A stretch of DNA of 64,000 bases from Phytophthora sp. 'mugwort' (taxonomy: Eukaryota > Oomycota > Peronosporomycetes > Peronosporales > Peronosporaceae), in the NCBI GenBank assembly GCA_033558025.1, contig JAUCEF010000008.1, positions 744,001 through 808,000 of the forward strand, given 5' to 3'. Positions 1 through 64,000 of the stretch are shown here, piece after piece (the stretch's first letter is position 1; each line of letters starts with the position of its first letter). Made by a program: the position numbers and the translations under genes. Below the pieces are notes generated by a model that searched no databases, was not told the DNA's origin, and saw only the letters and a list, made by a program, of their open reading frames with translations.

Positions 1-2029
1 CCTCAAGCCGCCAAGCTATCCCAAGTCATCCGTGGGATGGCCAGCCTAGGCGTGCTAACAGCGTGAGCTTCTGCGGATCTTTCTTAACTAAGATTGACTC
101 GCTGTTACGACCGTTGGCCAACATGCCCATTGGGCCCCGCCCCAAGCCACGCTACGGCTGCGCTCTCCATACTTGGAGCTTCAGTGGCTATGAAGTCGCT
201 GATCTCACGGTGTCGCTAATACGCAAGCTCCTGGTTCAGTATAAGGTACCCGGCCTGCCAACGACTGCAGTTGGCCTTGAACAAGCACCTCTCGCAGAGG
301 TATGGGGCAGGGACCTAAAGATGAACAAGCACGTACTACCAGTGAACGCGGACTTGCTGTCCAGACTTCAGCACAACGCACTTTGGGTGGGCTTTAGGTT
401 GCAGCACGTGCAAGGCGCTATGACCCACTGTCGTCATGGGTGTGGAGTCATTGAAACGTCTCCCACCTCTTTTAGTATTGTGACTTTGCGGCAGCCGTAT
501 GGGCGGAATGGCTTGAGGTGTTCCAGCAGTGGTTTGAGTCTTCCATTGAGCGGGCGACTGTGGTCTACTTCGCGGACATCATGCCTACGCCCCGAGCCAA
601 AAAGGACTTTGGTTACAGCCTCTTTGCGGTCTTCCACATAGTGAGAGTTGTGGTACTTCGCTGCCTATGGACGCACCACAATGACATCCGCTTCCATGAG
701 TATGAACCAAGTCTCATCGGCATCAAGGCTCGGGTGCACGCCCTGATTGACCTTCATGTTGCTGCCTTATGGCAGGCAACCCAGGCGCAAGCAATAAGAC
801 AGTCCTCGCAGGTGAGTAGGCAACTACACACCTTATTGCGAGGACTGTTTGTGTCGACACCCTTCGACGCCAATGACCCAAGCGGCCACGAGGCGGAAGC
901 CCGTCCGTGGGACTCCTTACTCGCGGGCATGTTGAACCACGACAGGGAAGAGACGTCCGGAGCGTTGGCGCCCTTTCACGACTGCAGATCCAAGCGATCG
1001 CGGGGTGGAAACCCGTCAGCAGGGCTCCTTTCCCGCGGCCATGTTGAACCGCAGCCGGGAAGAGACGCCAGTGGCCCAAAGGTAAGGCCACAAGCTCAAG
1101 GCTTATCCTGATATCTTACAATCCGCCGCCGGCGTGCTCGGCCATTACTGGCTTCACTCTCCACCACTTTCACGCCATACGCCAAGTTCCCGGCTCCATT
1201 TGCCGATCGCTTAGTGGGCGTTGCCTTATGTCTGCTGTACCCGAAGGCGGTGTGATTTTTGAACCCAGGCGGGGCCCCACGGCGGACAGCCGGGTGAAGA
1301 ACGCGACACGCTGCACAGACGCTTACGCGTGTTATGGCATGCACGACATCACTGGACTACCTTTGGATCGAGGTCTAGATCGGCGCCATACTCCCGAGCC
1401 GCGCGTACTACCAGGCGTACAGCCCATGAGACGACGACTGGGAGGCTTTGCCCCTCTAAACCACGACCTGCATCTCTCCTACTGAAGTGACCGGTCAAGC
1501 AGGCTCAAGAACTACCGGGTCTAACCGTGCTTCCAGGCCTACAGCCATGAGACGGCGCCCAGTAGCCCCCAAGACCACCAGTCCAGTCACAAGCCCAGAT
1601 ATCCCAACCTTCGTGGCCAAACCCCAACTATCGTCCGAAAGGTCTGGTCGGCCCGGGGATTGAACCCTGGCCGCTTCCGTCCGACACTGAATGCTTAACC
1701 AGCTGAGCTATCTGAGCTCACTAGAAGTAGGTGGCTCACCACCACCTGGTTCATCGGGTTATACTTGGATTTGTATAGAACCCATCAGAAAGGTCCTGCA
1801 AATGTCCAACTCGGCTCAGAGACGTCTCTGGACGTCCACCAGTTTCCTCCTGAACACTAAAATGGATCTTTCAGGGTACCCACTTTCGAGAAAATGGACC
1901 TTTTTGGACACCAATTGGATACTTCGTACCCAAGGTTTGGGTCCTCATGACCCAAATCGATCCCAAACAGCCAAGTAGGGTAGCTAAATAGGTTGCTTAC
2001 TAGCCTAAAGTGTAATGTATTTTTTGTTA
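1..2029 (+). mobile_element. LINE retrotransposon, 3' end (copy A)
   Basis: This is the 3' part of a non-LTR retrotransposon whose 5' part lies outside the window. The same sequence occurs inverted at about 45447-47472, so orientation and 3' end are read from the complete copy. Coding sequence runs to about 1110 in two frames. The first (63-641) ends in a CH-rich zinc-binding segment of the zf-RVT kind found behind reverse transcriptases (MTHCRHGCGV near 425-450). A frame change near 480-520 then joins the second (518-1111). The two copies differ at only three of the first 192 residues. From 1110 to 2029 the sequence is a non-coding tail with short internal duplications and a tRNA-like segment. 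Shared sequence ends near 2029 (gtaatgtattttttgtta). Element and orientation are secure; the clade (L1/Tx1-like) is inference. Confidence 0.85.
1646..1718 (-). other. tRNA-like segment in LINE tail (copy A)
   Basis: Read on the minus strand this stretch has a tRNA-like A box (tagctcagctgg, 1699-1710) followed about 35 bases later by a B box (ggttcaatccc, 1656-1666). It sits inside the LINE 3' tail but on the opposite strand to the LINE coding sequence. I could not fold a full cloverleaf with a convincing acceptor stem, so I call it tRNA-derived rather than a tRNA gene. The same segment is in the second LINE copy. Confidence 0.5.
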
Positions 2030-2099
2030 TCCAATACATGCCAGGACAGAAATCTTCGGCTTTCTTTGGAAGTCGCCCTGAATGGCACGTTTCTGCCCC

Positions 2100-2694
2100 T
2101 TAAAGAATAACCGCGCTTTCTAACCTCTGGTGAAGACGGTCAAAGTCGATCGACGAGATCTTGATCGGGTTCTGCACCACCCACCAATCGGCAGTCTCAT
2201 CGCAACCGGGAGTCGTCAAGCTGCCCGGGTAGTTGTAGAGCCGCCAATCTTGCTGGCCTGCCTGATCATAGACGAGCACCATTCCCTGATTGTTGAAAGA
2301 CACTTCGTCGAGGAAAACGAGATTATGATGGTCCGGTCAATGTTGCTCAACTCCTCCACAAATCGAAAAGCGTCTTGTTCCTTAATATGCATTGCGCGAC
2401 GCTCCAATACTTTTCACGTTAGGACACAGCTGTGAATGATGCGCCAACGGAAGAGTTCGAGATAGAAATGTGATGTCCGCGCTGGAAGTCATCTTGGGCT
2501 TCGTCCAAGTTGGCTAGCGGGCGTTCTGGGTAACAGTCACACAGCCGTTTTTGGTGTCGTTCGTAAACTTCTTGGTCCCTTTTGTTTGCGCGCGCACGAA
2601 CGTTCCTGTCAACTCCTAGACCCGAATCCAGGTACTGGTTCTTGAGGATCCGACGACCGAGTTGATTTGATGCAGTTCTTGAGAGCTGTCCCAA
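2100..2694 (-). pseudogene. alpha-carbonic anhydrase remnant
   Basis: Alpha-carbonic anhydrases interconvert CO2 and bicarbonate; oomycetes encode many secreted ones. The recognisable part is 2100-2303, whose translation carries the family's C-terminal signature: an aromatic-rich stretch, then YPGSLTTPGCDE, then WWVVQNPIKIS, then FDRLHQRL. The segment before it, 2216-2407, is in another frame and looks like the preceding helix-containing part. 2419-2694 is a further open stretch of uncertain relation. The N-terminal half with the three zinc-binding histidines is not visible as a continuous frame. At least two frame breaks and loss of most of the roughly 250-residue domain mark it as dead. The family call for 2100-2303 is fairly firm; the upstream extent is a guess. 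Confidence 0.6.
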
Positions 2695-2732
2695 CCTGGA
2701 GGACTTAACCCTCAGGGGGGGGCTCCTTTCAA

Positions 2733-3376
2733 ATGCAGCTCAATTTTAGAGAGTACCGCGCCAAGGGTCTGCAAATACCAGCTCTAAATTGTAATTGTGA
2801 GACTCTAAAAGATCTTTCAATAATACTTAGTGACAATAATGATCCTCTTGCGAAGGTTGCACGTCGGATGTGTGTCCATTTGACAAGGCGATGGGTATTC
2901 TGGTCCGGCATTTATGAGATCAAAAATCACACAGTATCGAGTCTGATGTTCATACGCTACTTAAGATGTTAGAACAGAACGACACTCTCGAGCATTTTGA
3001 GGTACGCTTACGGCAAGCACAATATATCGAGAACTTTCGGAAACATCATTTCAATTGATTAATTAATCAGGCTGCGGGTGAATTTCCCACTGAAAATAAT
3101 ATTGCCCTCCTGAGTGTATTATCTTTTCGAAGAAGTAAACCGGGACATATCAAGAAAACAATCGTGAGAAAGGTGCAAGATATTTCCACAATGTGTGAGC
3201 TTGACCAGCACGTGCTCTCCAATATTTCCCTGATCTTCGACAAGTCTACTTTCGTCGATGGCCGTGTTAGTTTGAGCTGGTCTAGTGGCAAAAAATTCCC
3301 AGGACTACCACAAGAAAGGAAAATAAGCGTTGAAGTGATTGACATTGAAGTAGAGTTTTTATATCAGCAGAAATAG
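2733..3376 (+). pseudogene. Broken paralogue of the 19.0-21.4 kb gene
   Basis: Three stretches match the C-terminal third of the intact 797-residue protein at 19048-21441 in the same order. First, LNFREYRAKG near 2740 matches FNFSEYRARN. Second, a frame near 2965-3060 with LKMLEQNDTLEHFEV matches LLEMLEVNMSLEYLDI and continues to a FRKHHFN/FREHHLK pair. Third, CELDQHVLSNI near 3190-3230 matches CQLDQHVMSNI close to the C-terminus. Stops lie between the stretches, and the N-terminal two thirds are absent. It is a truncated, frame-broken copy of a multigene family. The homology is seen directly by comparing the two loci in this window; the function of the family is unknown. Confidence 0.7.
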
Positions 3377-3662
3377 GTACAAGAAGCAATGCTCTCTCGA
3401 CTCAATTTACTATCACCTTCTGGGGACTAAGTTAGCGGATGGAAGCAATTCACGGATGAGGCGCGCTACGCGCTCACCAAGCCAAAGTTTTGCTTTTCAA
3501 GTGCTCTTTTCGACAACCTGGTCGAGAAGTCTTTGACCGTTAGACTCTAACGACCTCGCACTTCCTTTTTAACAATTGCTGACGGAAAATGAGAACATCA
3601 TTATCAACCAACTAAATTGACACAAAATTTACCTAGTTCTTCGAAATATCAGTGAATAGTTA

Positions 3663-4865
3663 CTACAGCATGTCAAGAATATCTTCCTCTTCCGAGTCCA
3701 TGGGTTCATCAGCTGCTGGTGGTGGTAATCGAGGAGGTTTCATCGGCTCAGACTTCGGTAGAGAAGTCGGTTCTGTCTTCACTGCTGCAGTCTCTCTCCG
3801 TGATCCGTTTAGCGACTTGGACAAATCAACAGAAGAACTTGATTGCGGTGGAGCCACAAGTGGCTCCGCTTTGATGCTCGAACTAGTATCTCCTCGCTGC
3901 ATTGCTGCATCTCCCTCCTCCTCATTTTTAATAATCTCGTCCATACTCGAAAGCAGGTCCTCTGCAGAACTAATCTGCATCGAGCTTGACCGCAGGTTAG
4001 CAGGAAGCTGGTCGTACGCCTCAACGGCATCTCTTTTCGTGCGCTTTAGCTGAGTGGACTCAGCGTCGTCATCCACTTCTTCTGAGGCAGTACACTCAGC
4101 CTCACTCTCCTCTTCACTTGATTCGTCTTCCTCTTCTTCCACTTTCTTTAACTTGGCCCCCGTCGCCTTCTTCTTCCGCTTCATCACCGCCTTAGCAGCC
4201 GGTTTAGCTTTGTATATCTGCATTTCCTGCACGTTTTCCACCTCGCTCTGTAGCTTCCTGATCTCGTCCTTCTTGGCGTTCAGCACGGCACAAAAGCCCC
4301 GCACGAGTCTGTCCTCTGTCGTCTGTTTGGCTGCCAGTGCCGTCTCCAGCAACGCCTCCTTCTGCTCTAGAAGCGTCTCCAGCTGCGTGATTTTGCTACG
4401 TTTATTGTGAATTGATTGCCCATTTTCTCTCTGTTGCGCGGCCACCCGATGCAGCAACTCGCGCCAATCGTCCGCATTCTCCGACGCCTGGAAATCGATG
4501 CCGCAGAACCTGACGGCGAACTCGGAGCGCTCCATGAGCGTCAGTGAGCGCCGCTCTCTCGACCACCGGAACTCGAAGCGAGGTTTTGTACCCATTCTGG
4601 GGCTCAGAGCGGACTCCACGGCCGCGACGTAGTCGGCCCCGGAGCAGGCAAGCGCCCGCGGCTTGTGATTGGACGCGACCTCGGCCACGTATAATATTGG
4701 AGGGTTCAGCAACTGCACGCGAATGGCATCGCTTGAGCGCGTAGACGTGGAGGAGGACGAGGAGGATATGCGGCTGCAGTGCACGAACAGAGACAACGTC
4801 GTGGACGACGCATCGTCCGCGTCGACGGCTGCAAGTTCGGCTAGCGACATGGCGGTAATGAGCAA
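3663..4865 (-). CDS. XRCC4: XRCC4-like DNA repair protein (non-homologous end joining)
   Basis: XRCC4 is the scaffold that holds DNA ligase IV during non-homologous end joining in the nucleus. The 400-residue product has the family layout. Residues about 1-150 could form the N-terminal head domain. A long coiled coil runs from about 155 to 215 and contains FCAVLNAKKDEIRKLQ (191-206), which resembles the stalk signature of animal XRCC4 (F.LVLN.KK.KI). The rest is a disordered, acidic and serine-rich tail with basic clusters (KRKKK at 229-233, KRTKR at 274-278) that could act as nuclear localisation signals, ending in an acidic short motif (EEEDILDML). Length fits the family (about 330-400). 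The first ATG (4865) is used; a second in-frame ATG at 4850 is an alternative. No intron is needed. The head domain is divergent, so the call rests mainly on the stalk signature and architecture. Confidence 0.72.
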   Translation of the reverse strand: MLITAMSLAELAAVDADDASSTTLSLFVHCSRISSSSSSTSTRSSDAIRVQLLNPPILYVAEVASNHKPRALACSGADYVAAVESALSPRMGTKPRFEFRWSRERRSLTLMERSEFAVRFCGIDFQASENADDWRELLHRVAAQQRENGQSIHNKRSKITQLETLLEQKEALLETALAAKQTTEDRLVRGFCAVLNAKKDEIRKLQSEVENVQEMQIYKAKPAAKAVMKRKKKATGAKLKKVEEEEDESSEEESEAECTASEEVDDDAESTQLKRTKRDAVEAYDQLPANLRSSSMQISSAEDLLSSMDEIIKNEEEGDAAMQRGDTSSSIKAEPLVAPPQSSSSVDLSKSLNGSRRETAAVKTEPTSLPKSEPMKPPRLPPPAADEPMDSEEEDILDML

Positions 4866-5674
4866 TTATTAGATTTGAGAGAATGGCTAACAATACAATA
4901 CAGTAATATTGACATTATCATTTAACATCATTGTTAAGTCAGTACATGTACTGGGAATATCCACAATTTTAAGGATATTGGGAAGATGAAAATATGTTGC
5001 TGAATTGGAAAATCGTGAACAGCTTTCTCTCTGCGACTCTCAAGCAGTCAACGATAAGTGATTCGTGGCTCAGCCACATCCTTTCGTGGCACTTTTTTTT
5101 TCGGCATAGGTGCCAGTTCACATAGGCACTTTAAGTCACCATAGCAGAACACGCCGCCTCAAAACGAATCGTAGTGGATCTACATTCCGATGGACTCAGT
5201 CCAGCGGTAGTGAAATCGTTTCCGATTTGTTTTCCTCCTTAGCTGAATTTCTTGAGATAGGCAGTTCTTCTTGGAGTCCTATGTACGATGCCGAACCCCC
5301 CGAAAATCAGACACCCTCAAGCAAAATCTTCAGGCAGATCTACCATTCGTCTGTATATTTGTGAGCCTCCCGATTACATGAGTGGACTCGGCAGCACTGT
5401 GGATTGAGGAGGGGGATGAGTTAGCCACAGATACTCATCAATAAGAGCACAAGGTTTTTACTTCCCACCCCCACAACGTTTTGCTTCTTTAAGTATAGAG
5501 TTGCGGGATAAATTGATTCAAATTTACCCAGTCATAAGTGCACACAACGATTCGGGTGGGAAATCGGGTCCTCTAATAGACGTTCCCTCCTTCTGATCCC
5601 AGCAGCCAGGTTTCTTCCAATGACGTGAAAGCCCATCTACATAGCCAGCAGGTAAACCTCTCGTGTTCGAGGTT
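4866..5674. other. Intergenic, no gene recognised
   Basis: About 800 bases between the XRCC4-like gene and the ankyrin-type gene, both on the minus strand. Short open frames exist (for example 5110-5364 on the plus strand) but none resembles a known protein. The region must contain the promoter of the XRCC4-like gene and the terminator of the ankyrin gene; I see no clear core-promoter motif. Confidence 0.4.
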
Positions 5675-7747
5675 TCAATCCAGACCTTCAGATCGTGCAC
5701 TGCTTGAATCTATCCATTTCCAGCATACCAACGAATCATTCTGACTGACAAATTGAAATCCGTTTCGTCTAAGCCACTCATTGAAATGCCAGTTCGATCG
5801 ATCCGCGAGAAATTCACAGCCGCCGAGTTTATGTTTGCAATGCCGAAGTAACCATTCCAAGATCTCGATACGAGCGGCAGATAAAATACATGCTGGCGGA
5901 AATCGGAAATCAAGCGGGCGTGCTGCATACAGAAACATCACAATCTCAAAATGTCCTCGCGACACAGCATCTCTTACCGCTGCAGGACTGCAACCCTCTA
6001 TACGGTGCTTATGAAGCCACTGTACAACATTTAGATGGCCAGCGCTACAAGCATTATCCATGGCACGTGTAGTGCAACCTTCCGAGCGTTTATAATGCAA
6101 ATACTTCACAACCTCCAGGTGTCCTCTGCCCGCAGCCGCATCCATGGCTTCAGTGCTGCACCCTTCACTTCGATTCCTATGAAGGAATTTTACGACTTCT
6201 AGCTCTCCTCTAGAAGCGGTAATATCCATGGTAGCAACAGTACAGCCTTCTTTTCGGTTCTCATGAAGGTATTTTACCACTTCTAGGAAACCACCCACTG
6301 CGGCTCGATGCATCGCAGCATCCGTACAACCCTCTTTCCGGTTCTTGTTGAGGAACTTCACTACAGCAAGGTGTCCATTTGCTGCTGCCCGATCCATGGC
6401 CGCAACAGAGCAGCCCTCTTGTCTGTTTTCGTGAAGAAATTGTACCATTTCGAGGTTGCCTTTAGCTGCTGAAGTATCCATGGCTATAGTCGTGCACGCT
6501 TCACTTCTGTTAGTACTAAGCCACATGACTACGCTCATATGTCCATTTTCAGCAGCGCTGTCCATTGCAGCAAAAGTGCACCCTTCGGTGCGGTGTGCAT
6601 GAAGCCACTTTACCACATCCAAGAAGCCAAAACTCGCGGCCTTGTCCATCGCTTGAGTGGTGCAGCCTTCTGAACGGTACTCATGCAACCATTTAACAAC
6701 ATCCAAGTGTCCGTTCTGCGCCGCTCGATCCATCGCCGCTTTCGTGCATCCTTCACTGCGATTCGCTTGCAACCACTGCACTACTTGCAAAAACCCTTTT
6801 CTCGCAGCTCCATCCATCGCTGCAGTAGTACATCCTTTGCATCCACTTTCGTGAAGCCACTGGAGCATCAACAAGTCGCCATTCTGCGCAGCTTTCTCAA
6901 ACGCACAACCCATCCGTCGCTCACCTAACTCATCGTGCAAATACTGCACAATCTCGAGCCGACCGTGGTCCGCTGCAACTCCCATCGTTCGATCTCCAGG
7001 CCTTGCCAAACCTTGTGTCACCACCCACTTCATAAACCACAAACATCCGTCTCCGGCAGCTCGGTCGAAATTCACAGATCTGTCGTCGAGCTCGCAATTC
7101 TCAAGCATCCATTGTGCCAACTTCCAATGGTATTTATCCTGCGCCGTTCTCTTCGCACCGTCAGCTCCAAGTCCATACAGTCGGTGGAGCCACTCTACAA
7201 GCCCCTGATCCCCTTGCGCAGCGGCCACAAGCATCAACTTGGCTGCGCATTCACTGTGAGGCTCTGCATTCGCCTGTAGCCATTCGACAACTTCAACGTC
7301 CTGTTTCCAGATGGCTCCACCCATCTCCAAGCCACCCCAATAGCCCACATTCCGGTGGTGAATATGTAGCCATTTGAGGATGTTCAAGTGTCCCTTAGTG
7401 GCAGCTGCCGTCACTGCCTTGGTAAGGAATTGGGCAGGAAAATAGGATTCTACCAACCACTGCAGCGTAATTAGATCCCCTCGGGCAGCTGCTGACGACG
7501 CCGCGTCATTAAGGATCGACCATCGGTAGCTTGAATCGAGATTCAAAGGTTCGTGAGCGCTCAGAAACTGCAACAGACGGAGACTCGACGAGTGTGCGTA
7601 GCCCGTGGCAACCGTCCATTTGAGCGAGACAGTGTCCAGATACTCATCGATATTACGAACCACGTGAGGGAGGTCCCCGCGTTGCGATGTCAGACACTCG
7701 CGGCAAACCACGGAAACGGCCGTGAATAGCGAGAAGCTAGAAGCCAT
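5675..7747 (-). CDS. Ankyrin-type repeat protein with 28-residue units
   Basis: An intact 690-residue protein. Residues from about 290 to 610 consist of some eleven near-regular units of 28 residues, each with the pattern EGCT..AMD.AA..GHL.VVKWLH..R. More degenerate ankyrin-like units precede them (residues about 45-290). This short, Cys-containing unit is common in stramenopile genomes and in some giant viruses. Ankyrin repeats mediate protein-protein binding; the partner is unknown. No signal peptide or transmembrane segment is evident, so it is probably intracellular. The last 80 residues have no repeats. It is a single exon starting at the ATG at 7747. The repeats are conserved in protein and in DNA (84-bp period), which favours unequal recombination and copy-number change. 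Confidence 0.85.
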   Translation of the reverse strand: MASSFSLFTAVSVVCRECLTSQRGDLPHVVRNIDEYLDTVSLKWTVATGYAHSSSLRLLQFLSAHEPLNLDSSYRWSILNDAASSAAARGDLITLQWLVESYFPAQFLTKAVTAAATKGHLNILKWLHIHHRNVGYWGGLEMGGAIWKQDVEVVEWLQANAEPHSECAAKLMLVAAAQGDQGLVEWLHRLYGLGADGAKRTAQDKYHWKLAQWMLENCELDDRSVNFDRAAGDGCLWFMKWVVTQGLARPGDRTMGVAADHGRLEIVQYLHDELGERRMGCAFEKAAQNGDLLMLQWLHESGCKGCTTAAMDGAARKGFLQVVQWLQANRSEGCTKAAMDRAAQNGHLDVVKWLHEYRSEGCTTQAMDKAASFGFLDVVKWLHAHRTEGCTFAAMDSAAENGHMSVVMWLSTNRSEACTTIAMDTSAAKGNLEMVQFLHENRQEGCSVAAMDRAAANGHLAVVKFLNKNRKEGCTDAAMHRAAVGGFLEVVKYLHENRKEGCTVATMDITASRGELEVVKFLHRNRSEGCSTEAMDAAAGRGHLEVVKYLHYKRSEGCTTRAMDNACSAGHLNVVQWLHKHRIEGCSPAAVRDAVSRGHFEIVMFLYAARPLDFRFPPACILSAARIEILEWLLRHCKHKLGGCEFLADRSNWHFNEWLRRNGFQFVSQNDSLVCWKWIDSSSARSEGLD

Positions 7748-7964
7748 ACAGTCAGCGTTCTGAAACCGGATTTAAAAATAAATGGGTTTTGGGTTTAGGA
7801 CGATGCACCCACCATCCAGCTTATTCGACTCTCAGCTAACTAATGTACAGTACACTCCCTATTTATCCAGCCACCAACGTATTCGACTCAATTCTACAGA
7901 TCTGTCGCTGCGGTTTTTACGGTACGTTTCGTATAGCCTCAGTCAGTTGTAGCCCATCGGTTTT

Positions 7965-8240
7965 TACCAAGGCAAGTATCCCATCTCCCTATACCCTACC
8001 CTTCCGAGGACCGATGGCATCGCGATCTTGGGCTTTGCGTTGCAATGGCACCTGCGAGGAAAAGATTCTAAGTTCGGCCCTACATTACTCAGCTCGCTGG
8101 AAAGCTCGGCGCTGGGCCCGCCTCCGCAAATATTGCGCGGCCCTGCTTCGCGGGCACCCCGCGAGGGTTCGCTGTGGCTACGCGCTCGCAACTTCTCTCC
8201 TCCGTTGGTCGTTTTGTATGACTTTCACCCCCTCTTTTTC
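7965..8240 (+). repeat. Dispersed repeat, copy 1
   Basis: The segment shares several blocks with 16900-17115 in inverted orientation, including gatggcatcgc, a block starting cctgcgaggaaaagattct, and a region around gctcggcgct..gcccgcctccgcaaata. I see no coding capacity or clear terminal repeats. It is a non-autonomous mobile-element fragment or the untranslated part of a larger element. Confidence 0.6.
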
Positions 8241-8789
8241 ATTTGGACACACAAACCACTCTCTTTTACCAATACGATGATGAGCCCATCCGATAACCTT
8301 TTTTGCGCGACAAAAAAAAAACAGCTGACTGCGGTCAAAACATCAACGACTTAATAGCGAGCCCCCACCCCCACACAGTTCCCATACACCAGTCCCAGCC
8401 GTAAATGGGTAATCGGCTGTCCAAACCGTCCTCAAAGGGGACCAAATGAAGGTAACCTGCAAGAAGACCAATGTTCCACTGAGTACGATGAAGAAGTATG
8501 TGACTGCTGTACGCAAGGGTATATCGCCCCGAGCCAAAATTGCTGCTGCCCCAGGACGCGAAGACCAGCATCTGTGATTGGGTGCACTGGCGGGATAAGT
8601 CTGGACCCCTGTGATCTGCCACGATGTTGCGAACAAGGCGCAGCAAATATTGCGCAGCTAGTGTGCACTTTAACAATAAGGCTTGGTAACTACGTCGCTT
8701 TTGGAGCGCTACTCGTCCCTCACACTCAGATCATCACAGTCTGTGCCGAAGATCCACAACGAATTTGCAGAAAGCGACTTGTCCGTGCT

Positions 8790-8990
8790 GTTCTATTCAC
8801 TTGCAAAAGTCACGATAGAGTATGATATTGGAGTTTCTCGCGTCGTCAATGTTGACGAAACCGCGATCAAGACGACGCGTGACCATAAGCAGGGGTTGCC
8901 GCCAAGGCTCAAGCACGTGTGGCATAAGGATGTTAAAACGAATTCCACCTCAGCTTTGTTGCGTGACCTGTACGAGCTGATAAACGTTCC
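8790..8990 (+). pseudogene. DDE transposase fragment (pogo/CENP-B type)
   Basis: An open frame (8683-8997) contains VVNVDETAIKTT followed by a basic stretch and KHVWHKDVKTNS. This matches the first catalytic-aspartate region of pogo/Tigger-type DDE transposases, where N-[VM]-DET is followed about 20-25 residues later by the ..HVW.K segment. The rest of the catalytic core (second D and final D/E) is missing. It may be related to the CENP-B-type helix-turn-helix fragment at 15798-16163. A dead fragment. Confidence 0.55.
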
Positions 8991-10785
8991 TGAATAGTGT
9001 GCTTGCCTCATCGTAAGGCTTGACAAGTTATCGTTTGTCTAGCCCTCCTGTTAATGGCGGCAATCTCAGGAACACATACTGAAGCCAAATAAAAAACATT
9101 CTACCAAACTGACAAGACCAAGAAATCAATGTGGCTGCTTTCGACCGACAGCGCTTGCCAACTTCTAGTTCTAAATCTACTAAAACTTCTCAAAACATCG
9201 ACCGAAGCATCCGCTTTCCAATAGTACTTGTAGTTTGTCAATCCGAGTATTTCTTCGATAGCTGTCGCCATGTTTGTGATGGCACTCCACGATGCTACTA
9301 AAATGCACGTTCCCTTGTGATCTTGCATAGTTCAATACATGTAAGTGCGTTGTGCTAACACGGGGTAGCGTCCATACAATAAACAGCTCTGGGCATGTGG
9401 TCCAGCTTCCGACCACCACAATCCATAATTAGAATAAGGCAATGTAATAAACATATAAACTTAATAGTAGCTGTCTCGAATAATCTCTATGTCAACGCAT
9501 ACAGCAAGCATGAGTGCAGAGCCTGGCGTCATACCTGCCCCGGCTGATCTAATCGCATCGACTGCAGCATCTATCTGCCCACTTCTTCACTGGAGTCATG
9601 AAATTGCAAAGTGAACTGGTAGTCAGAAAGGACTTGTATGCGCTGACACAGGGTGCACGGCTTGCTCCCCCTTCTGGATTGCTATTGGCTAGGTGGCGTT
9701 GTATGCCATGACAAATAGAACGCGTCGGCATAGGTTATTCGGTACTTGAACTGATCTTTGCAGGGCTTGGCCCAAGCGCCAGAATGAATAACAGGTAGGC
9801 CTCCTTAATAATGGGATTTGGGAGTTAAATCTCAAAACTCGCATACTGAAAGTTCGTATTGTCCCATCGTGAGCCCTGTCAGAAATAGCTGGTCGTTGGG
9901 CTTTCACAGACTCTATCTACTCCCCCCCCACTAGCTTAAGCAACGTACTCTCACATCGACTTCCTGTTTCTCTCTTGCAATCTTACGAGATTGCACCGAC
10001 GTTGAGCCTTTGGCCGCCCAAGACGAAGACAAAGAAGTCATTGATGCCATTTAATGCCACGCATGAACCGCAATTCGACCTAAAGTTGCTGTCTGTGACG
10101 TTTCACACGACATTGGGAGCTGGAACTCCCACCAGCAAGTAAGTTGTATTGCCTTGTTAGGCGTATGATGTGAAGTGAGCCTATTATCTACTCTTTTGCT
10201 CTCTATCTAGTTGCAGTTGCAGTTTACCGATAGTTAGTTGCAGTTGCAGTAGTACTGACAGTTGGTTGCAGCTGCAGTAGTACTGACAGTTCGTGTGAAA
10301 CTTGGGAGAGGTCATTGTACTATCCGCGGCTCTCTGGCATCACCTTGCTAGCCTTGGTAGTGTAGGGGGGGGCTGGTTTATTCCCGTTGAGCTCCCACGT
10401 ACCACCACATTGTCTCCCCAAGCTATCATATTCCACAAGGCTTGGAGTCGGTTTTGACCTAATTTTACAATCTTGTGTGCACGATCTCGTTTGTGTGCTA
10501 AAACGTTTCTTGGACCAGTCGTAGTGTTACCTGTTGAAACTTGACGACAATTGTACATTAATGATTGGTCCATGGCTTCTCCGCATGCAACCATAGTTTC
10601 ACTATTGTTCAATGCGTGAGCTGCAATTTTAAATATCATTACTCCACTGGACCCACTTACCCTGGTGGTGTAACAGCGACAGGCGGTGCAATGAATAGTA
10701 ATACAAAGATGGTGCCGTCCCAACAGTGTTATCATCGATCTTCGCCACCAATTCGCTCGTTACGCGGTTCGTAGTTTTTTTTACT
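8991..10785. other. No recognisable gene
   Basis: About 1.8 kb with only short open frames that I cannot match to a family, on either strand. The one clear structure is a tandem repeat around 10209-10295, listed separately. It is probably decayed mobile-element sequence. Confidence 0.4.
10209..10295. repeat. Short tandem repeat, about 32-bp unit
   Basis: Roughly two and a half copies of a unit of the form agttgcagttgcag followed by tagtactgac, with an internal 6-bp period (gttgca). It is non-coding. Confidence 0.7.
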
Positions 10786-11222
10786 TCAATGCTCCAGTAA
10801 GAGCACGTAGGAATCAGCCATTGTTTGTTTCATCGCGTACTCCTTCATCAGTTTAGGCACATCCTCGACGAGTGGTTTTAACGGCTCCCAGGAATCTTTA
10901 ACCTCTTCAAACCCTTCCCATTGCACCTTAACTTTGAATGCTTTCATACAGCTGTTGTAGTGGTGGTCACTAGTGCTTTCTCAGCCGAAAGTGTTCCTTG
11001 GGATACCACGTGATCGATGAGCTCATCAGTCACGTTAAGAGACGAGTCAGCGTAATGTTTTAGTCGTGACGGGTGCACGCTCAGAGTATTCCCCGTCACT
11101 AAATGCTCCACTGAAAAGTAATGCTCGGCCGCACCATCACTTGATACGGGCCAACCCATGTGACTCTTAGTTGTTTGCGCATATCTTCTCATCGATAGGA
11201 GATCGAAGGACGTAGGCACCAA
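10786..11222 (-). pseudogene. Ty3/gypsy integrase C-terminus with chromodomain
   Basis: On the minus strand, 11222-10944 reads through the C-terminal integrase region typical of oomycete gypsy elements (EHLVTGNTLSVHPSRLKHYAD, then NVTDELIDHV). A second frame, ending at 10786, carries a chromodomain-like segment with VQWEGFEEVKDSWEPL and a downstream helix. Chromodomains target chromoviruses to heterochromatin by binding modified histones. There is a frame break near 11130 (just before GAAEHYFS) and another between the two parts. No LTR, protease or reverse transcriptase is visible next to it. A dead fragment. Confidence 0.75.
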
Positions 11223-11997
11223 CCGATAAATTTACTGGGTTCTCATAGTGCTATCTACTGCGATAGCGGAGTACCTAGCACAACGCCCCGTTTCAACGGC
11301 TTTGTGCATGTGCTGTATTCTCGATCGCAACCTCTTCAACTATTTCCCGAAGCTGGGCCGTTCGTGAGGTAGCGAGGAGATCATCTGTCCCCCCCTCCCC
11401 CGGTAGCAGCACCGTGTCCAATGTACTCAGGCATGGCAACCCAGTAAGAAGTTCAACCCTGGACCTTACCTGCCAATGATTGTACGGGAGAATGGCTGAG
11501 ACTGGACTGCAAAACCAGGAGAAGATAGGGCCAATCAGAAGCAGTTATTTGAAATTCCGAAATGGGCGACTTCAGAACATGGATATCCCCGGTTCACCCT
11601 CGCCACAGTTCCATTTTTCACAGAATATAAATTAAGTAAACCTGTTGAGCCTTAAGGCGTCGTTTCAAAAGTTCTGCCAACACTTCACAATATTCGTAAA
11701 TCTATTAAAATTAATTATTGATGCCAGGGGCTTTAACTTCAGCTGGAGCTCTTCCAAAATTCCCACAAAATCGAAAATTAATACGGATGCATCTTGCTCA
11801 TAAACAACAACTCAAGTCGCTCCCAAACTGAGAAGATGTGAATCACGTCTCGCCAAATTGCAAGTTGCAGCTCGGATATTTTCGTACCAATAAACTGGTA
11901 CCAGCTTACTGATTGGTAGCCAGCAGCCAACCAGTCAAACAAAGGAGGTTCAGCACTCCACCATTTCATGTCCACAACGTCTTCAACAGCGCTCATC
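11223..11997. other. No recognisable gene
   Basis: A spacer between the gypsy remnant and the Harbinger element. A minus-strand open frame at 11778-12038 (86 codons) overlaps the start of the Myb-like gene and resembles nothing I know. The left end of the Harbinger element should lie here, but I could not identify its inverted repeat. Confidence 0.35.
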
Positions 11998-13164
11998 ATG
12001 GCACGCCGCACTACCATGGATCGTGGAAAAAGCTTCACGACGCCACAAACGAACCGTAAGTTGTTTAGTAGGTTTGCAACTCGGATTAATAACTAATCTC
12101 TCTGTTTACGATGATTGTCAGGTATTTCGGTATTCCTGGAGCACTTCTTGCCGCTTGGGTCTGCTCAGTGGGATGAAGTGCAGTATGCCTACAACAGGAA
12201 CCTGCCCGCCGAGTGGCTGCAGCGTGATGTGGAATCCCTTCGCCGCAAGTTCTTTTCACTAAAAACGCGCGCAAGCCGACAGGCGAGAATTGATGGAGGC
12301 GGTTGTCATTGGTTGGTGCCTCACATGCTAACGCTCTATGTATTGCTATACAGGGGACGCTACATGCCCTCCCGAAGTTCGACGTGCTAAGTCCACCTAC
12401 TGAGACATAGAGAGCAAGTGCAGTGTGGTCGAGCTGGATGATGATGCCGCAGATGAGGGCGCTACCGAGGTGGCTACCGTCGCTCTGAGCAGTGACTGTA
12501 CCAACCCCAGTAGCACTGTGGAGGCGGCTGATAGCGTTACCACCTTGCCGGCTGAAGCACCAGCGGCTGAATCGACCCTTTCTCGGCTAGCGCCTCTACG
12601 AAGGGCAACCCCGATGCCAGTTCTATAGAACTGTTGGTCATGGCGCTGATATCAGTACGGCTGTGAAAGGTAACATTACGAGACAGAACGTTCACTATTG
12701 ATGATCATTTAAATCGATGACTAATTAATACTGACACGCATGTCGGCTTTATGGTATATGGTCCCTTAAAGCAACTCACCGCACTGGAAAACAAAAAACA
12801 GAACAACTCGCTGCACTAAGCAACAAGCTGAACGATCGCGTGACGATCAAACACATTGCCACAAACAGCAAAACAAAGTTGAGAATCGACAATGCGCTGC
12901 ACGAACTGACACAGTCAAGCATGGAGCTATCTCAAATGCTTTCATGATGGAAGAGCGGTCGTATCAGCATGAGTCGCGCTATCGCCAAGAAAAGGAAGAG
13001 CACGAAGCGATCCGCGAGGCAGGACGCCTACGTATGCAAGAAATCCATGCGCAGCTTGACCTGTAACGTTTGGAACGTGAAGCGCAGCGCCACGAGGTGC
13101 TGGTGACTAGGCTAGAGGCGGCCCTGTCTAAGAAGCAACGGTGCCATTCGGGGTTTCTAGGCTA
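11998..13164 (+). pseudogene. Myb/SANT-like accessory gene of Harbinger element A
   Basis: PIF/Harbinger elements encode a transposase plus a Myb/SANT-like protein that helps import it and bind the ends. From the ATG at 11998 a short exon joins, through an apparent intron (12056-12121: GTAAGT donor, aactaat branch-like site, gtCAG acceptor, frame kept across the junction), to a SANT-like domain with FLPLGSAQWDEVQYAYN and LQRDVESLRRKF. After that the frame breaks. A possible second intron (about 12281-12352, with a GC donor) would link to a KPTG..TCPPEVRRAK segment. Further on come an acidic stretch (12425-12628) and a charged coiled coil (about 12950-13160) interrupted by stops. It converges on the transposase gene that ends near 13205. 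The matching pair is at 33.3-35.5 kb. Confidence 0.7.
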
Positions 13165-13204
13165 ATGAGAAATGATAATGCAAAATAGTCTGACCTATCT
13201 ATCT

Positions 13205-14300
13205 ATTGAAGACTGATCCAATCTGGCTAATGCCTGTCCGACGGAAACGAAAGTTGTAGTGCCTATAGATGTTGCTCAGCCGAAGTTGCCGTTTTCTGGA
13301 TTGTACGGGGAGGCATTAGTAGACGTCGGCAACACTTTCACGCGGAGCCCATTCCCCACTCTGCCCCTTGGCGAAACGATCTGATAGCATTATTGAGAGC
13401 TAACAGCGCGAGTCTGCACTCGGGCGAAGCACGTTCAAGGTCGCCGTCTTGAGAGATATCACAATCTTGCCGACAGCACTTAGAGAAACGAGGAACGCGG
13501 AATCGGCAGCGACTCCCGTTCCTGGTAACGTGACCGCGGGATCGGCTACTTTTTCTTGAAGTTGTCGGCTCGTCTCGCCGTCGTTCCAGGATCCGGGGCA
13601 GTTGTGCCGCCCCCATACTAGCGTGCCGTCGACGCCATAGCACAGTGTTCCCGTCACTAAAGTGCTGTGGAACCATCCTATCGAGTTTTTAGGGGGAAAA
13701 TAGAGATTTAACAAGTGTTAAAAATTCGAGTGTGTAACGTTGTAATAAGAGTTTTGAAGGTCGGTTCTTAAACAGGGTAGCTTTTTTCATCCACGAAGCC
13801 CCATCCACCTTGAGCGAGAGGCTCTCGTGCTTCTGTTATTTCGGCTTATTCTTTTTGCAGTTTCAGTAAAGGAAAGCGAATTACCGCATGTGGCAACAAC
13901 TGAAGGCATGCACCAAGTGCAGTTTCAGCATTTGCCAAGACCCGAGATAACGTTGCTGGTGGGACGCCAAAAAGCTCACATAGCGTCTTACTCTCTACTG
14001 GGGCTGTGTAAAGTGCAATAGACAAACTAGTAACGCATGCTTGGAAAAAACTGAACTTGGGAGGACGTCCACGTTTGCCAAGCCGGCTTTTAACAATGCA
14101 GCACTTACAAAATGCTTGTAACAAGCAGTCAAATGACTCGGGATCGATAGAAACTACAGAGATAAAGGTACCACGATCCCAGCTAGCATGCAAAACATGC
14201 CATCAGACCTAGCGGGGTCAATCAGAGCAGCAACGGTTACGATCAAAGGAAAGGGTAGAGCGCAAACTTAGGAGGATCAACGCCTTCTTCCTTTTGCAAG
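13205..14300 (-). pseudogene. PIF/Harbinger (DDE_Tnp_4-like) transposase A
   Basis: Pieces of one transposase lie in order on the minus strand. A segment with EEGVDPPKFALYPFL is near 14255-14300. A helix-turn-helix region (13846-14193) has LCELFGVPPATLSRVLANAE. A catalytic region (13400-13714) has YGVDGTLVWGRHNCPGSWNDGE and AADSAF. The C-terminal part (13338-13676) has NNAIRSFRQGAEWGMGS, then a tail to about 13205. In this family the aspartates in the VDG-type and DSAF-type motifs and the acidic residue in the AEWGM motif are presumed catalytic; all three are still present but in different frames. There are at least three frame breaks. It is convergent with the Myb-like gene. Confidence 0.75.
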
Positions 14301-15797
14301 CTTTCTGAGAGGCGCCGATTAGTAGCAGTAGCTGCAGGGTCGGTGGCCACTGCATGCTGAAAATGCGAAATGCCTAGTCCTCGAGCACACGTGGTTGACC
14401 ACGGATGGACAGCAAGCAAGTGTATCCATAACGTAGAATATACTATTTTTGGCTGGGGAAAACAACTATCACAATCAGAACGTATAGAAGGGCACACAAA
14501 AAACATACTCTTTTTAAATTTTGAGATCGAAAATGTGTTAAATCGGAAGAGCTCCACTCTACTTCCAATTTACTTTACTGTTAATTTGAATTTAATCACT
14601 ATGACCGACTTTCGTCCTTGAAATGCGACCAACCCACGTTGCCTGAATTCCGAAGCGACTCTACCAGTCAACGAGGGCAGCAGCAGCTACCTCCGATGTT
14701 AGTCCAGCGCAGACCACGAGCTCTACGAAGTGGGTGACTTCAACATTCAGCACAAGAACACGCCGTGGGATACCAAACGGCTCGTCAGAACTCCCTGTGT
14801 AGTGTCTTGTTTCGCTTAAACGTATCGTGAAATTAGGTCGGCCCATGCGCTATTGACCCCCCCCCTCTATATTTGATTAAGTATCAATATTCCGTCAGCT
14901 TCGTGGATCATCGCAGTAACTTCCCGCTCATTGTCGTCTTAAGCTATTTGCCTGGTGCGAACAGATGAATGATGTTCCGATGGTCGCAGTACACATTCAT
15001 CATTGCGGTTGCGTGAGCAAGTACGCAAGCTTCTCGCACGCATGCACGATAAGATATCACTCATTCGCAACGACACTCCAGTCGAGTAATGAACGACCCA
15101 TCCATGCACAATAGTAGCTCGTGCTGTTGCTCTTGAATCGATGCATCCGATTTCCACTCGCCAGCTGACGAATAATAAGCCCCCCTCCCCCCCCCTACCA
15201 GAATCGGAAGAGTCCGAAAGCAAACAGTTCTGCTTCGCAGGATCGGGATACGTGAGCATTGCCGAATTTTCGGAGCAGCTCTTTCGGCTGCCAAACTTTT
15301 CAGTTCCCTCTGCGCGAGACTAATATGGAACCAGTAGCAGCCCGCTTGCTTCGTTTTGCACCTCGGAGTGAGGCGTCGAGCCGTTCTTGGAAAGGCCTTA
15401 GGCCGCGAGCGTAATTCACACGTCTCTCGCGCATCCAGTTGGTTGCACACACATATTTTTGTAGTTCGGCAGTGGTCGTTGGTGGAGGGATTTTTGCAGC
15501 GCCTGAATTCGCTCAGGGTCACGACCAACACGACCAATACCGTTTTTGTTAATGATTCGCCAGAACCACGTAATCTCCGTTTCGAGAAGCTTACAATTGC
15601 GGGGATTTAGTTTGAACCCAAACTAGTCGGGCCGTTTGAGTATGCTCTCAATCTCACACCCACCTCTCACTGATAGTCCTATCTTCCATTTCCGACTCGA
15701 TCGACACTTCCCAAGTGCTGATCGTGAAAGTCATCCTACCGATAAACCCACATTTAGCGCGGGGTCGCCAACCTGAAACCTTAGCTTATGTGCCATT
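14301..15797. other. No recognisable gene
   Basis: About 1.5 kb with overlapping short open frames on both strands (for example 15061-15537 minus, 158 codons) that do not resemble a known family and have no matching neighbour. It holds two short C-runs (near 14860 and 15185). It probably includes the outer end of the Harbinger element and anonymous decayed repeats. Confidence 0.35.
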
Positions 15798-16163
15798 CTA
15801 GTGATAACTGTACGGTTCAAACACATTCCCCTCTTCTATGCCGTCTCCACCCAATTCATCCAGCTTGTTTCTAGAGCAGGGGCCACTATCTTTTAGTGGC
15901 TTCCGCCTCTTACTTTTGCAATACTCCTCCTTCATTATTGTACTATGATCCATTAGAATGTCGGAGGCGGTGTTGCGGGCCGGTGCCTTATGTAGACAGA
16001 ACGTTTTTTTGCCGTGCCAATCTGCAAGCTGCATCTGCGTAAGCCCAGGTGACTCCGAGCTCTTGCGAATGGGCGCGCGCTTGCTGTCGATATCATCTAA
16101 TTGACCATTCTTCCGCGCGTCAAAAGCGAGTTTGATTTCAAAATACGATATATTCGTTTTCAT
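15798..16163 (-). pseudogene. CENP-B-type DNA-binding fragment of a pogo transposon
   Basis: The frame contains LTQMQLADWHGKKTFCLHKAPARN, then SDILMDHSTIMKEEY, then SKRRKPLK. This matches the N-terminal CENP-B/pogo helix-turn-helix of Phytophthora pogo-like transposases (LTQ..LA.WA...F.L..AP...T.SDILK....I...Y...KRRKPLK). It then loses similarity, so the remaining DNA-binding half and the DDE catalytic domain are absent. The 121-codon frame with an ATG is therefore a truncated relic, not a small gene. Confidence 0.65.
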
Positions 16164-16259
16164 GATATGCTGTATGTTGAGAAGCTTGCGAACACAATTT
16201 TAAGGGTTATGTGTTTGACACAGTATCAGAAGTGAGAGTACAGTCTGTAGATAGCTGCA

Positions 16260-16900
16260 TTCCTCTACACGGCCATCCGGCCTCAGCAATAGGTTTTGTC
16301 CACGACCGGCTCGATGATTGTATCACTGATGCAAAACTTGATCGCTTTTGATCATTTAGGTTGGTTGTATACCCACACACGGTCTACAACGCCAAAAACC
16401 TGCTTAGTTTTGGCATCCGGTCATTTTACCGCTTTGACAAGCCTGCTCTTTGCATCTCGCTACTCACTTCTTTTCATCGCTTCTACCAACCGCTCATGAT
16501 AACCCATCTCATTATCCGGCTCATTCAACTCTACTGGTCTCAGCAATCCGCTCGGCAGTCGCAGCCGTATCCCAGCACCAGTTCATTCGGTGTGACCGCC
16601 GCAGTTGAATGTTCGGCGGAGTTATACGCGTACACCCACATGAACGTCTCCGTGCAATCTCCCAAGCGCGCCGGAAGCGTTCCACGAGGTCAATCGTCTG
16701 GGGCCGATACGGTACTGGGTTGATCTGATTCGATTGCAGCAGGTAAACTAACTGCTCGACGATCTTGCCCGTTAACTCGGGCGCTCCATTTGTTAGTAAC
16801 CCCCAGAAGCTCCAAATTTCGGCACGACCACTTCTATCAGGAAGCTCGCCACGCTTTCCACCGTGTGTGCGCCGAGAGTAGCTTCGTACGAAGTTTTTTG
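16260..16900 (-). pseudogene. Ty3/gypsy integrase core fragment
   Basis: On the minus strand the frame 16521-17000 carries LLTNGAPELTGKIVEQLVYLLQSNQINPVPYRPQTIDLVERFRRAW. This is the integrase core around the second catalytic aspartate (normally D-x-GPE; here N-G-APE) and the ..PQ..G.VER motif. After a frame change near 16600 it continues as YNSAEHSTA..TPNELVLG and a further downstream stretch to about 16260. The N-terminal zinc finger and the rest of pol are missing. The element is immediately abutted by the dispersed repeat at 16900-17115. A dead fragment. Confidence 0.75.
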
Positions 16901-17115
16901 AGAGGAGGTGAAATACAAAATCGGAGGCGAGCGGTTGCGAGGTCGCGTAGCCGTAGCAAGCCCGCGCGGTATTTGCGGAGGCGGGCCTAGCGCCGAGCAT
17001 TCCAGCGAGCCGAGCACTGTAGCGGGCTGAACTTAGAATCTTTTCCTCGCAGGAGCGCGGCGACTGCCTTTGCGGAGCTCAGCGTAGCAAAGCAAACCCC
17101 GGCGATGCCATCCAT
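16900..17115 (-). repeat. Dispersed repeat, copy 2 (inverted relative to 7965-8240)
   Basis: Reverse-complement match to the repeat near 8 kb, with the shared blocks in the same order: gatggcatcgcc, cctgcgaggaaaagattct, gctcggcgctaggcccgcctccgcaaata. The two copies are diverged by indels. It borders the gypsy integrase fragment, so it may be part of that element or an insertion next to it. Confidence 0.6.
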
Positions 17116-18194
17116 TTTGCAAGTGATAATCTTATTACATACTTGTTTCATTATGATGTCCTTTTTATTGACAGTGTACGGAGTGTCTGCCGCGTTGCGC
17201 CACGCTTTTCGCGACATCGTACGTCATCACATAACCACTGCGGTAATCACGTACGCTCTCTGCCATCAGCTATCGGGACATTCAATAGCCACCAATCACC
17301 GCGAACATGGTAGCAGGGACTTTATCCAAACACGTACGCCATTATCGCGAGCGTCGGTGAGGTAGACTCAGACGACGACAGTGGAGACGGCGAATAGCTA
17401 TTCTTGAAGCAATACAATGTCCCATAATAACCCCGGTACGGTAGCTGTAACCAGAGTAGAAGGTACCGCACTCCTTATAACGAGGAACATTAAATACTTT
17501 TTCCCGATACTGTTTTCAAGTATCATGGTTGTCGTGCACTACCTTTCTTCACTTTACCCGCACTGGCTACGCCGGTCCCTGATATGGTATTGCACGGAAG
17601 CAACTCGAAAAGACGACGGTTTGGTCAGTATTGTAGATTGTATACAATGCACGACGGAAACCCGACGTCCCTTTTTCTACCATTAGACTTAACTTTGTAT
17701 GAAAACTTCGGCGCATTTGTCGACGGGTTTTTCCGTCGTTATCTGTATACCTTCAGTAGCAGCGTTGGCAGTCACCTCCGATGCGAATGTCTTCGTTTTC
17801 TCAAGGGCGTCGGCAGGTGTGACTTGTCCCAGGTGAGTCTTGAGTCGAAAATACATCGATTGTGTCGCATATGCTACACTGCCACTTTCACGACACTGCC
17901 GCTGCAAGGACGCTGCAAACCAATTGCACAAAAGCCCTCTCCTTTACCTATCTGGAAAGCAATCACCTTAAGCATATGATACGACACGGGTATGCCTTAC
18001 CACCTAAAATCGTTTATCCATTTGACAATGTACAGCTTAACTACATGGAAAAGCGTCAGTCTGATCTCCGGTGACCGAACGCGCTGTGAGGTTGTTAGCT
18101 TGGATGAACTAGCGCAACGTTGAATCTGTTCACCTTGAAGGCTCCAATCGTTGATAGGCTTTCTGCTGGAGCAGCTTGACGAATCATCGACGTG

Positions 18195-18274
18195 GGAAGA
18201 AAAATGGAGGATATGAGGATATGCTACAAGGTTTCATGTTGAAGCATATCCTCATACCCGCCATTTTTTCTTCC
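18195..18274. repeat. Hairpin-forming inverted repeat
   Basis: Arms 18195-18225 and 18243-18274 are complementary with two mismatches and one single-base indel, separated by 17 bases. It is non-coding. It could be a small fold-back element. Confidence 0.75.
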
Positions 18275-18680
18275 TGGTCAAGCATCGCCATCTTGAACCG
18301 ATAAGAGTCTGGCGTCCGCACCTACTTGTTAGGCTTTCTTGGATTTCGAGCATCCCGAACGCTATCCCCATGGTGCGTGTGCTAAGAAGCCAAGCGGTGG
18401 TTGGTTCCAACCTGACGTCCTACCGTCTTACCCCGCGCACTGCACCTAGGCGTTATATTCGAATATTCGAGTATAAAAATCACAGAGACATATTCGGTTA
18501 TAGTGCTCGCCGAAATCTAACGCTGATTGAACTATTCAGATCGAGTTCGATTCTCAGTGAGCAATACCACAGCGGCGTGGCTTGCAGCGATCGAACCCAC
18601 ACCATAACCACCCAATGCACCAAAGCGGGCTGCCTTCGCTGCTATATTCCTCTTTCTCATTTCTGCAGCGATCAGCTGAG

Positions 18681-18819
18681 TACAGTTGAGCCAAATTGTG
18701 GGACCCGGCTTGGCAACCTTCGAATATTGTATAAATATTCGGTGCATAACTTATACAACGAATATCTATACAATATTTGAAGGTTGCCAAGTCGGGTCCT
18801 ACATTTTGGCTCAACTATA
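18681..18819. repeat. Fold-back miniature inverted-repeat element
   Basis: Two 61-base arms (18681-18741 and 18759-18819) are inverted copies with about six mismatches around a 17-base loop. The outer ends read ta-cagttgagcc and ggctcaacta-ta. This suits a Tc1/mariner-derived MITE with a TA target duplication and a CAGT-like terminus. There is no coding capacity. Confidence 0.75.
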
Positions 18820-19047
18820 CAGTATAACGCGTAGGCGCTCTATTTGAAGATATTTGTTTCCGTAGTAGCATTTGTAGGTCTAGCCGTTTTTACGATTTTC
18901 GTAAAAAATGTACATTTTTACGCCTCCAAAAAATGGGTACGCAATACCGGTACATCCGACACGTTACCGTACATCACTCTTAAAGTATTTACTAATATAC
19001 CCCGTCGCATCAAGTATTGACAAACTCTACGCGTTCGCTGGAAGCGG

Positions 19048-21441
19048 ATGAATGCGACGTCTGTTGTCTTGGGGCAGCGCTGGGGCTTCCTAGCTCCTTG
19101 GTGCAAGTTCCTGGAAGGAAGAATTAGCTACGTGTGGGCGGAGCGCGAGGAAGAGGTCTGGGACACCCCAAAGCGGCGTCTAGAAGTTAACTTACCCACG
19201 CGCAGAGAGACATCTCATAGTTTATGGGAGGAGCCAAGGGTTCTCTATTCTAATGACAAGGACTTCCAAACTTGTTTCCATAAAGTTAGAGAATCCTTGG
19301 CTCTTCTGGCTGCTGTGGCTTACGTGGACCAAGATGGATTGCGATATTTATTAAAAAGACATTGCGGCGTGTTCCTCGGGACTGAGGGAGAGGAAGAATT
19401 CGAAGAAGAAATCCCAGCTCGGTTCATGCTCTATCTGATTGAAGATAACCAAGACGAAGAGTTCAAGGAATATGCGCAGACTCTTAAAAATGATATCGTC
19501 CAATTCTGCGGTGTTCACCAGCGTCAACACCCCACTCGAGCTTACCAGAAGGCTCTGAAGAGAATCGCAGCTCTGGACGAGAATACGAAGCTGGGAAAGC
19601 CAGGAGTAGACTTGAAAATCCCAGTTCAAGTGGGTTTCCGGGTTATGGATTTCATGTCGTATGGAGTTTTAAGTGATGTATTAAAACCGCTTGAAGATAT
19701 CCGAGCTGCTGAAAAAATCATTCGAGAAGAGTGGGAAAAATACGAACAAATCCAGAAAAAGATGAAAGAGGTGGACGCTGGAGGCTTGCGATGCACCTTT
19801 GTGCTGGGGCCAATGATTGCAGATTTCCATGACATGAAGATATCAGCAGACGTGGCCAAGGCGATGGAGACAATGATACGAGATAATGCAAGGTTTTCAC
19901 AAGTGAATTTGTGGACATTTGTGGGTCGTGAATTGGAGAAGAAAGAGCACGAAAAGAGGATGGTGTTTAGTCAGATGATGGCCTCAGTATTTGACAGTAC
20001 TCGTCGCGTACCTGAAGTGACGAACCTGACTGATACTTGTGAGGCTGTTCAGTTTAATGGCGAAGCAAACCCGCTCCAATTGGGCACAATTCACTTGGAA
20101 TGTGCTTCTTTAATGGGACCTCGTGAGGTGGAGTCAATGTGCTCAGGATTAATAGTTAACCAGACGACAAGAAAACTCTCGATGCAGTTAGAAATGGACC
20201 CGTACGACGGAACGAGCGTACATTGGTGGAAATGGTTAGCATACTCACTTTTTTCGAAACGTGCACGTACGTTTTCCTCGGTGGAATCGATTGCGCTCAC
20301 CTCAATTCGCAGCATGAGCGTTGCTGACATGGCAGCCTTTTCTGCCATACTGGCGGCTGAGTACCCGGAAGAAGAGCTTTGCGGTTGTCCTCGTGACCAA
20401 ATACAAGCGAGAGATGCGACGGTGAAGACAGGAAGCTCATTTTACTGGGAGCTGACGACTAGAGGCCAACCACGGAGAGGCTCGCGGGCTGTAACGTGTC
20501 AATCACCTCTATCTCCTGTTAGGACGTTCAGCGACGACGGAATGAGTGAGTGGGTGAACGTATTGGTTCCAGGATATGGTCATTGTTATGTACTTCGCGA
20601 AGATTTGGTGTTTAATGATGGTACTGTCATTCCCGAGAGATATTGTGGCGTGACACAACTCAGGATTGGTTTTGACAAAATTGAAACGTCAGTCTCCGAC
20701 GGATTGCCCAGTTTTCTATCTGCTATTGGTCCTTCGCTGAAGATCTTGACGCTGGATACTTCACACATTGAGTTTGACGGGAATGCAGTGATTAAAAGTT
20801 GTCCGAACCTCGAGGAATTGTCGCTTTGTGGAGGAGATATGGTGGACGTGCGCTTCAACTTCAGTGAGTATCGTGCAAGGAATGATCCTGTTCCAGAACT
20901 TTCGATCGAGTGGGAGAGTATCAGCGCTCTGGCAAACGAGCTAAAAAAACCCAAGGGTGCACTCACCAAGTGTGTGCGTCGATTGCGTGTCTACTTAATC
21001 GACGAGTGGGCTGCGTGGGGGGTCATTGTTGCCGACCGTAATAATCGCCCTGCATTTCAAGCTGGTCTTCGAGCTCTTCTCGAGATGTTAGAGGTCAATA
21101 TGTCGCTGGAATATCTGGATATTATCGTTCCGTTTGGACATTTCATTTATCTGGATGATTTCCGAGAGCATCACTTAAAGCCCATTGATCGATTTCTAAA
21201 GCTACCTATAGAAATCAAGACAGCGTTTTTAAGTCTTTTCTCTTTACGAGAAAAATTGGCGGATTTTAACAAGAAGAGGAGGGCGACTAGAGCGAATCAC
21301 GCTGTGCGGCCTCTTTGTCAACTGGACCAGCACGTCATGTCAAATATCTTTTCGTTTGCCTCCCCTCGCGTGCTTCGGAAGGTTTATCTACGCGACCCAC
21401 CTCGTAACAGCTGGGAGGAGCCCGATCGAATGCCTATTTAG
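19048..21441 (+). CDS. Uncharacterised 797-residue protein of an oomycete multigene family
   Basis: A single uninterrupted frame starting at the ATG at 19048. The N-terminal half is charged and probably helical (repeated E/K-rich stretches, residues about 150-320). The middle has VHWWKWLAYSLFSKR. Residues about 560-620 contain leucine-rich-repeat-like text (LKILTLDTSHIEFDGNAV then CPNLEELSLCGGDMVDVRF). The last 40 residues carry a CQLDQHVMSNIFSFASPRVLRKVYLRD motif, reminiscent of the short helical F-box-like ends of LRR proteins. No signal peptide or membrane segment is evident. A broken paralogue of its C-terminal third lies at 2733-3376, so it belongs to a family. I do not recognise an enzymatic motif; an LRR/F-box-like adaptor role is only a guess. 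Staying open over 2.4 kb argues for selection. Confidence 0.8.
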   Translation: MNATSVVLGQRWGFLAPWCKFLEGRISYVWAEREEEVWDTPKRRLEVNLPTRRETSHSLWEEPRVLYSNDKDFQTCFHKVRESLALLAAVAYVDQDGLRYLLKRHCGVFLGTEGEEEFEEEIPARFMLYLIEDNQDEEFKEYAQTLKNDIVQFCGVHQRQHPTRAYQKALKRIAALDENTKLGKPGVDLKIPVQVGFRVMDFMSYGVLSDVLKPLEDIRAAEKIIREEWEKYEQIQKKMKEVDAGGLRCTFVLGPMIADFHDMKISADVAKAMETMIRDNARFSQVNLWTFVGRELEKKEHEKRMVFSQMMASVFDSTRRVPEVTNLTDTCEAVQFNGEANPLQLGTIHLECASLMGPREVESMCSGLIVNQTTRKLSMQLEMDPYDGTSVHWWKWLAYSLFSKRARTFSSVESIALTSIRSMSVADMAAFSAILAAEYPEEELCGCPRDQIQARDATVKTGSSFYWELTTRGQPRRGSRAVTCQSPLSPVRTFSDDGMSEWVNVLVPGYGHCYVLREDLVFNDGTVIPERYCGVTQLRIGFDKIETSVSDGLPSFLSAIGPSLKILTLDTSHIEFDGNAVIKSCPNLEELSLCGGDMVDVRFNFSEYRARNDPVPELSIEWESISALANELKKPKGALTKCVRRLRVYLIDEWAAWGVIVADRNNRPAFQAGLRALLEMLEVNMSLEYLDIIVPFGHFIYLDDFREHHLKPIDRFLKLPIEIKTAFLSLFSLREKLADFNKKRRATRANHAVRPLCQLDQHVMSNIFSFASPRVLRKVYLRDPPRNSWEEPDRMPI

Positions 21442-21573
21442 GCAAGAAACGGGGGAATTTATGCGATCACTAAAAAGAAACTTCGAAAAATTCCTTAATC
21501 TTGCGAAATAGCTTGCTATTCGAGTTTTTTTTTTTTTGTCTGAATGCCTATCACGACGAAATGAGCAGACTAT

Positions 21574-22757
21574 TTACTTGTAGCGCATATGCTGCGCCAG
21601 CTCGCTCTCGACTGCGGTAAAGTCTCCGCCCATGGCATCCTTGGCGACCTCTAAGAAGTACTTAGGGCACCCACCCATTTTCACGAGCAAGTCGGCATCA
21701 TCACGGAATAATTCCATCTTCTGCAGTAGTAAATTTGCCATCATGCGGTACCAGTAAACCTTAATACTTGCAGCAGGAGAAGGCTTGTCAGTATCCAAGA
21801 GAGCAATGAAGAAGTCGACCGCAACAGTGTAATCTTGCGAAAAAGGCATCCAAGCCTCGTTCAAACAACGAGGACGTTGCTGGTTTGATCCCCCATTTGT
21901 GGCACTCGTTCCACGTCTGGTCCAATGGACGATAGTTGCTTGCGAGCACTAGTCGTCGAAAGGCAGATTTGCAGCTGGATAAGAGATTAAATAAGTGGCT
22001 TGGGACACATTGTAAATGGCAAAGGCTTCATCTACGGAAATCAACCGTCACAAGCCTCCCTCTCCAGGCAGCTCGCCTCCACGCCACGTGAAGACTCGTT
22101 TCTCACCATAGCCTTCAGCAGTCTCCGAGGCAGCAACGTCCGATGCGAACAAATACTCCTGGGAACACACGTTGAGGATATAAAAGTCCGTAAAACTTGG
22201 GCTCGCGGGGAATAATCGTCAGATCTCCTTGCTTTGGTCAGCTTCATACTCGTCAGCCCAGCAAAAACGCATCGACGAGTTTCATCGTACAAGAAATCGT
22301 CTTCAGTAGCAAACAGCAGGTTGTCATTCAGCACTGACGTAACCAGACGGGGGCTTTGCTGGCTAATGCTCGTGCAGCGGGGGAAACACTGCGGATCCAG
22401 CATATTTCAGCAAGCGTGAGGGTTTTCTCCCGCGCTTGGGCCATTACTTTGTGGAGCAGCGATGCTACAGCTACAACATTCCATCTATCACCTATCACCA
22501 GCCTCTAGTAGAAACTGACAGCCAATCACTGTCCATTCCTGGTGTGGAAGACTCGCCAGGAATCGAAGCACCGCGTCTGGGACTACGAGAAGCTGCACAA
22601 GTTTGGTAGACAGCATGTTCTTTAAGAGAACATCTCCACGATATTCAACATCGCGGATCCCAAGGAAGCAGCTAACCGCCTGAGCACAAGCTTCTGGCCC
22701 AGTATTGCCTAGCTGAATTCCGACCCAGTGGATAGCATTACTCTCGTCGGGCTCCAT
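21574..22757 (-). pseudogene. Unrecognised host-type gene, broken or spliced
   Basis: Three minus-strand segments look like parts of one helical protein. 22757-22488 starts at an ATG with MEPDESNAIHWVGIQL and continues with leucine-rich helices. 22403-22041 and short frames between 22230 and 21900 lie in other frames. 21864-21574 ends with a helical stretch (VYWYRMMANLLLQKMELF). The composition resembles an alpha-solenoid (HEAT/TPR-like) protein. I could not join the parts by clean GT-AG introns, and stops intervene, so a frame-broken gene is more likely than a spliced one. The family is unknown. Confidence 0.4.
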
Positions 22758-23121
22758 GCTTCCTTCGTGCTTGCGGATGTGAGAGGAAGTGACGACATTA
22801 CAGTACTAAAGTACACTACAGTAAGTAGTTAATGAATACTTAAGTACAATTTTCCGTTCCTTTACAAACTTCGCGTCAAGCTTTTTTGGAGGCGCTGTTC
22901 TTGTCATCCTTGTCCGCAGCTGTCAGTATTTCGCTAAGAGTGGCAATACTTAATCTGGAAACCCGCCTAAGGCAATCAGTATAGCCAAGCCTGCTTATTT
23001 CTCGTTCTTCCACCACCATCGATAGCAGAGTACGTATTTGCAAAATAATGGAGATTTATTCGTGAACTCCTATTTTCTCGCAAGAAAACTTCGTGTCTAT
23101 CAATAAGAGGATCGTTGCGAG

Positions 23122-23210
23122 GAAGTCCTGAATATCCGACTACATGTTCAGCATTTTGTTTAGACGGAGTAAAAAAAATGCTGAACATGTAGTCGGATAT
23201 TCAGAACTTC
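23122..23210. repeat. Near-perfect 36-bp inverted repeat
   Basis: Arms 23122-23157 and 23175-23210 match with a single mismatch around a 17-base loop. Weaker complementarity extends about a dozen bases beyond each arm. Because of the symmetry both strands encode the same peptide motif (NAEHVVGYS), which is an artefact and not two genes. It probably arose as a fold-back duplication or MITE. Confidence 0.8.
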
Positions 23211-23616
23211 GTAACAATCTTCGTACAGTTCGACTTTCTCGGCTTCATACGGAAGTTAGGGATTCTTCAAATCCGGGTGACCGCTCCACACTGGCAGGTC
23301 TCGTTCCCATCAACAGTCCGTTCAACTGACCGAGTCTGCGCGACAGCATTCCTTTGTCCAGTGCCGTCCAAAATCTTGCCCGGAGGCGTTGCGCTCAGGC
23401 CAATCATCATCTTTATGACCAAGTTCGGCGCTTCAGGGATGTTGTTCCCGTTCGGAAGCAAACTTGCAGGTACACCGCTAACGCGGAAACCAGTACGAGA
23501 AGCAGAAGTTTCGAACGCATGGCTATCGAGTTGTATGGTAAACGAATTGCTTTTATCATATTATAAAAGGGTGCTAGGAAATACACGTACTGTGATGCAA
23601 GGGGAACGACTTGTTC

Positions 23617-24048
23617 TTACCCGTACAAGTCACTTTCACTACTATCCGATCCTGACTCGAGCTCAGAACCCGCGACTAAGCAGCTGATTGCAGCTAAACG
23701 CGATGGATCCGAAGTCTGAATGGGGTCGCCAGGGTGGGAGATTCCAGTAGTCCAAACGGGAGAGCTGCCTATTGTCCACTCACAGCACGGGTCGCCGAGT
23801 TCTAGGCCATTTGATTGGCCGTCCTTGTCGGAGTCGGTCTCGCAGAGCTCTTTAGTCCATTCTAAACCAGCAGACTCGAAGTCTTGGCCGAATGAGTTGC
23901 GTCGGGGAAAGTCGGTCATGTTATGGCCAATGGCTGGAGATCCCGGGACGTTGAATCCATTAGGCACATGCCAGACAAAGTTTGGCAGTGCCATCGCGTT
24001 GGAGGACAGCGAAGCCAAAGCTGAGATGAACATGGTCACAAGTGCCAT
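23617..24048 (-). CDS. Temptin-like secreted protein 1
   Basis: Temptin-type proteins are small secreted, cysteine-containing proteins first known as mollusc pheromone attractants and widespread in fungi and oomycetes, where their role is unclear. I choose the ATG at 24048 because it gives a typical signal peptide (MALVTMFISALASLSSNAMA). The frame is open upstream to 24153, but that extension would bury the signal. The mature part has the family pattern: F.W.VPNGFNVPG, GHN, FG.DFE.AG..W, LCETDSDKDGQSNGLELGDPCCEW and GISHPGDP. The DSDKDGQSNG segment resembles a calcium-binding loop, and the four cysteines fit two disulfides. The C-terminus is short and acidic/serine-rich. Length about 143 residues. 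It is in tandem with a paralogue about 250 bases upstream on the same strand. Confidence 0.8.
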   Translation of the reverse strand: MALVTMFISALASLSSNAMALPNFVWHVPNGFNVPGSPAIGHNMTDFPRRNSFGQDFESAGLEWTKELCETDSDKDGQSNGLELGDPCCEWTIGSSPVWTTGISHPGDPIQTSDPSRLAAISCLVAGSELESGSDSSESDLYG

Positions 24049-24295
24049 CACGGTGGCTGGGACGCCAATGTGAATGCTTGAAAGGCTATTGAAGAGTGAA
24101 CCATCAGAACTTCTGTGCAGCTGCAAATAGTCATGGGATGGTGTACAGGACATTTCGGTGGCCTATCATGTGCAATACAGTACCGCTTAGGAATATTCAA
24201 ACTCGCATTAAGCATCAACAAAGAGCATGAATCAAGCAATGACTCTATTTTTATTCAGAATATTTCGCTTATTGTGTAAGTAGACACTTAAGTTC

Positions 24296-24892
24296 TTACC
24301 ACAGCATTTGAAGCACGGCGGGGATAACAGCAATAAGCCCCAGAGAAGTAGCAGTGATGCCGTTCCTCATCGACGCGGATGTGTCATCGGCATTACCCAT
24401 CGAGATATCTACATCGGTGTCCTCGCCTCCATCCGGACTGTTCTTGCTTGCTTCCGCTTCAGCCTCTGCTTCCGCCTTAGCCTCGGCCTCCGCTCTTACG
24501 ACCTCACAATCGATATCTGCCCAGTTAGTATTGTCCGACCTCTTTGAGCCATCTCCAGGGTGTGAGACGCCTATTGTCCACTGAGGAATGTCGCCTTCTT
24601 TCCAGATGCAACATGGATCGCCCAACTCCTGACCATTCGTCTGTCCGTCTTCGTCAGAGTCTGCCTCGCATAATTCCTGACTCCATTCCGTGCTGGCCCC
24701 CTCGAAGGCGATACCGAAGACATTTCGCGTCGTTTCTTCCCCAATTGTGTCTTCATGTCCAAGAGCTTTAATACCAGGTACATTTTCTCCATTTGGGATC
24801 CGCGTCACAAATATCGGCATAGCGTGAATATTAGGAGCAAGAACCACACATCCTGTCGCCGTTGTTAGAAAAGTTACAAAAGTCGCCTTCAT
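24296..24892 (-). CDS. Temptin-like secreted protein 2, possibly GPI-anchored
   Basis: A paralogue of the neighbouring gene, with the same core: F.TRIPNGENVPG, GHED, FGIAFEGAS.EW, LCEADSDEDGQTNGQELGDPCC and GVSHPGDG. The ATG at 24892 gives a signal peptide (MKATFVTFLTTATG...). The frame is open back to 25147, but the added residues look untranslated. Unlike its neighbour it has an alanine-glutamate tract (about eight AE/AK pairs), an acidic linker, and a hydrophobic C-terminal stretch (ATSLGLIAVIPAVLQMLW). Together these suggest GPI anchoring to the cell surface. Length about 198 residues. Both genes are intact and probably arose by tandem duplication, with one copy gaining or losing the anchor module. 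Confidence 0.8.
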   Translation of the reverse strand: MKATFVTFLTTATGCVVLAPNIHAMPIFVTRIPNGENVPGIKALGHEDTIGEETTRNVFGIAFEGASTEWSQELCEADSDEDGQTNGQELGDPCCIWKEGDIPQWTIGVSHPGDGSKRSDNTNWADIDCEVVRAEAEAKAEAEAEAEASKNSPDGGEDTDVDISMGNADDTSASMRNGITATSLGLIAVIPAVLQMLW

Positions 24893-25147
24893 GGCCGATC
24901 GTGAAGAACTTGACGGAGATCTGTAGCACGTTTCAGATACAATTATGAAGAGTCGAAACGGTGCTTTGAAGTGAGGACTGCAGATCAGACTCACCCACTC
25001 AAACGACAATAGTTTCTCAAAATGGAAGACGAAACCCCTTTCACTTGCTCTATTTTTTGTACTCTTCATCAGAAGACAGCGTGCTCTAGCATCGAGGAAG
25101 GGGGGACAGGATCTCCTGGATAGCGTTCCTGTTAGTATTTTGTGCAC

Positions 25148-26710
25148 TTTTGGCTATGAATCCAATCCTAATCTGGCAAAAGCACAGCCGAACATACTGT
25201 CGTTAATGTCTTGGAAATACCCGTAGGAGTTTATGTTGGCTGACGGCACCAGAAGTATGTTTGAACGCGATGGAAAAGGTTCGGAAAGGGGATGGTGACT
25301 TCTTCGAAGCAGAGCTACAACGAGGTACTGTCCAAACTCGGGTTACCAAGCTGGTATATCAGTCTCCACTGATGTGCTACGACGTCCTCTTTCTTGTCCA
25401 TTTCACACAATTTTAGTATCTTGCATCTTAAAAGAGCGCAGTGGTTGATACGTTAGTCGGCCACGCCCACGCATCACGTATATGTACCTTAGACATCAAA
25501 TTCATATACAGTTGTGCTCCTCGTTTTCGGCAGTGTGGACTATGTCAAAAAGAATAGAAAACGTAGTGGCTGTTTGCAACCTAAATGAGGACTATAACTT
25601 AATATATTGGCCGAAGTTATGCGTTTATAGCCGTGTCGATAATGATATTATCGTTATAGTTGAGGTGGCTGGTGATAGATGTGGACGAGGCACAGTTCCG
25701 GCAAAGGGAAAGCGTGGGGATGAAAACAGGTAGGCAATTACAACTATATAGACACCTACATGTATTGTAGTGGGCACTCGTCAACCGTAAGTGAGTCCTT
25801 ATCTGATTACAGTACATATTCTTATCAGTTCTTCAGTTGTTGCTGTCTACAGTCCTTCAGTCAGAGTCAGTCCCCGCGCGCTGTTCTACTACCGTATCTG
25901 AGATCTCTTACATCAGACCATAGGTTCTTGAAGTTGTAGTGTTGAGCTTCCCTTTTGTGCAAAGAAGTCAAGTTTTTTTTTTTCCAGCAAAGTGGACCAT
26001 ATCAAAGTGCGAGCTCGATAAAATGGAAAGGAAAACTGGGCGTTCTAATTTGTTTGGCAACTTTATTAGAGTTCGCAGGTTATTGATTGGTACCTGTGCC
26101 AAAAAAAGAAGTACTACTCCATTCCAGATTAAGAGCTCCCTTCCAGAATAAGGTGCGATATTAAGTTCATTTGAACCACAACAAGGTGGGCTTTAAGACC
26201 AAAAGACGCGACGCACCGCCACCATTCGTTTCATGTGCGCAGCTCCACAAGGCGCCAAGTTTTGGCGCCAACTGGTGAAAAGCGTGAGTGGCGTTCTTCT
26301 TCCACAATGAAAATTGACTGCCATTGCAAGATTTCGCCCCTCCCGACCAAGTTGAACCAACATCACCAACCACGACTTGGTCAACACCACTCAGGACCAC
26401 GCTGCCCATACCCGCGCTGGCCTCGACCTCGTATGCACCGGACTTGACCGCGTCCGTGTACAACTCAACCAACGCGCTGGCGCCCTACTTGACCGCCGAG
26501 CCTGTACTGGACTCAACCACGGCGCCGTCGCAATACTCGTCCACCGCGTCCGTACTCGACCACCGCGCCAGTATCGGACTCGGCCACGGACTCGACCACG
26601 GTGCCCATGCCGTTATCCGTTGACTTCACGAACATGACATTCTTCGAGAGGGCAAGAGAGGACGTAGCGCCGGTTTAAACAACCATGCTGACCGATGAAA
26701 ATATGCCTGC
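25148..26710. other. No recognisable gene
   Basis: About 1.5 kb upstream of the temptin pair and before the mariner remnant. Short frames on both strands do not resemble known families. Between about 26340 and 26620 there is a low-complexity, imperfectly repetitive stretch (ctcgaccacg / ctcaaccac type) that opens several frames at once. I regard these frames as composition effects. Confidence 0.4.
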
Positions 26711-27960
26711 TTGCGACCGCTCCCGTCGCCGCACCCTACAGCGGGTGAGCTGGACCAGATGGTCCAGTGTCTACTGACGCGTCTAAAGAATGGGTCGCCA
26801 CGGAAAGGGGCCAAGGCTGAGGTAGCTACACACCTTCACCTGCATGTCAAGACGGTTTGCCGTATCTGGAAGCGTGCTGAACGCGAGATGCAGCGATCGG
26901 GTGTCTACCGCCCCGTTTCCCGTAAGCACAACAGCGGGCGTCGGCACCGAGACCGTAGCCAAGCCCTCGAGGCTCTATGGTAGACACCTCTTGCTCGACG
27001 CTCGACTATTCGTTCTGCGGCTGAAGCTTGTATCCTTCCCCCGACAACGCTTTTTCGGGAGTTAAAACGCGGCAGTCTGCGCTCCCATAACAGTGTGGTC
27101 CGCCAACTGCTGACCGATGAAAACAAGCGAACGCGGCTGGCGTTTTGCTTGGAACACGTTGACAAGACATGCATGTTCTTCTCCGGTATGTACAACACTG
27201 GGCATCTGGATGAAAAGATTTCTACATTACGGAGCCGTAGCGGCGCTTCCTGTTGCTGCCGGCTGAACCTGCACCGCCGCGACGCGTGAAGAGCAAGCGT
27301 TTCGTGACCCGTGTGATGATGTTAGCGGCATCAATTAAGCCTCATTACACCGATGGAAAGTTTTCGACGGGAAGCTCGGAATTTGGGCCTTTACGAAGCA
27401 ACTGGCCGGTAAACGGTCTAGTGCGCGTCGACTTGCTGGAACTCTCGAGACGAAGGAGGTCTCAGTGACTAAGGACACCTATCGCGAGAAGCTGGTGACG
27501 AAAGCTCTGCCGTCAATTGTGCGAGATGGCCAACCGACGGGCGGGTGATCCTTCCGCAAGACAACGCTCCCGCTCACACGCCCCCGTCCGACGATGATCT
27601 CGCCGTTGCTGTTGAGCGCTGCAATAGGCAGGTGGAGCTGCAATGTCAACCTCCTAACAGCCCCGACATGAATTGTTGTGACCTTGGAGTTTTTAAAGCG
27701 ATCCAGTCTCGGCAGAGGCAGAAGACAGATCGCAGCCTCGATGGCCTCATCGTGGCCACGACGGAATCGTATTGGGAGCTGCCACCCCGTGTGTGAATGC
27801 TGCGTTCTTAACGTTGCAGAGCTGTATGGACTTATGCATTCAAGCCGACGGAGACAATGACTTCAAGCCACCTCACATGGGAAAACAGCGACTGGAACGG
27901 GAAGGCAGACTCCCTACGAGTCTTTTGTGCTCGCCAAAGACAGCTGAAATCACCGCAGCA
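26711..27960 (+). pseudogene. Tc1/mariner transposase, decayed
   Basis: Fragments in several plus-strand frames line up as one mariner-type transposase. 26711-26983 has an N-terminal helix-turn-helix-like segment (AEVATHLHLHVKTVCRIWKRAE). Near 27095-27170 come LTDENKRTRLAFCLEHVD and a following aromatic stretch. Near 27460-27540, in another frame, is a TKDTYREKL segment. 27545-27796 carries LPQDNAPAHT and CQPPNSPDMNCCDLG, holding the second catalytic aspartate and the final NSPDxN...D block typical of mariner (D,D34D-like) enzymes. The tail (about 27857-27930) has PHMGKQRLEREGRLP. At least four frame changes make it non-functional. Confidence 0.8.
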
Positions 27961-28726
27961 TTGCCCCCGTCCAGCACACAACACTATAGTTAGTTCAGTT
28001 AAGACTTGGGAGCTCATGTTCTGGAACAATATAAAACGTTCAATGGAGCTCTTAATCTGGAGTAGTATACAACTGGACTTTGCTTGTAATGACGAGCATA
28101 TTTTTACGCTTAATATTACAGATCCCCCTCGCCAATTTAATACCTTAGGTGGAAACGATTCGTATTATGTACAGCAGCTTATTAACTATCAGAGCGGGGT
28201 ACTTTCCATACAAACAACCATGGGGAGCGAAGTCGGGGATGCCTCAACGTATTAGTTTTGATGATTTATTAGCTTGCACAGCTACTAAATTGGCGAGGAG
28301 GAACTGTATACGTGTATTCTTAATCTATGAATTACATGCACAGATGCCCATCCCAGTATATTTAAAACGATTTGAGAGAGATTAGAAATGCCAAAAACGG
28401 ATGCCTTCTGTGATCACGAAGTTTTTTGTAGATATACAAGGGAATGTTAACTATGAGGTGTTATTGAAAGACGAGATGATGTAGGAGATCTTAGTACGCC
28501 TCCATTATACCCTGCATTCAGTATGGGTGTCCCATCTGATGATCTGCAGACGCTACGCTTGTTTTCTTGGGCTTTGCTGTTGATTATGGCATGCGAACGA
28601 GGAAATGATGGTGTGCACGATAGATAGTGCACGAGGATAATTCACACTTCATTTCGGAATCGACTTCCGCAACTGTGAGCACTGCCTTGTCGGCAACGTC
28701 CGAGTCGTCTCAAGCTCCTCGAAATA
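27961..28726. other. No recognisable gene; promoter region of the effector candidate
   Basis: About 750 bases between the mariner remnant and the effector-type gene. Open frames at 27857-28255 and 28149-28385 show no family signature. The last 100 bases should hold the promoter of the gene at 28727; I see no decisive oomycete initiator motif. Confidence 0.35.
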
Positions 28727-29314
28727 ATGCGTCAGCATACCTTGTTGGTGCTCCTGGTAGTCACCTTCGTTGCTTGTGCCACGGGTTTCGCCGTCGCTGA
28801 GGAAACTTCTAAGGAAATCATCGCGAAGACCGGGCCGGAACTCAAAGTTTTGTATAGTGACAACGCTCGTCGCGACCTCGAGGTTAAAGCTGATTCGTCC
28901 AACCCAGAGGCTGTTGAAGAGAGAGGGTTACCTTTCAAGTTGCCTAGTTTCAGCACAATCAAGTCACTCTTCGGAAAGACTTCGAGCGTTGGCACAACGG
29001 TGAAAGGTACCCCGGAACTAGCCACGGCGTTCAAGAATCCCAAAGTGAATCAGATCTTTACGGAAATTGGAAAACAGCCAGGTCTTCTACGGTCTCTCAA
29101 GATTAATAACATTCTGAGTAAGCTTGCGGCACGGCTTCGAGGGAGATCCACCCAGTTTAACACGCGGCAGGTGGTGAATGTTGGACATCTCGCGGTTACT
29201 ACGGATTCGTCGAGCCAACTCTCACGCTTATGGGTGAAACACGGCGCAGTTCTCCTATTTGTCATCGGTATTATCGTTTTAGCAAGCGCTGTTTTTAAGG
29301 GGATTACTAAGTAA
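28727..29314 (+). CDS. Secreted RxLR-like effector candidate with C-terminal membrane segment
   Basis: An intact 195-residue frame. Residues 1-24 form a strong signal peptide. After a short spacer comes RRDL (48-51), a degenerate position equivalent to the RxLR motif, then an acidic spacer and VEER (63-66) matching the EER motif. This order and spacing is that of oomycete RxLR effectors, which are secreted from haustoria and act inside the plant cell. The central part (70-140) is helical and basic. Residues about 173-190 are a hydrophobic helix (GAVLLFVIGIIVLASAVF), suggesting tail-anchoring in a host or pathogen membrane. No WY-domain motif is evident. The location in a gene-sparse, transposon-rich region is typical for effectors. 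The motif is not canonical, so a non-effector secreted membrane protein remains possible. Confidence 0.65.
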   Translation: MRQHTLLVLLVVTFVACATGFAVAEETSKEIIAKTGPELKVLYSDNARRDLEVKADSSNPEAVEERGLPFKLPSFSTIKSLFGKTSSVGTTVKGTPELATAFKNPKVNQIFTEIGKQPGLLRSLKINNILSKLAARLRGRSTQFNTRQVVNVGHLAVTTDSSSQLSRLWVKHGAVLLFVIGIIVLASAVFKGITK

Positions 29315-30043
29315 AACCGAATTGACCACGTGATGAAAACACTGTGATTTTCTGTTGAATTTAAGAGGGAGAACGTTAGCATTTAATGGAGTACTGTTTG
29401 GTATTTTCAAATGTTCTTAGTGCCAACAGGCACTCGTAAGTGTAAACGTTCTTTTCTCTAAAGGTTCACGCTTACTGCTACATGTAGTACACTTATCCGT
29501 GGTGTAGCATCTCCTGAATTGTATCTGAAGCACCATACTGCAATTAGAAAGTGAGTTCGTTTAAAAAGAACGCTTTCTCCAGGCCGAGCAGCCTTAAAAA
29601 CTTGACCAAACATGCAACAGAGGTGATGGTACAGTGTAAGCACAGACGCCGGAAGCTTTGAATCAAAACGACTTAATACACAACTTTATAACTAGTTACT
29701 TAGCAACTTCATAATTTGTTGAAGTTGTAGATACTACATCTAGTGTCTGGTATAGTCGCATAATGTACACAATATAGGCGGGGTATAGCAGTACAAGGTT
29801 TCAACCAAGCTCCAGTTACACGGTGCACGCGCAAGAAAACTTTACGTTAAAACTTGGCCTTTTTTTTTAGGTTGTCTCAAATAGGAGCGCAGTTTTAAGG
29901 AGAAGTACAAGTTTGCGTTCACCTTAAAGATATCACCATCACGTAAACATGCAAACATGTAGCGACGTACGTTTACGTTCGCCTTAGTGGAGTCATCTAC
30001 AAGTAAACATGCATCACAACAACTCATTTCAAGGAAGTCAGTG
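29315..30043. other. Intergenic, no gene recognised
   Basis: About 730 bases separating the intact and the broken effector genes. No open frame resembles a protein. It includes AT-rich stretches and, near 29930-30010, short repeats of gtaaacatgca on both sides of an acgttcgcctta motif; their function is unknown. Confidence 0.4.
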
Positions 30044-30589
30044 ATGTTTCGCATTGTACATTCGTAACTCGGGCCTCAATGTTCCTGCAGTCGTGGGCCT
30101 CCTCGTTGTCTTTGTGGTATTGTTTTCTACCAGTGAAGCAATAGACTCTGGTGGTGGCCAATCTGGCAAGATTCAAGCCTTTCGGGCCACTCCTTCTCAC
30201 GAGACTTCTAACATTGATTCCACGAACGGATTCCACAATATCAAGCGGTTTCTGAGGAGTGAACGAGAGTATGGGACCGAATCTTATGGCACGGCTGATG
30301 GGGATGCGGAAGCTGACGAGAGAACGGTAGTGCTTCCAGAGATCAAAACTTTGCTTAACATGGTGACGACACGTATCGGTGAAGTAAAAGGGCAGTACGC
30401 TATATTCAAGACTAAAAGCTTTTGACTAAGTTGGAGAAGATGTTCCGAGATGGAGAAACCCCGCAAACAGTGGCTAACAAGTACGGTAGCACTAAAAAGG
30501 TGAAACTTCAAGAGGCATTTCACAAATACTACACACTGTTGTCCCGTGAGCCTGTGCGAAAGAAAGCGAAACACCACATAATTGGGTGA
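30044..30589 (+). pseudogene. RxLR effector pseudogene
   Basis: A frame open from about 30054 encodes a hydrophobic signal-peptide-like segment (residues about 8-29), a canonical RFLR motif (65-68) and a D/E-rich stretch ending in ADER (87-90) as the EER equivalent, followed by helices. It has no in-frame ATG at its start: the nearest ATG (30044) is in another frame, separated by a one-base shift, and runs into a stop after seven codons. The frame also ends early at 30425. A WY-domain-like helix (KMFRDGETPQTVANKYG) then continues in a second frame to a stop at 30589. Two frame breaks therefore make this a dead effector of the WY type. I describe the breaks only. Confidence 0.75.
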
Positions 30590-30914
30590 TAGTTGGAGCG
30601 TGAAGCGTAGCATCATTCACGGAGGCGGTTATCCCCGTTTGCTTTCAGTTTTTGGATGAACAGAGGCGTCAAGTGAAGACAACGATGGTGCGAGAAGCAT
30701 TCAAACGTTGTTGGCACAGGTGCAACCTGGCCATCGCTATGATGAACAAGCGGCGATAGGATTAAGATCTCAATCTGCGCCATTTCTTCCGTATTTGTTT
30801 CTTGATCTGTCTTTTCTTATCGCTCAAACTCTTTTCACGTCATAAAGCAGGCCACGCAATATATGGCTGCCAAAGCTACAGCCGCAATTGGCTGCCACCA
30901 TTAACTGCTGTAAT

Positions 30915-33023
30915 TCAGGTCCCATGTCGTTCCGAAACTGCTGTCTCTCCTCCACGCTCAGATTCTTCATAGTCTGCCATCATATCCTTGTCAGTGGCAG
31001 CTCCCAGACCAAGCGGATTATTCGCTCCTTTCAGACGTAGCTCCAACTCATATAAAGTACTAGTGACGTGCGATACAGAGGACTCAGTATCCCGACGTCC
31101 ATAGTCTCCCTTTGTAACCCACTGCTCGAGATTATCCACGGCGTTCGCAGTCGAGGCGCTGCCGTTGGACTCAGTTCTCCTGCCTTCATGAAATGATTAA
31201 ACACGTGTGCCAGAACGTAACCCGTGCCATCGAGCGGATGTTCACGGAAAGGCAAGCACGAGCTGATCCAACCCCATCATCTTGAATAGCTCCATTGACG
31301 ACGGAACAGCAGACGGATCCGAGCTGGTGGGAAAGCCAAGAGCTGTATCCAGCGTCGTGTTGATAAATTTCTTGCAGTGAGCAGGATCATAGTCAATAAT
31401 TAAAGCGCCATACACCTGAGTTGGCCATTTCATACAGTAGCCGTAATGCATACAATCGCCATACATCGAGCATCGTCGCGCAAGGTCGTGAAAGTCTTCA
31501 GGCAAAAAATAGTCCAGAACATTAGACAACGAGATCGTGTACGGATGCATCAAAGCAATGCGTCTCAGGAGCTCCTGGTTCCCAGGGTCGTCATCATCAC
31601 GAACCGCCTTGATCACACCATACATCACGTCGATTGTCAACTTGTGGCATAACATTAACTCACGAAGACGCTGGAGATTCTCAAGAGTATGGATGACAAA
31701 CAGATTGACCACCGACAGTCGCCCCAATAATTGTTTCTTTTGTCTCTCCGCGTAGATTTCTATCAACGTCATAAAATCAACCGTATTAAACGCGACGTCT
31801 TCTTCGAGTGGTGGGGCACCCGACGGCACGTTCCATATCGTCACACTGCCAACTAGTGGTGTTGCTTTTGCCACATCTTGCTTGCTTTTTTTCTTTTTCC
31901 GTCTTTGTTTCTTTGGCCCCGAGTTTTGTACTATTTTTTTTGTAAAACACAAGCCAGCGTGTTCTTTTTCCAAAAGGTTTAAACCATGCGAAGATGCTCA
32001 AATTTCGCCAGTCAGCATATGCTGAACCAAATCGAGTCTATCAATCTTGCGACGAAAGCAGGCTGGTGCTCCAAGTGCCTTCTCATTATACCTCTCCATG
32101 TTGGAAAAGAACTCCGATCGCGCTTTCGCTGCAGATATCGTCTCTGTTGAAGCCCAGTGCTTCAAGTAAGAAACCACTTTAGGATTTTCTTATCTCCCAT
32201 GCAGCGAGTCCAACACGGTGATCAAACGCTTCCGAAAGTCAGCCAGAGTGGTGTCGCTCCATGTCGATGAAAGCCATACCTCCATCACGCTCGAGATGGA
32301 AATATCGGATGAGCCAAGCATTTGTGCCACAATTTTGCCATTGGCAACCGCAAACTCGCTCATCTCAATCCCTACAAATGTCAGAGGCCCAACACTGCTT
32401 GACGACGTCTCTTAAAAATCTTTGCCGACAGCAAATTACTGAAGTCATTAAAGCCAATAGCAACGTGAGTCGTTCCAAACACAACAATTGGCTGACCCTT
32501 TGGGAACCGACTGGCAAGGGCGTGCTGCCTCTCAAATTGCGGGAGATCCGGATCCACAAACCCATAAGCTCCAATCTCTACCAAATCTCCCGTCACATAT
32601 CCTCTAACAGCAAAGAAGACGACGCAATTGCGAAGAATGCGTCGTCAATAGCCACCCACCCACAGAGATATCTTCCTTTATGGATGGTGCCCACCACTTA
32701 TTCCCCTACCAATCATTGGCTTTAACGACGTCAACGACCTCATGTCGAGATTAGGCTTGGCATTTGTATTCGAGAAACTGATCTGCACTCCGTCCGGCTT
32801 GATCTGTCCAACATCGGCAAAGGCACCTCTGGGTCTCACGAATCGGGCCCACGCCTCCTTGGACCGTTTGACGAGCCCCACACGCGTGCGACTCTGCTGG
32901 GCCCGGTCCTGGTACTCGCCCACTTGGTCCATAGCGCTTTTGCATCAACTCGGCCTGTGCGTCTTCGGAGAGAAACGCCAGGAACTCCATCATCTTGGAC
33001 GGGTCGAAACCCGTAGGCAACAA
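30915..33023 (-). pseudogene. Host-type gene, broken (possible DUF4470-like family)
   Basis: Minus-strand segments from 33023 to 30915 appear to be one gene cut by at least four frame breaks. The N-terminal pieces (32751-33023 and 32678-32932) read SKMMEFLAFLSEDAQAELMQ, then an Arg/Lys-rich helix. The middle (32365-32596) includes FVDPDLPQFERQHALASRFP. The longest piece, 31973-31242 (243 residues), holds VGSVTIWNVPSGAPPLEED, TLENLQRLRELMLCHKL, SLSNVLDYFLPEDFHDLA and GDCMHYGYCMKWPTQVYG. The tail at 31139-30915 is polar. The SN.LDY and H.G..M.W motifs recall oomycete and fungal proteins annotated with a DUF4470/MYND-associated domain. That assignment is from memory of motif style and is weak. 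Function unknown. Confidence 0.5.
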
Positions 33024-33322
33024 GAAGGATATACTTGTCTACCTTCCATGACGCAAAAGCCAGAATGAGGAGGATTGATACCTCTTGTTAAGTGGAGCGT
33101 TTGAATTGGCTGATATGATGTGGCTACACAGGCCATAGTTTGATGTCAGAATGCAGAAATGTTACATTGGACCCACGCCCTGTTTTCTCGGCGGCGTCAG
33201 CCCGGGTGATTAGCCTGCACTATATTCCGCGACACACCCTTTATTGGGCCGCTCCGGAAAACTCTTTTTTGGTCGCACAAAAAAGTGTGCATAAATGGTG
33301 TCAGTTTTAGTCTGACCAATCG

Positions 33323-34560
33323 TTGGGCACTGAAAACATGATCACAATTTGTGTTACGCATAGCTCTCTGATCTCTCGCTCACTGGCCGAGAAAGCCAAG
33401 AGGATTACCATGCTAATCCCGCTTTTGCTAGTCCTGTTACAAGACCAAGCTCATGGTCGTCGCAAGGAGGGTATCCGGAGCAGACTGTCCCGACGCCTGC
33501 GCCGCCTTCGTGACCGCCGCGTTGGCCGCATCGCCCTTCACGCCCCGAGCACCTCTGATTTTGCTGTGCAGTTCGGATCAAGCTTAGACTCGGCGCTTAT
33601 CACACTCACAGGCCTAGATCATAGACATTCCGATACGTTCTGAGGGTCTGCGAGAAGATATACAACGACTACACGCCGTACAGTAAGAGTGGACATGCTA
33701 TTAAGCTTCGAAAGGAGGACGAGCGCGGGCGACCGCGCTCACTCGATGCTACTCAGAGCCTAGTGCTTACTTTAGCATGGACAAGAACAAGAGGGGCTAC
33801 ATTTGCGTTGTTCATGATTTTTGGTGTTACCAGCAGCGTTGGAACGCTCTTTCTTCGATTCGGGCGCAGAATCCTACTTATAGTCTTAGGCAATGATGCC
33901 AATGCTGCTGTGAAACTTTTTCCCCAAGCACAAGCAGAACGCTACGAGCAAGCTTTCTTACGAAAGCATTCTGTTCTCAAGGATGTGTACGCGGTGATGG
34001 ATGGGTTGAAGCTGTATCTTCAACAGAGTGGGGACTGTGTGATGCAAAACATGCTTTTTAACGGATGGAATCATGACCACTTCGTTGGCAACGTCATGGT
34101 GTTTGTTTTCAATGGAACGATCGTTGCCTGCGGTTTGAACGCTCCGGGGTCAATGCATGATTCATAAATTGCTGAGACGGCTAAGATCTACTCAAAACTA
34201 CAGAGTGTATGCGACAGAAGCGGGGCCAAGTGCGTGGTTGATTCTGCATTTAAAGCAGGCGATTATCCATGTTTTGGTGAAATGAAATCAAGACTACCTT
34301 GGTGTGTCCGCAGCTGCCGCGGATATCATTCATTTTCGTCAGGCCACGCCGGCACACCAGTCTGCTGAATGGGGAATGCGAGCTTTTCAAAGCTCGTTTC
34401 CACGTTGAAGCCGATTTGTATATGAAGAGAGAGGAGAAAGAAGCTTGATTCTTAAGTCCTGCATATTAGTCTTCAATCTTCGCGCTAGGTTTGTTGGAAT
34501 TAACCAAATCCTTTCTGTCTACATGCCGGAGCTCAGACGCAGTGTACGGGAACTCCTTTA
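33323..34560 (+). pseudogene. PIF/Harbinger (DDE_Tnp_4-like) transposase B
   Basis: An N-terminal basic piece (33323-33643) ends in SDFAVQFGSSLDSALITLTGL. A frame change near 33630 leads to YNDYTPYSKSG and the RGRPRSLD linker, then 33763-34167 with LAWTRTRGATFALFMIFG, MDGLKLYLQQSGD, NGWNHDHFVGNVMVF and APGSMHDS. After a stop (34165) it continues with KCVVDSAFKAGDYP. A further frame change gives SAEWGMRAFQSSFPR and a tail to about 34560. MDG, DSAF and AEWGM are the presumed catalytic blocks of this family. The breaks include the stop right after HDS and at least two frameshifts. The partner Myb-like gene converges on it from 35512. Confidence 0.8.
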
Positions 34561-34568
34561 GCAATAAA

Positions 34569-35512
34569 CTACTTCTCTTTAACTCTTCCTCTGTTCGCTG
34601 TCTCTTTCACCTTGCCGGTCACAACCATCCCTAACATTTCGAGGAAGCGCAGGCTCTGCTCACGATACTGAGCGCGCTCAAGACGATCCTGCCCTCGGCC
34701 CTGTCGACGCTCTTCGCGCTCGCGTACACGATCTTCCTGTTCGCATTTGTATCGTCGCATTTCATCAGCGCATTTCATCAGCCCGGTCTTCTTCGCGGCG
34801 ACGACGTTCTTCATCCCGACGCTGATGCTCTTCTTCTCGCAATAAGCGAGCTTACGCTCGATCCAACTTGTGTTGTTCCTGCTCGTGCAAAATAGCTGCC
34901 TGTGTGATTGCCAATATATCTCCATCCCCTTTACGAGTTGCACGGATGCGTGGAGCAACCAGCGGGCGGGGAGCTAACGGCTGGCCTTTACCTTCAACGG
35001 TCGCTTCTTCATCGCTATTAAAGAGGGTTGCAGCCTCCTCCGGGATATCATCACCTTGTGCTTCATCAGCATGATCGGTGATTTCTTCCGCTATTCGAAT
35101 TGCTCGCTCGATGGTTGGTGGGATATGAGGATTGCCTGTATCCATATTGGTTTTGTACATCCGCGAGAACTTTTTGCGGAGGTTCTCGAGTGTGCGCTCG
35201 ACACCAGGCCAAGCCTCATTGTGAAGCCGGCGACTGTCTCCCACTCGTCCCGAGCGATAGGCTTCAACTTTTCGAGCAATCTAGCAGCACTTTAAGCTCA
35301 TGGACCGCGAATCCGGTGCCTCTAATTGCATAGGATGGAGCACGTTTCCGCTTCTTCATTGGTACACTCTTGGCGCCGCCCCCTTCAGTATTTGGCAAAG
35401 CATCCGTGCCCGAACCCGTAGCCTGGAAGGCGGTCGCGACACCGACCTCATCGTACACCAGGTCGATGCCTTCTATGTCTCCGTCCTGCAAAGTGCTGAA
35501 GTCCTCCATCAC
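34569..35512 (-). pseudogene. Myb/SANT-like accessory gene of Harbinger element B
   Basis: From 35512 on the minus strand a first frame ends with KKRKRAPSYAIRGTGFAVHELKVLL. The SANT-like helices follow in two other frames (LLEKLKPIARDEWETVA, then HNEAWPGVERTLENLRKKFSRMYKT). Next come NPHIPPTIERAIRIAEEI and an acidic linker (35244-34852). The C-terminal part (34958-34569) is a charged coiled coil with many RE/ER repeats, ending LRFLEMLGMVV. It has the same organisation as the copy at 12.0-13.2 kb: SANT domain, acidic linker, coiled coil, and convergent orientation to the transposase. There are three frame breaks. The segment 35513-36050 beyond it has no recognisable gene. Confidence 0.7.
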
Positions 35513-36050
35513 CTGGACGCGGCGAGCTAGAGCGGCTTCAGTTCAAGCGAGGAGAGAGCCGTCAGAGTCGCTAGATGTCATGCCACCCGCACCGTCCACT
35601 GCTGCTGATGGACGGGTCTCCAGGTCTTGTGCTTCATCTCTTTGGTCGTCGAGCTCGCTGGGATCTGCCACCACCTCCTCACACCTGGTTCGATTGCGAG
35701 ACGGACGAAGACGTGCGTGCCGCGAGTCGTTCTCGGAGGCTTGCGTAGTGGCGGCATTTGCTTATAAGTTGGAACCGCGTAGCTGCTCGACTACCAGACC
35801 TGGAGACTCTTGCTGTGTGAAGCGCCTGTCGTTGATTTGGTCTCTCCGTTGCGCAGGGAGAGGGACCTCGCAACGCGAGACCTCTAGCGTCTACTTTTGC
35901 AGCTGCCACGGGATTGTCTATGTCAGCAAAGTCCGACCAAAAGAGCGAATAGGTTTTCCACAGCAGCCCATTCTCACCCCAACGGGGGTCGGAATTGGAA
36001 AAATATATTCCGAAATGGGCAAGGATTACTGGAGGCAGCCACACTTCGCG

Positions 36051-37050
36051 ATGGAGCCTTTGGAAGTTGAGTCGGTGGTTGTGCTTCTGGAGGCGGTCCG
36101 CGATGCTGCTGCTGCATCTGTGGCATCAGTGAGATTGCGGGAGGATGTCCAGAATCATCGGACCATGTCTCGTCTCGCCTTCGACAAGTTGCAGAAATCG
36201 CCTCGTTTTGACGGTTGATTTCGTACCAATTTGTGTTGTTCTCGACACAACTTTTTCAGTATTTTCCGCCTCTCTAGGTCGTTTGTTATTGAAGACCTTG
36301 TCAACGGGACTGAGCACTTTTTCGAAAAGAAGATGGGTCTTGCGCTTTACTACCTCTCTTCCTCGAGCAGCATGCAAGAGGATAATAACGCTATGGGCAT
36401 GTCGAAGTCGTGCGCTGTGTTGACGATCAACGCAATGCTGAGAGTCGTCTGTAGTCGTACTGGCGACTTCATCACGACGAGCACGAGTGGGAGAGCGTCA
36501 TGAAGGGCTTTGCAGATGTTAGAGGATTTACATTCGTGTGTGGTGCGATGGACGGATCTCTTTTCGAGATTGTACGCCTCGCTGAGTGTGAAGGCTGGTA
36601 CTGCAAGGACTTCTACCCATGCATGCCGTTTGTTACGTAAAGCGGCGCTTCATAGACTACGGCATGCGTCCGGGTTCCTACAGCAAGACATGGAGCGTAT
36701 CTAAGCTTGGATCGTATCTAGAAAAGGTGCTTCCAGCGTCGGCCATTTGATAGCAGACGCTTGATACAAGCTCCAGTGCAAAATTATGACACCTTTCATT
36801 CCCCGTGGAGAACACGGACAGCTCTCGCGACGCCAAGAGCGGTTTGACTACATCCTTAGCGCTACAAGAATGGTCATTGAATGCACTTTGGCATGCTGAA
36901 GCGGAGATTCCGGCTAACTCGACGCCAGTTGGAGCAGATGTCCATCAATACTTGTACGGGATGCACCTGATCTTCTACAACATTCTGATAGATCTACAGA
37001 TGGCACAGTGGACTGCAACGAACGAAATGATTAAGATCTCACGGCATTAG
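36051..37050 (+). pseudogene. PIF/Harbinger transposase, second family, decayed
   Basis: It begins at an ATG near 36051 (MEPLEVESVVVLLEAVRDA) and stops at 36216. Other frames continue: 36231-36503 (RHNFFSIFRLSRSF, KKMGLALYYLSS), then a frame with FADVRGFTFVCGAMDGSLFEI and CEGWYCKDFYPC, near 36500-36640. The final part holds TRMVIECTL followed by LKRRFRLTRRQLEQM near 36870-36930. GAMDGSLF carries the first catalytic aspartate, and the EGWYC block is typical of PIF/Harbinger enzymes. There are multiple stops and frame shifts. It is distinct from the two DDE_4-type copies paired with Myb genes. Confidence 0.75.
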
Positions 37051-39398
37051 AATTCGACCTTAGTGTAGACGATAGAGATCAGTTGAGCCCAGCGCTATGG
37101 CCTTGCGTAATTAGTCCTATGGAGGGTTAACACAACAAAGTTCAGCTTCTACGAGACAACGTCCGGATGGGCTCATTGATTGCAGCAGTTTGCAAATTGA
37201 GAGCAGACTCATGGCAGCGAAGGGCCTCCGCAAACTCTGTCGCACCAGTAGTTGCATCCGAAGGCAGAGGTCGGCGCATCATTTCTTTTTTCTCCAATGG
37301 TTTAACGCCATCAACTAAAACACATAGTCAAATACATAGTCCTCGAAACGCAAACAACAAGTATTAACCACATTTTAGACACGTCATTTTTTTTATTCTT
37401 TTTAATTTTTTTTAGAATCATGCGACGCAAACTGCAAGTCGTACTTGCTTCGACGTACTCGTCGTTCGTCTTCTTCGTTTTGCTCTTTCTCGAGCCGCTG
37501 TCATCACAACCCGCTCATTGTGGTCCCTCCTTCACCTAACTCAGGCTCCTGTAGTGACCTAGAACCGCACAACGTTGTGTTGCATACATTCATGTGGAGC
37601 CCAATACGCGAGCATGAGGTCAAGGCAGGGCGGCTCAGGCTGCTTAGGAACGTTGCCAGTAGCTGAGTGATCTTGGCGACAGGTCACCCACTTGTGGCGA
37701 AGCCATTTATTTAATCCGTATATGATATCGAACGTTACTCGTAAGTAAATACGAATGAAGATCAGCACCACCGCACCTTATCTTTGCATTGCGCGACTGA
37801 ATATGGCTTCTTGCCATCTATGCTGACAATAGTAGCGACACGGTTCCACACAGCACCGACCTCCACGTGGTTCCGCTCGCATGCAAACGAGTCCTTATCT
37901 GTGGCATATCTTTAAAGTAAAGAAACGTGTGAGAATCTTAATAGTGTTAGTGTGTGATCGTACAGCTTACCTCGCAGTGAACAGAGCCTTCGTTTTCCGC
38001 CGACCACAGTTCGGGTGCATTTTGCGGGGCGCCTACGCTTGGCTGGGGTACAGGCAGTGGGCTTGACGGTTCCTTCTTCCGGGACGACTGTCTCCACCGT
38101 GATCTGCCATACGAGGCCATCCTCCTGCACGTTCGGTTGTACCCTCGGCTGGACATCGGTGCCCCGACGCGCTGTTGCATCGGCGACGAGATGGTACGAG
38201 CTGCGAGGAGTGCCCCAGCATCCCCTGTGCATCATGAACGGCGAAGGAGCCACGAACTGCATTGAGGGCAACGCAGAAGTCTGTCGGGATGGAAGATCGA
38301 GGGTATTGAAGCCAAGAGTAACTCCTTCGGCCGACAGGACTCCTGTCATAGGAGCTCCTCCGTGGGAACGGTTCGGTGAAAATGAGTGGTGTAGTTCGAG
38401 TAAGGGAATAATTGACCGAGTTTGCGAGGGTATGGGCAGCCGCAATAAAACGCCCAGGCACCGGCACTCTGGGGACTGTCGCTGGGTTTATTGAGAACAC
38501 TTATCCCCACATCCAGACACAGGTGAAGAAACCGGGGCCTTAACGGAAGCAAAATGCTCCGTTTGAGCCAATTTAAAGATTTGATTTCGTGAAAGCCAAT
38601 CAGATCCTCAGATTTCAATGAAGCAGGTATGAAATTGAGGCCGACTAGCGATACATAACTCATTTTTTGCCATAAAATACCCTGTTTTCACCCCTTTTTT
38701 ATCGTGGTTTTTCCGTCTTTGCTGCCGTTCATGTAAAACTATGGATCTGTCAGTCTGTTATGGCGTTTACAATATGGATAAATCACACTTAGTAGTTTTT
38801 TTTTATCAGTTTGATGTCTCCTCCAATGGTTGTCTAATGAATAGGAGATGACATCCAAAGCTAAACTTTACGTTACTCTACAAATGCAATGATTGTACTA
38901 CGATTGCATAAGTGTTGGTCCACGCAGGATGCTCTTCCCGACTGTAGCCTACATAGATATTTGTCCTTAACTGAGTTACGACCGGCTGCGTCTTGTTTGA
39001 CAGTCGTCGAGTTCGGTGGATTCTTCGATAAATGTAGTAGGTACATGCAAAAAGACTACGAGGAAGCTGGCGCTTCATGGTCAATCCAAAGTGTGTTGAG
39101 TTCTAGTGAGTTAAATCCTTTATCCTTCCACTGCCAGGTCCTGTCGCTCGGCCTGGCGGTGGTTTCCTAAATCCTAGTGGTTTTGCCAGCTCGGCATCGC
39201 ATCACTTCGCGATGCCTTGTGAGTGGAAGGAGGCTTGTCGTTACCTCCCACCCTCCCACTGCAATACGTAGGAGACCGAGTGGTCTTGTACACTATATGA
39301 GTAGTGAGAGCTGGCACATTACGCCGGCAATGTTTTTCTTAGCATAATTTAGCATGAGAGTAGGGCTAACCGTTTCTAATGCAATGCAACGAGTTTGA
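37051..39398. other. No recognisable gene
   Basis: About 2.3 kb between the Harbinger relic and the viral remnant. The largest frames (37912-38445 minus, 177 codons; 38015-38494 plus, 159 codons; 38889-39170 plus) overlap one another and show no family signature. If the viral insertion was once longer, its missing replication genes could have lain here, but I see no helicase, polymerase or integrase motif. Confidence 0.4.
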
Positions 39399-39653
39399 CG
39401 ACGCAACCTCTTAACCACCTTAGAACAACAGAAAACACCATCGCTTCAGAAGGTAATTTTAAATGATCTCGTTTCATTAGAAGAGACAGTCGAGGGTCTC
39501 AACGAGACAACCTCTCAATCGCCTAAGAACACAAAGAGCGATTCAAGCATCATAGGCAACCACACTATCTGTCGAGAAGATTATATAAAGCAAAGATAGA
39601 ATTCAGTTGATCCTGAAGGATAAAGTATTATATATTCTCATAGCCCCATAAGA

Positions 39654-39764
39654 ATGTGTAAGTTCATCCTGAAAAACGGAAATGTTTGCAGCAAGGCTCC
39701 ATCGAGATCTTGTTGTCATAAATATTCTATAGTGGCGTCAAATGTTGAAAAGGCGAGAGAATGA
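39654..39764 (+). CDS. Small cysteine/histidine protein of the viral remnant
   Basis: A 36-codon frame beginning MCKFILKNGNVCSKAP and containing CCH further on. The C-x8-9-C...CCH spacing resembles the tiny zinc-binding domains common in eukaryotic DNA viruses. It overlaps the next small gene by four bases (ATGA), typical of dense viral coding. Too short to be sure; support is the motif plus the overlap and the viral neighbourhood. Confidence 0.4.
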   Translation: MCKFILKNGNVCSKAPSRSCCHKYSIVASNVEKARE

Positions 39765-39859
39765 TGCGTAAAAATTATAAAGCCCGACTTTACGATATTT
39801 CATGTCCTTGTGGATACGCCGGCAAACGGTGGAACTATGCCCATCATTTGTCAAACTAA
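39761..39859 (+). CDS. Small putative zinc-finger protein of the viral remnant
   Basis: A 32-codon frame with YDISCPCGYAGKRWNYAHHL, in which C-x-C and two histidines could bind one zinc ion. It starts at the ATG overlapping the stop of the preceding small gene. Viral and phage genomes often carry such CxC...H mini-fingers. Function unknown. Confidence 0.4.
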   Translation: MMRKNYKARLYDISCPCGYAGKRWNYAHHLSN

Positions 39860-40018
39860 GAGATATAAATCGTTGGCATCATCAATGCCTGAGTCTTTAC
39901 ATGGACATTCATGGAGATCGAAAACCGTAGAAGAATTTGACTGGGTACAAACCAACTCGAACTAATCATCGAATTGTTTTTTTGCTTCCCCGTCGCCATA
40001 AGTAAAAAGGTCATTGTT

Positions 40019-40327
40019 TTACATCAGCTCATCAATAGCAGGACACAGCTTCGGCGCCTCGGTGTCGAACTTGGATACACGTAGCCAATTGTAAATACTG
40101 TTCATTAATAGCAAATACTTGCTTTACTGACTTGCCCTTATACTTCCCGAAATTTACTAGGTACGATCCATCATCGGATCCATTTGCGAACTTACTCGCA
40201 GGAATGTAGCAATGTCCTCATCTAAATTGGGTTGATTACGAAGCCAGCGATAGTAGCTATGATCCTTTTCATACACCGTCTGGATAGAGTAGTCTTTGTA
40301 CTTGCCGAACGTAATAGTTGTGTCCAT
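40019..40327 (-). pseudogene. Viral gene with two ExoX-C-like repeats, frame-broken
   Basis: Just downstream of the major capsid gene, on the same strand. From the ATG at 40327 the first 35 codons read ITFGKYKDYSIQTVYEKDHSYYRWL, the pattern (FGKYKG.....V...D..Y..WL) of the small domain found at the C-terminus of exonuclease X-like proteins and as stand-alone viral proteins. The frame stops at 40157. In a shifted frame a second copy follows (VNFGKYKGKSVKQVFAINEQY), and after another shift WLRVSKFD and a stop at 40019. The protein was thus a tandem duplicate of the domain, about 100 residues long, now broken by two frameshifts. Its role is probably nucleic-acid related, but this is inferred. 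Confidence 0.6.
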
Positions 40328-40374
40328 GGTATCTATATAGATACCTACCAGACTTTATCAAAATATTAATTTAT

Positions 40375-42073
40375 TTATGCAGTAGTAAAATCGAGAACCT
40401 CACCCGTTAGACAATCGTAGGAGAGCTCTTGCTCACCACAACCAATACAAGCATGTTTGGTGCCCTGACATCCAGCATTGGCACCCTGAACCTGGATCGA
40501 CTGTGACACATCTCGCTCCGTTAGGCGGCTAACGTCAGCAACGAGAACACGGTTAGTTAGCGACCACGTCTGATAGTCAAGAAGACCATTCACCAGCTCA
40601 GGCATCAGACCACTGTTATCGAAGCGATCTTAGCGATTTCGTTAGTGAAGTGGTGGAAATCGTAGTCATGACTGATATCAAAGATCTGCTGGCGACCGAT
40701 ACGTTAAAATTGCGGATACTCGAACCGGGATGAAGCCTCCAAGGTGCACTATCGAAAGGACTCTGGAACACTTGTACAGCAACAGAAGCAAAGCTACCGG
40801 TCTGCTCAGCAAATGGTAGTAGAATAACATATTTAGCATTCTTAAGAGATGCCGATAGCTGGAGATCAAATGCAGCATTAAGCTGAGTCGATTGCTTACC
40901 AGTACCGCGCGCTGGTAGAACCATTGAGCATAGCAATTATTATATCGAACCTTCTTCACAGGCTTGAGATGATTGCCTGCGGTTTCACAAGATGTACGAA
41001 ACGGTACATAGAGACGAGCAGTAGTGAATGGCATGTAAGTACCATCGATAACAGGCTCAAGGGCATGACTACAGCACCCCAAGAAATACTGAATCCAGCA
41101 GAAACAGCAAGAACACCAGCCATAGGAATACCGGTGGAAGAAGCTGAAACCATTACATGACAGGTATTGCCACTCGCAAGAGTAGCGCTGGCTACCGACA
41201 TACCCTTCGCCGCATCTAGCGATAGTAGAAGTACCCTGATTGACTCTGAAGCGTAGGCGGTATGCGGATTAGCCATTGAATCGAGTTCCTTAAGATAGGG
41301 TGGAGGTCTGTTAGCTTTAGCATGTAGTTCCAAGTTCCCATAATTCCATTAGCAGTAGCTACACCAGATACGAAAGCACCACGAGCGGTTTGGTTCGAGA
41401 TTGTGGTAAAGCCGCGGCAGCACATCGAAGGCCACGACGTAGAGAAATCAGAACCATCATTAGGAGGGTTCGACAACAGACGCTTTACGAGACCATCGTT
41501 AGGGATGGATGCACCGCCAGAGGGACCGGTGGGAGCAAACGAAGGTGAGAACGCAGTAATATTTGTGTATCCATCTCCAGTAGTCGAGCTCGTAGCAGAG
41601 CTGTACAAAGCGGACTGGGCGGCATCCGGGTAAAGGAACGACTCAGCACCATGTTTTTTCGACATACTGAGGACTGTAGCTAGTCTGAGCGCGGACATTG
41701 TTCCAAAACAGCTTGTAATTAGCCATCGAGACAATTGTCTTGCCATTGAGCTCCAGAGACATACTATCGATGACATTACAGTTGCCGCACTTAAACGTAG
41801 CACAGAAACGATTGGCAGCAGCGGTTTCAGCAGTAGCACCATTCTTCATCGAGACCTTGTATGGAAGCATGATGTAGCCATCACGAAGGCAAGCAAACCT
41901 TTCGGAGCTGCTAAGCTGAGCAGTTGCGTCGATAGTAATAACACCATTTTGATAAGATTCTTAGTGAAGATCGATTACAAATCGGTACTCGCTTGCCAGA
42001 AGATACCTTGATCTTCGGGTCGCTCGTGAGCTAGCTCTGATACAAAGATTGGTCGGAGTTGAGTTTCACTCAT
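40375..42073 (-). pseudogene. Major capsid protein (double jelly-roll), frame-broken
   Basis: The start is the ATG at 42073 (MSETQLRPIFVSELAHE), followed by a stop at about 41975. The protein continues in other frames: NGVITIDATAQLSSSERF, then the stretches at 41870-41643, 41842-41216, 41333-40956, 41082-40678 and 40605-40375. Features typical of PLV/virophage major capsids are the early RFACLRDGYIMLPYKV block, long beta-rich polar segments (GDGYTNITAFSPSFAPTG), and the C-terminal block with LLDYQTWSLTNRVLVADVSRL and a final acidic LTGEVLDF. The total, about 560 codons, fits PLV capsids. At least five frame breaks. The start lies close to a 36-bp hairpin that separates it from the divergent protease. 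Family call from motif order; structure prediction would decide. Confidence 0.72.
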
Positions 42074-42109
42074 CGTTGAATCTATATCGTTTCTAATATA
42101 CTTTCGTCG

Positions 42110-42195
42110 AATGGGTTTGATAATGTCGCTCAATATATTTAATTTAAATAAATTTAAATAAATTAAATATATTGAGCGACATTATCAAACCCATT
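42110..42195. repeat. Perfect 36-bp inverted repeat between capsid and protease genes
   Basis: Arms 42110-42145 and 42160-42195 are exact reverse complements around a 14-base AT loop. The right arm coincides with the presumed first codons of the protease (LSDIIKP), so the left arm looks like an inverted duplicate of coding sequence. It may also act as a terminator or origin-like hairpin. Confidence 0.9.
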
Positions 42196-42599
42196 ACGAG
42201 TGATCATGATCTGATTGAACTCGCGAAAAAATAGTAGTACATCTAGATGATATCTACGAATCGAGTGAAATAACGAAGCCTCTCTCGAAGAAGGGTTCAT
42301 TTCTGATTCTACTACGACCGCCTAATCTTGATGTAGGACACTGACAGGCTGTTCATAATAACGAATTCTTTGATAGTGTGGGCGAGGCAGCCCCAACAAA
42401 GTATGGGATCGCGAGATATAACCCCAAGCAATACCAAAGTGCATATGGGGATTACTGTGGAATATGGTGTATGCTCTGGATTTACCTCAAGCAGTATAAG
42501 AAATCAAGCATTTTCAAAGATGAAATATTTAAATTTGACTATTCTTTAGTTCAGAAAATATGCATTAGTCATATATCGCGAATTAACGATCTCCAGTGA
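42190..42599 (+). pseudogene. Adenovirus-type maturation cysteine protease, broken
   Basis: Such proteases (adenain/Ulp1-like clan CE) cleave virion proteins during maturation. The N-terminal helix (DHDLIELAKK, near 42202-42228) and the following DDIYESSEITKPLSKKGSF lie in adjacent frames. The catalytic His block reads GH followed by TGA at 42342-42344, exactly where the family has GHW, so a W-to-stop change is the simplest reading. The frame then continues with NNEFFDSVGEAAP (the acidic residue block) and QYQSAYGDYCGIWCMLWIYL, containing the catalytic Cys, to a stop at 42599. One frameshift (about 42228) and one nonsense codon inactivate it. It is followed immediately by the PX-like gene. 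Confidence 0.72.
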
Positions 42600-43316
42600 T
42601 ATTCCAGGTCCCAAGCTGACCAAAGCTCTCAAGACTGGTAAGCTAAGTCTGACTGCTGACCAGCTCAAGGATAGCGGCTCCATTATCCATCTTCACCCAG
42701 CCTCTTATGAGAAGGCACTCAAGGCTCGCAAGGCAGGTCGCGGCGTGCGTCTTGACATCACCAAGCATGAAATTAAGAAGGGATACAAGTGAGCACAAGG
42801 CGGTTCGATTTGGTCGAATGTTTGGGGAGGTATCAATTCTGCTTTCAAGCTCGCTAAGGATCCAGGTATATTGTCGCACGCTGCTGACGTTGCTATCCCC
42901 GCTCTTGCAACCGCGCTCGGAACTCTACAGGGTACTATCCCAGCAAGAGCTGCAATCGGTTCCATGACTGGCATCGGAGTTTATGATTCTGATAGTGATA
43001 AGGAAGGAGGACGCGTATCTATGGCTGATGTGAAAAAGGGGACAAAGCGTGCTCTTTTGTATGTTTAAACGTGGAGTTGTTCTAACCGATGTAGTCGATG
43101 GTGGCGAGAAATACCTTCTGTCTAAGGCAGCTAAACCCGAGCACGAAAATCTAATCAAGTCTATTCGTTGGTGAAGTCCGTCGTCGTTATGGAGTAGGTG
43201 TTGCCGAGCCAAAGGGAAAGAAATTCGTAAAGGGTTTGCAAGAAGCTAAGGATCACATGGCTAAGATCCGTGCAATGAGAAAGAAGCCTATGGCCGCTGG
43301 ATCATTTCGATTATAA
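42600..43316 (+). pseudogene. PX-like virion protein, broken
   Basis: The frame from 42601 reads GPKLTKALKTGKLSLTADQL, then IHLHPASYEKALKARKAGRG and ITKHEIKKGYK, a TGA at 42790-42792, and continues GGSIWSNVWGGINSAFKLAKD with a GALGT-like alanine-rich segment, ending at 43068. Two further frames carry the rest (KYLLSKAAKPEHENLI; then KGKKFVKGLQEAKDH and RAMRKKPMAAGSFRL) to a stop at 43316. A leucine-rich N-terminus with HLHP, an amphipathic W/G-rich helix and a basic C-terminus ending GSFRL match the PX-type (adenovirus pX-related) virion proteins of Polintons and PLVs. Three breaks. The family name is from motif recall. Confidence 0.55.
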
Positions 43317-43368
43317 CGATCCACCTTATTCTAAAAACTAAAGTTTTTGTATAATATATATATATACC

Positions 43369-43910
43369 ATGATCGGCTACATTTATCGTATTCAACACAT
43401 CCAGTCTGACCTATGCTACGTTGGAAGCACGTTCAATCAAGTCAAGTATCGATGGCAGCAACATAAATCTGTATTCAAAATAATGGCTTAATCATAATGG
43501 ATCATGTGCCGCAGTAATTTATCCGTTTATGAGAGATCACGGCGTTGATCAATTCAAATACTTTCTTATTAAAGAATATGATGTAATCGATCGTGTTCAT
43601 CTGTTCATCTGATGCATATGAGACGCTTTGGATCAGGAAACTGAAAGCTTGTAATAAGAGCTTACCATTGGCAATCAAAAAGCTTACCGATAAAGCGGTC
43701 TATATCAGTGCTCGTGAATATAGGTGTGCCAAGGTTAGAGCATATGCAGCAGCAAACAAAGACCTAATCGCACACCGAACCAAAACGTACCGCGAAACCA
43801 GCAAGGAGACTATTAAAGCTAAGAAGGCGGAATCATTCCAATGCGAATGTGGTGGGCGATGGCGTAAAGGTCATGGAAAACCACGACATGATCGGACAAA
43901 AAACATCTAG
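43369..43910 (+). pseudogene. GIY-YIG endonuclease, broken
   Basis: The ATG at 43369 is preceded by an AT-rich run. MIGYIYRIQHIQSDLCYVGST is the GIY-YIG signature (here GYIY...CYVG), followed by the conserved arginine block YRWQQH. After a frame change near 43488 come the AVIYPFMRDHGVDQFKYFLI helix and KEYDVIDR. The frame is then shifted by an 8-bp tandem duplication (gttcatct, 43595-43602 and 43603-43610). The last part (43593-43910) includes the YETLWIRKL catalytic-glutamate block, a charged helix, and a C-terminal CECGGRWRKGHGKPRH zinc-finger-like end. Stand-alone GIY-YIG nucleases of this shape are common in PLVs and giant viruses. At least two breaks. It is convergent with the minor capsid gene, 35 bases apart. 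Confidence 0.85.
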
Positions 43911-43945
43911 ACCGGCTAGTCAGGTCATCATAAGCATTAGCCAGC

Positions 43946-44828
43946 TTACTGTTTTTGTCTCAGCAACAGCATGATCGAGACCGAAGTATCGCGAACGATT
44001 ACCTTCTTGTCGTTTTGGTTGTAGATATTGACAGTGATCGTTGATCGAGAACCGTTGTGGCAGTTCATTCACGCATATTGACTGGGTTTGTACGATATCA
44101 GCTTACCGATTTCAGCATCACCTCTATCGAACGCACTGACAATATCACCAGATGCAACGTACTCATTTTTGATCAAATCACATCGAACGATGTATGAACT
44201 GGTGGGGTGAATCTGAGAGATGATGTGAGATAGCTGAGCACTGGCAACTGTCGCTGAGGCAGCAGGGTACGTACCTGCAGTCAGACCAACTACCTTTCCA
44301 AGCTCAGCATTATCTATGATAAGATGAGGGGCGTGAGTGGTAGTAGGCAATCCAGTACCACCAGCTGAATATAGTCCAGTAGCTGGTCTTGTCCAGTACC
44401 CCCGAGAATAGGCAAAGTTGTGGCGTCGGACAGAAATCAAGCTGGCATGCGTAAAAAAAAAAATTACACGCTGTTTTCATTCAGTTTTAGGTAGAATACA
44501 TTGTTTCCAGATGGGTCGATCAAATATTCTCCAGCATTAACAAGAGCTGTCTGAATGCTGCGATTGATACAATCATAGCAGTAAATACCATCCGCAAGAT
44601 TGATGCTGAATTAGAGATAGTAGCCGCCGCTGGAACGTCAAGTTTAAGGCTTATGTTGTGGAATTGCATCGCGTCAATTATATATTCCGAGTTGTACATG
44701 CTAATGCTTTGGATTGCGCAAACAACATCGCGGAAGTCAGCGGCTGAGTCAGGGAACGAGTATTTCCAAGTCGAATTATATCCATCCTGGGTTAAGTTGG
44801 AACTGTCGATTTTCAGAAAGTTCGCCAT
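43946..44828 (-). pseudogene. Minor capsid (penton-like) protein, frame-broken
   Basis: It starts at the ATG at 44828: FLKIDSSNLTQDGYNSTWKYSFPD resembles the virion-entry strand of single-jelly-roll minor capsids of PLVs and virophages. It is followed by the IQSISMYNSEYIID stretch. After a frame change near 44600 it reads GIYCYDCINRSIQTALVNAG, the strand-turn-helix pattern with an adjacent GEYLID. An 11-base A run (44455-44465) accompanies another break. The frame 44440-44069 follows (APHLIIDNAELGKVVGLTAG). The last frame ends at 43946 with ITVNIYNQNDKKVIVRDTSVSIMLLL, a typical terminal strand pair. About 290 codons, as expected. Located divergently from the GIY-YIG end and one base after the upstream small gene. 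Confidence 0.62.
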
Positions 44829-44829
44829 T

Positions 44830-45006
44830 TTAATAGTATATGATGCTAAGCATTTTTCTGATTGATAAATTGGAATTACTCATCCATCTTGTAATAGGTC
44901 TATCAAAGTTGTACCTGATTTGTTCCTTCACGGAGTCGATGAACAACAGCTGTCCTTTCCGTTCAGTGGCTTTGTTGTAGTAATAGTTGATCGATCGATC
45001 GATCAT
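44830..45006 (-). CDS. Small gene upstream of the minor capsid gene
   Basis: An intact 58-codon frame (ATG at 45006, stop TAA at 44830) containing NYYYNKATERKGQLLFID and RYNFDRPITRWMSN. Its stop codon ends one base before the ATG of the minor capsid gene, which suggests co-expression. The ATG falls in a gatcgatcgatc tract, so the true start may be further upstream in a lost frame. I do not recognise the family. Confidence 0.45.
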   Translation of the reverse strand: MIDRSINYYYNKATERKGQLLFIDSVKEQIRYNFDRPITRWMSNSNLSIRKMLSIIYY

Positions 45007-45053
45007 CTACACCCTTGATATTGATGATTATGCACAGTGTAGAGGACATTGTA

Positions 45054-45409
45054 TCATCTGTGGGTGCACATAGTCAGATTCCACTGTGGGAATCTAGCCG
45101 GTGTGCGTATCAGTCGCAGGTGTGTGCATCGGTCGCAAAATTCTTCAGCATATCCACAGACAAAGAGGGATTCAGATTGTATGTTTACTAAACAACAATA
45201 CTTGTGTATTGTATTGGCGAAAACTGGTGCCTTTGGAAATTCTACGTGGCCGGTCTCTGTCGGACAGGAGACCCTCTCGGCTCGCTTATGAAGATACCAT
45301 ATGCATAAATGGATCATGCTTCTCGTACTGCTGTTTCGCCTCGGCTGTGTTCGCGTTTTGCTCACGGAGAGACGGCTCACCGGAAGGCGAAAGTGCTGGT
45401 TGCTCTGAC
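45054..45409 (-). other. Possible gene fragment between virus and LINE
   Basis: A frame from the ATG at 45409 (polar start, about 40 codons to a stop) is followed in another frame (45380-45054) by a cysteine-containing stretch (VCGYAEEFCDRCTHL). It could be one more broken gene of the viral insert or an unrelated host fragment. No family recognised. Confidence 0.3.
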
Positions 45410-45756
45410 ATTTTGGTACTCGAAAGATTCTATCGACGCGTAGTTAACAAATATACATTACACTTTAAGGCTAGTAAGCAACCTATTTAGCTACCCTACT
45501 TGGCTATTTGGGATCGATTTGGGTCATGTGGACCCAAAACTTGGGTACGAAGTATCCAATTGGTGTCGAAAAAGGTCCATTTTCTCGAAAGTGGGTACCC
45601 TGAAAGACCCATTTCAGTGTCCAGGAAGAAACTGGTGGACGTCCAGAGACGTCTCTGGGCCGAGTTGGACATTTGCAGGACCTTTCCGAAAGGGTCTATA
45701 CAAAAACCAAGCTTAGCCCGATGAACCAGGTGGTGGTGAGCCACCTACTTCTAGTG

Positions 45757-45829
45757 AGCTCAGATAGCTCGGCTGGTTAAGCATCCAGTGTCGGACGGAA
45801 GCGGCCAGGGTTCAATCCCCGGGCCGACC
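45757..45829 (+). other. tRNA-like segment in LINE tail (copy B)
   Basis: The counterpart of 1646-1718: A-box-like tagctcggctggttaag and B-box-like ggttcaatccc, again opposite to the LINE coding strand. It has a few differences from copy A, for example ctcgg for ctcag in the A box, which would weaken polymerase III recognition. Confidence 0.5.
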
Positions 45830-46361
45830 AGACCTTTCGGACGATAGTTGGGATTTGGCCGCGAAGGTTGGGATATGGGCTTGTGACTGGACTGGTGGTC
45901 TTGGGGGCTACTGGGCGCCGTCTCATGGCTGTAGGCCGGGAAGCACGGTTAGACCCGGTAGTTCTTGAGATTGCTTGACCGGTCACTTCAGTAGGAGAGA
46001 TGCAGGTCGTGGTTTAGAGGGGCAAAGCCTCCCAGTCGTCGTCTCATGGGCTGTACGCCTGGCAGTACGCGCGGCTCGGGAGTATGGCGCCGATCTAGAC
46101 CTCGATCCAAAGGTAGTCCAGTGATGTCGTGCATGCCATAACACGCGTAAGCGTCTGTGCAGCGTGTCGCGTTCTTCACCCGCCTGTCCGCCGTGGGGCC
46201 CCGCCTGGGTTCAAAAATCACACCGCCTTCGGGTACAGCAGACATCAGGCAACGCCCACTAAGCGATCGGCAAATGGAGCCGGGAACTTGGCGTATGGCG
46301 TGAAAGTGGTGGAGAGTGAAGCCAGTAATGGCCGAGCACGCCGGCGGCGGATTGTAAGATA

Positions 46362-49300
46362 TCAGGATAAGCCTTGAGCTTGTGGCCTTACCTTTGGGCC
46401 ACTGGCGTCTCTTCCCGGCGGCGGTTCAACATGGCCGCGGGAAAGGAGCCCTGCTGACGGGTTTCCACCCCGCGATCGCTTGGATCTGCAGTCGTGAAAG
46501 GGCGCCAACGCTCCGGACGTCTCTTCCCTGTCGTGGTTCAACATGCCCGCGAGTAAGGAGTCCCACGGACGGGCTTCCGCCTCGTGGCCGCTTGGGTCAT
46601 TGGCGTCGAAGGGTGTCGACACAAACAGTCCTCGCAATAAGGTGTGTAGTTGCCTACTCACCTGCGAGGACTGTCTTATTGCTTGCGCCTGGGTTGCCTG
46701 CCATAAGGCAGCAACATGAAGGTCAATCAGGGCGTGCACCCGAGTCTTGATGCCGGTGAGACTTGGTTCATACTCATGGAAGCGGATGTCATTGTGGTGC
46801 GTCCATAGGCAGCGAAGTACCACAACTCTCACTATGTGGAAGACCGCAAAGAGGCTGTAACCAAAGTCCTTTTTGGCTCGGGGCGTAGGCATGATGTCCG
46901 CGAAGTAGACCACAGTCGCCCGCTCAATGGAAGACTCAAACCACTGCTGGAACACCTCAAGCCATTCCGCCCATACGGCTGCCGCAAAGTCACAATACTA
47001 AAAGAGGTGGGAGACGTTTCAATGACTCCACACCCATGACGGCAGTGGGTCATAGCGCCTTGCACGTGCTGCAACCTAAAGCCCACCCAAAGAGCGTTGT
47101 GCTGAAGTCTGGACAGCAAGTCCGCGTTCACTGGTAGTACGTGCTTGTTCATCTTTAGGTCCCTGCCCCATACCTCTGCGAGAGGCGCTTGTTCAAGGCC
47201 AAGTGCAGTCGTTGGCAGGCCGGGTACCTTATACTGAACCAGGTGCTTGCGTATTAGCGACACCGTGAGATCAGCGACTTCATAGCCACTGAAGCTCCAA
47301 GTATGGAGAGCGCAGCCGTAGCGTGGCTTGGGGCGGGGCCCAATGGGCATGTTGGCCAACGGTCGTAACAGCGAGTCAATCTTATTTAAGAAAGATCCGC
47401 AGAAGCTCACGCTGTTAGCACGCCTAGGCTGGCCATCCCACGGATGACTTGAGATAGCTTGGCGGCTTGAGGCGGGTATCCACTAAGCTCATACAAGTCA
47501 AATATCCGATAAACCTTTAAGCGAATAAGGTCTTGGACAATGCCCAGGCTTACGGCTCGCAGGGTCTTGGGCGTCTTGGTTGCAGTCGTGATATCCACAT
47601 TGTCCAGCAGCGGCGTTGTCAACTTGTCAAACTGGTCATGTTGCGAGTGATCTTGGGGCGCAGTTTGGTGTTCCAAAGGAAGAGAACATGGTGCCAATAC
47701 AAACCAAGCGGTCTCCGTCATCTTAGCCGTCGAGACACCACATGATGAGGGCTGTTCCAGACCGGCACGTACAGGATGTCAAAGTCGCGTCCCCAAGGTT
47801 TCATATCGGAGTCAAACAGCTTAATGACTAGGGCGGCCCATGAGGGTACATCATCCGGTGACTGGCGTACGGCCATGAGCAGCTTGCAGAGCATGTGTAG
47901 TTGGAGTCCCTCGATCATCGTTTTCACAGGCGTTAAGCCGAGGCCGCCCCATGTGCATGGGCAACGTCCACCAAGCTCGGGGCACGATGTTGACGTAGAA
48001 GACTGGGTCATGGACCGTACTATCATGTCCTGGACTTGGTCTTGGAAACTAGTTTCAGGTATGTAGCAGACACTGGCCGTGTACCAGAGAACAGGCAAGA
48101 TGATCTGTTGTAGATGGACCACTTGTCCTCGCAGAGTGCGTGCTCGGTACTTCCACAGTGAACACCTTGTCTACATGTCCGCCAATATGTGCTGTAGCCG
48201 TGCCGCGTCTGTGAGATAGGGCCCGTAGTATATACCAAGCGGTTTGGCCGAGTCGTTGTCCCAACAACCTTTAGTCCCAATTGCTGTAGTGCCTCACGGA
48301 TGCTGTCGATTTCACTGTTCCAGGGGCGGAACGGCAGCACCACAGTCTTGTTCTTGTTCAGCTCCATGCCCGATGCCTCACAGAAGAGATCCACCAAGTC
48401 CAGTAGCCGCTGAGTATCCCTCAGGTCCCTTAGTAGTCCAGTACAGTCATCAGCAAAGCTGATAACTGTATGGACCACCGAAGGGTCTCCACACCGAAGT
48501 CCAGCATCCTTCATCTTGGCGCGAATCAAGTTCAGCAAAGGTTCTGCGTAAAGCACGAACAGACCCGGGGAGTGAGGGTCTCCTTGCCGCACGCCTCTCC
48601 CTAATTCAAAGGGCGAAAGTGGGCTACCGTTGAATAGTAGCGCCACCAAAGTCCCAGGAAACATCACGCGTACCCAGCGACGAAACACTTCGCCGAAGCG
48701 GAAGTGCTCGAGGATCATATCAAGGGCATCCCACACCACGCTATCGAAGGCCTTGGCAAAATCAAGCAAGATAACACCAGCCACCGCTCATCGTCTTCAT
48801 ACACTTTCATGAGTGGTTGAAGCCGTAGGTGAGCAGACAAATGTCGCGCCCAGACAAGAAGCCATACTGGTCAGAGAATAGGAGACTATCTAAGACAGTT
48901 CCCAGACGGTATGCCAGTAACTTGGTCCCCAGTTTGCCATCGACGTTGGTGAGGGTAATGGGTCTGTAGTTCCCAGGCTCTTTACGTCTCCCTTCTTATA
49001 TAGCAAGCAGAGTTGGCCGCGATGCTGGAACTTAGACATCGTGCCTTTCTCCAGTTGAGCCGCGTAGACAATCTCCAGGATACGTTTCCAAAGCGGCACA
49101 TCAGTTAGGTAATAGGCCAGGGCTAACCCATCGGGTCCTGGTGCCTTCCCCGACGACGTATGCTTGATAGCCCAGTAGAAGCCGTTTGCTGTGAGTGGAC
49201 TGTCAAGATAGGCAGCTTGCTTCAGCGTCAGATGCTTGGTCGTCTGTTCAAGGATCTGGGCCAGCTTGATGCGATCCCATTTCAGCTTGTCATGATGGAA

Positions 49301-49715
49301 CTCCCTTGAAGGTGAACGATAGATCCTGGACCAAAACTGGTTGAACTCCTGGCACATGCCTTCCAACCCTCCGGCGAATTGACAGGAATCGGAGTGTTGC
49401 GCAGGATCTGAGGCGGTCAGACGAAGTACTTGGTACCTCGCTCAAAATCATGGAGGTCGGAGGCAAACTTCTTTTTCGATGCATAGAACTTTTTCTCCTT
49501 CATCTTGACCTCCAATAGTGCCCTCTTCTCAGTCAGCCGCTGGCGTTGATCATCAGTAGACTTCGTCGCTTACCGGTGCTGCAGATCATTGATTTCCAGG
49601 TGCAGTTCCTCAAGTTCGGGCTGGCGAGCATTCTTCCGGGATTCGAATAACTCATGCAGGAAGATATTGTCGCGACGCTTGTGCTCGTCGAGTAGGCAGC
49701 CCGGGTTGTAGTGGG
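46362..49715 (-). pseudogene. LINE reverse transcriptase and zinc-binding tail
   Basis: In coding order: a linker helix region (near 49570-49700, RRDNIFLHELFESRKNARQ); 49366-48890, with the RT finger region (SGKAPGPDGLALAYYL, QHRGQLCLLYKKGD); 48784-48023, the palm with VILLDFAKAFDSVVW, RQGDPHSPGLFVLYAEPL and the catalytic FADDC; then the thumb with ELNKNKT. The C-terminal region (47721-46832) ends in the HCRHGC zinc-binding block, and the last part is 46955-46362. FADD is the variant of the YADD catalytic motif seen in LINEs. There are breaks between 48890 and 48784, around 48100 and 47720, and near 46980. It is needed for target-primed reverse transcription in an active element; this copy cannot be translated as one protein. 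Confidence 0.88.
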
Positions 49716-49721
49716 AGTCCG

Positions 49722-49973
49722 TTGGTGCATGGAGCATGTTGCAGCGAGAGCACAGACGGCGAACGCTTCCTAGAGGAGGTTGACAGTAGTGAAAGTGCTG
49801 TCGATGACGAGGCCAGTGCGAGCGTCGAGGGTGACCGCTTCCTTGTTGATATGGAGGGCAGCGAGAGCGCCGCAGATGATGTCGAGGGCAGCGAGAGCAG
49901 CGAGGACGAACGTTTCTTGGTGGAAGTCGAAGGCAGCGAGAGTGACGAGGGAAGTGAAAGCGGAAGTGCATAA
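49722..49973 (+). CDS. Acidic repeat frame of unknown origin
   Basis: An 83-codon plus-strand frame made of degenerate repeats of the type [E/D]-x-R-F-L-[V/E]-[E/D]-[V/M]-E-G-S-E-S-[A/D]. It sits between LINE sequence (left, minus strand) and the left long inverted repeat (from 50009). It looks like the C-terminal end of a larger gene carried in by the insertion, since it begins at the LINE junction without an obvious promoter. It may be the tail of a TE-encoded or host acidic protein. Function unknown; translation is unproven. Confidence 0.35.
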   Translation: MVHGACCSESTDGERFLEEVDSSESAVDDEASASVEGDRFLVDMEGSESAADDVEGSESSEDERFLVEVEGSESDEGSESGSA

Positions 49974-50008
49974 GTAGTAGCTTTCTAGCAGCCTCTGGTT
50001 CCTTTATA

Positions 50009-50181
50009 CTGACGTTCGGTGCTAGCTTTACGCATAATAACTATAAACGCTGATGGCATCGTTTGAGCCCATGAAATGCTGGATTTAGTCATAGCTGGAA
50101 GTGTTGCAGGTAAGCAGGCGGTCATACTTGGTTGAGCATGATACGTTAATCGAAGGGAAGGTCAATCATATTGTGCCTCTG

Positions 50182-50212
<31 letters not shown>

Positions 50213-50324
50213 ATAAAAAAATAATATATATTTATTGTGCCTCTGGAAGTTAAAACAATGTGAGAATTGAACTGAGCGTATTGAAACCTGGATTGTAAAC
50301 GAGGTATCAAACTGCGATAGTAAA
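50009..50324 (+). repeat. Left long terminal inverted repeat
   Basis: It matches the reverse complement of 56738-56984. The first 140 bases are nearly identical. After the microsatellite insertion the match resumes at gaagttaaaacaat and runs to gcgatagtaaa. Confidence 0.8.
50182..50235. repeat. Homopolymer and AT microsatellite
   Basis: A run of about 18 C is followed by about 10 A and an AT-rich stretch, inside the left inverted repeat. Run length is likely to be sequencing- or assembly-dependent. A similar run of about 18 G is at 61948-61965. Confidence 0.9.
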
Positions 50325-51130
50325 GTCGGCGCCATCCTATTTATACCACGTACAGTTGCCGTCGTTGCAGGTTGCCACTGTATGCGAGGAAGTGTGGGTG
50401 TATCAAAGAACACGATAAAGGTGTGAAGTGTGTGGTTGGGTTGCGGTTGGGTGGATGGGTAGTTAGGGAGCATTTCCCCTTGAAATGGCAGTGCTGCCCA
50501 GCAACTGCTTGGTTTGCGAAAGTGCACAACATGGCACTATACCACATCCAGTTTTTTAATATATAAAAGCGCAAAATTGTCACAAAGTTAATAATATATG
50601 GGGCCGATACAGGTTTAGAAATAACGCAGGTATTATAGAAGTACTATTTACGCTTTTGTCAAATCACGAATCAAATCCCCAATATGAACCACCGGAAATT
50701 GACACAAGCGCGCACCCAACTTTTATTTTGGCAAGCTACATTTGCGGCAACTTTTCCAACTAGCTACTTGTTACGTGCCGCAATAGCTAGCTCTTGTGTG
50801 CCACACTAGCTATTAGTGTCGACATGACCCGCCTTCGCAGGCGTTTGAGCTGTCGGCTACCCGATATCGCTTGCTTGCCCACCTCATTCCGGACCAAACG
50901 ATAGCTTGTAAAGTGGTCCGATCGAAAGTAGCTATCCTACGCGGGAAAATGCCGTATAGCTATTACAATAAAATATAACCCTTGTTGCGCCTACCTCCGG
51001 TCCGGAAAAATTATTATGCCTTCCATAGTTTGTCCGCCAAATTGGACTTTGTAATCGGACCTGTGGCCTTTGAGAGAGGGGTTTCAAATATTGTGGCGCG
51101 TCGGCTAAAAGGCCGACACTTAGTGACTTG

Positions 51131-52283
51131 TCACGCATCTAAAATCGTCGCTGACCAACCAATCGGCGAACAATACCCAGGTAAGTAGCATGATGCCTGT
51201 TCACAGCTCGCCCGTATCTCACTAACTACTGTGTCTCCGTACGTATGGATTGGTGCAGCAGCTACCTTAGACAGCGGAGCTGCGCAGCAGGGGACTGGAT
51301 CTCGTGTATGGCTTGGTGGCAACCTCTAATACTTCTTTCGGGCATTCCCGAAAAACCATGTTGGCATAACACTGTAGCCACCGCTTCAGAGGTAAAACCC
51401 CCACTTCGATTGGGTTGAGGTCGGGGCTATATGGCGGCAAAAAAAGAAGCGCGCCAGTGGCATGCACAAGGGTTTGCAGCTCCTCGTACATGTGGATCGT
51501 GGCGTTGTCGAGTATAACAATCGAGCGTGGCAGCGACCACGGGTTAAGAAATGGTGCGATCTTGCGCTTGAAAATATCGTGAAAGTTATGTTGAGAAAAT
51601 GTGTCGTCCACGTGACCCCAGCCAAAGAAGCCAGTAACGTCCATTGCAGCAAGGACCGATAGACGCTTGCCTCCTAAAAATGGAACAGGCCGTTAGCACC
51701 GGTGTTGCGAGATGACCAGCCATGGCGGCATAGTACAGATCTGCGTCGAACATTTCAATTAAAGAATAAATTTAGTAAACCCATTAGGCATTAGTCATAA
51801 TCAAACTTTATCTTCCGTCCTTCGAAGTTTCATCTATAAACACGAGTTGGTCGGGCCTGCAGTAGAATGGAGAAAGCCGAGATATGAACTGCTTGCGTTC
51901 GCGTGGCAAATGTTCAGCGGCACGCTTTGTTAGAACGTTTCGCGTCAACCCAAGCTCAAAACGTAACGCACGACAAATGGTTACGTCGGACAGGCACACA
52001 CCTGTAGGATATTCCTGACGAATAGCTGCACGTAGTTCTTCAAAGCAAAACCATGGATGGCTGTTACATACGCAGAAACAAAATCCCGAACAGGCTTTGG
52101 CCACTTCAAGCTCTTCTCAGCTGGTGGCTTCTTGTCTACATTTCCTGATTGAACAAACCTTTGGTACTATCTTGTAAGACTACGGTCAGAAATCCCCAGT
52201 AAAGTCCCCACAAGGCTCAGTTCAACATCATACACGTAGACCAGTACTACAGCGCGCCATCTCAGATCAAGCGAAAAAGTCAT
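51131..52283 (-). pseudogene. IS630/Tc1-type DDE transposase, broken
   Basis: From the ATG at 52283 a helix-turn-helix N-terminus (MTFSLDLRWRAVVL, then LLGISDRSLTR) runs to a stop. It continues past it (VQSGNVDKKPP) and shifts to 52104-51808, with LRAAIRQEYP and VFIDETSKDGR (first catalytic D). The stretch 51800-51650 is in other frames. 51644-51267 has MDVTGFFGWGHVDD, IVILDNATIHMYEEL (second D) and LLFLPPYSPDLNPIEVGV (final E). Positions and spacing are those of the DDE_3 / Tc1-IS630 superfamily. One stop and at least two frameshifts. It is inserted inside the long-inverted-repeat element; its own terminal repeats were not identified. Confidence 0.82.
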
Positions 52284-52618
52284 AATTTGACGCTAAGACC
52301 TGCTCTTCTTGGCAAAAAGTCCAAATGCCGCTGCTCGCGATGGCAATCGGACATTTGGCTGGCTCACAACCGCGCGCCTTATTTGGAGCTATTTAGTAAA
52401 AACAACATTCTTTCGAAATGTAAGGTGCCCATGGAACGAATGAGTGGCTCATAAGGCAAGGGCCCTATTTTTTCCGTCATCGAGCAAATGATTCACCCAC
52501 CCACTCTGTACTTTTATCCTGCAGGAAGATATCAACACGTTTTGCAGGTCCCAACGTAAGGCAAATTTCTTACGCTGCAGCAGCCGCTCTCATTCGTCAA
52601 AACCAGGCAACCCTCTTC

Positions 52619-54460
52619 ATGGAAGCAGCAAGCGGCTCGCGCTCACTGCGTGGCGATGATGATGGCAATTCAGAGCGAGAGTCCGTGCCAGTCACCGACG
52701 CGCTGGAGCTAGACGGTGCGGTCGTGCGTACCTGGTGCATCGCGGCGGGCATAGCAAGCACAGACAAAAGCTACCTCAAGGGCATCCGCACATGGGTTAT
52801 GACGAACAAGAACATTGTCAACCCTCGGCACTTCTTCACTGCATCAGGAGAGCTGGACCCCTCTGTATTCACGCCAAAGGACTTTGAGGCGTTTCTTTGG
52901 CCAAGAGGAAGGACTTAAAAGCTGTCACACTGGGCGGCTATCGCAGCGCCATGGAGGATTTGTATCGGTGAAACGACGTGCCGGCTCCGACCAAGTACGG
53001 CGAGGGGATGAAGACGCTGTTCTCCGGGATCAAGCGCCTGCAAGCCGAGACCGAGCGGACTGCTGACGTCGCAGCTCTCGGAAGCGCACGCTGACGTATA
53101 TCATGTACGTGAAGCTGTAGCACGATGCTGGGGAGAAACGACGGAGGCTTTGCTCACCTTTTCCTTACGACTCAATGGAACCTGATCTTCCGCTCCATGT
53201 CTGTCGAGACGGTGCGTACGTCGCATTTAGTGAGTGCGGAGGACAACATCGGCTGCGTGCTTCACAAAACGAAGTCGAACCAAGAAGGCAGTGAGCCCAA
53301 GGATCCCCGGCATATGTATGCCAATCCGGGAGCGCCGGCTACCTGTTGGGTAACAGCTCTGGCGGTATACTTGGCATGCTACCCGCGTCAGAAACGGGGG
53401 GCTCTCTTCCAGGGGCCTAACCAAAAGCTGCGGTTTGACAAGGCATTAGCAGAAGCTCTCAAAATCGATGACAACGCAAAATCTTACGGTGCGGACTCCA
53501 TTCGAAAGGGAGTGGTCTCATACGCATGCAGCGGCTCAATTGTCAGCGTGTGCCTTTGCTGTGGTTCGTCCCTCGATGGTGTTCCAGACCGCTACTTTCG
53601 ATACGAGAGCGCCGGCGACCAGTTCCTCGGTCGCGTCATTGCCGGGCTGCCCTCAACAAGGCTTGCTTTGCGGCACTACCGCCCCATTTTGCTTCGCCGG
53701 TGGGTCCAACCGTAGAAGTGGATGTGGCGCGGGTGTTGCCGGGGCTGGTGGACGCTGATGAACTTCATCCACTACTTCACCTTTGCCTAGCGTCACTGGT
53801 TTATCATGGCGATAACTTGCGGGAGAAGCTGCCGCCTCGCATGCGTTGCTATCTACGTAGTTGTTTCGAGACCCGATAGCAATGGCGCGCTTCGAAATCA
53901 AATCATCACTTGCGACTCACCATGGATGCGACCCACGGGCATCCCGCCCTACATCGAGATACACAGGCAACTGGAAGAGACGAGGTCGGCAGTGAAAGAC
54001 CTGCCTGACGTTTTGTTGCGAGGCTTTAGCACAACGCTGGACGAAAAAGCAGTCTCATCAGGAATATCATGCACGATGTCCTGAAGCAGGCGATCAAGGA
54101 GCTGCTAGCAGAAGCCGGGATCGGTGGTCCCGTTGGCGCAAATTCCAACACCGTCGGCCAGCTCCGAGAACAACAACACCCGCGTCCATGTCTGGGACAA
54201 CAAGTTCCACTTCCTCCCCGCCAGTATCGAGTTTCCCAGCACCGACCCGATTACAGCTTGGAAGTTGTGGTGGTTGGGGAACGTGGCGCTTGGGTACCCA
54301 CCCCTTCCGCCGAGTAACTAGGCGGGATCTCTCGACCCGCCAAAAAGCTAACACACTATCCGAGTGGTCAATGCTGATGATGCGTATCACCGCTGAAGTT
54401 GATGCGGCGACAGGATCTGCCGTCTCGACTGTGCAGACCGAAGAAGAAGCCGAAAAATAA
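52619..54460 (+). pseudogene. Crypton-type tyrosine recombinase with GCR1_C-like domain, broken
   Basis: Cryptons move by a tyrosine recombinase instead of a DDE transposase. The N-terminal part (52619-52918) holds the helical core-binding-like region (VVRTWCIAAGIASTDKSYL). After frame changes come KKDLKAVTLGGYRSAMEDLY and the catalytic domain (53125-53715): RSMSVETVRTSHLV (first Arg region), HKTKSN, YGADSIRKGVVSYACSGS (the H-x-x-R box, with His replaced by Asp) and DRYFRYESAGDQFLGR (Tyr region). Downstream, 54124-54321 has EFPSTDPITAWKLWWLGNVA, and 54188-54460 has RRDLSTRQKANTLSEW. These match the GCR1_C-like DNA-binding domain of oomycete Cryptons. Several frameshifts plus the lost His make it inactive. 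Confidence 0.78.
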
Positions 54461-54568
54461 TCTGCTCGAATGATCAGACTCAAGCTCCTACCGGGTTTCG
54501 AGAGCGCCGTAAGTCGCAGCTTAAGGACACAATGGTAGTTCGCCAGTTGCGCAAAGCGAACAAGGCCC

Positions 54569-55000
54569 GTGACCCGAGTGCACGGTCCTTGCCTTTCCGT
54601 AGTCGCAAACGAAGCAAGCTGGTACCCGCAGCGGTCGGTCCTCGTAGTACACACCAACAGTGTCGCAGCACCCATGTCGAACAGCAGCGTGCTCGGTAAC
54701 AGGAGCGCCACCTCGGGCACCGATACGACCAGCAACAGGAGCGCCACCTCGGGCACCGACACGACCAGCAACAGGACAGACCCACCGAGCAGCGGAGCGG
54801 ACTGGAATGTGTGTGCAGGGCCCACGCTCGACGATACCTACGGACACATTAACGCCGAGGGCAAATACAGCAATGAGCGCTTTGGCGGGCTTCACGAACA
54901 GAATACGATTTTCCACCAATCACGCACCCTTTGTCTGCGTAAGGACGCCTACCTTACGATCTTTCCTCACAATAGATTGTTTGCAGTAAACGGACTTTAA
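54569..55000 (+). other. Frame with 36-bp tandem repeat, tail of the Crypton region
   Basis: An open frame of 143 codons that contains two exact 12-residue repeats, NRSATSGTDTTS, plus a partial third (54702-54780, 36-bp unit), then a polar stretch. It may be the low-complexity end of the Crypton protein or an unrelated frame kept open by the repeat. No domain recognised. Confidence 0.4.
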
Positions 55001-56737
55001 AAATAAGGAGAAGTCAAGATAGTAACAACGAGACCCCAATAAAAATATACTTTTTTTATGGTCGGATTAGCCACAACTACAGAAGGCACAATAACAATTT
55101 CCAAAAGAAGGGATAGTTTTGCCCTACTTGTCCAATAATGGTGCAGAATCTTAAACAAAAACGTTGCTGTACACCATTGCACGTCGTTACTGTTGCGTAG
55201 TCAAGTTTGTACAAGTAGCTAGCTGGCACGCCAAAAGTGACTTGTTAGTAAATCAAACGTGGCTGCAATATGCATTTCGCGCTAGGCACTTGTCGCGTGC
55301 TGGAGTGGTCACTAGAAGCTAGCTTGCACGCCAAATGTGACTAGTCAGGAATTCAAACGCGGGATGCAAAATACATTTCGGCGCTAGTCACTTGATGTAC
55401 GGCGTGGTAGGAAGCATATCGCACAACTTCGCATTTGGAGCTCATTCACGATCGATCTACGACCAAACGATCAAACAAAATAGTTAGAGAACGATATTTA
55501 TGGACAGTATCTACCAAATTTCGAAATGCACCTGAGATTCGTCGGACAGATCCTCAATTAACTGACTTAATCGCATTCAGATTGGTTTTGCCATCTTCAA
55601 ATGGGTGGCTTAGGTAGGCGGCTTGGCATCAGGTTGGTATGAGAGGACAATATCTCTGTACACACTTGTTTGCATTTCTCCAGGCCGTTCAGTGACCGCA
55701 GTCCGGACTTTGTGCCGAGCCCGTAATCCAAGTGCATCGTTCGAGCGAGTAATTAAACGACCGCGAAAGCTATGAATGGGTCCTGCAAAATTGTCGATTT
55801 CGGCGTCCGTGCGTTCACACGATCCCTGACGAGACAATGAAGTTCTTTTCGTGGACTCCAGAACGACGACGTTCTTGTAGCTTTGTCTGAGCCTCTGATA
55901 GATCAATATCTCCATTGATAGCAGGCGCATCTAGGACGCGCGAGCATGTCCGACTTGAGAGCACAACTGCCTTACATTCGCATCCGTGTTTGCTGAAATT
56001 GCTTGATAGTTTCAGCTGCGATGATAGGCGATAAAAAATAATGATCTTGGTGCTTGGAATAATTATGCCACATATTTAACCATTACAACAGTAGCATAGC
56101 GAAAGATACGTGCGATGTTAATCCTTGCTCTTAACGCCTTGGTTACTCGTTAACTGAAATGACCTCTACAGTTGAAGTAAAACACCATATCCAACATAGT
56201 TTTGATCAAAAAGTACTTGGTCTGATCCTTCTCAAAGCTCCTCGCTTTAACAAGCTTCTGGTGCAGAGTAGCCTCTGAGCACACAGACGAATCTCATTTG
56301 ACGCTCGGTACCGACAGCTCTAATTCAGTACCGGTGCACGGTATTTTCCAAGAAGTAGCTGGTCTTCGCCTGGAGAGAAGCGTCCTTCTGATTCCTGATG
56401 CTCTTATTATATGACTCAATTTCTTGCTGGCGAGCCAGCGTTCCCGGGTGCCGCAACGACATAATACGAGTCAAACGGAGATTCCAAGTATTTTCAAATA
56501 CATTAGTGTACACGTCTTCCCCTGCTTCTCTTGATTTTTCCACAGCAAACGTCGATATCGACTAGAAGTGCTGTCGTGTTGCGCTGTTGTGTATGCGCTT
56601 CAGGTCTGGAACAAACGTTTTTTTTTATTAACACTTTGCTGTTTAGTGTTGCTGTCGTTGATGTGCAGTTCCAAGGAAGACGTGCGGCCAACACGTAACG
56701 AGAATGAATGCATTTAACTTCCTCTGGAATCTATTCT
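55001..56737. other. Interior of the nested element, no gene recognised
   Basis: Holds short frames on the minus strand that look protein-like but unknown: 55930-55610 (106 codons, with FRGRLITRSNDALGLRARHK) and 56543-56325 (72 codons, NVFENTWNLRLTRIMSLRHP). These could be fragments of the parent element's own transposase. Between 55205 and 55410 a motif of the type tagctngcacgccaaa.gtgact occurs twice about 110 bases apart. Confidence 0.35.
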
Positions 56738-56984
56738 TTTTACTATCGCCATTTGATACCTCGTCTAACAATTCATGTTTCGATACGCTCAGTTCAACTT
56801 ATCAATTGTTTTAAGTTCAGCAAATTCAATAAGCTTGTCTTTGATTAGAGTAACATGCTAACCAAGTGTGACCGCCTGCTTACCTGCAACACTTCCAGCT
56901 ATGACTAAATCCAGCATTTCATGGGCTCAAGCGATGCCATCAGCATTTATAGTTATTATGCGTAAAGCTAGCACCGAACGTCAG
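56738..56984 (-). repeat. Right long terminal inverted repeat
   Basis: The reverse-complement partner of 50009-50324, without the homopolymer and AT microsatellite that expand the left copy. The outer end is at 56984. Confidence 0.8.
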
Positions 56985-56989
56985 CCAAC

Positions 56990-57801
56990 TTGATCAGCGA
57001 TTCTTGGAGATACTGCTGCGCTTCAGGAAGCTAGATGACCCATTCTGGGCAGCACCAGGGGGGACTCTTAGGCGGCCGAAGACAGCAGATCCGAGTCGAA
57101 AGTCGATGCCGCAGTGGTCACCCATACTGGAGCGATTGCGAAGTCGTGCAGAATGCCCTGCATGGCCGAGTGGAAGAGCTGGGAGCTTAGCATCACGTAG
57201 TCTAACCTTGAGCTGGAGTTGGGGCTGGTGGACTCGACGAGCGTCGGATGTTCCAGGCGCCATGCATCCACAACGTTGATAGCTTGCATCCAGTCCAGCA
57301 GCTCGGTTCGTCCCCGCGACCGATTCCGGGCGGTGTGGTTGGCTTGGTCCAGTTGGCTTGACATCACCGTGTTGAAGTCGCCCATGACAATGTGCAGCAC
57401 ATCATCGCCGAAGTCTCTTGGAAGGTGCTTAAAGAAGGTTGGCCGCTTCTGTCCTTTAGCGGGGGCATACACCACATGAATGTACGTCTCTTTCAAGTCC
57501 AGAGTGCCGCGTAGTAGTAAGTACCGATCCATCATATCAGCCGAGCTAACATGACGGAGGGTAACGTCTTGGATATCTTGAACAGAGCATGTCGGCGTGA
57601 GTAGTAAGCCCACACCAGCGTGCCCTGTGTATGTAGCATATATTCTTGCGACCAAAAGCTGGAATTAAACCGCGAGGTTTGCCTCCAGATCGGTTTCAAG
57701 CGCTGGTAGTTGAAGGGCCCGGTGAAGCACGTCTCCTGAAGACCGATCATGTGAAAGGTCTTAAAGAAGTACTGCAGCGAGCTCCTTGAGGTCCGGTTCA
57801 T
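56990..57801 (-). pseudogene. LINE endonuclease domain
   Basis: The N-terminal part (57801-57532) has MNRTSRSSLQYFFKTFHMIGLQET, the start of the apurinic/exonuclease-III fold with the catalytic Glu in LQET. After a frame change the core (57655-57068) has YIHVVYAPAKGQKRPTFF, VMGDFNTVMSSQLD (GDFN) and SSSRLDYVMLS (the S-x-x-DY block). The final GDHCGIDF (usually SDH) appears in a third frame near 57110. This endonuclease nicks the target DNA to start reverse transcription. It has two frame breaks and ends at the insertion site of the nested element. Confidence 0.85.
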
Positions 57802-57870
57802 GCCGTTAGCGTTCAGCGAGAACCCTCTCAGGGCCCAATTCCCATTAGAGAGAAGGGCTACACGAGTTGG

Positions 57871-59848
57871 CTACTGCCGAAGCCGCTTGCTGGAGATCAG
57901 CGATGCATTGGCGTAGGTCGTCCGGCAACGGGCCATCACAAGGAGTCGAGTTGCCAACGGCGAGGTTACCAGTACCCCTAGGGTGCGATCGTCCCAGAGG
58001 TGCCACATCGGATAGGGCAGCGTAGTAGCTTCTTGTTGGATTAAAGCGCAGACCTTGACCGGATCCATATAGATGCTTGGAGCAATCACTTGCAACGCAA
58101 GATCAAGAACTTGTTTGGGGTAGAGCAAAGGCTCTGCAGCACGACTTCTGGGCTTAGGTCGTCGGCGTCCGGGAAGAGCCCGGCCAACTTGTTCTTGAGC
58201 GAGTAGTCCTTCGCCGAGGCGTCGAGCTTCGTGGAGATCATTCGGAGTACTGCGTGGCCAAACGTCTTGCTGCGAAGATGCTGGTAATTACCGGGAGCCG
58301 AGGTGTCCAATAAACATCGATGGATACTAGGCTGGGCTTGGATCCCGTACAAGCTGTTATCGGCATCTGAGGTGTTCGAGAACTCCGTCAGATACGATTC
58401 GATGACGTCGCAGAGGTCATTGAGAGTGATCGTCTCTGCAGGGTACTTGATCGCAGCGCTGCTGAGTATCTTTTCGGCAGGCTTGGACAGTTTGACATAC
58501 GAGGCAACCGGGGAGGGCGGGATCTGAGCCCTGTCCCATAGAGTCATATCCTGATCAGGTGGGACATTGCCATCATCTCCCTCATCCAGCCACTCATACT
58601 GGTTGGTGGATGCCAGCACTGGATAGCCAGTCTGGGACGGAGGTAGTTCCCTCGTCTTGGCCGTGGGAGTGGACATCTTGCCAAAAGACAAGTTGCTTGG
58701 CGCGCAAGATACGCGCCGGCACCCGGTCCGTTCGCTTGATCAAGCCAGTGCGAAAATTTGGAGGTTCTTCGTCCTATGGCCAGATAGAATAGGACTGGAC
58801 TGTGAGCAACAGTCTCTCCTTCAACACCTTCCATGGCTCTGCCTCAACTGGCTTCCCAGTCACTCACTTCTGAGCCATTAGGCTCGGATGGCTCGTACTC
58901 GGCGTCCGACGTTTCCATAGGCGTGCCATTGGCTTCGGCGCTCGTGGCAACAGCAGGCTCCGAAAAGCCTGGTGTGCCGCATGGTCGACCGACTTAAATG
59001 ATGATGGGTGAGCCTTGCGTTTCCCGTGCATCGCCTTCAGGAAGGGCGGCGTGCCGTGGTTAAACGCACGGATGCGGTGATTTGATTGGCCACCGCGTAT
59101 CCATGGTCACCGAACTTGATTTCTCGCAACGGCGACGTTGGCGTAAGCATCAGCGACTCGGACGGGGACTTGTGGTTGAAGTACACTCAGCGGCTGCGTG
59201 ACTTCAGACCGCGGATCGTACGACTAGGTCAGATGAACACCGGTGGTGTCCCATGTGCGGCGAACCAGTCGTCGATCTCGCTGTCATCGACCTCGTCAGG
59301 CAGGCGCTGCAAGTCGACATAGTACCAGCTGGAGTACTTGAAGTACGGTTGAACCCGATAGTTTCGGTCGCGGATCGACAGCGTCTGGCCACCAAACTTG
59401 GATGCGATAGCTTGATTAGTGCATACAAGTTGATGCCAGCGTTCCGGATGGTCTTGAAATCGCGCAGATGGCTGACGTTGGCCGACCAGATGGCCGGTTG
59501 CGTATCCGATCCGAGCGAGGTCATGATCTCCGTATCAGAGAAAGTGGCGGTCAGGTCTCGCGCAGAAATCCACATGGACTAGGTCAACTCACTCGAGACG
59601 AGCTGGGTAACTCCACGTAGCGTAGCTGCTTTCTTGTCGTCAGCGTTGCGCTCGAGATCCAGCATGGCCTTTTTTGCTGACGCAAGCGCGTCATCGGTGG
59701 GCAACGAGAACTCGACCTGTGGGGCCTTGTTTCGCCACTCAGCATGCCAAGTCTGGTCACGACGGGGTGCCGCCATGATGATGGGCTGCGAAGGCTGACG
59801 GACCAGTTCGGGTGTTTCTTCTTCCGGCTGCTCTCTCGCAGCTGTCAC
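57871..59848 (-). pseudogene. LINE ORF1-like region
   Basis: Ordered minus-strand frames 59848-59579, 59575-59204, 58691-58086 and 58128-57871 precede the endonuclease. The first is acidic and glutamine/proline-rich. The second has TFSDTEIMTSLGSDTQPAIW and NAGINLYALIKL, resembling the RNA-binding (gag-like) ORF1 region of oomycete LINEs. The third is a 201-codon frame with ETITLNDLCDVIESYLTEF. No zinc knuckle is visible. The reading relies on position and orientation in the LINE more than on motifs. The 5' end of the element is probably near or beyond 59848. Confidence 0.6.
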
Positions 59849-62800
59849 GTTCCCCCCTTTATGGTAGGGCTACGGCGCACTCCTCTGACCTCCTAGGGCC
59901 GCAGGCTCAAGCTCGGCAACAGCTTCAAGGGAGCGGCTCGATTGGGAGTCGCGACGACTTAGTTCTTCGGCGGCGGCACCACGACGGCTTAGCGTGGTGG
60001 TGGTGTCGCGGCTCGGGGCGGGGTCTTGAGGTCCGGTAGTCAGGTGAGGCAACAGCACGACAGTTAGACTGAGATGGAGGAACGGCGACACGGGACTGGA
60101 GGGACCGAAGCTTGAAAGTGCAGTAGCAGGTATGGGCCTGTCTATGTGCACTTGTGGGGTAGCCGGCAAATTGCAGCTGGCATGTATTGGAGTGAATGGC
60201 TTATCGATAATTCAATACTCAAGGCACGTTCGATCGCGTTGAATTTGTGAAGTGTTGCGAGGACTTTGCGTGCTCCACACGAAAACGCGTCCGGCAGTAC
60301 CCAGGTTCGAATTCCGCGTGGATTCTCGACGGAACATCAATTCACAGGGAGATAGTGTGGAACCAAGCAACGACGAAGACGAATTGGGATTTAATTTAGT
60401 GGATGAGCAAAGCGGGATTGATTGAAGAACCAGCTATTCTTTTATGTTCGGTGTCGTCCAGGTTTTCCGTTCGCGAGAATGGGTCGATCACATCAGAGAC
60501 GGCCAAAAGGTCTACATCGGCGAGTAAACCCTTAATAATTTTTCGTTTCGGAGTGATCAATTTGTTCTGTGCCTTTAGTCGCAGTCCAAAAGCGTTCAAA
60601 TCTTGCTGTAATTCTTCGTTTTTTCGCAGACTGCCTTCCACACAGTATAGCGCGATTTCGCCCAAACTTAATGAGGTCCTGTGCCCTTTGCTGAACCTGG
60701 GAGCGTGCAGCGCGCAATAAGTGAACGAGATGAACCCGTGGTGGGTCCTCATTTGCTCCTGCCAGGTGGAACGATTGAGGTTCCTTGTGATATGGTTCGC
60801 CCATATACGCCACCCAATTGTTGTTGTGTCAAAATTGAACTCCTGTGCTCCTTCAATTTATCAGCAACTTCGCGAAGTAAGCATTCCGATGTAGCTCAAG
60901 CCCAATCGGTATGTTCAAGATAGACTCATGTTGTCAAGAAATTGTCGAGGTCCTTTGATTCGAAATTGCGACTCATACTCAAAAATGGCTAGCATTTCTG
61001 TCTTTCCTGAAACCAGCCACTGGTTCCACGCCTGGTCGGACTTCGTGTTGTCTACAAGGTGACTTTTCAGCTCGAACTGCATAACTTTGCCCAGGTCGAT
61101 TGCGCAGGGGCTTCTTGCGAGCATCCATCATCATGCTTGATCGCTCGTCCTCTCACGTGTTGACTAAATGTATCCCACAACATTTGAATACCTCGTTGAA
61201 CCTGTCTCCAGTGGTGACAAAGTAGTAGTTGCTGCCTCCGTCGCTGCACACACAAACATCCCGGACAGTCGGCTGTTACGGTCCGACGAGGCATTGGTGC
61301 CGGACACTCACTCAGATAGCTCACGTCACGGCGACGATGGCGGGCTCAGGAAACGCCACGAGGACCCAGGCGGCCTCTCGCGACGTCGGTGACGGATGGC
61401 CACCGCCCTACCACTGATGCACATCCGCCTGCCACTCAATGTCCTAGTTCAGCTCACCTTGACAGTTGGTTTTGGTCGTAAAACTCAGTGTCACTTTATT
61501 TGATCGGAATCCCGCCAAATCGTAACTGAAAGGCGCTCGGACGATCGCCCGGCAGCCCTCCCCTACAAACTCCCCGCGCCTAGCATACTGCCTAGCCTAC
61601 CGCCTAACTACTACGTCCTTTGGTCTCAATATCTCGTATCTGGTTGCTCGTTCCCGGTGCGTCTCCTGTCAGTTCACTCGTTCTCGTCTTCCTGGTTGCT
61701 CGTCTCCGGTGCGCCCCCCCTGTAGCTCACTTCATCCGTCCATCACTCGCTTACCCCTTTAATGTCATTCGAAAGATCCACAGTCACTTGCTCGGGGTCA
61801 TGATAGCGGGTGCAGCTCTGCACCACATCTGCCTACTAAGTCATCAAGCGTGTTGCCAGACGAATCACGCTGACCAATTGTTCTATTGGCAACTGGTCTA
61901 ACTAAAAGTTGGAACTGCATCTCGTGCATACATAGCTACAATGCCTGGGGGGGGGGGGGGGGGCTGAGCGTTTCCGGTTCGGTCTTGGACTGGAGATATC
62001 ACAGCAATGACTTGCGCTGGAGGAACTGGTGATAACAGATAGGCAGGTGGTGCTGGTCCGTCGGGAGATGCAGGTGGCGATGATCGTGCTTGCTGTGCTG
62101 AGGAGTCCGCTCCCTCGACATAATTTCCCTCTTCGTACTTTCTTACCAGTGCGAATTGCGAACGTTGGTCAGAACTCTATGATTTGCTCGGCGTTCATCG
62201 TGATGAGGACTGTCCGGTGTAATACTTCCTTTTGCATCCACGGATGTGCGTTGTCTTTCCGGATACGGTAATGCGAGCACCCTAGCTCAGGATGGGCGCT
62301 TTCCTATCGCAGCTGCAGCGCCCTCGGTTGCCTTCCGCGCGCTGGTCATGTTGTCGCTTCGCAGTTGAAGGCAAGGACAACCCTGCACGCTAATGATGCA
62401 ATACATGGTCCTCTGTATTGCATATAAGGTAACCCTCAGCACGCGGAGGTGTGACAAGGACGTAATAAAGGACACACACACAAAAATCAACGCCTTGTGC
62501 CGCTCTGAACAGCATAAGGAATCAATTGGATTATAGTATACCTTAAATTAGGCCAGATACGTTTTATATCTTTTGCGCACACGTTTTAGCTAAGCTCTCC
62601 AGTAATAATTCCGGCAAGAGGACAGCGTCATGCGACACTTCTATTACAACCAATCATAAACAAGTCTAGACATCCTGATCTTTTGAATTCGCGGCGAGCA
62701 GGCACGCGCGTGGCTCGACCGCCAAATCGATGCATACTCCTGCACAAAGCACACTGCTTCGAAGTCGCATGTAAGCACTCATATGGAGGCGAGTCGGTAG

Positions 62801-63039
62801 GTAGCTAACACAAACTTTAGGTGATTTCTGACCGATTACCTACTTTGCCGCTAACGCTCTGTCTCGGATGCGACTGTTCTTGGGAGCGAATTCACCATTT
62901 TGTCACATCATATGCAAGATCTTTGAACAAGTAAAACATTCGTTCTTCGGGTGGCCACACACCTTGTTGCACAGCGAAATAAGCCCACGCTTGCCCGGCG
63001 ATCACGCTGGACAATAGAACGTAAATGTCCCCCCCCCCT
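59849..63039. other. No recognisable gene
   Basis: About 3.2 kb. Minus-strand frames at 60752-60396 and 60813-60532 overlap and look like one frame-broken protein (KNEELQQDLNAFGLRLKAQNKL; QDLIKFGRNRAILCGRQSAK). Another pair lies at 61324-60915. I cannot name the family. A run of about 18 G is at 61948-61965, and a C-run followed by a CT-repeat is near 63028-63048. The 5' untranslated part of the LINE may extend into the first few hundred bases. Confidence 0.35.
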
Positions 63040-63980
63040 CTCTCTCTCTTTCATCCCCTCCGGTTTTTACGAGCACACCTTGCATTGTCGCTGCCATAGG
63101 CGCTGGACACCGTTGGTCATGCGATAGTCGGTCGTCTGCGCTAGTGTGTGCTCGCCTAGGTGTGGTGCCGGTCGCTCCGCTGTACCCTGCCCGCTGGTGG
63201 TCCCTCTCGTCTGAATGAAGCTGTGCTATGTCTTCCCGATGAGCTCTTTGTTTTTGTGTGCAAGAAACCCAAAGGTCGAGTTCTTCCTCCTCTTCTTTTC
63301 ATGGAGGCGCCTCTGCACAATGTACGCGTTCACCAGTGCCATGTCAACAATTCCTAAAAACAGGCCCTTGTAGTTGTTGAACGTGTTCACCAGCACAGCA
63401 TACATCAGTAACCATAGTCACTCCATGTCAGCATAGCACCCGTACCTTATCGACATCAGCATTGAATATGATTGAAGCCGTATCTGATCGTGCCGGTCCC
63501 CCCCAATGTAGTGGTTGTACTCAGCGACACGTCCTTGACAGGGTACACCACTCGAGACCCTCTCCTTTCCCGCACGGTTGTTGCCTCAGCAGCTACGCGA
63601 GAAACCACGAAATAAACGATTGTGTTGTCGGCAGTAGTGGGTCGCAGCACATTACACCGTCAGTTTGTTTACTTTCCGTAATTTATCAACATGAATAATC
63701 CTAGAACATTCTTTAGGGCCAGCTGCTATTTTTACGACACAACCTCTCGACCACGTGAGAGCGTGAGCAGCTCCTTTTCCATCTTTAGGTGGTCTTAAAA
63801 ACCGCTCAATCCGTCATGTCCCTTAAGCGTACGATTGCAAGTTTTTGAAAGCGTCCCCCCCATGCCTTTACAGCGACAAAGGCAGCGTCAGTGAGACTGA
63901 ACCCTTTTTTAGAACATAAACTCTCAGTTCAGTTAATTAAAGAGATCAGTACCTTGCAGAGACTCACGTCGCCATTGCGT
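63040..63980 (-). pseudogene. PiggyBac-type transposase remnant
   Basis: Minus-strand frames read, in order: VPCQGRVAEYNHYIGG (near 63500-63550, the block preceding the MGGVD-like motif), then QIRLQSYSM, then LFLGIVDMALVNAYIVQRRLHEKKRRKK (63290-63380), then SDETTSGQG and EHTLAQTTDYRMTNGVQR with a QRQCKVCS cysteine block (63060-63170). This resembles the C-terminal half of piggyBac-like (DDE_Tnp_1_7) transposases of oomycetes, including the start of the cysteine-rich DNA-binding end. Frame changes occur between all the pieces. The N-terminal half should lie past the window end or has decayed. Confidence 0.65.
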
Positions 63981-64000
63981 GAGGGTATCCGCATCGCGTC

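Follow-up and report, generated by a model that had tools for sequence, protein, structure and literature searches.

The window analysed here, a 64,000-bp stretch of contig C8 (positions 744001-808000) in a genome assembly of 86.3 Mb and 154 contigs, carries between positions 39300 and 45024 a decayed, partial Polinton-like virus (PLV) of the Maverick/Polinton type. The left third of the integrated virus is kept, and its right side is gone from position 45024 onward. Elements of this kind are already known, the Gossevirus-group elements of oomycetes being in print; the details added to them here are the occurrence of GIY-YIG genes in three different places and a palindrome private to this copy. 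An inactivated, partial PLV had been proposed at this locus in an earlier note, and the proposal was borne out when the uninterrupted open reading frames (ORFs) of relatives in the same genome were used as tblastn queries with the window as target, which recovered seven genes, each broken or cut (Table 1). The interval given for it, 39399-45006, covers most of the fragment but had to be extended at both limits.

The ORF and six-frame listings for 39.4-45.0 kb contain short pieces only, and G+C content is 0.42-0.48 across the six kilobases from 39001 to 45000. The order of the genes, ExoX, major capsid protein (MCP, minus strand), protease (plus), PX (plus), GIY-YIG (plus, where present), minor capsid protein (mCP, minus) and ATPase (minus), is the same in the window and in 29 fetched relatives wherever the stretch reaches and the gene is detected. 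Of the MCP, mCP, protease, PX-like and GIY-YIG genes named in the earlier note, most of the length of each was recovered by tblastn with the relatives; the ATPase, which it had listed as missing, is represented by a 3' remnant, and the ATPase of a relative matches PF04665 (Pox_A32) at 2.4e-8. When 10 window pieces were scanned against Pfam, one scored above its curated cut-off, the N-terminal part of the GIY-YIG gene (43342-43488, E = 8.5e-7); the PHROGs scan of window pieces gave weak matches only (E of 0.024 and above), among them the GIY-YIG piece to homing endonucleases. The MCP and protease pieces of the window match no Pfam family by sequence alone, and neither does the PX-like gene, in the window piece or in the relative, its label coming from the earlier note. 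In the protease alignment (A3), in which window pieces and relatives alike lack a Pfam match, there is a GHW...D...Q...YCG pattern, which we take to be the catalytic signature of an Ulp1/adenovirus-type cysteine protease. A genome search with PF02902 gave at least 99 matches (150 scored of 194 candidates) and is uninformative on the locus, the window not being among the matches listed. The mCP label rests on synteny, as the structure model (pLDDT 30.1) is unusable and the alignment has 8 rows, several of them partial. The ExoX-like ORF of the relative L013 matches PF20600 at 9.7e-22, and the window gene has open stretches in two frames. The strand of the ExoX-like gene beside the MCP gene differs between copies, being minus in some and plus in others, which amounts to a local inversion or replacement; a weak, short ExoX-like match was also seen outside the element, at 31324-31383 of the window (20 aa, 45% identity, E = 0.002).

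Table 1. Features of the decayed element and its right-hand surroundings, in window coordinates.
Feature	Position	Strand	Evidence
Truncated, decayed PLV/Maverick-type element	39300..45024		Extents common to 29 fetched same-genome copies; four right flanks run past 45024
Left terminal inverted repeat, AGTAGT...	39300..39328	+	Motif absent in 100 shuffles; marks ends of other copies
Decayed small gene(s), no assigned function, at least 2 frames	39399..39962	+	tblastn to L023, 55-82%; weaker to other copies
Interrupted gene with ExoX-like C-terminal domain in two repeats	40022..40351	-	tblastn to L013 ORF, 55%, residues 1-111, 1 match
MCP pseudogene, several frames, 18 frame-shifting indels relative to uninterrupted relative	40378..42073	-	tblastn; codon comparison; relative's predicted fold
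Near-perfect 86-bp palindrome, inverted duplication of protease start	42110..42195		Arms of 43 nt, 95% complementary
Putative adenovirus/Ulp1-type cysteine protease pseudogene	42148..42546	+	tblastn to L014 ORF, residues 5-138, 3 matches
PX-like gene, broken	42574..43313	+	tblastn to L014 ORF, residues 3-250, 3 matches
GIY-YIG endonuclease gene, broken	43369..43916	+	PF01541, 8.5e-7; tblastn, residues 1-140 of 145, 3 matches
Putative minor capsid protein (penton-like) pseudogene	43949..44828	-	tblastn to L012 ORF, residues 1-291, 3 matches; label by position and synteny
A32-like packaging ATPase, 3' end	44893..45000	-	tblastn, 86%, residues 178-213 of 217
DNA between break and LINE-type repeat	45025..45444		Only self-match among 40 scored of 174 candidates
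Neighbouring high-copy LINE-type retroelement, outside virus	45445..49366 (right limit approximate)	-	Repeat matches; RVT_1

Residues 7-572 of the MCP were recovered from the window in five overlapping tblastn matches of 44-85% identity, the lowest of which covers a stretch with a frame change; the two longest clean pieces share 82% and 85% identity with the MCP of L013. The capsid assignment made in the earlier note, for which the lack of a predicted double jelly roll had been named as a refutation, holds at the level of predicted fold and finds no counterpart in a sequence profile match to capsids: the MCP profile (A1) gave 9 matches among PDB sequences (E = 0.15-0.75), none of them a capsid chain, and the uninterrupted MCP of the same-genome relative L013 is predicted to form a double jelly roll like those of virophage capsids, its fold matching 3j26, 6g45, PBCV-1 and PRD1 P3. 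The model is of middling confidence (mean pLDDT 70.9), and in Foldseek even the top match scores no higher than TM 0.49/0.54, at 9.1 Å. A search with the L013 MCP returned 189 homologues at E values up to 1e-3 (7996 candidates scored); among the 120 listed, every organism name given is Phytophthora or Plasmopara, the rest carrying no name, and homologues in P. infestans reach 80% identity. By this indirect evidence the host is an oomycete, probably of the genus Phytophthora. Scans of IMG/VR (A1; P0118) yielded 14 and 6 pattern stretches, and no relative was confirmed among them.

The left limit of the element is set by a terminal inverted repeat, the sequence from 39300 reading AGTAGTGAGAGCTGGCACATTACGCCGGC. 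The match to the window begins at 39295-39314 in 16 of the 29 fetched copies, and the 12-bp flanks outside the end motif differ from copy to copy. No match to the 29-nt motif was found in 100 shuffles, and a degenerate form of it has 65 sites in the genome versus 0 for the reversed control. Terminal inverted repeats starting with AGT are present at the left end of the window copy and at both ends in 9 left-right pairs fetched from relatives, seven of which combine the motif and its reverse complement with a perfect 6-bp target-site duplication (the exceptions being C14:2771207-2790030 and C18:634059-655525); these seven elements measure 15.4-19.4 kb, as computed from site coordinates. The duplication is seen in relatives only, the window copy having lost its right end. 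Because published Maverick ends include (AGT)2//(ACT)2 with 6-bp duplications (PMC8097293), the ends are of Maverick type. Terminal repeats had been reported as missing in the earlier note, which is correct for the lost right side and not for the left.

On the right, the match to the window stops at 45024 in 8 of the 29 copies and at 45022 in L017, and with longer stretches L010 stops matching at 45017 and L023 at 45022; L014, L018 and L020 stop before 45024, and elsewhere the fetched stretch or the match ends earlier. Past this point four fetched right flanks match each other: in two of them the match has 97% identity and a length of 10 kb, in a third it extends for 6.8 kb, and in the fourth it is in pieces at 77-96%. 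The genes retained there by the relatives are an ATPase, a fibre-like protein with Peptidase_S74, an integrase of rve-like type that carries a chromodomain, and a polymerase-like ORF. The S74, rve and polymerase ORFs have no tblastn match anywhere in the 64-kb window, in agreement with the earlier statement that replication genes are missing; the absence of rve and polymerase is explained by the truncation. Trimming by a LINE insertion at about 45.45 kb, also suggested earlier, does not fit the position of the break: insertion of the LINE-type repeat as the direct cutter of the element is ruled out, as repeat matches begin at query positions 416-425, i.e. about 420 bp past 45024. This repeat has at least 39 other matches of 93-95% over about 45445-46100 (40 of 174 candidates scored), with an RVT_1 domain in the ORF at 48026-48784. 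The left flank of the element has 10 partial matches elsewhere, at 67-80%.

The past infection and integration supposed in the earlier note would not have been an isolated event, for the PLV is one of many copies of a family in the same genome. When 39399-45006 was used as a DNA query and 35 of 195 candidates were scored, at least 82 stretches matched, of which one PLV copy can account for several, and the best non-self match, at 88% identity, is at C18:885657 (locus L010). Searching the genome with the L013 MCP gave at least 95 matches (76 scored of 500 candidates), a set that is incomplete in that it omits the window's own MCP; nine of these matches span residues 1-572, six of them without a stop. 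In a relative, the matches to rve (2.4e-7) and Chromo (2.1e-5) each fall slightly short of the curated cut-off. The polymerase-like ORF of L039 (746 aa) has no Pfam, NCBIfam or PDB match. DNA_pol_B_2 has 12 matches in the genome, some in or beside elements: that at C5:4196735 is enclosed by two terminal sites that face each other at a distance of 25.8 kb, and that at C18:3237860 lies about 8 kb to the right of the match of L020.

Several further observations concern individual copies. A protein of 636-686 aa that varies between copies is encoded at L039:743-2803 and L041:767-2677, and in L039 it carries the Peptidase_S74 chaperone domain, a feature of self-trimming trimeric fibres. At L013:95-775 (G000:C8:~430600) a two-ended PLV copy starts inside an ABC-transporter (PDR-like) frame (ABC_tran, 9.1e-10), with a 6-bp duplication. 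The region G000:C12:2332454-2526146 is a large tandem array carrying PLV pieces, with 15 same-strand terminal-repeat sites at regular alternating spacings of 13.15/13.27 kb and then 13.9/15.4 kb, and with partial MCP matches that resemble one another and recur at intervals of 26.4 or 29.3 kb; its identification as ribosomal DNA was rejected, two 3-kb stretches having no Rfam match.

Decay of the capsid gene was compared across 30 copies, with codon positions numbered on the L013 MCP. The window MCP has the highest count of frame-shifting indels (18, the next being 11), and six near-identical copies including L013 have 0-4; the count is rough, L029, L031 and L032 scoring 4, 2 and 2 with uninterrupted MCP frames. 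The window and L010 are joined in the tree with a support of 1.000. With L010 as sister and L013 as outgroup, private substitutions of the window MCP number 20/19/22 at codon positions 1/2/3 over 1539 sites (about 4%), and those of L010 number 17/16/21; because the private substitutions are even over codon positions, the window copy is read as having decayed neutrally. Differences between subfamilies at positions 1/2/3 are 24/12/95 (L013-L025), 26/8/138 (L013-L012) and 63/35/238 (L013-L018), and this bias to the third position indicates that the capsid was under selection while the family diversified. The copies of a young burst (L014, L015, L016, L019 and L022), with MCPs 1.3-1.8% from that of L013, are flat where tabulated (L014, 10/13/8; L016, 6/11/8). 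Private changes were counted in 26 of the 30 copies (L018, L023, L028 and L030 were dropped for want of a usable outgroup or for zero distance), and very young pairs have too few to judge. The split is not clean, as intermediate terminal branches have third-position shares of 0.54 (L011), 0.43 (L035) and 0.43 (L033). The MCP was therefore under constraint along the deeper branches and released from it once inserted, with several copies intermediate, and the substitution pattern points to spread of the family through capsids or virions; vertebrate Mavericks have likewise been read as spreading through capsids (PMC8097293).

GIY-YIG genes occupy three different gaps of the capsid block. In 5 of the 30 copies (the window, L010, L011, L018 and L023) the gene lies between PX and mCP; to the left of the MCP gene they are found in L012 (939-1454) and L025, in both between ExoX and MCP, and in L021, where ExoX was not detected; to the right of the mCP gene there is one, at L020:5406-5771, in a stretch in which the ATPase was not detected. 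No GIY-YIG gene was detected in the other 21 of the 30 copies, several of which are cut short. Such genes at alternate capsid-block sites were not met in part of the PLV/gossevirus literature, and no novelty is claimed; GIY-YIG domains in PLV helicases are described in a 2024 preprint (PMC11071308), the main text of which does not contain oomycet- or Phytophthora. As a tentative suggestion, to which we give a minor share of belief, the oomycete lineage may even now harbour this family as a living virus that forms capsids, with free-standing GIY-YIG homing nucleases moving between three capsid-block gaps of co-resident copies as a drive between virus copies.

The spacer between the MCP and protease genes, which holds the palindrome, is 113 bp long in the window versus 47-63 bp, with one arm only, in the 15 of 29 copies in which it was measurable (14 were not). 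The palindrome is best read as a private inverted duplication and as no viral element; its interpretation as an origin, or as two terminal repeats joined together, was rejected, as the single arm held by the 15 measured copies is the protease start.

Among known systems, the closest likeness is to the Gossevirus (GKS1) PLVs of oomycetes, including the P. infestans Polinton, which as described in PMC7805220 and PMC10120064 resemble the family reported here in a double-jelly-roll MCP (predicted here in a relative), an ATPase and, by the labels given here, an mCP and a cysteine protease, together with an oomycete host, terminal repeats, short target-site duplications, high copy number and, in part of them, pPolB and an rve integrase. 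Bellas and Sommaruga (2021, PMC7805220) reported 15 complete elements in oomycetes, with terminal repeats and, in some, 5-7 bp duplications; they also described the Gossevirus type of MCP and assigned to that group the MCP that had been missing for the P. infestans Polinton; up to 299 MCP copies, nearly always of the Gossevirus type, are given for one oomycete genome in Bellas et al. (2023, PMC10120064), and a 2021 paper describes many Polinton pieces on one contig of P. parasitica (PMC8204020). Unlike the elements described there, the window copy is truncated and pseudogenised; it would be a member of the Gossevirus group. Vertebrate Maverick/Polintons resemble the family in their (AGT)2...(ACT)2 ends, 6-bp duplications, capsid genes under purifying selection and mostly degraded copies (PMC8097293), but the MCP type found in oomycetes is reported to fall into a different group (PMC7805220), and the family here has a GIY-YIG gene between capsid genes and, in relatives, the S74 fibre-like protein. 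For the Mavirus/Sputnik virophages the predicted MCP fold is alike, with about 10-12% identity in the fold alignments and no match at the level of sequence.

The anatomy of the element, its left end, its truncation, its neutral substitution pattern and its copy family are matters of observation, and we consider it very probable that they record the following history. A Gossevirus-type PLV with Maverick ends would have integrated at the locus, presumably through its own rve integrase, the right end that could mark this route being gone from the window copy. Viruses of the family would have multiplied in the lineage mainly as capsid-making viruses, with capsid genes under selection. Once inserted, the copy was free of constraint. 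Roughly two thirds of it, on the right, were lost, beginning inside the ATPase gene and including the right repeat; frameshifts and stops accumulated in number, a single palindromic duplication arose, and what is left is an inert fossil. In PLVs, spurious stops can result from the collapse of copies in assembly or from errors in long reads (PMC10120064); that the breaks seen here are assembly errors in an intact virus is nevertheless most improbable, for the six recent copies in the same assembly carry few MCP indels, the window has private substitutions as well as indels, flat over codon positions, and the S74, rve and polymerase ORFs of relatives have no match in all of the window. Domestication, in which the host would have retained the fragment for its capsid or protease gene and which the long recognisable gene stretches might suggest, is hardly credible, given that all recognised genes are interrupted or cut in the six-frame listing and that the MCP substitution pattern is neutral.

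An endogenous virophage (Maveriviricetes) in place of a PLV would have the same morphogenetic gene set, and the closest solved folds include the Sputnik and mavirus MCPs; this identity is nevertheless very doubtful, since the MCP profile has no sequence match to a PDB capsid chain and the Gossevirus MCP type is reported to have no BLASTP homology to virophages (PMC7805220). A different question is whether the family spreads within the genome as a Maverick DNA transposon, with virions playing no part and capsid genes as passengers. The terminal repeats, rve-like integrase and 6-bp duplications of complete copies, the burst of near-identical copies and the failure to confirm a free relative in IMG/VR are all in keeping with such spread. 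Against it, capsid differences between subfamilies fall mainly at third positions, as expected if spread needs capsids, and six of the at least 95 MCP matches span the full 1-572 residues without a stop; on balance we regard a purely transposon-like mode as unlikely, and favour multiplication as a capsid-making virus.

Taken alone, the locus adds one fossil to those of a virus group that is already known. What gives it value is the presence of a clearly dead copy beside uninterrupted relatives in a contiguous assembly, a contrast which indicates that the capsid gene was selected during diversification of the family and drifted once copies were fixed, and which thereby bears on the question of whether oomycete Polintons are transposons or viruses.
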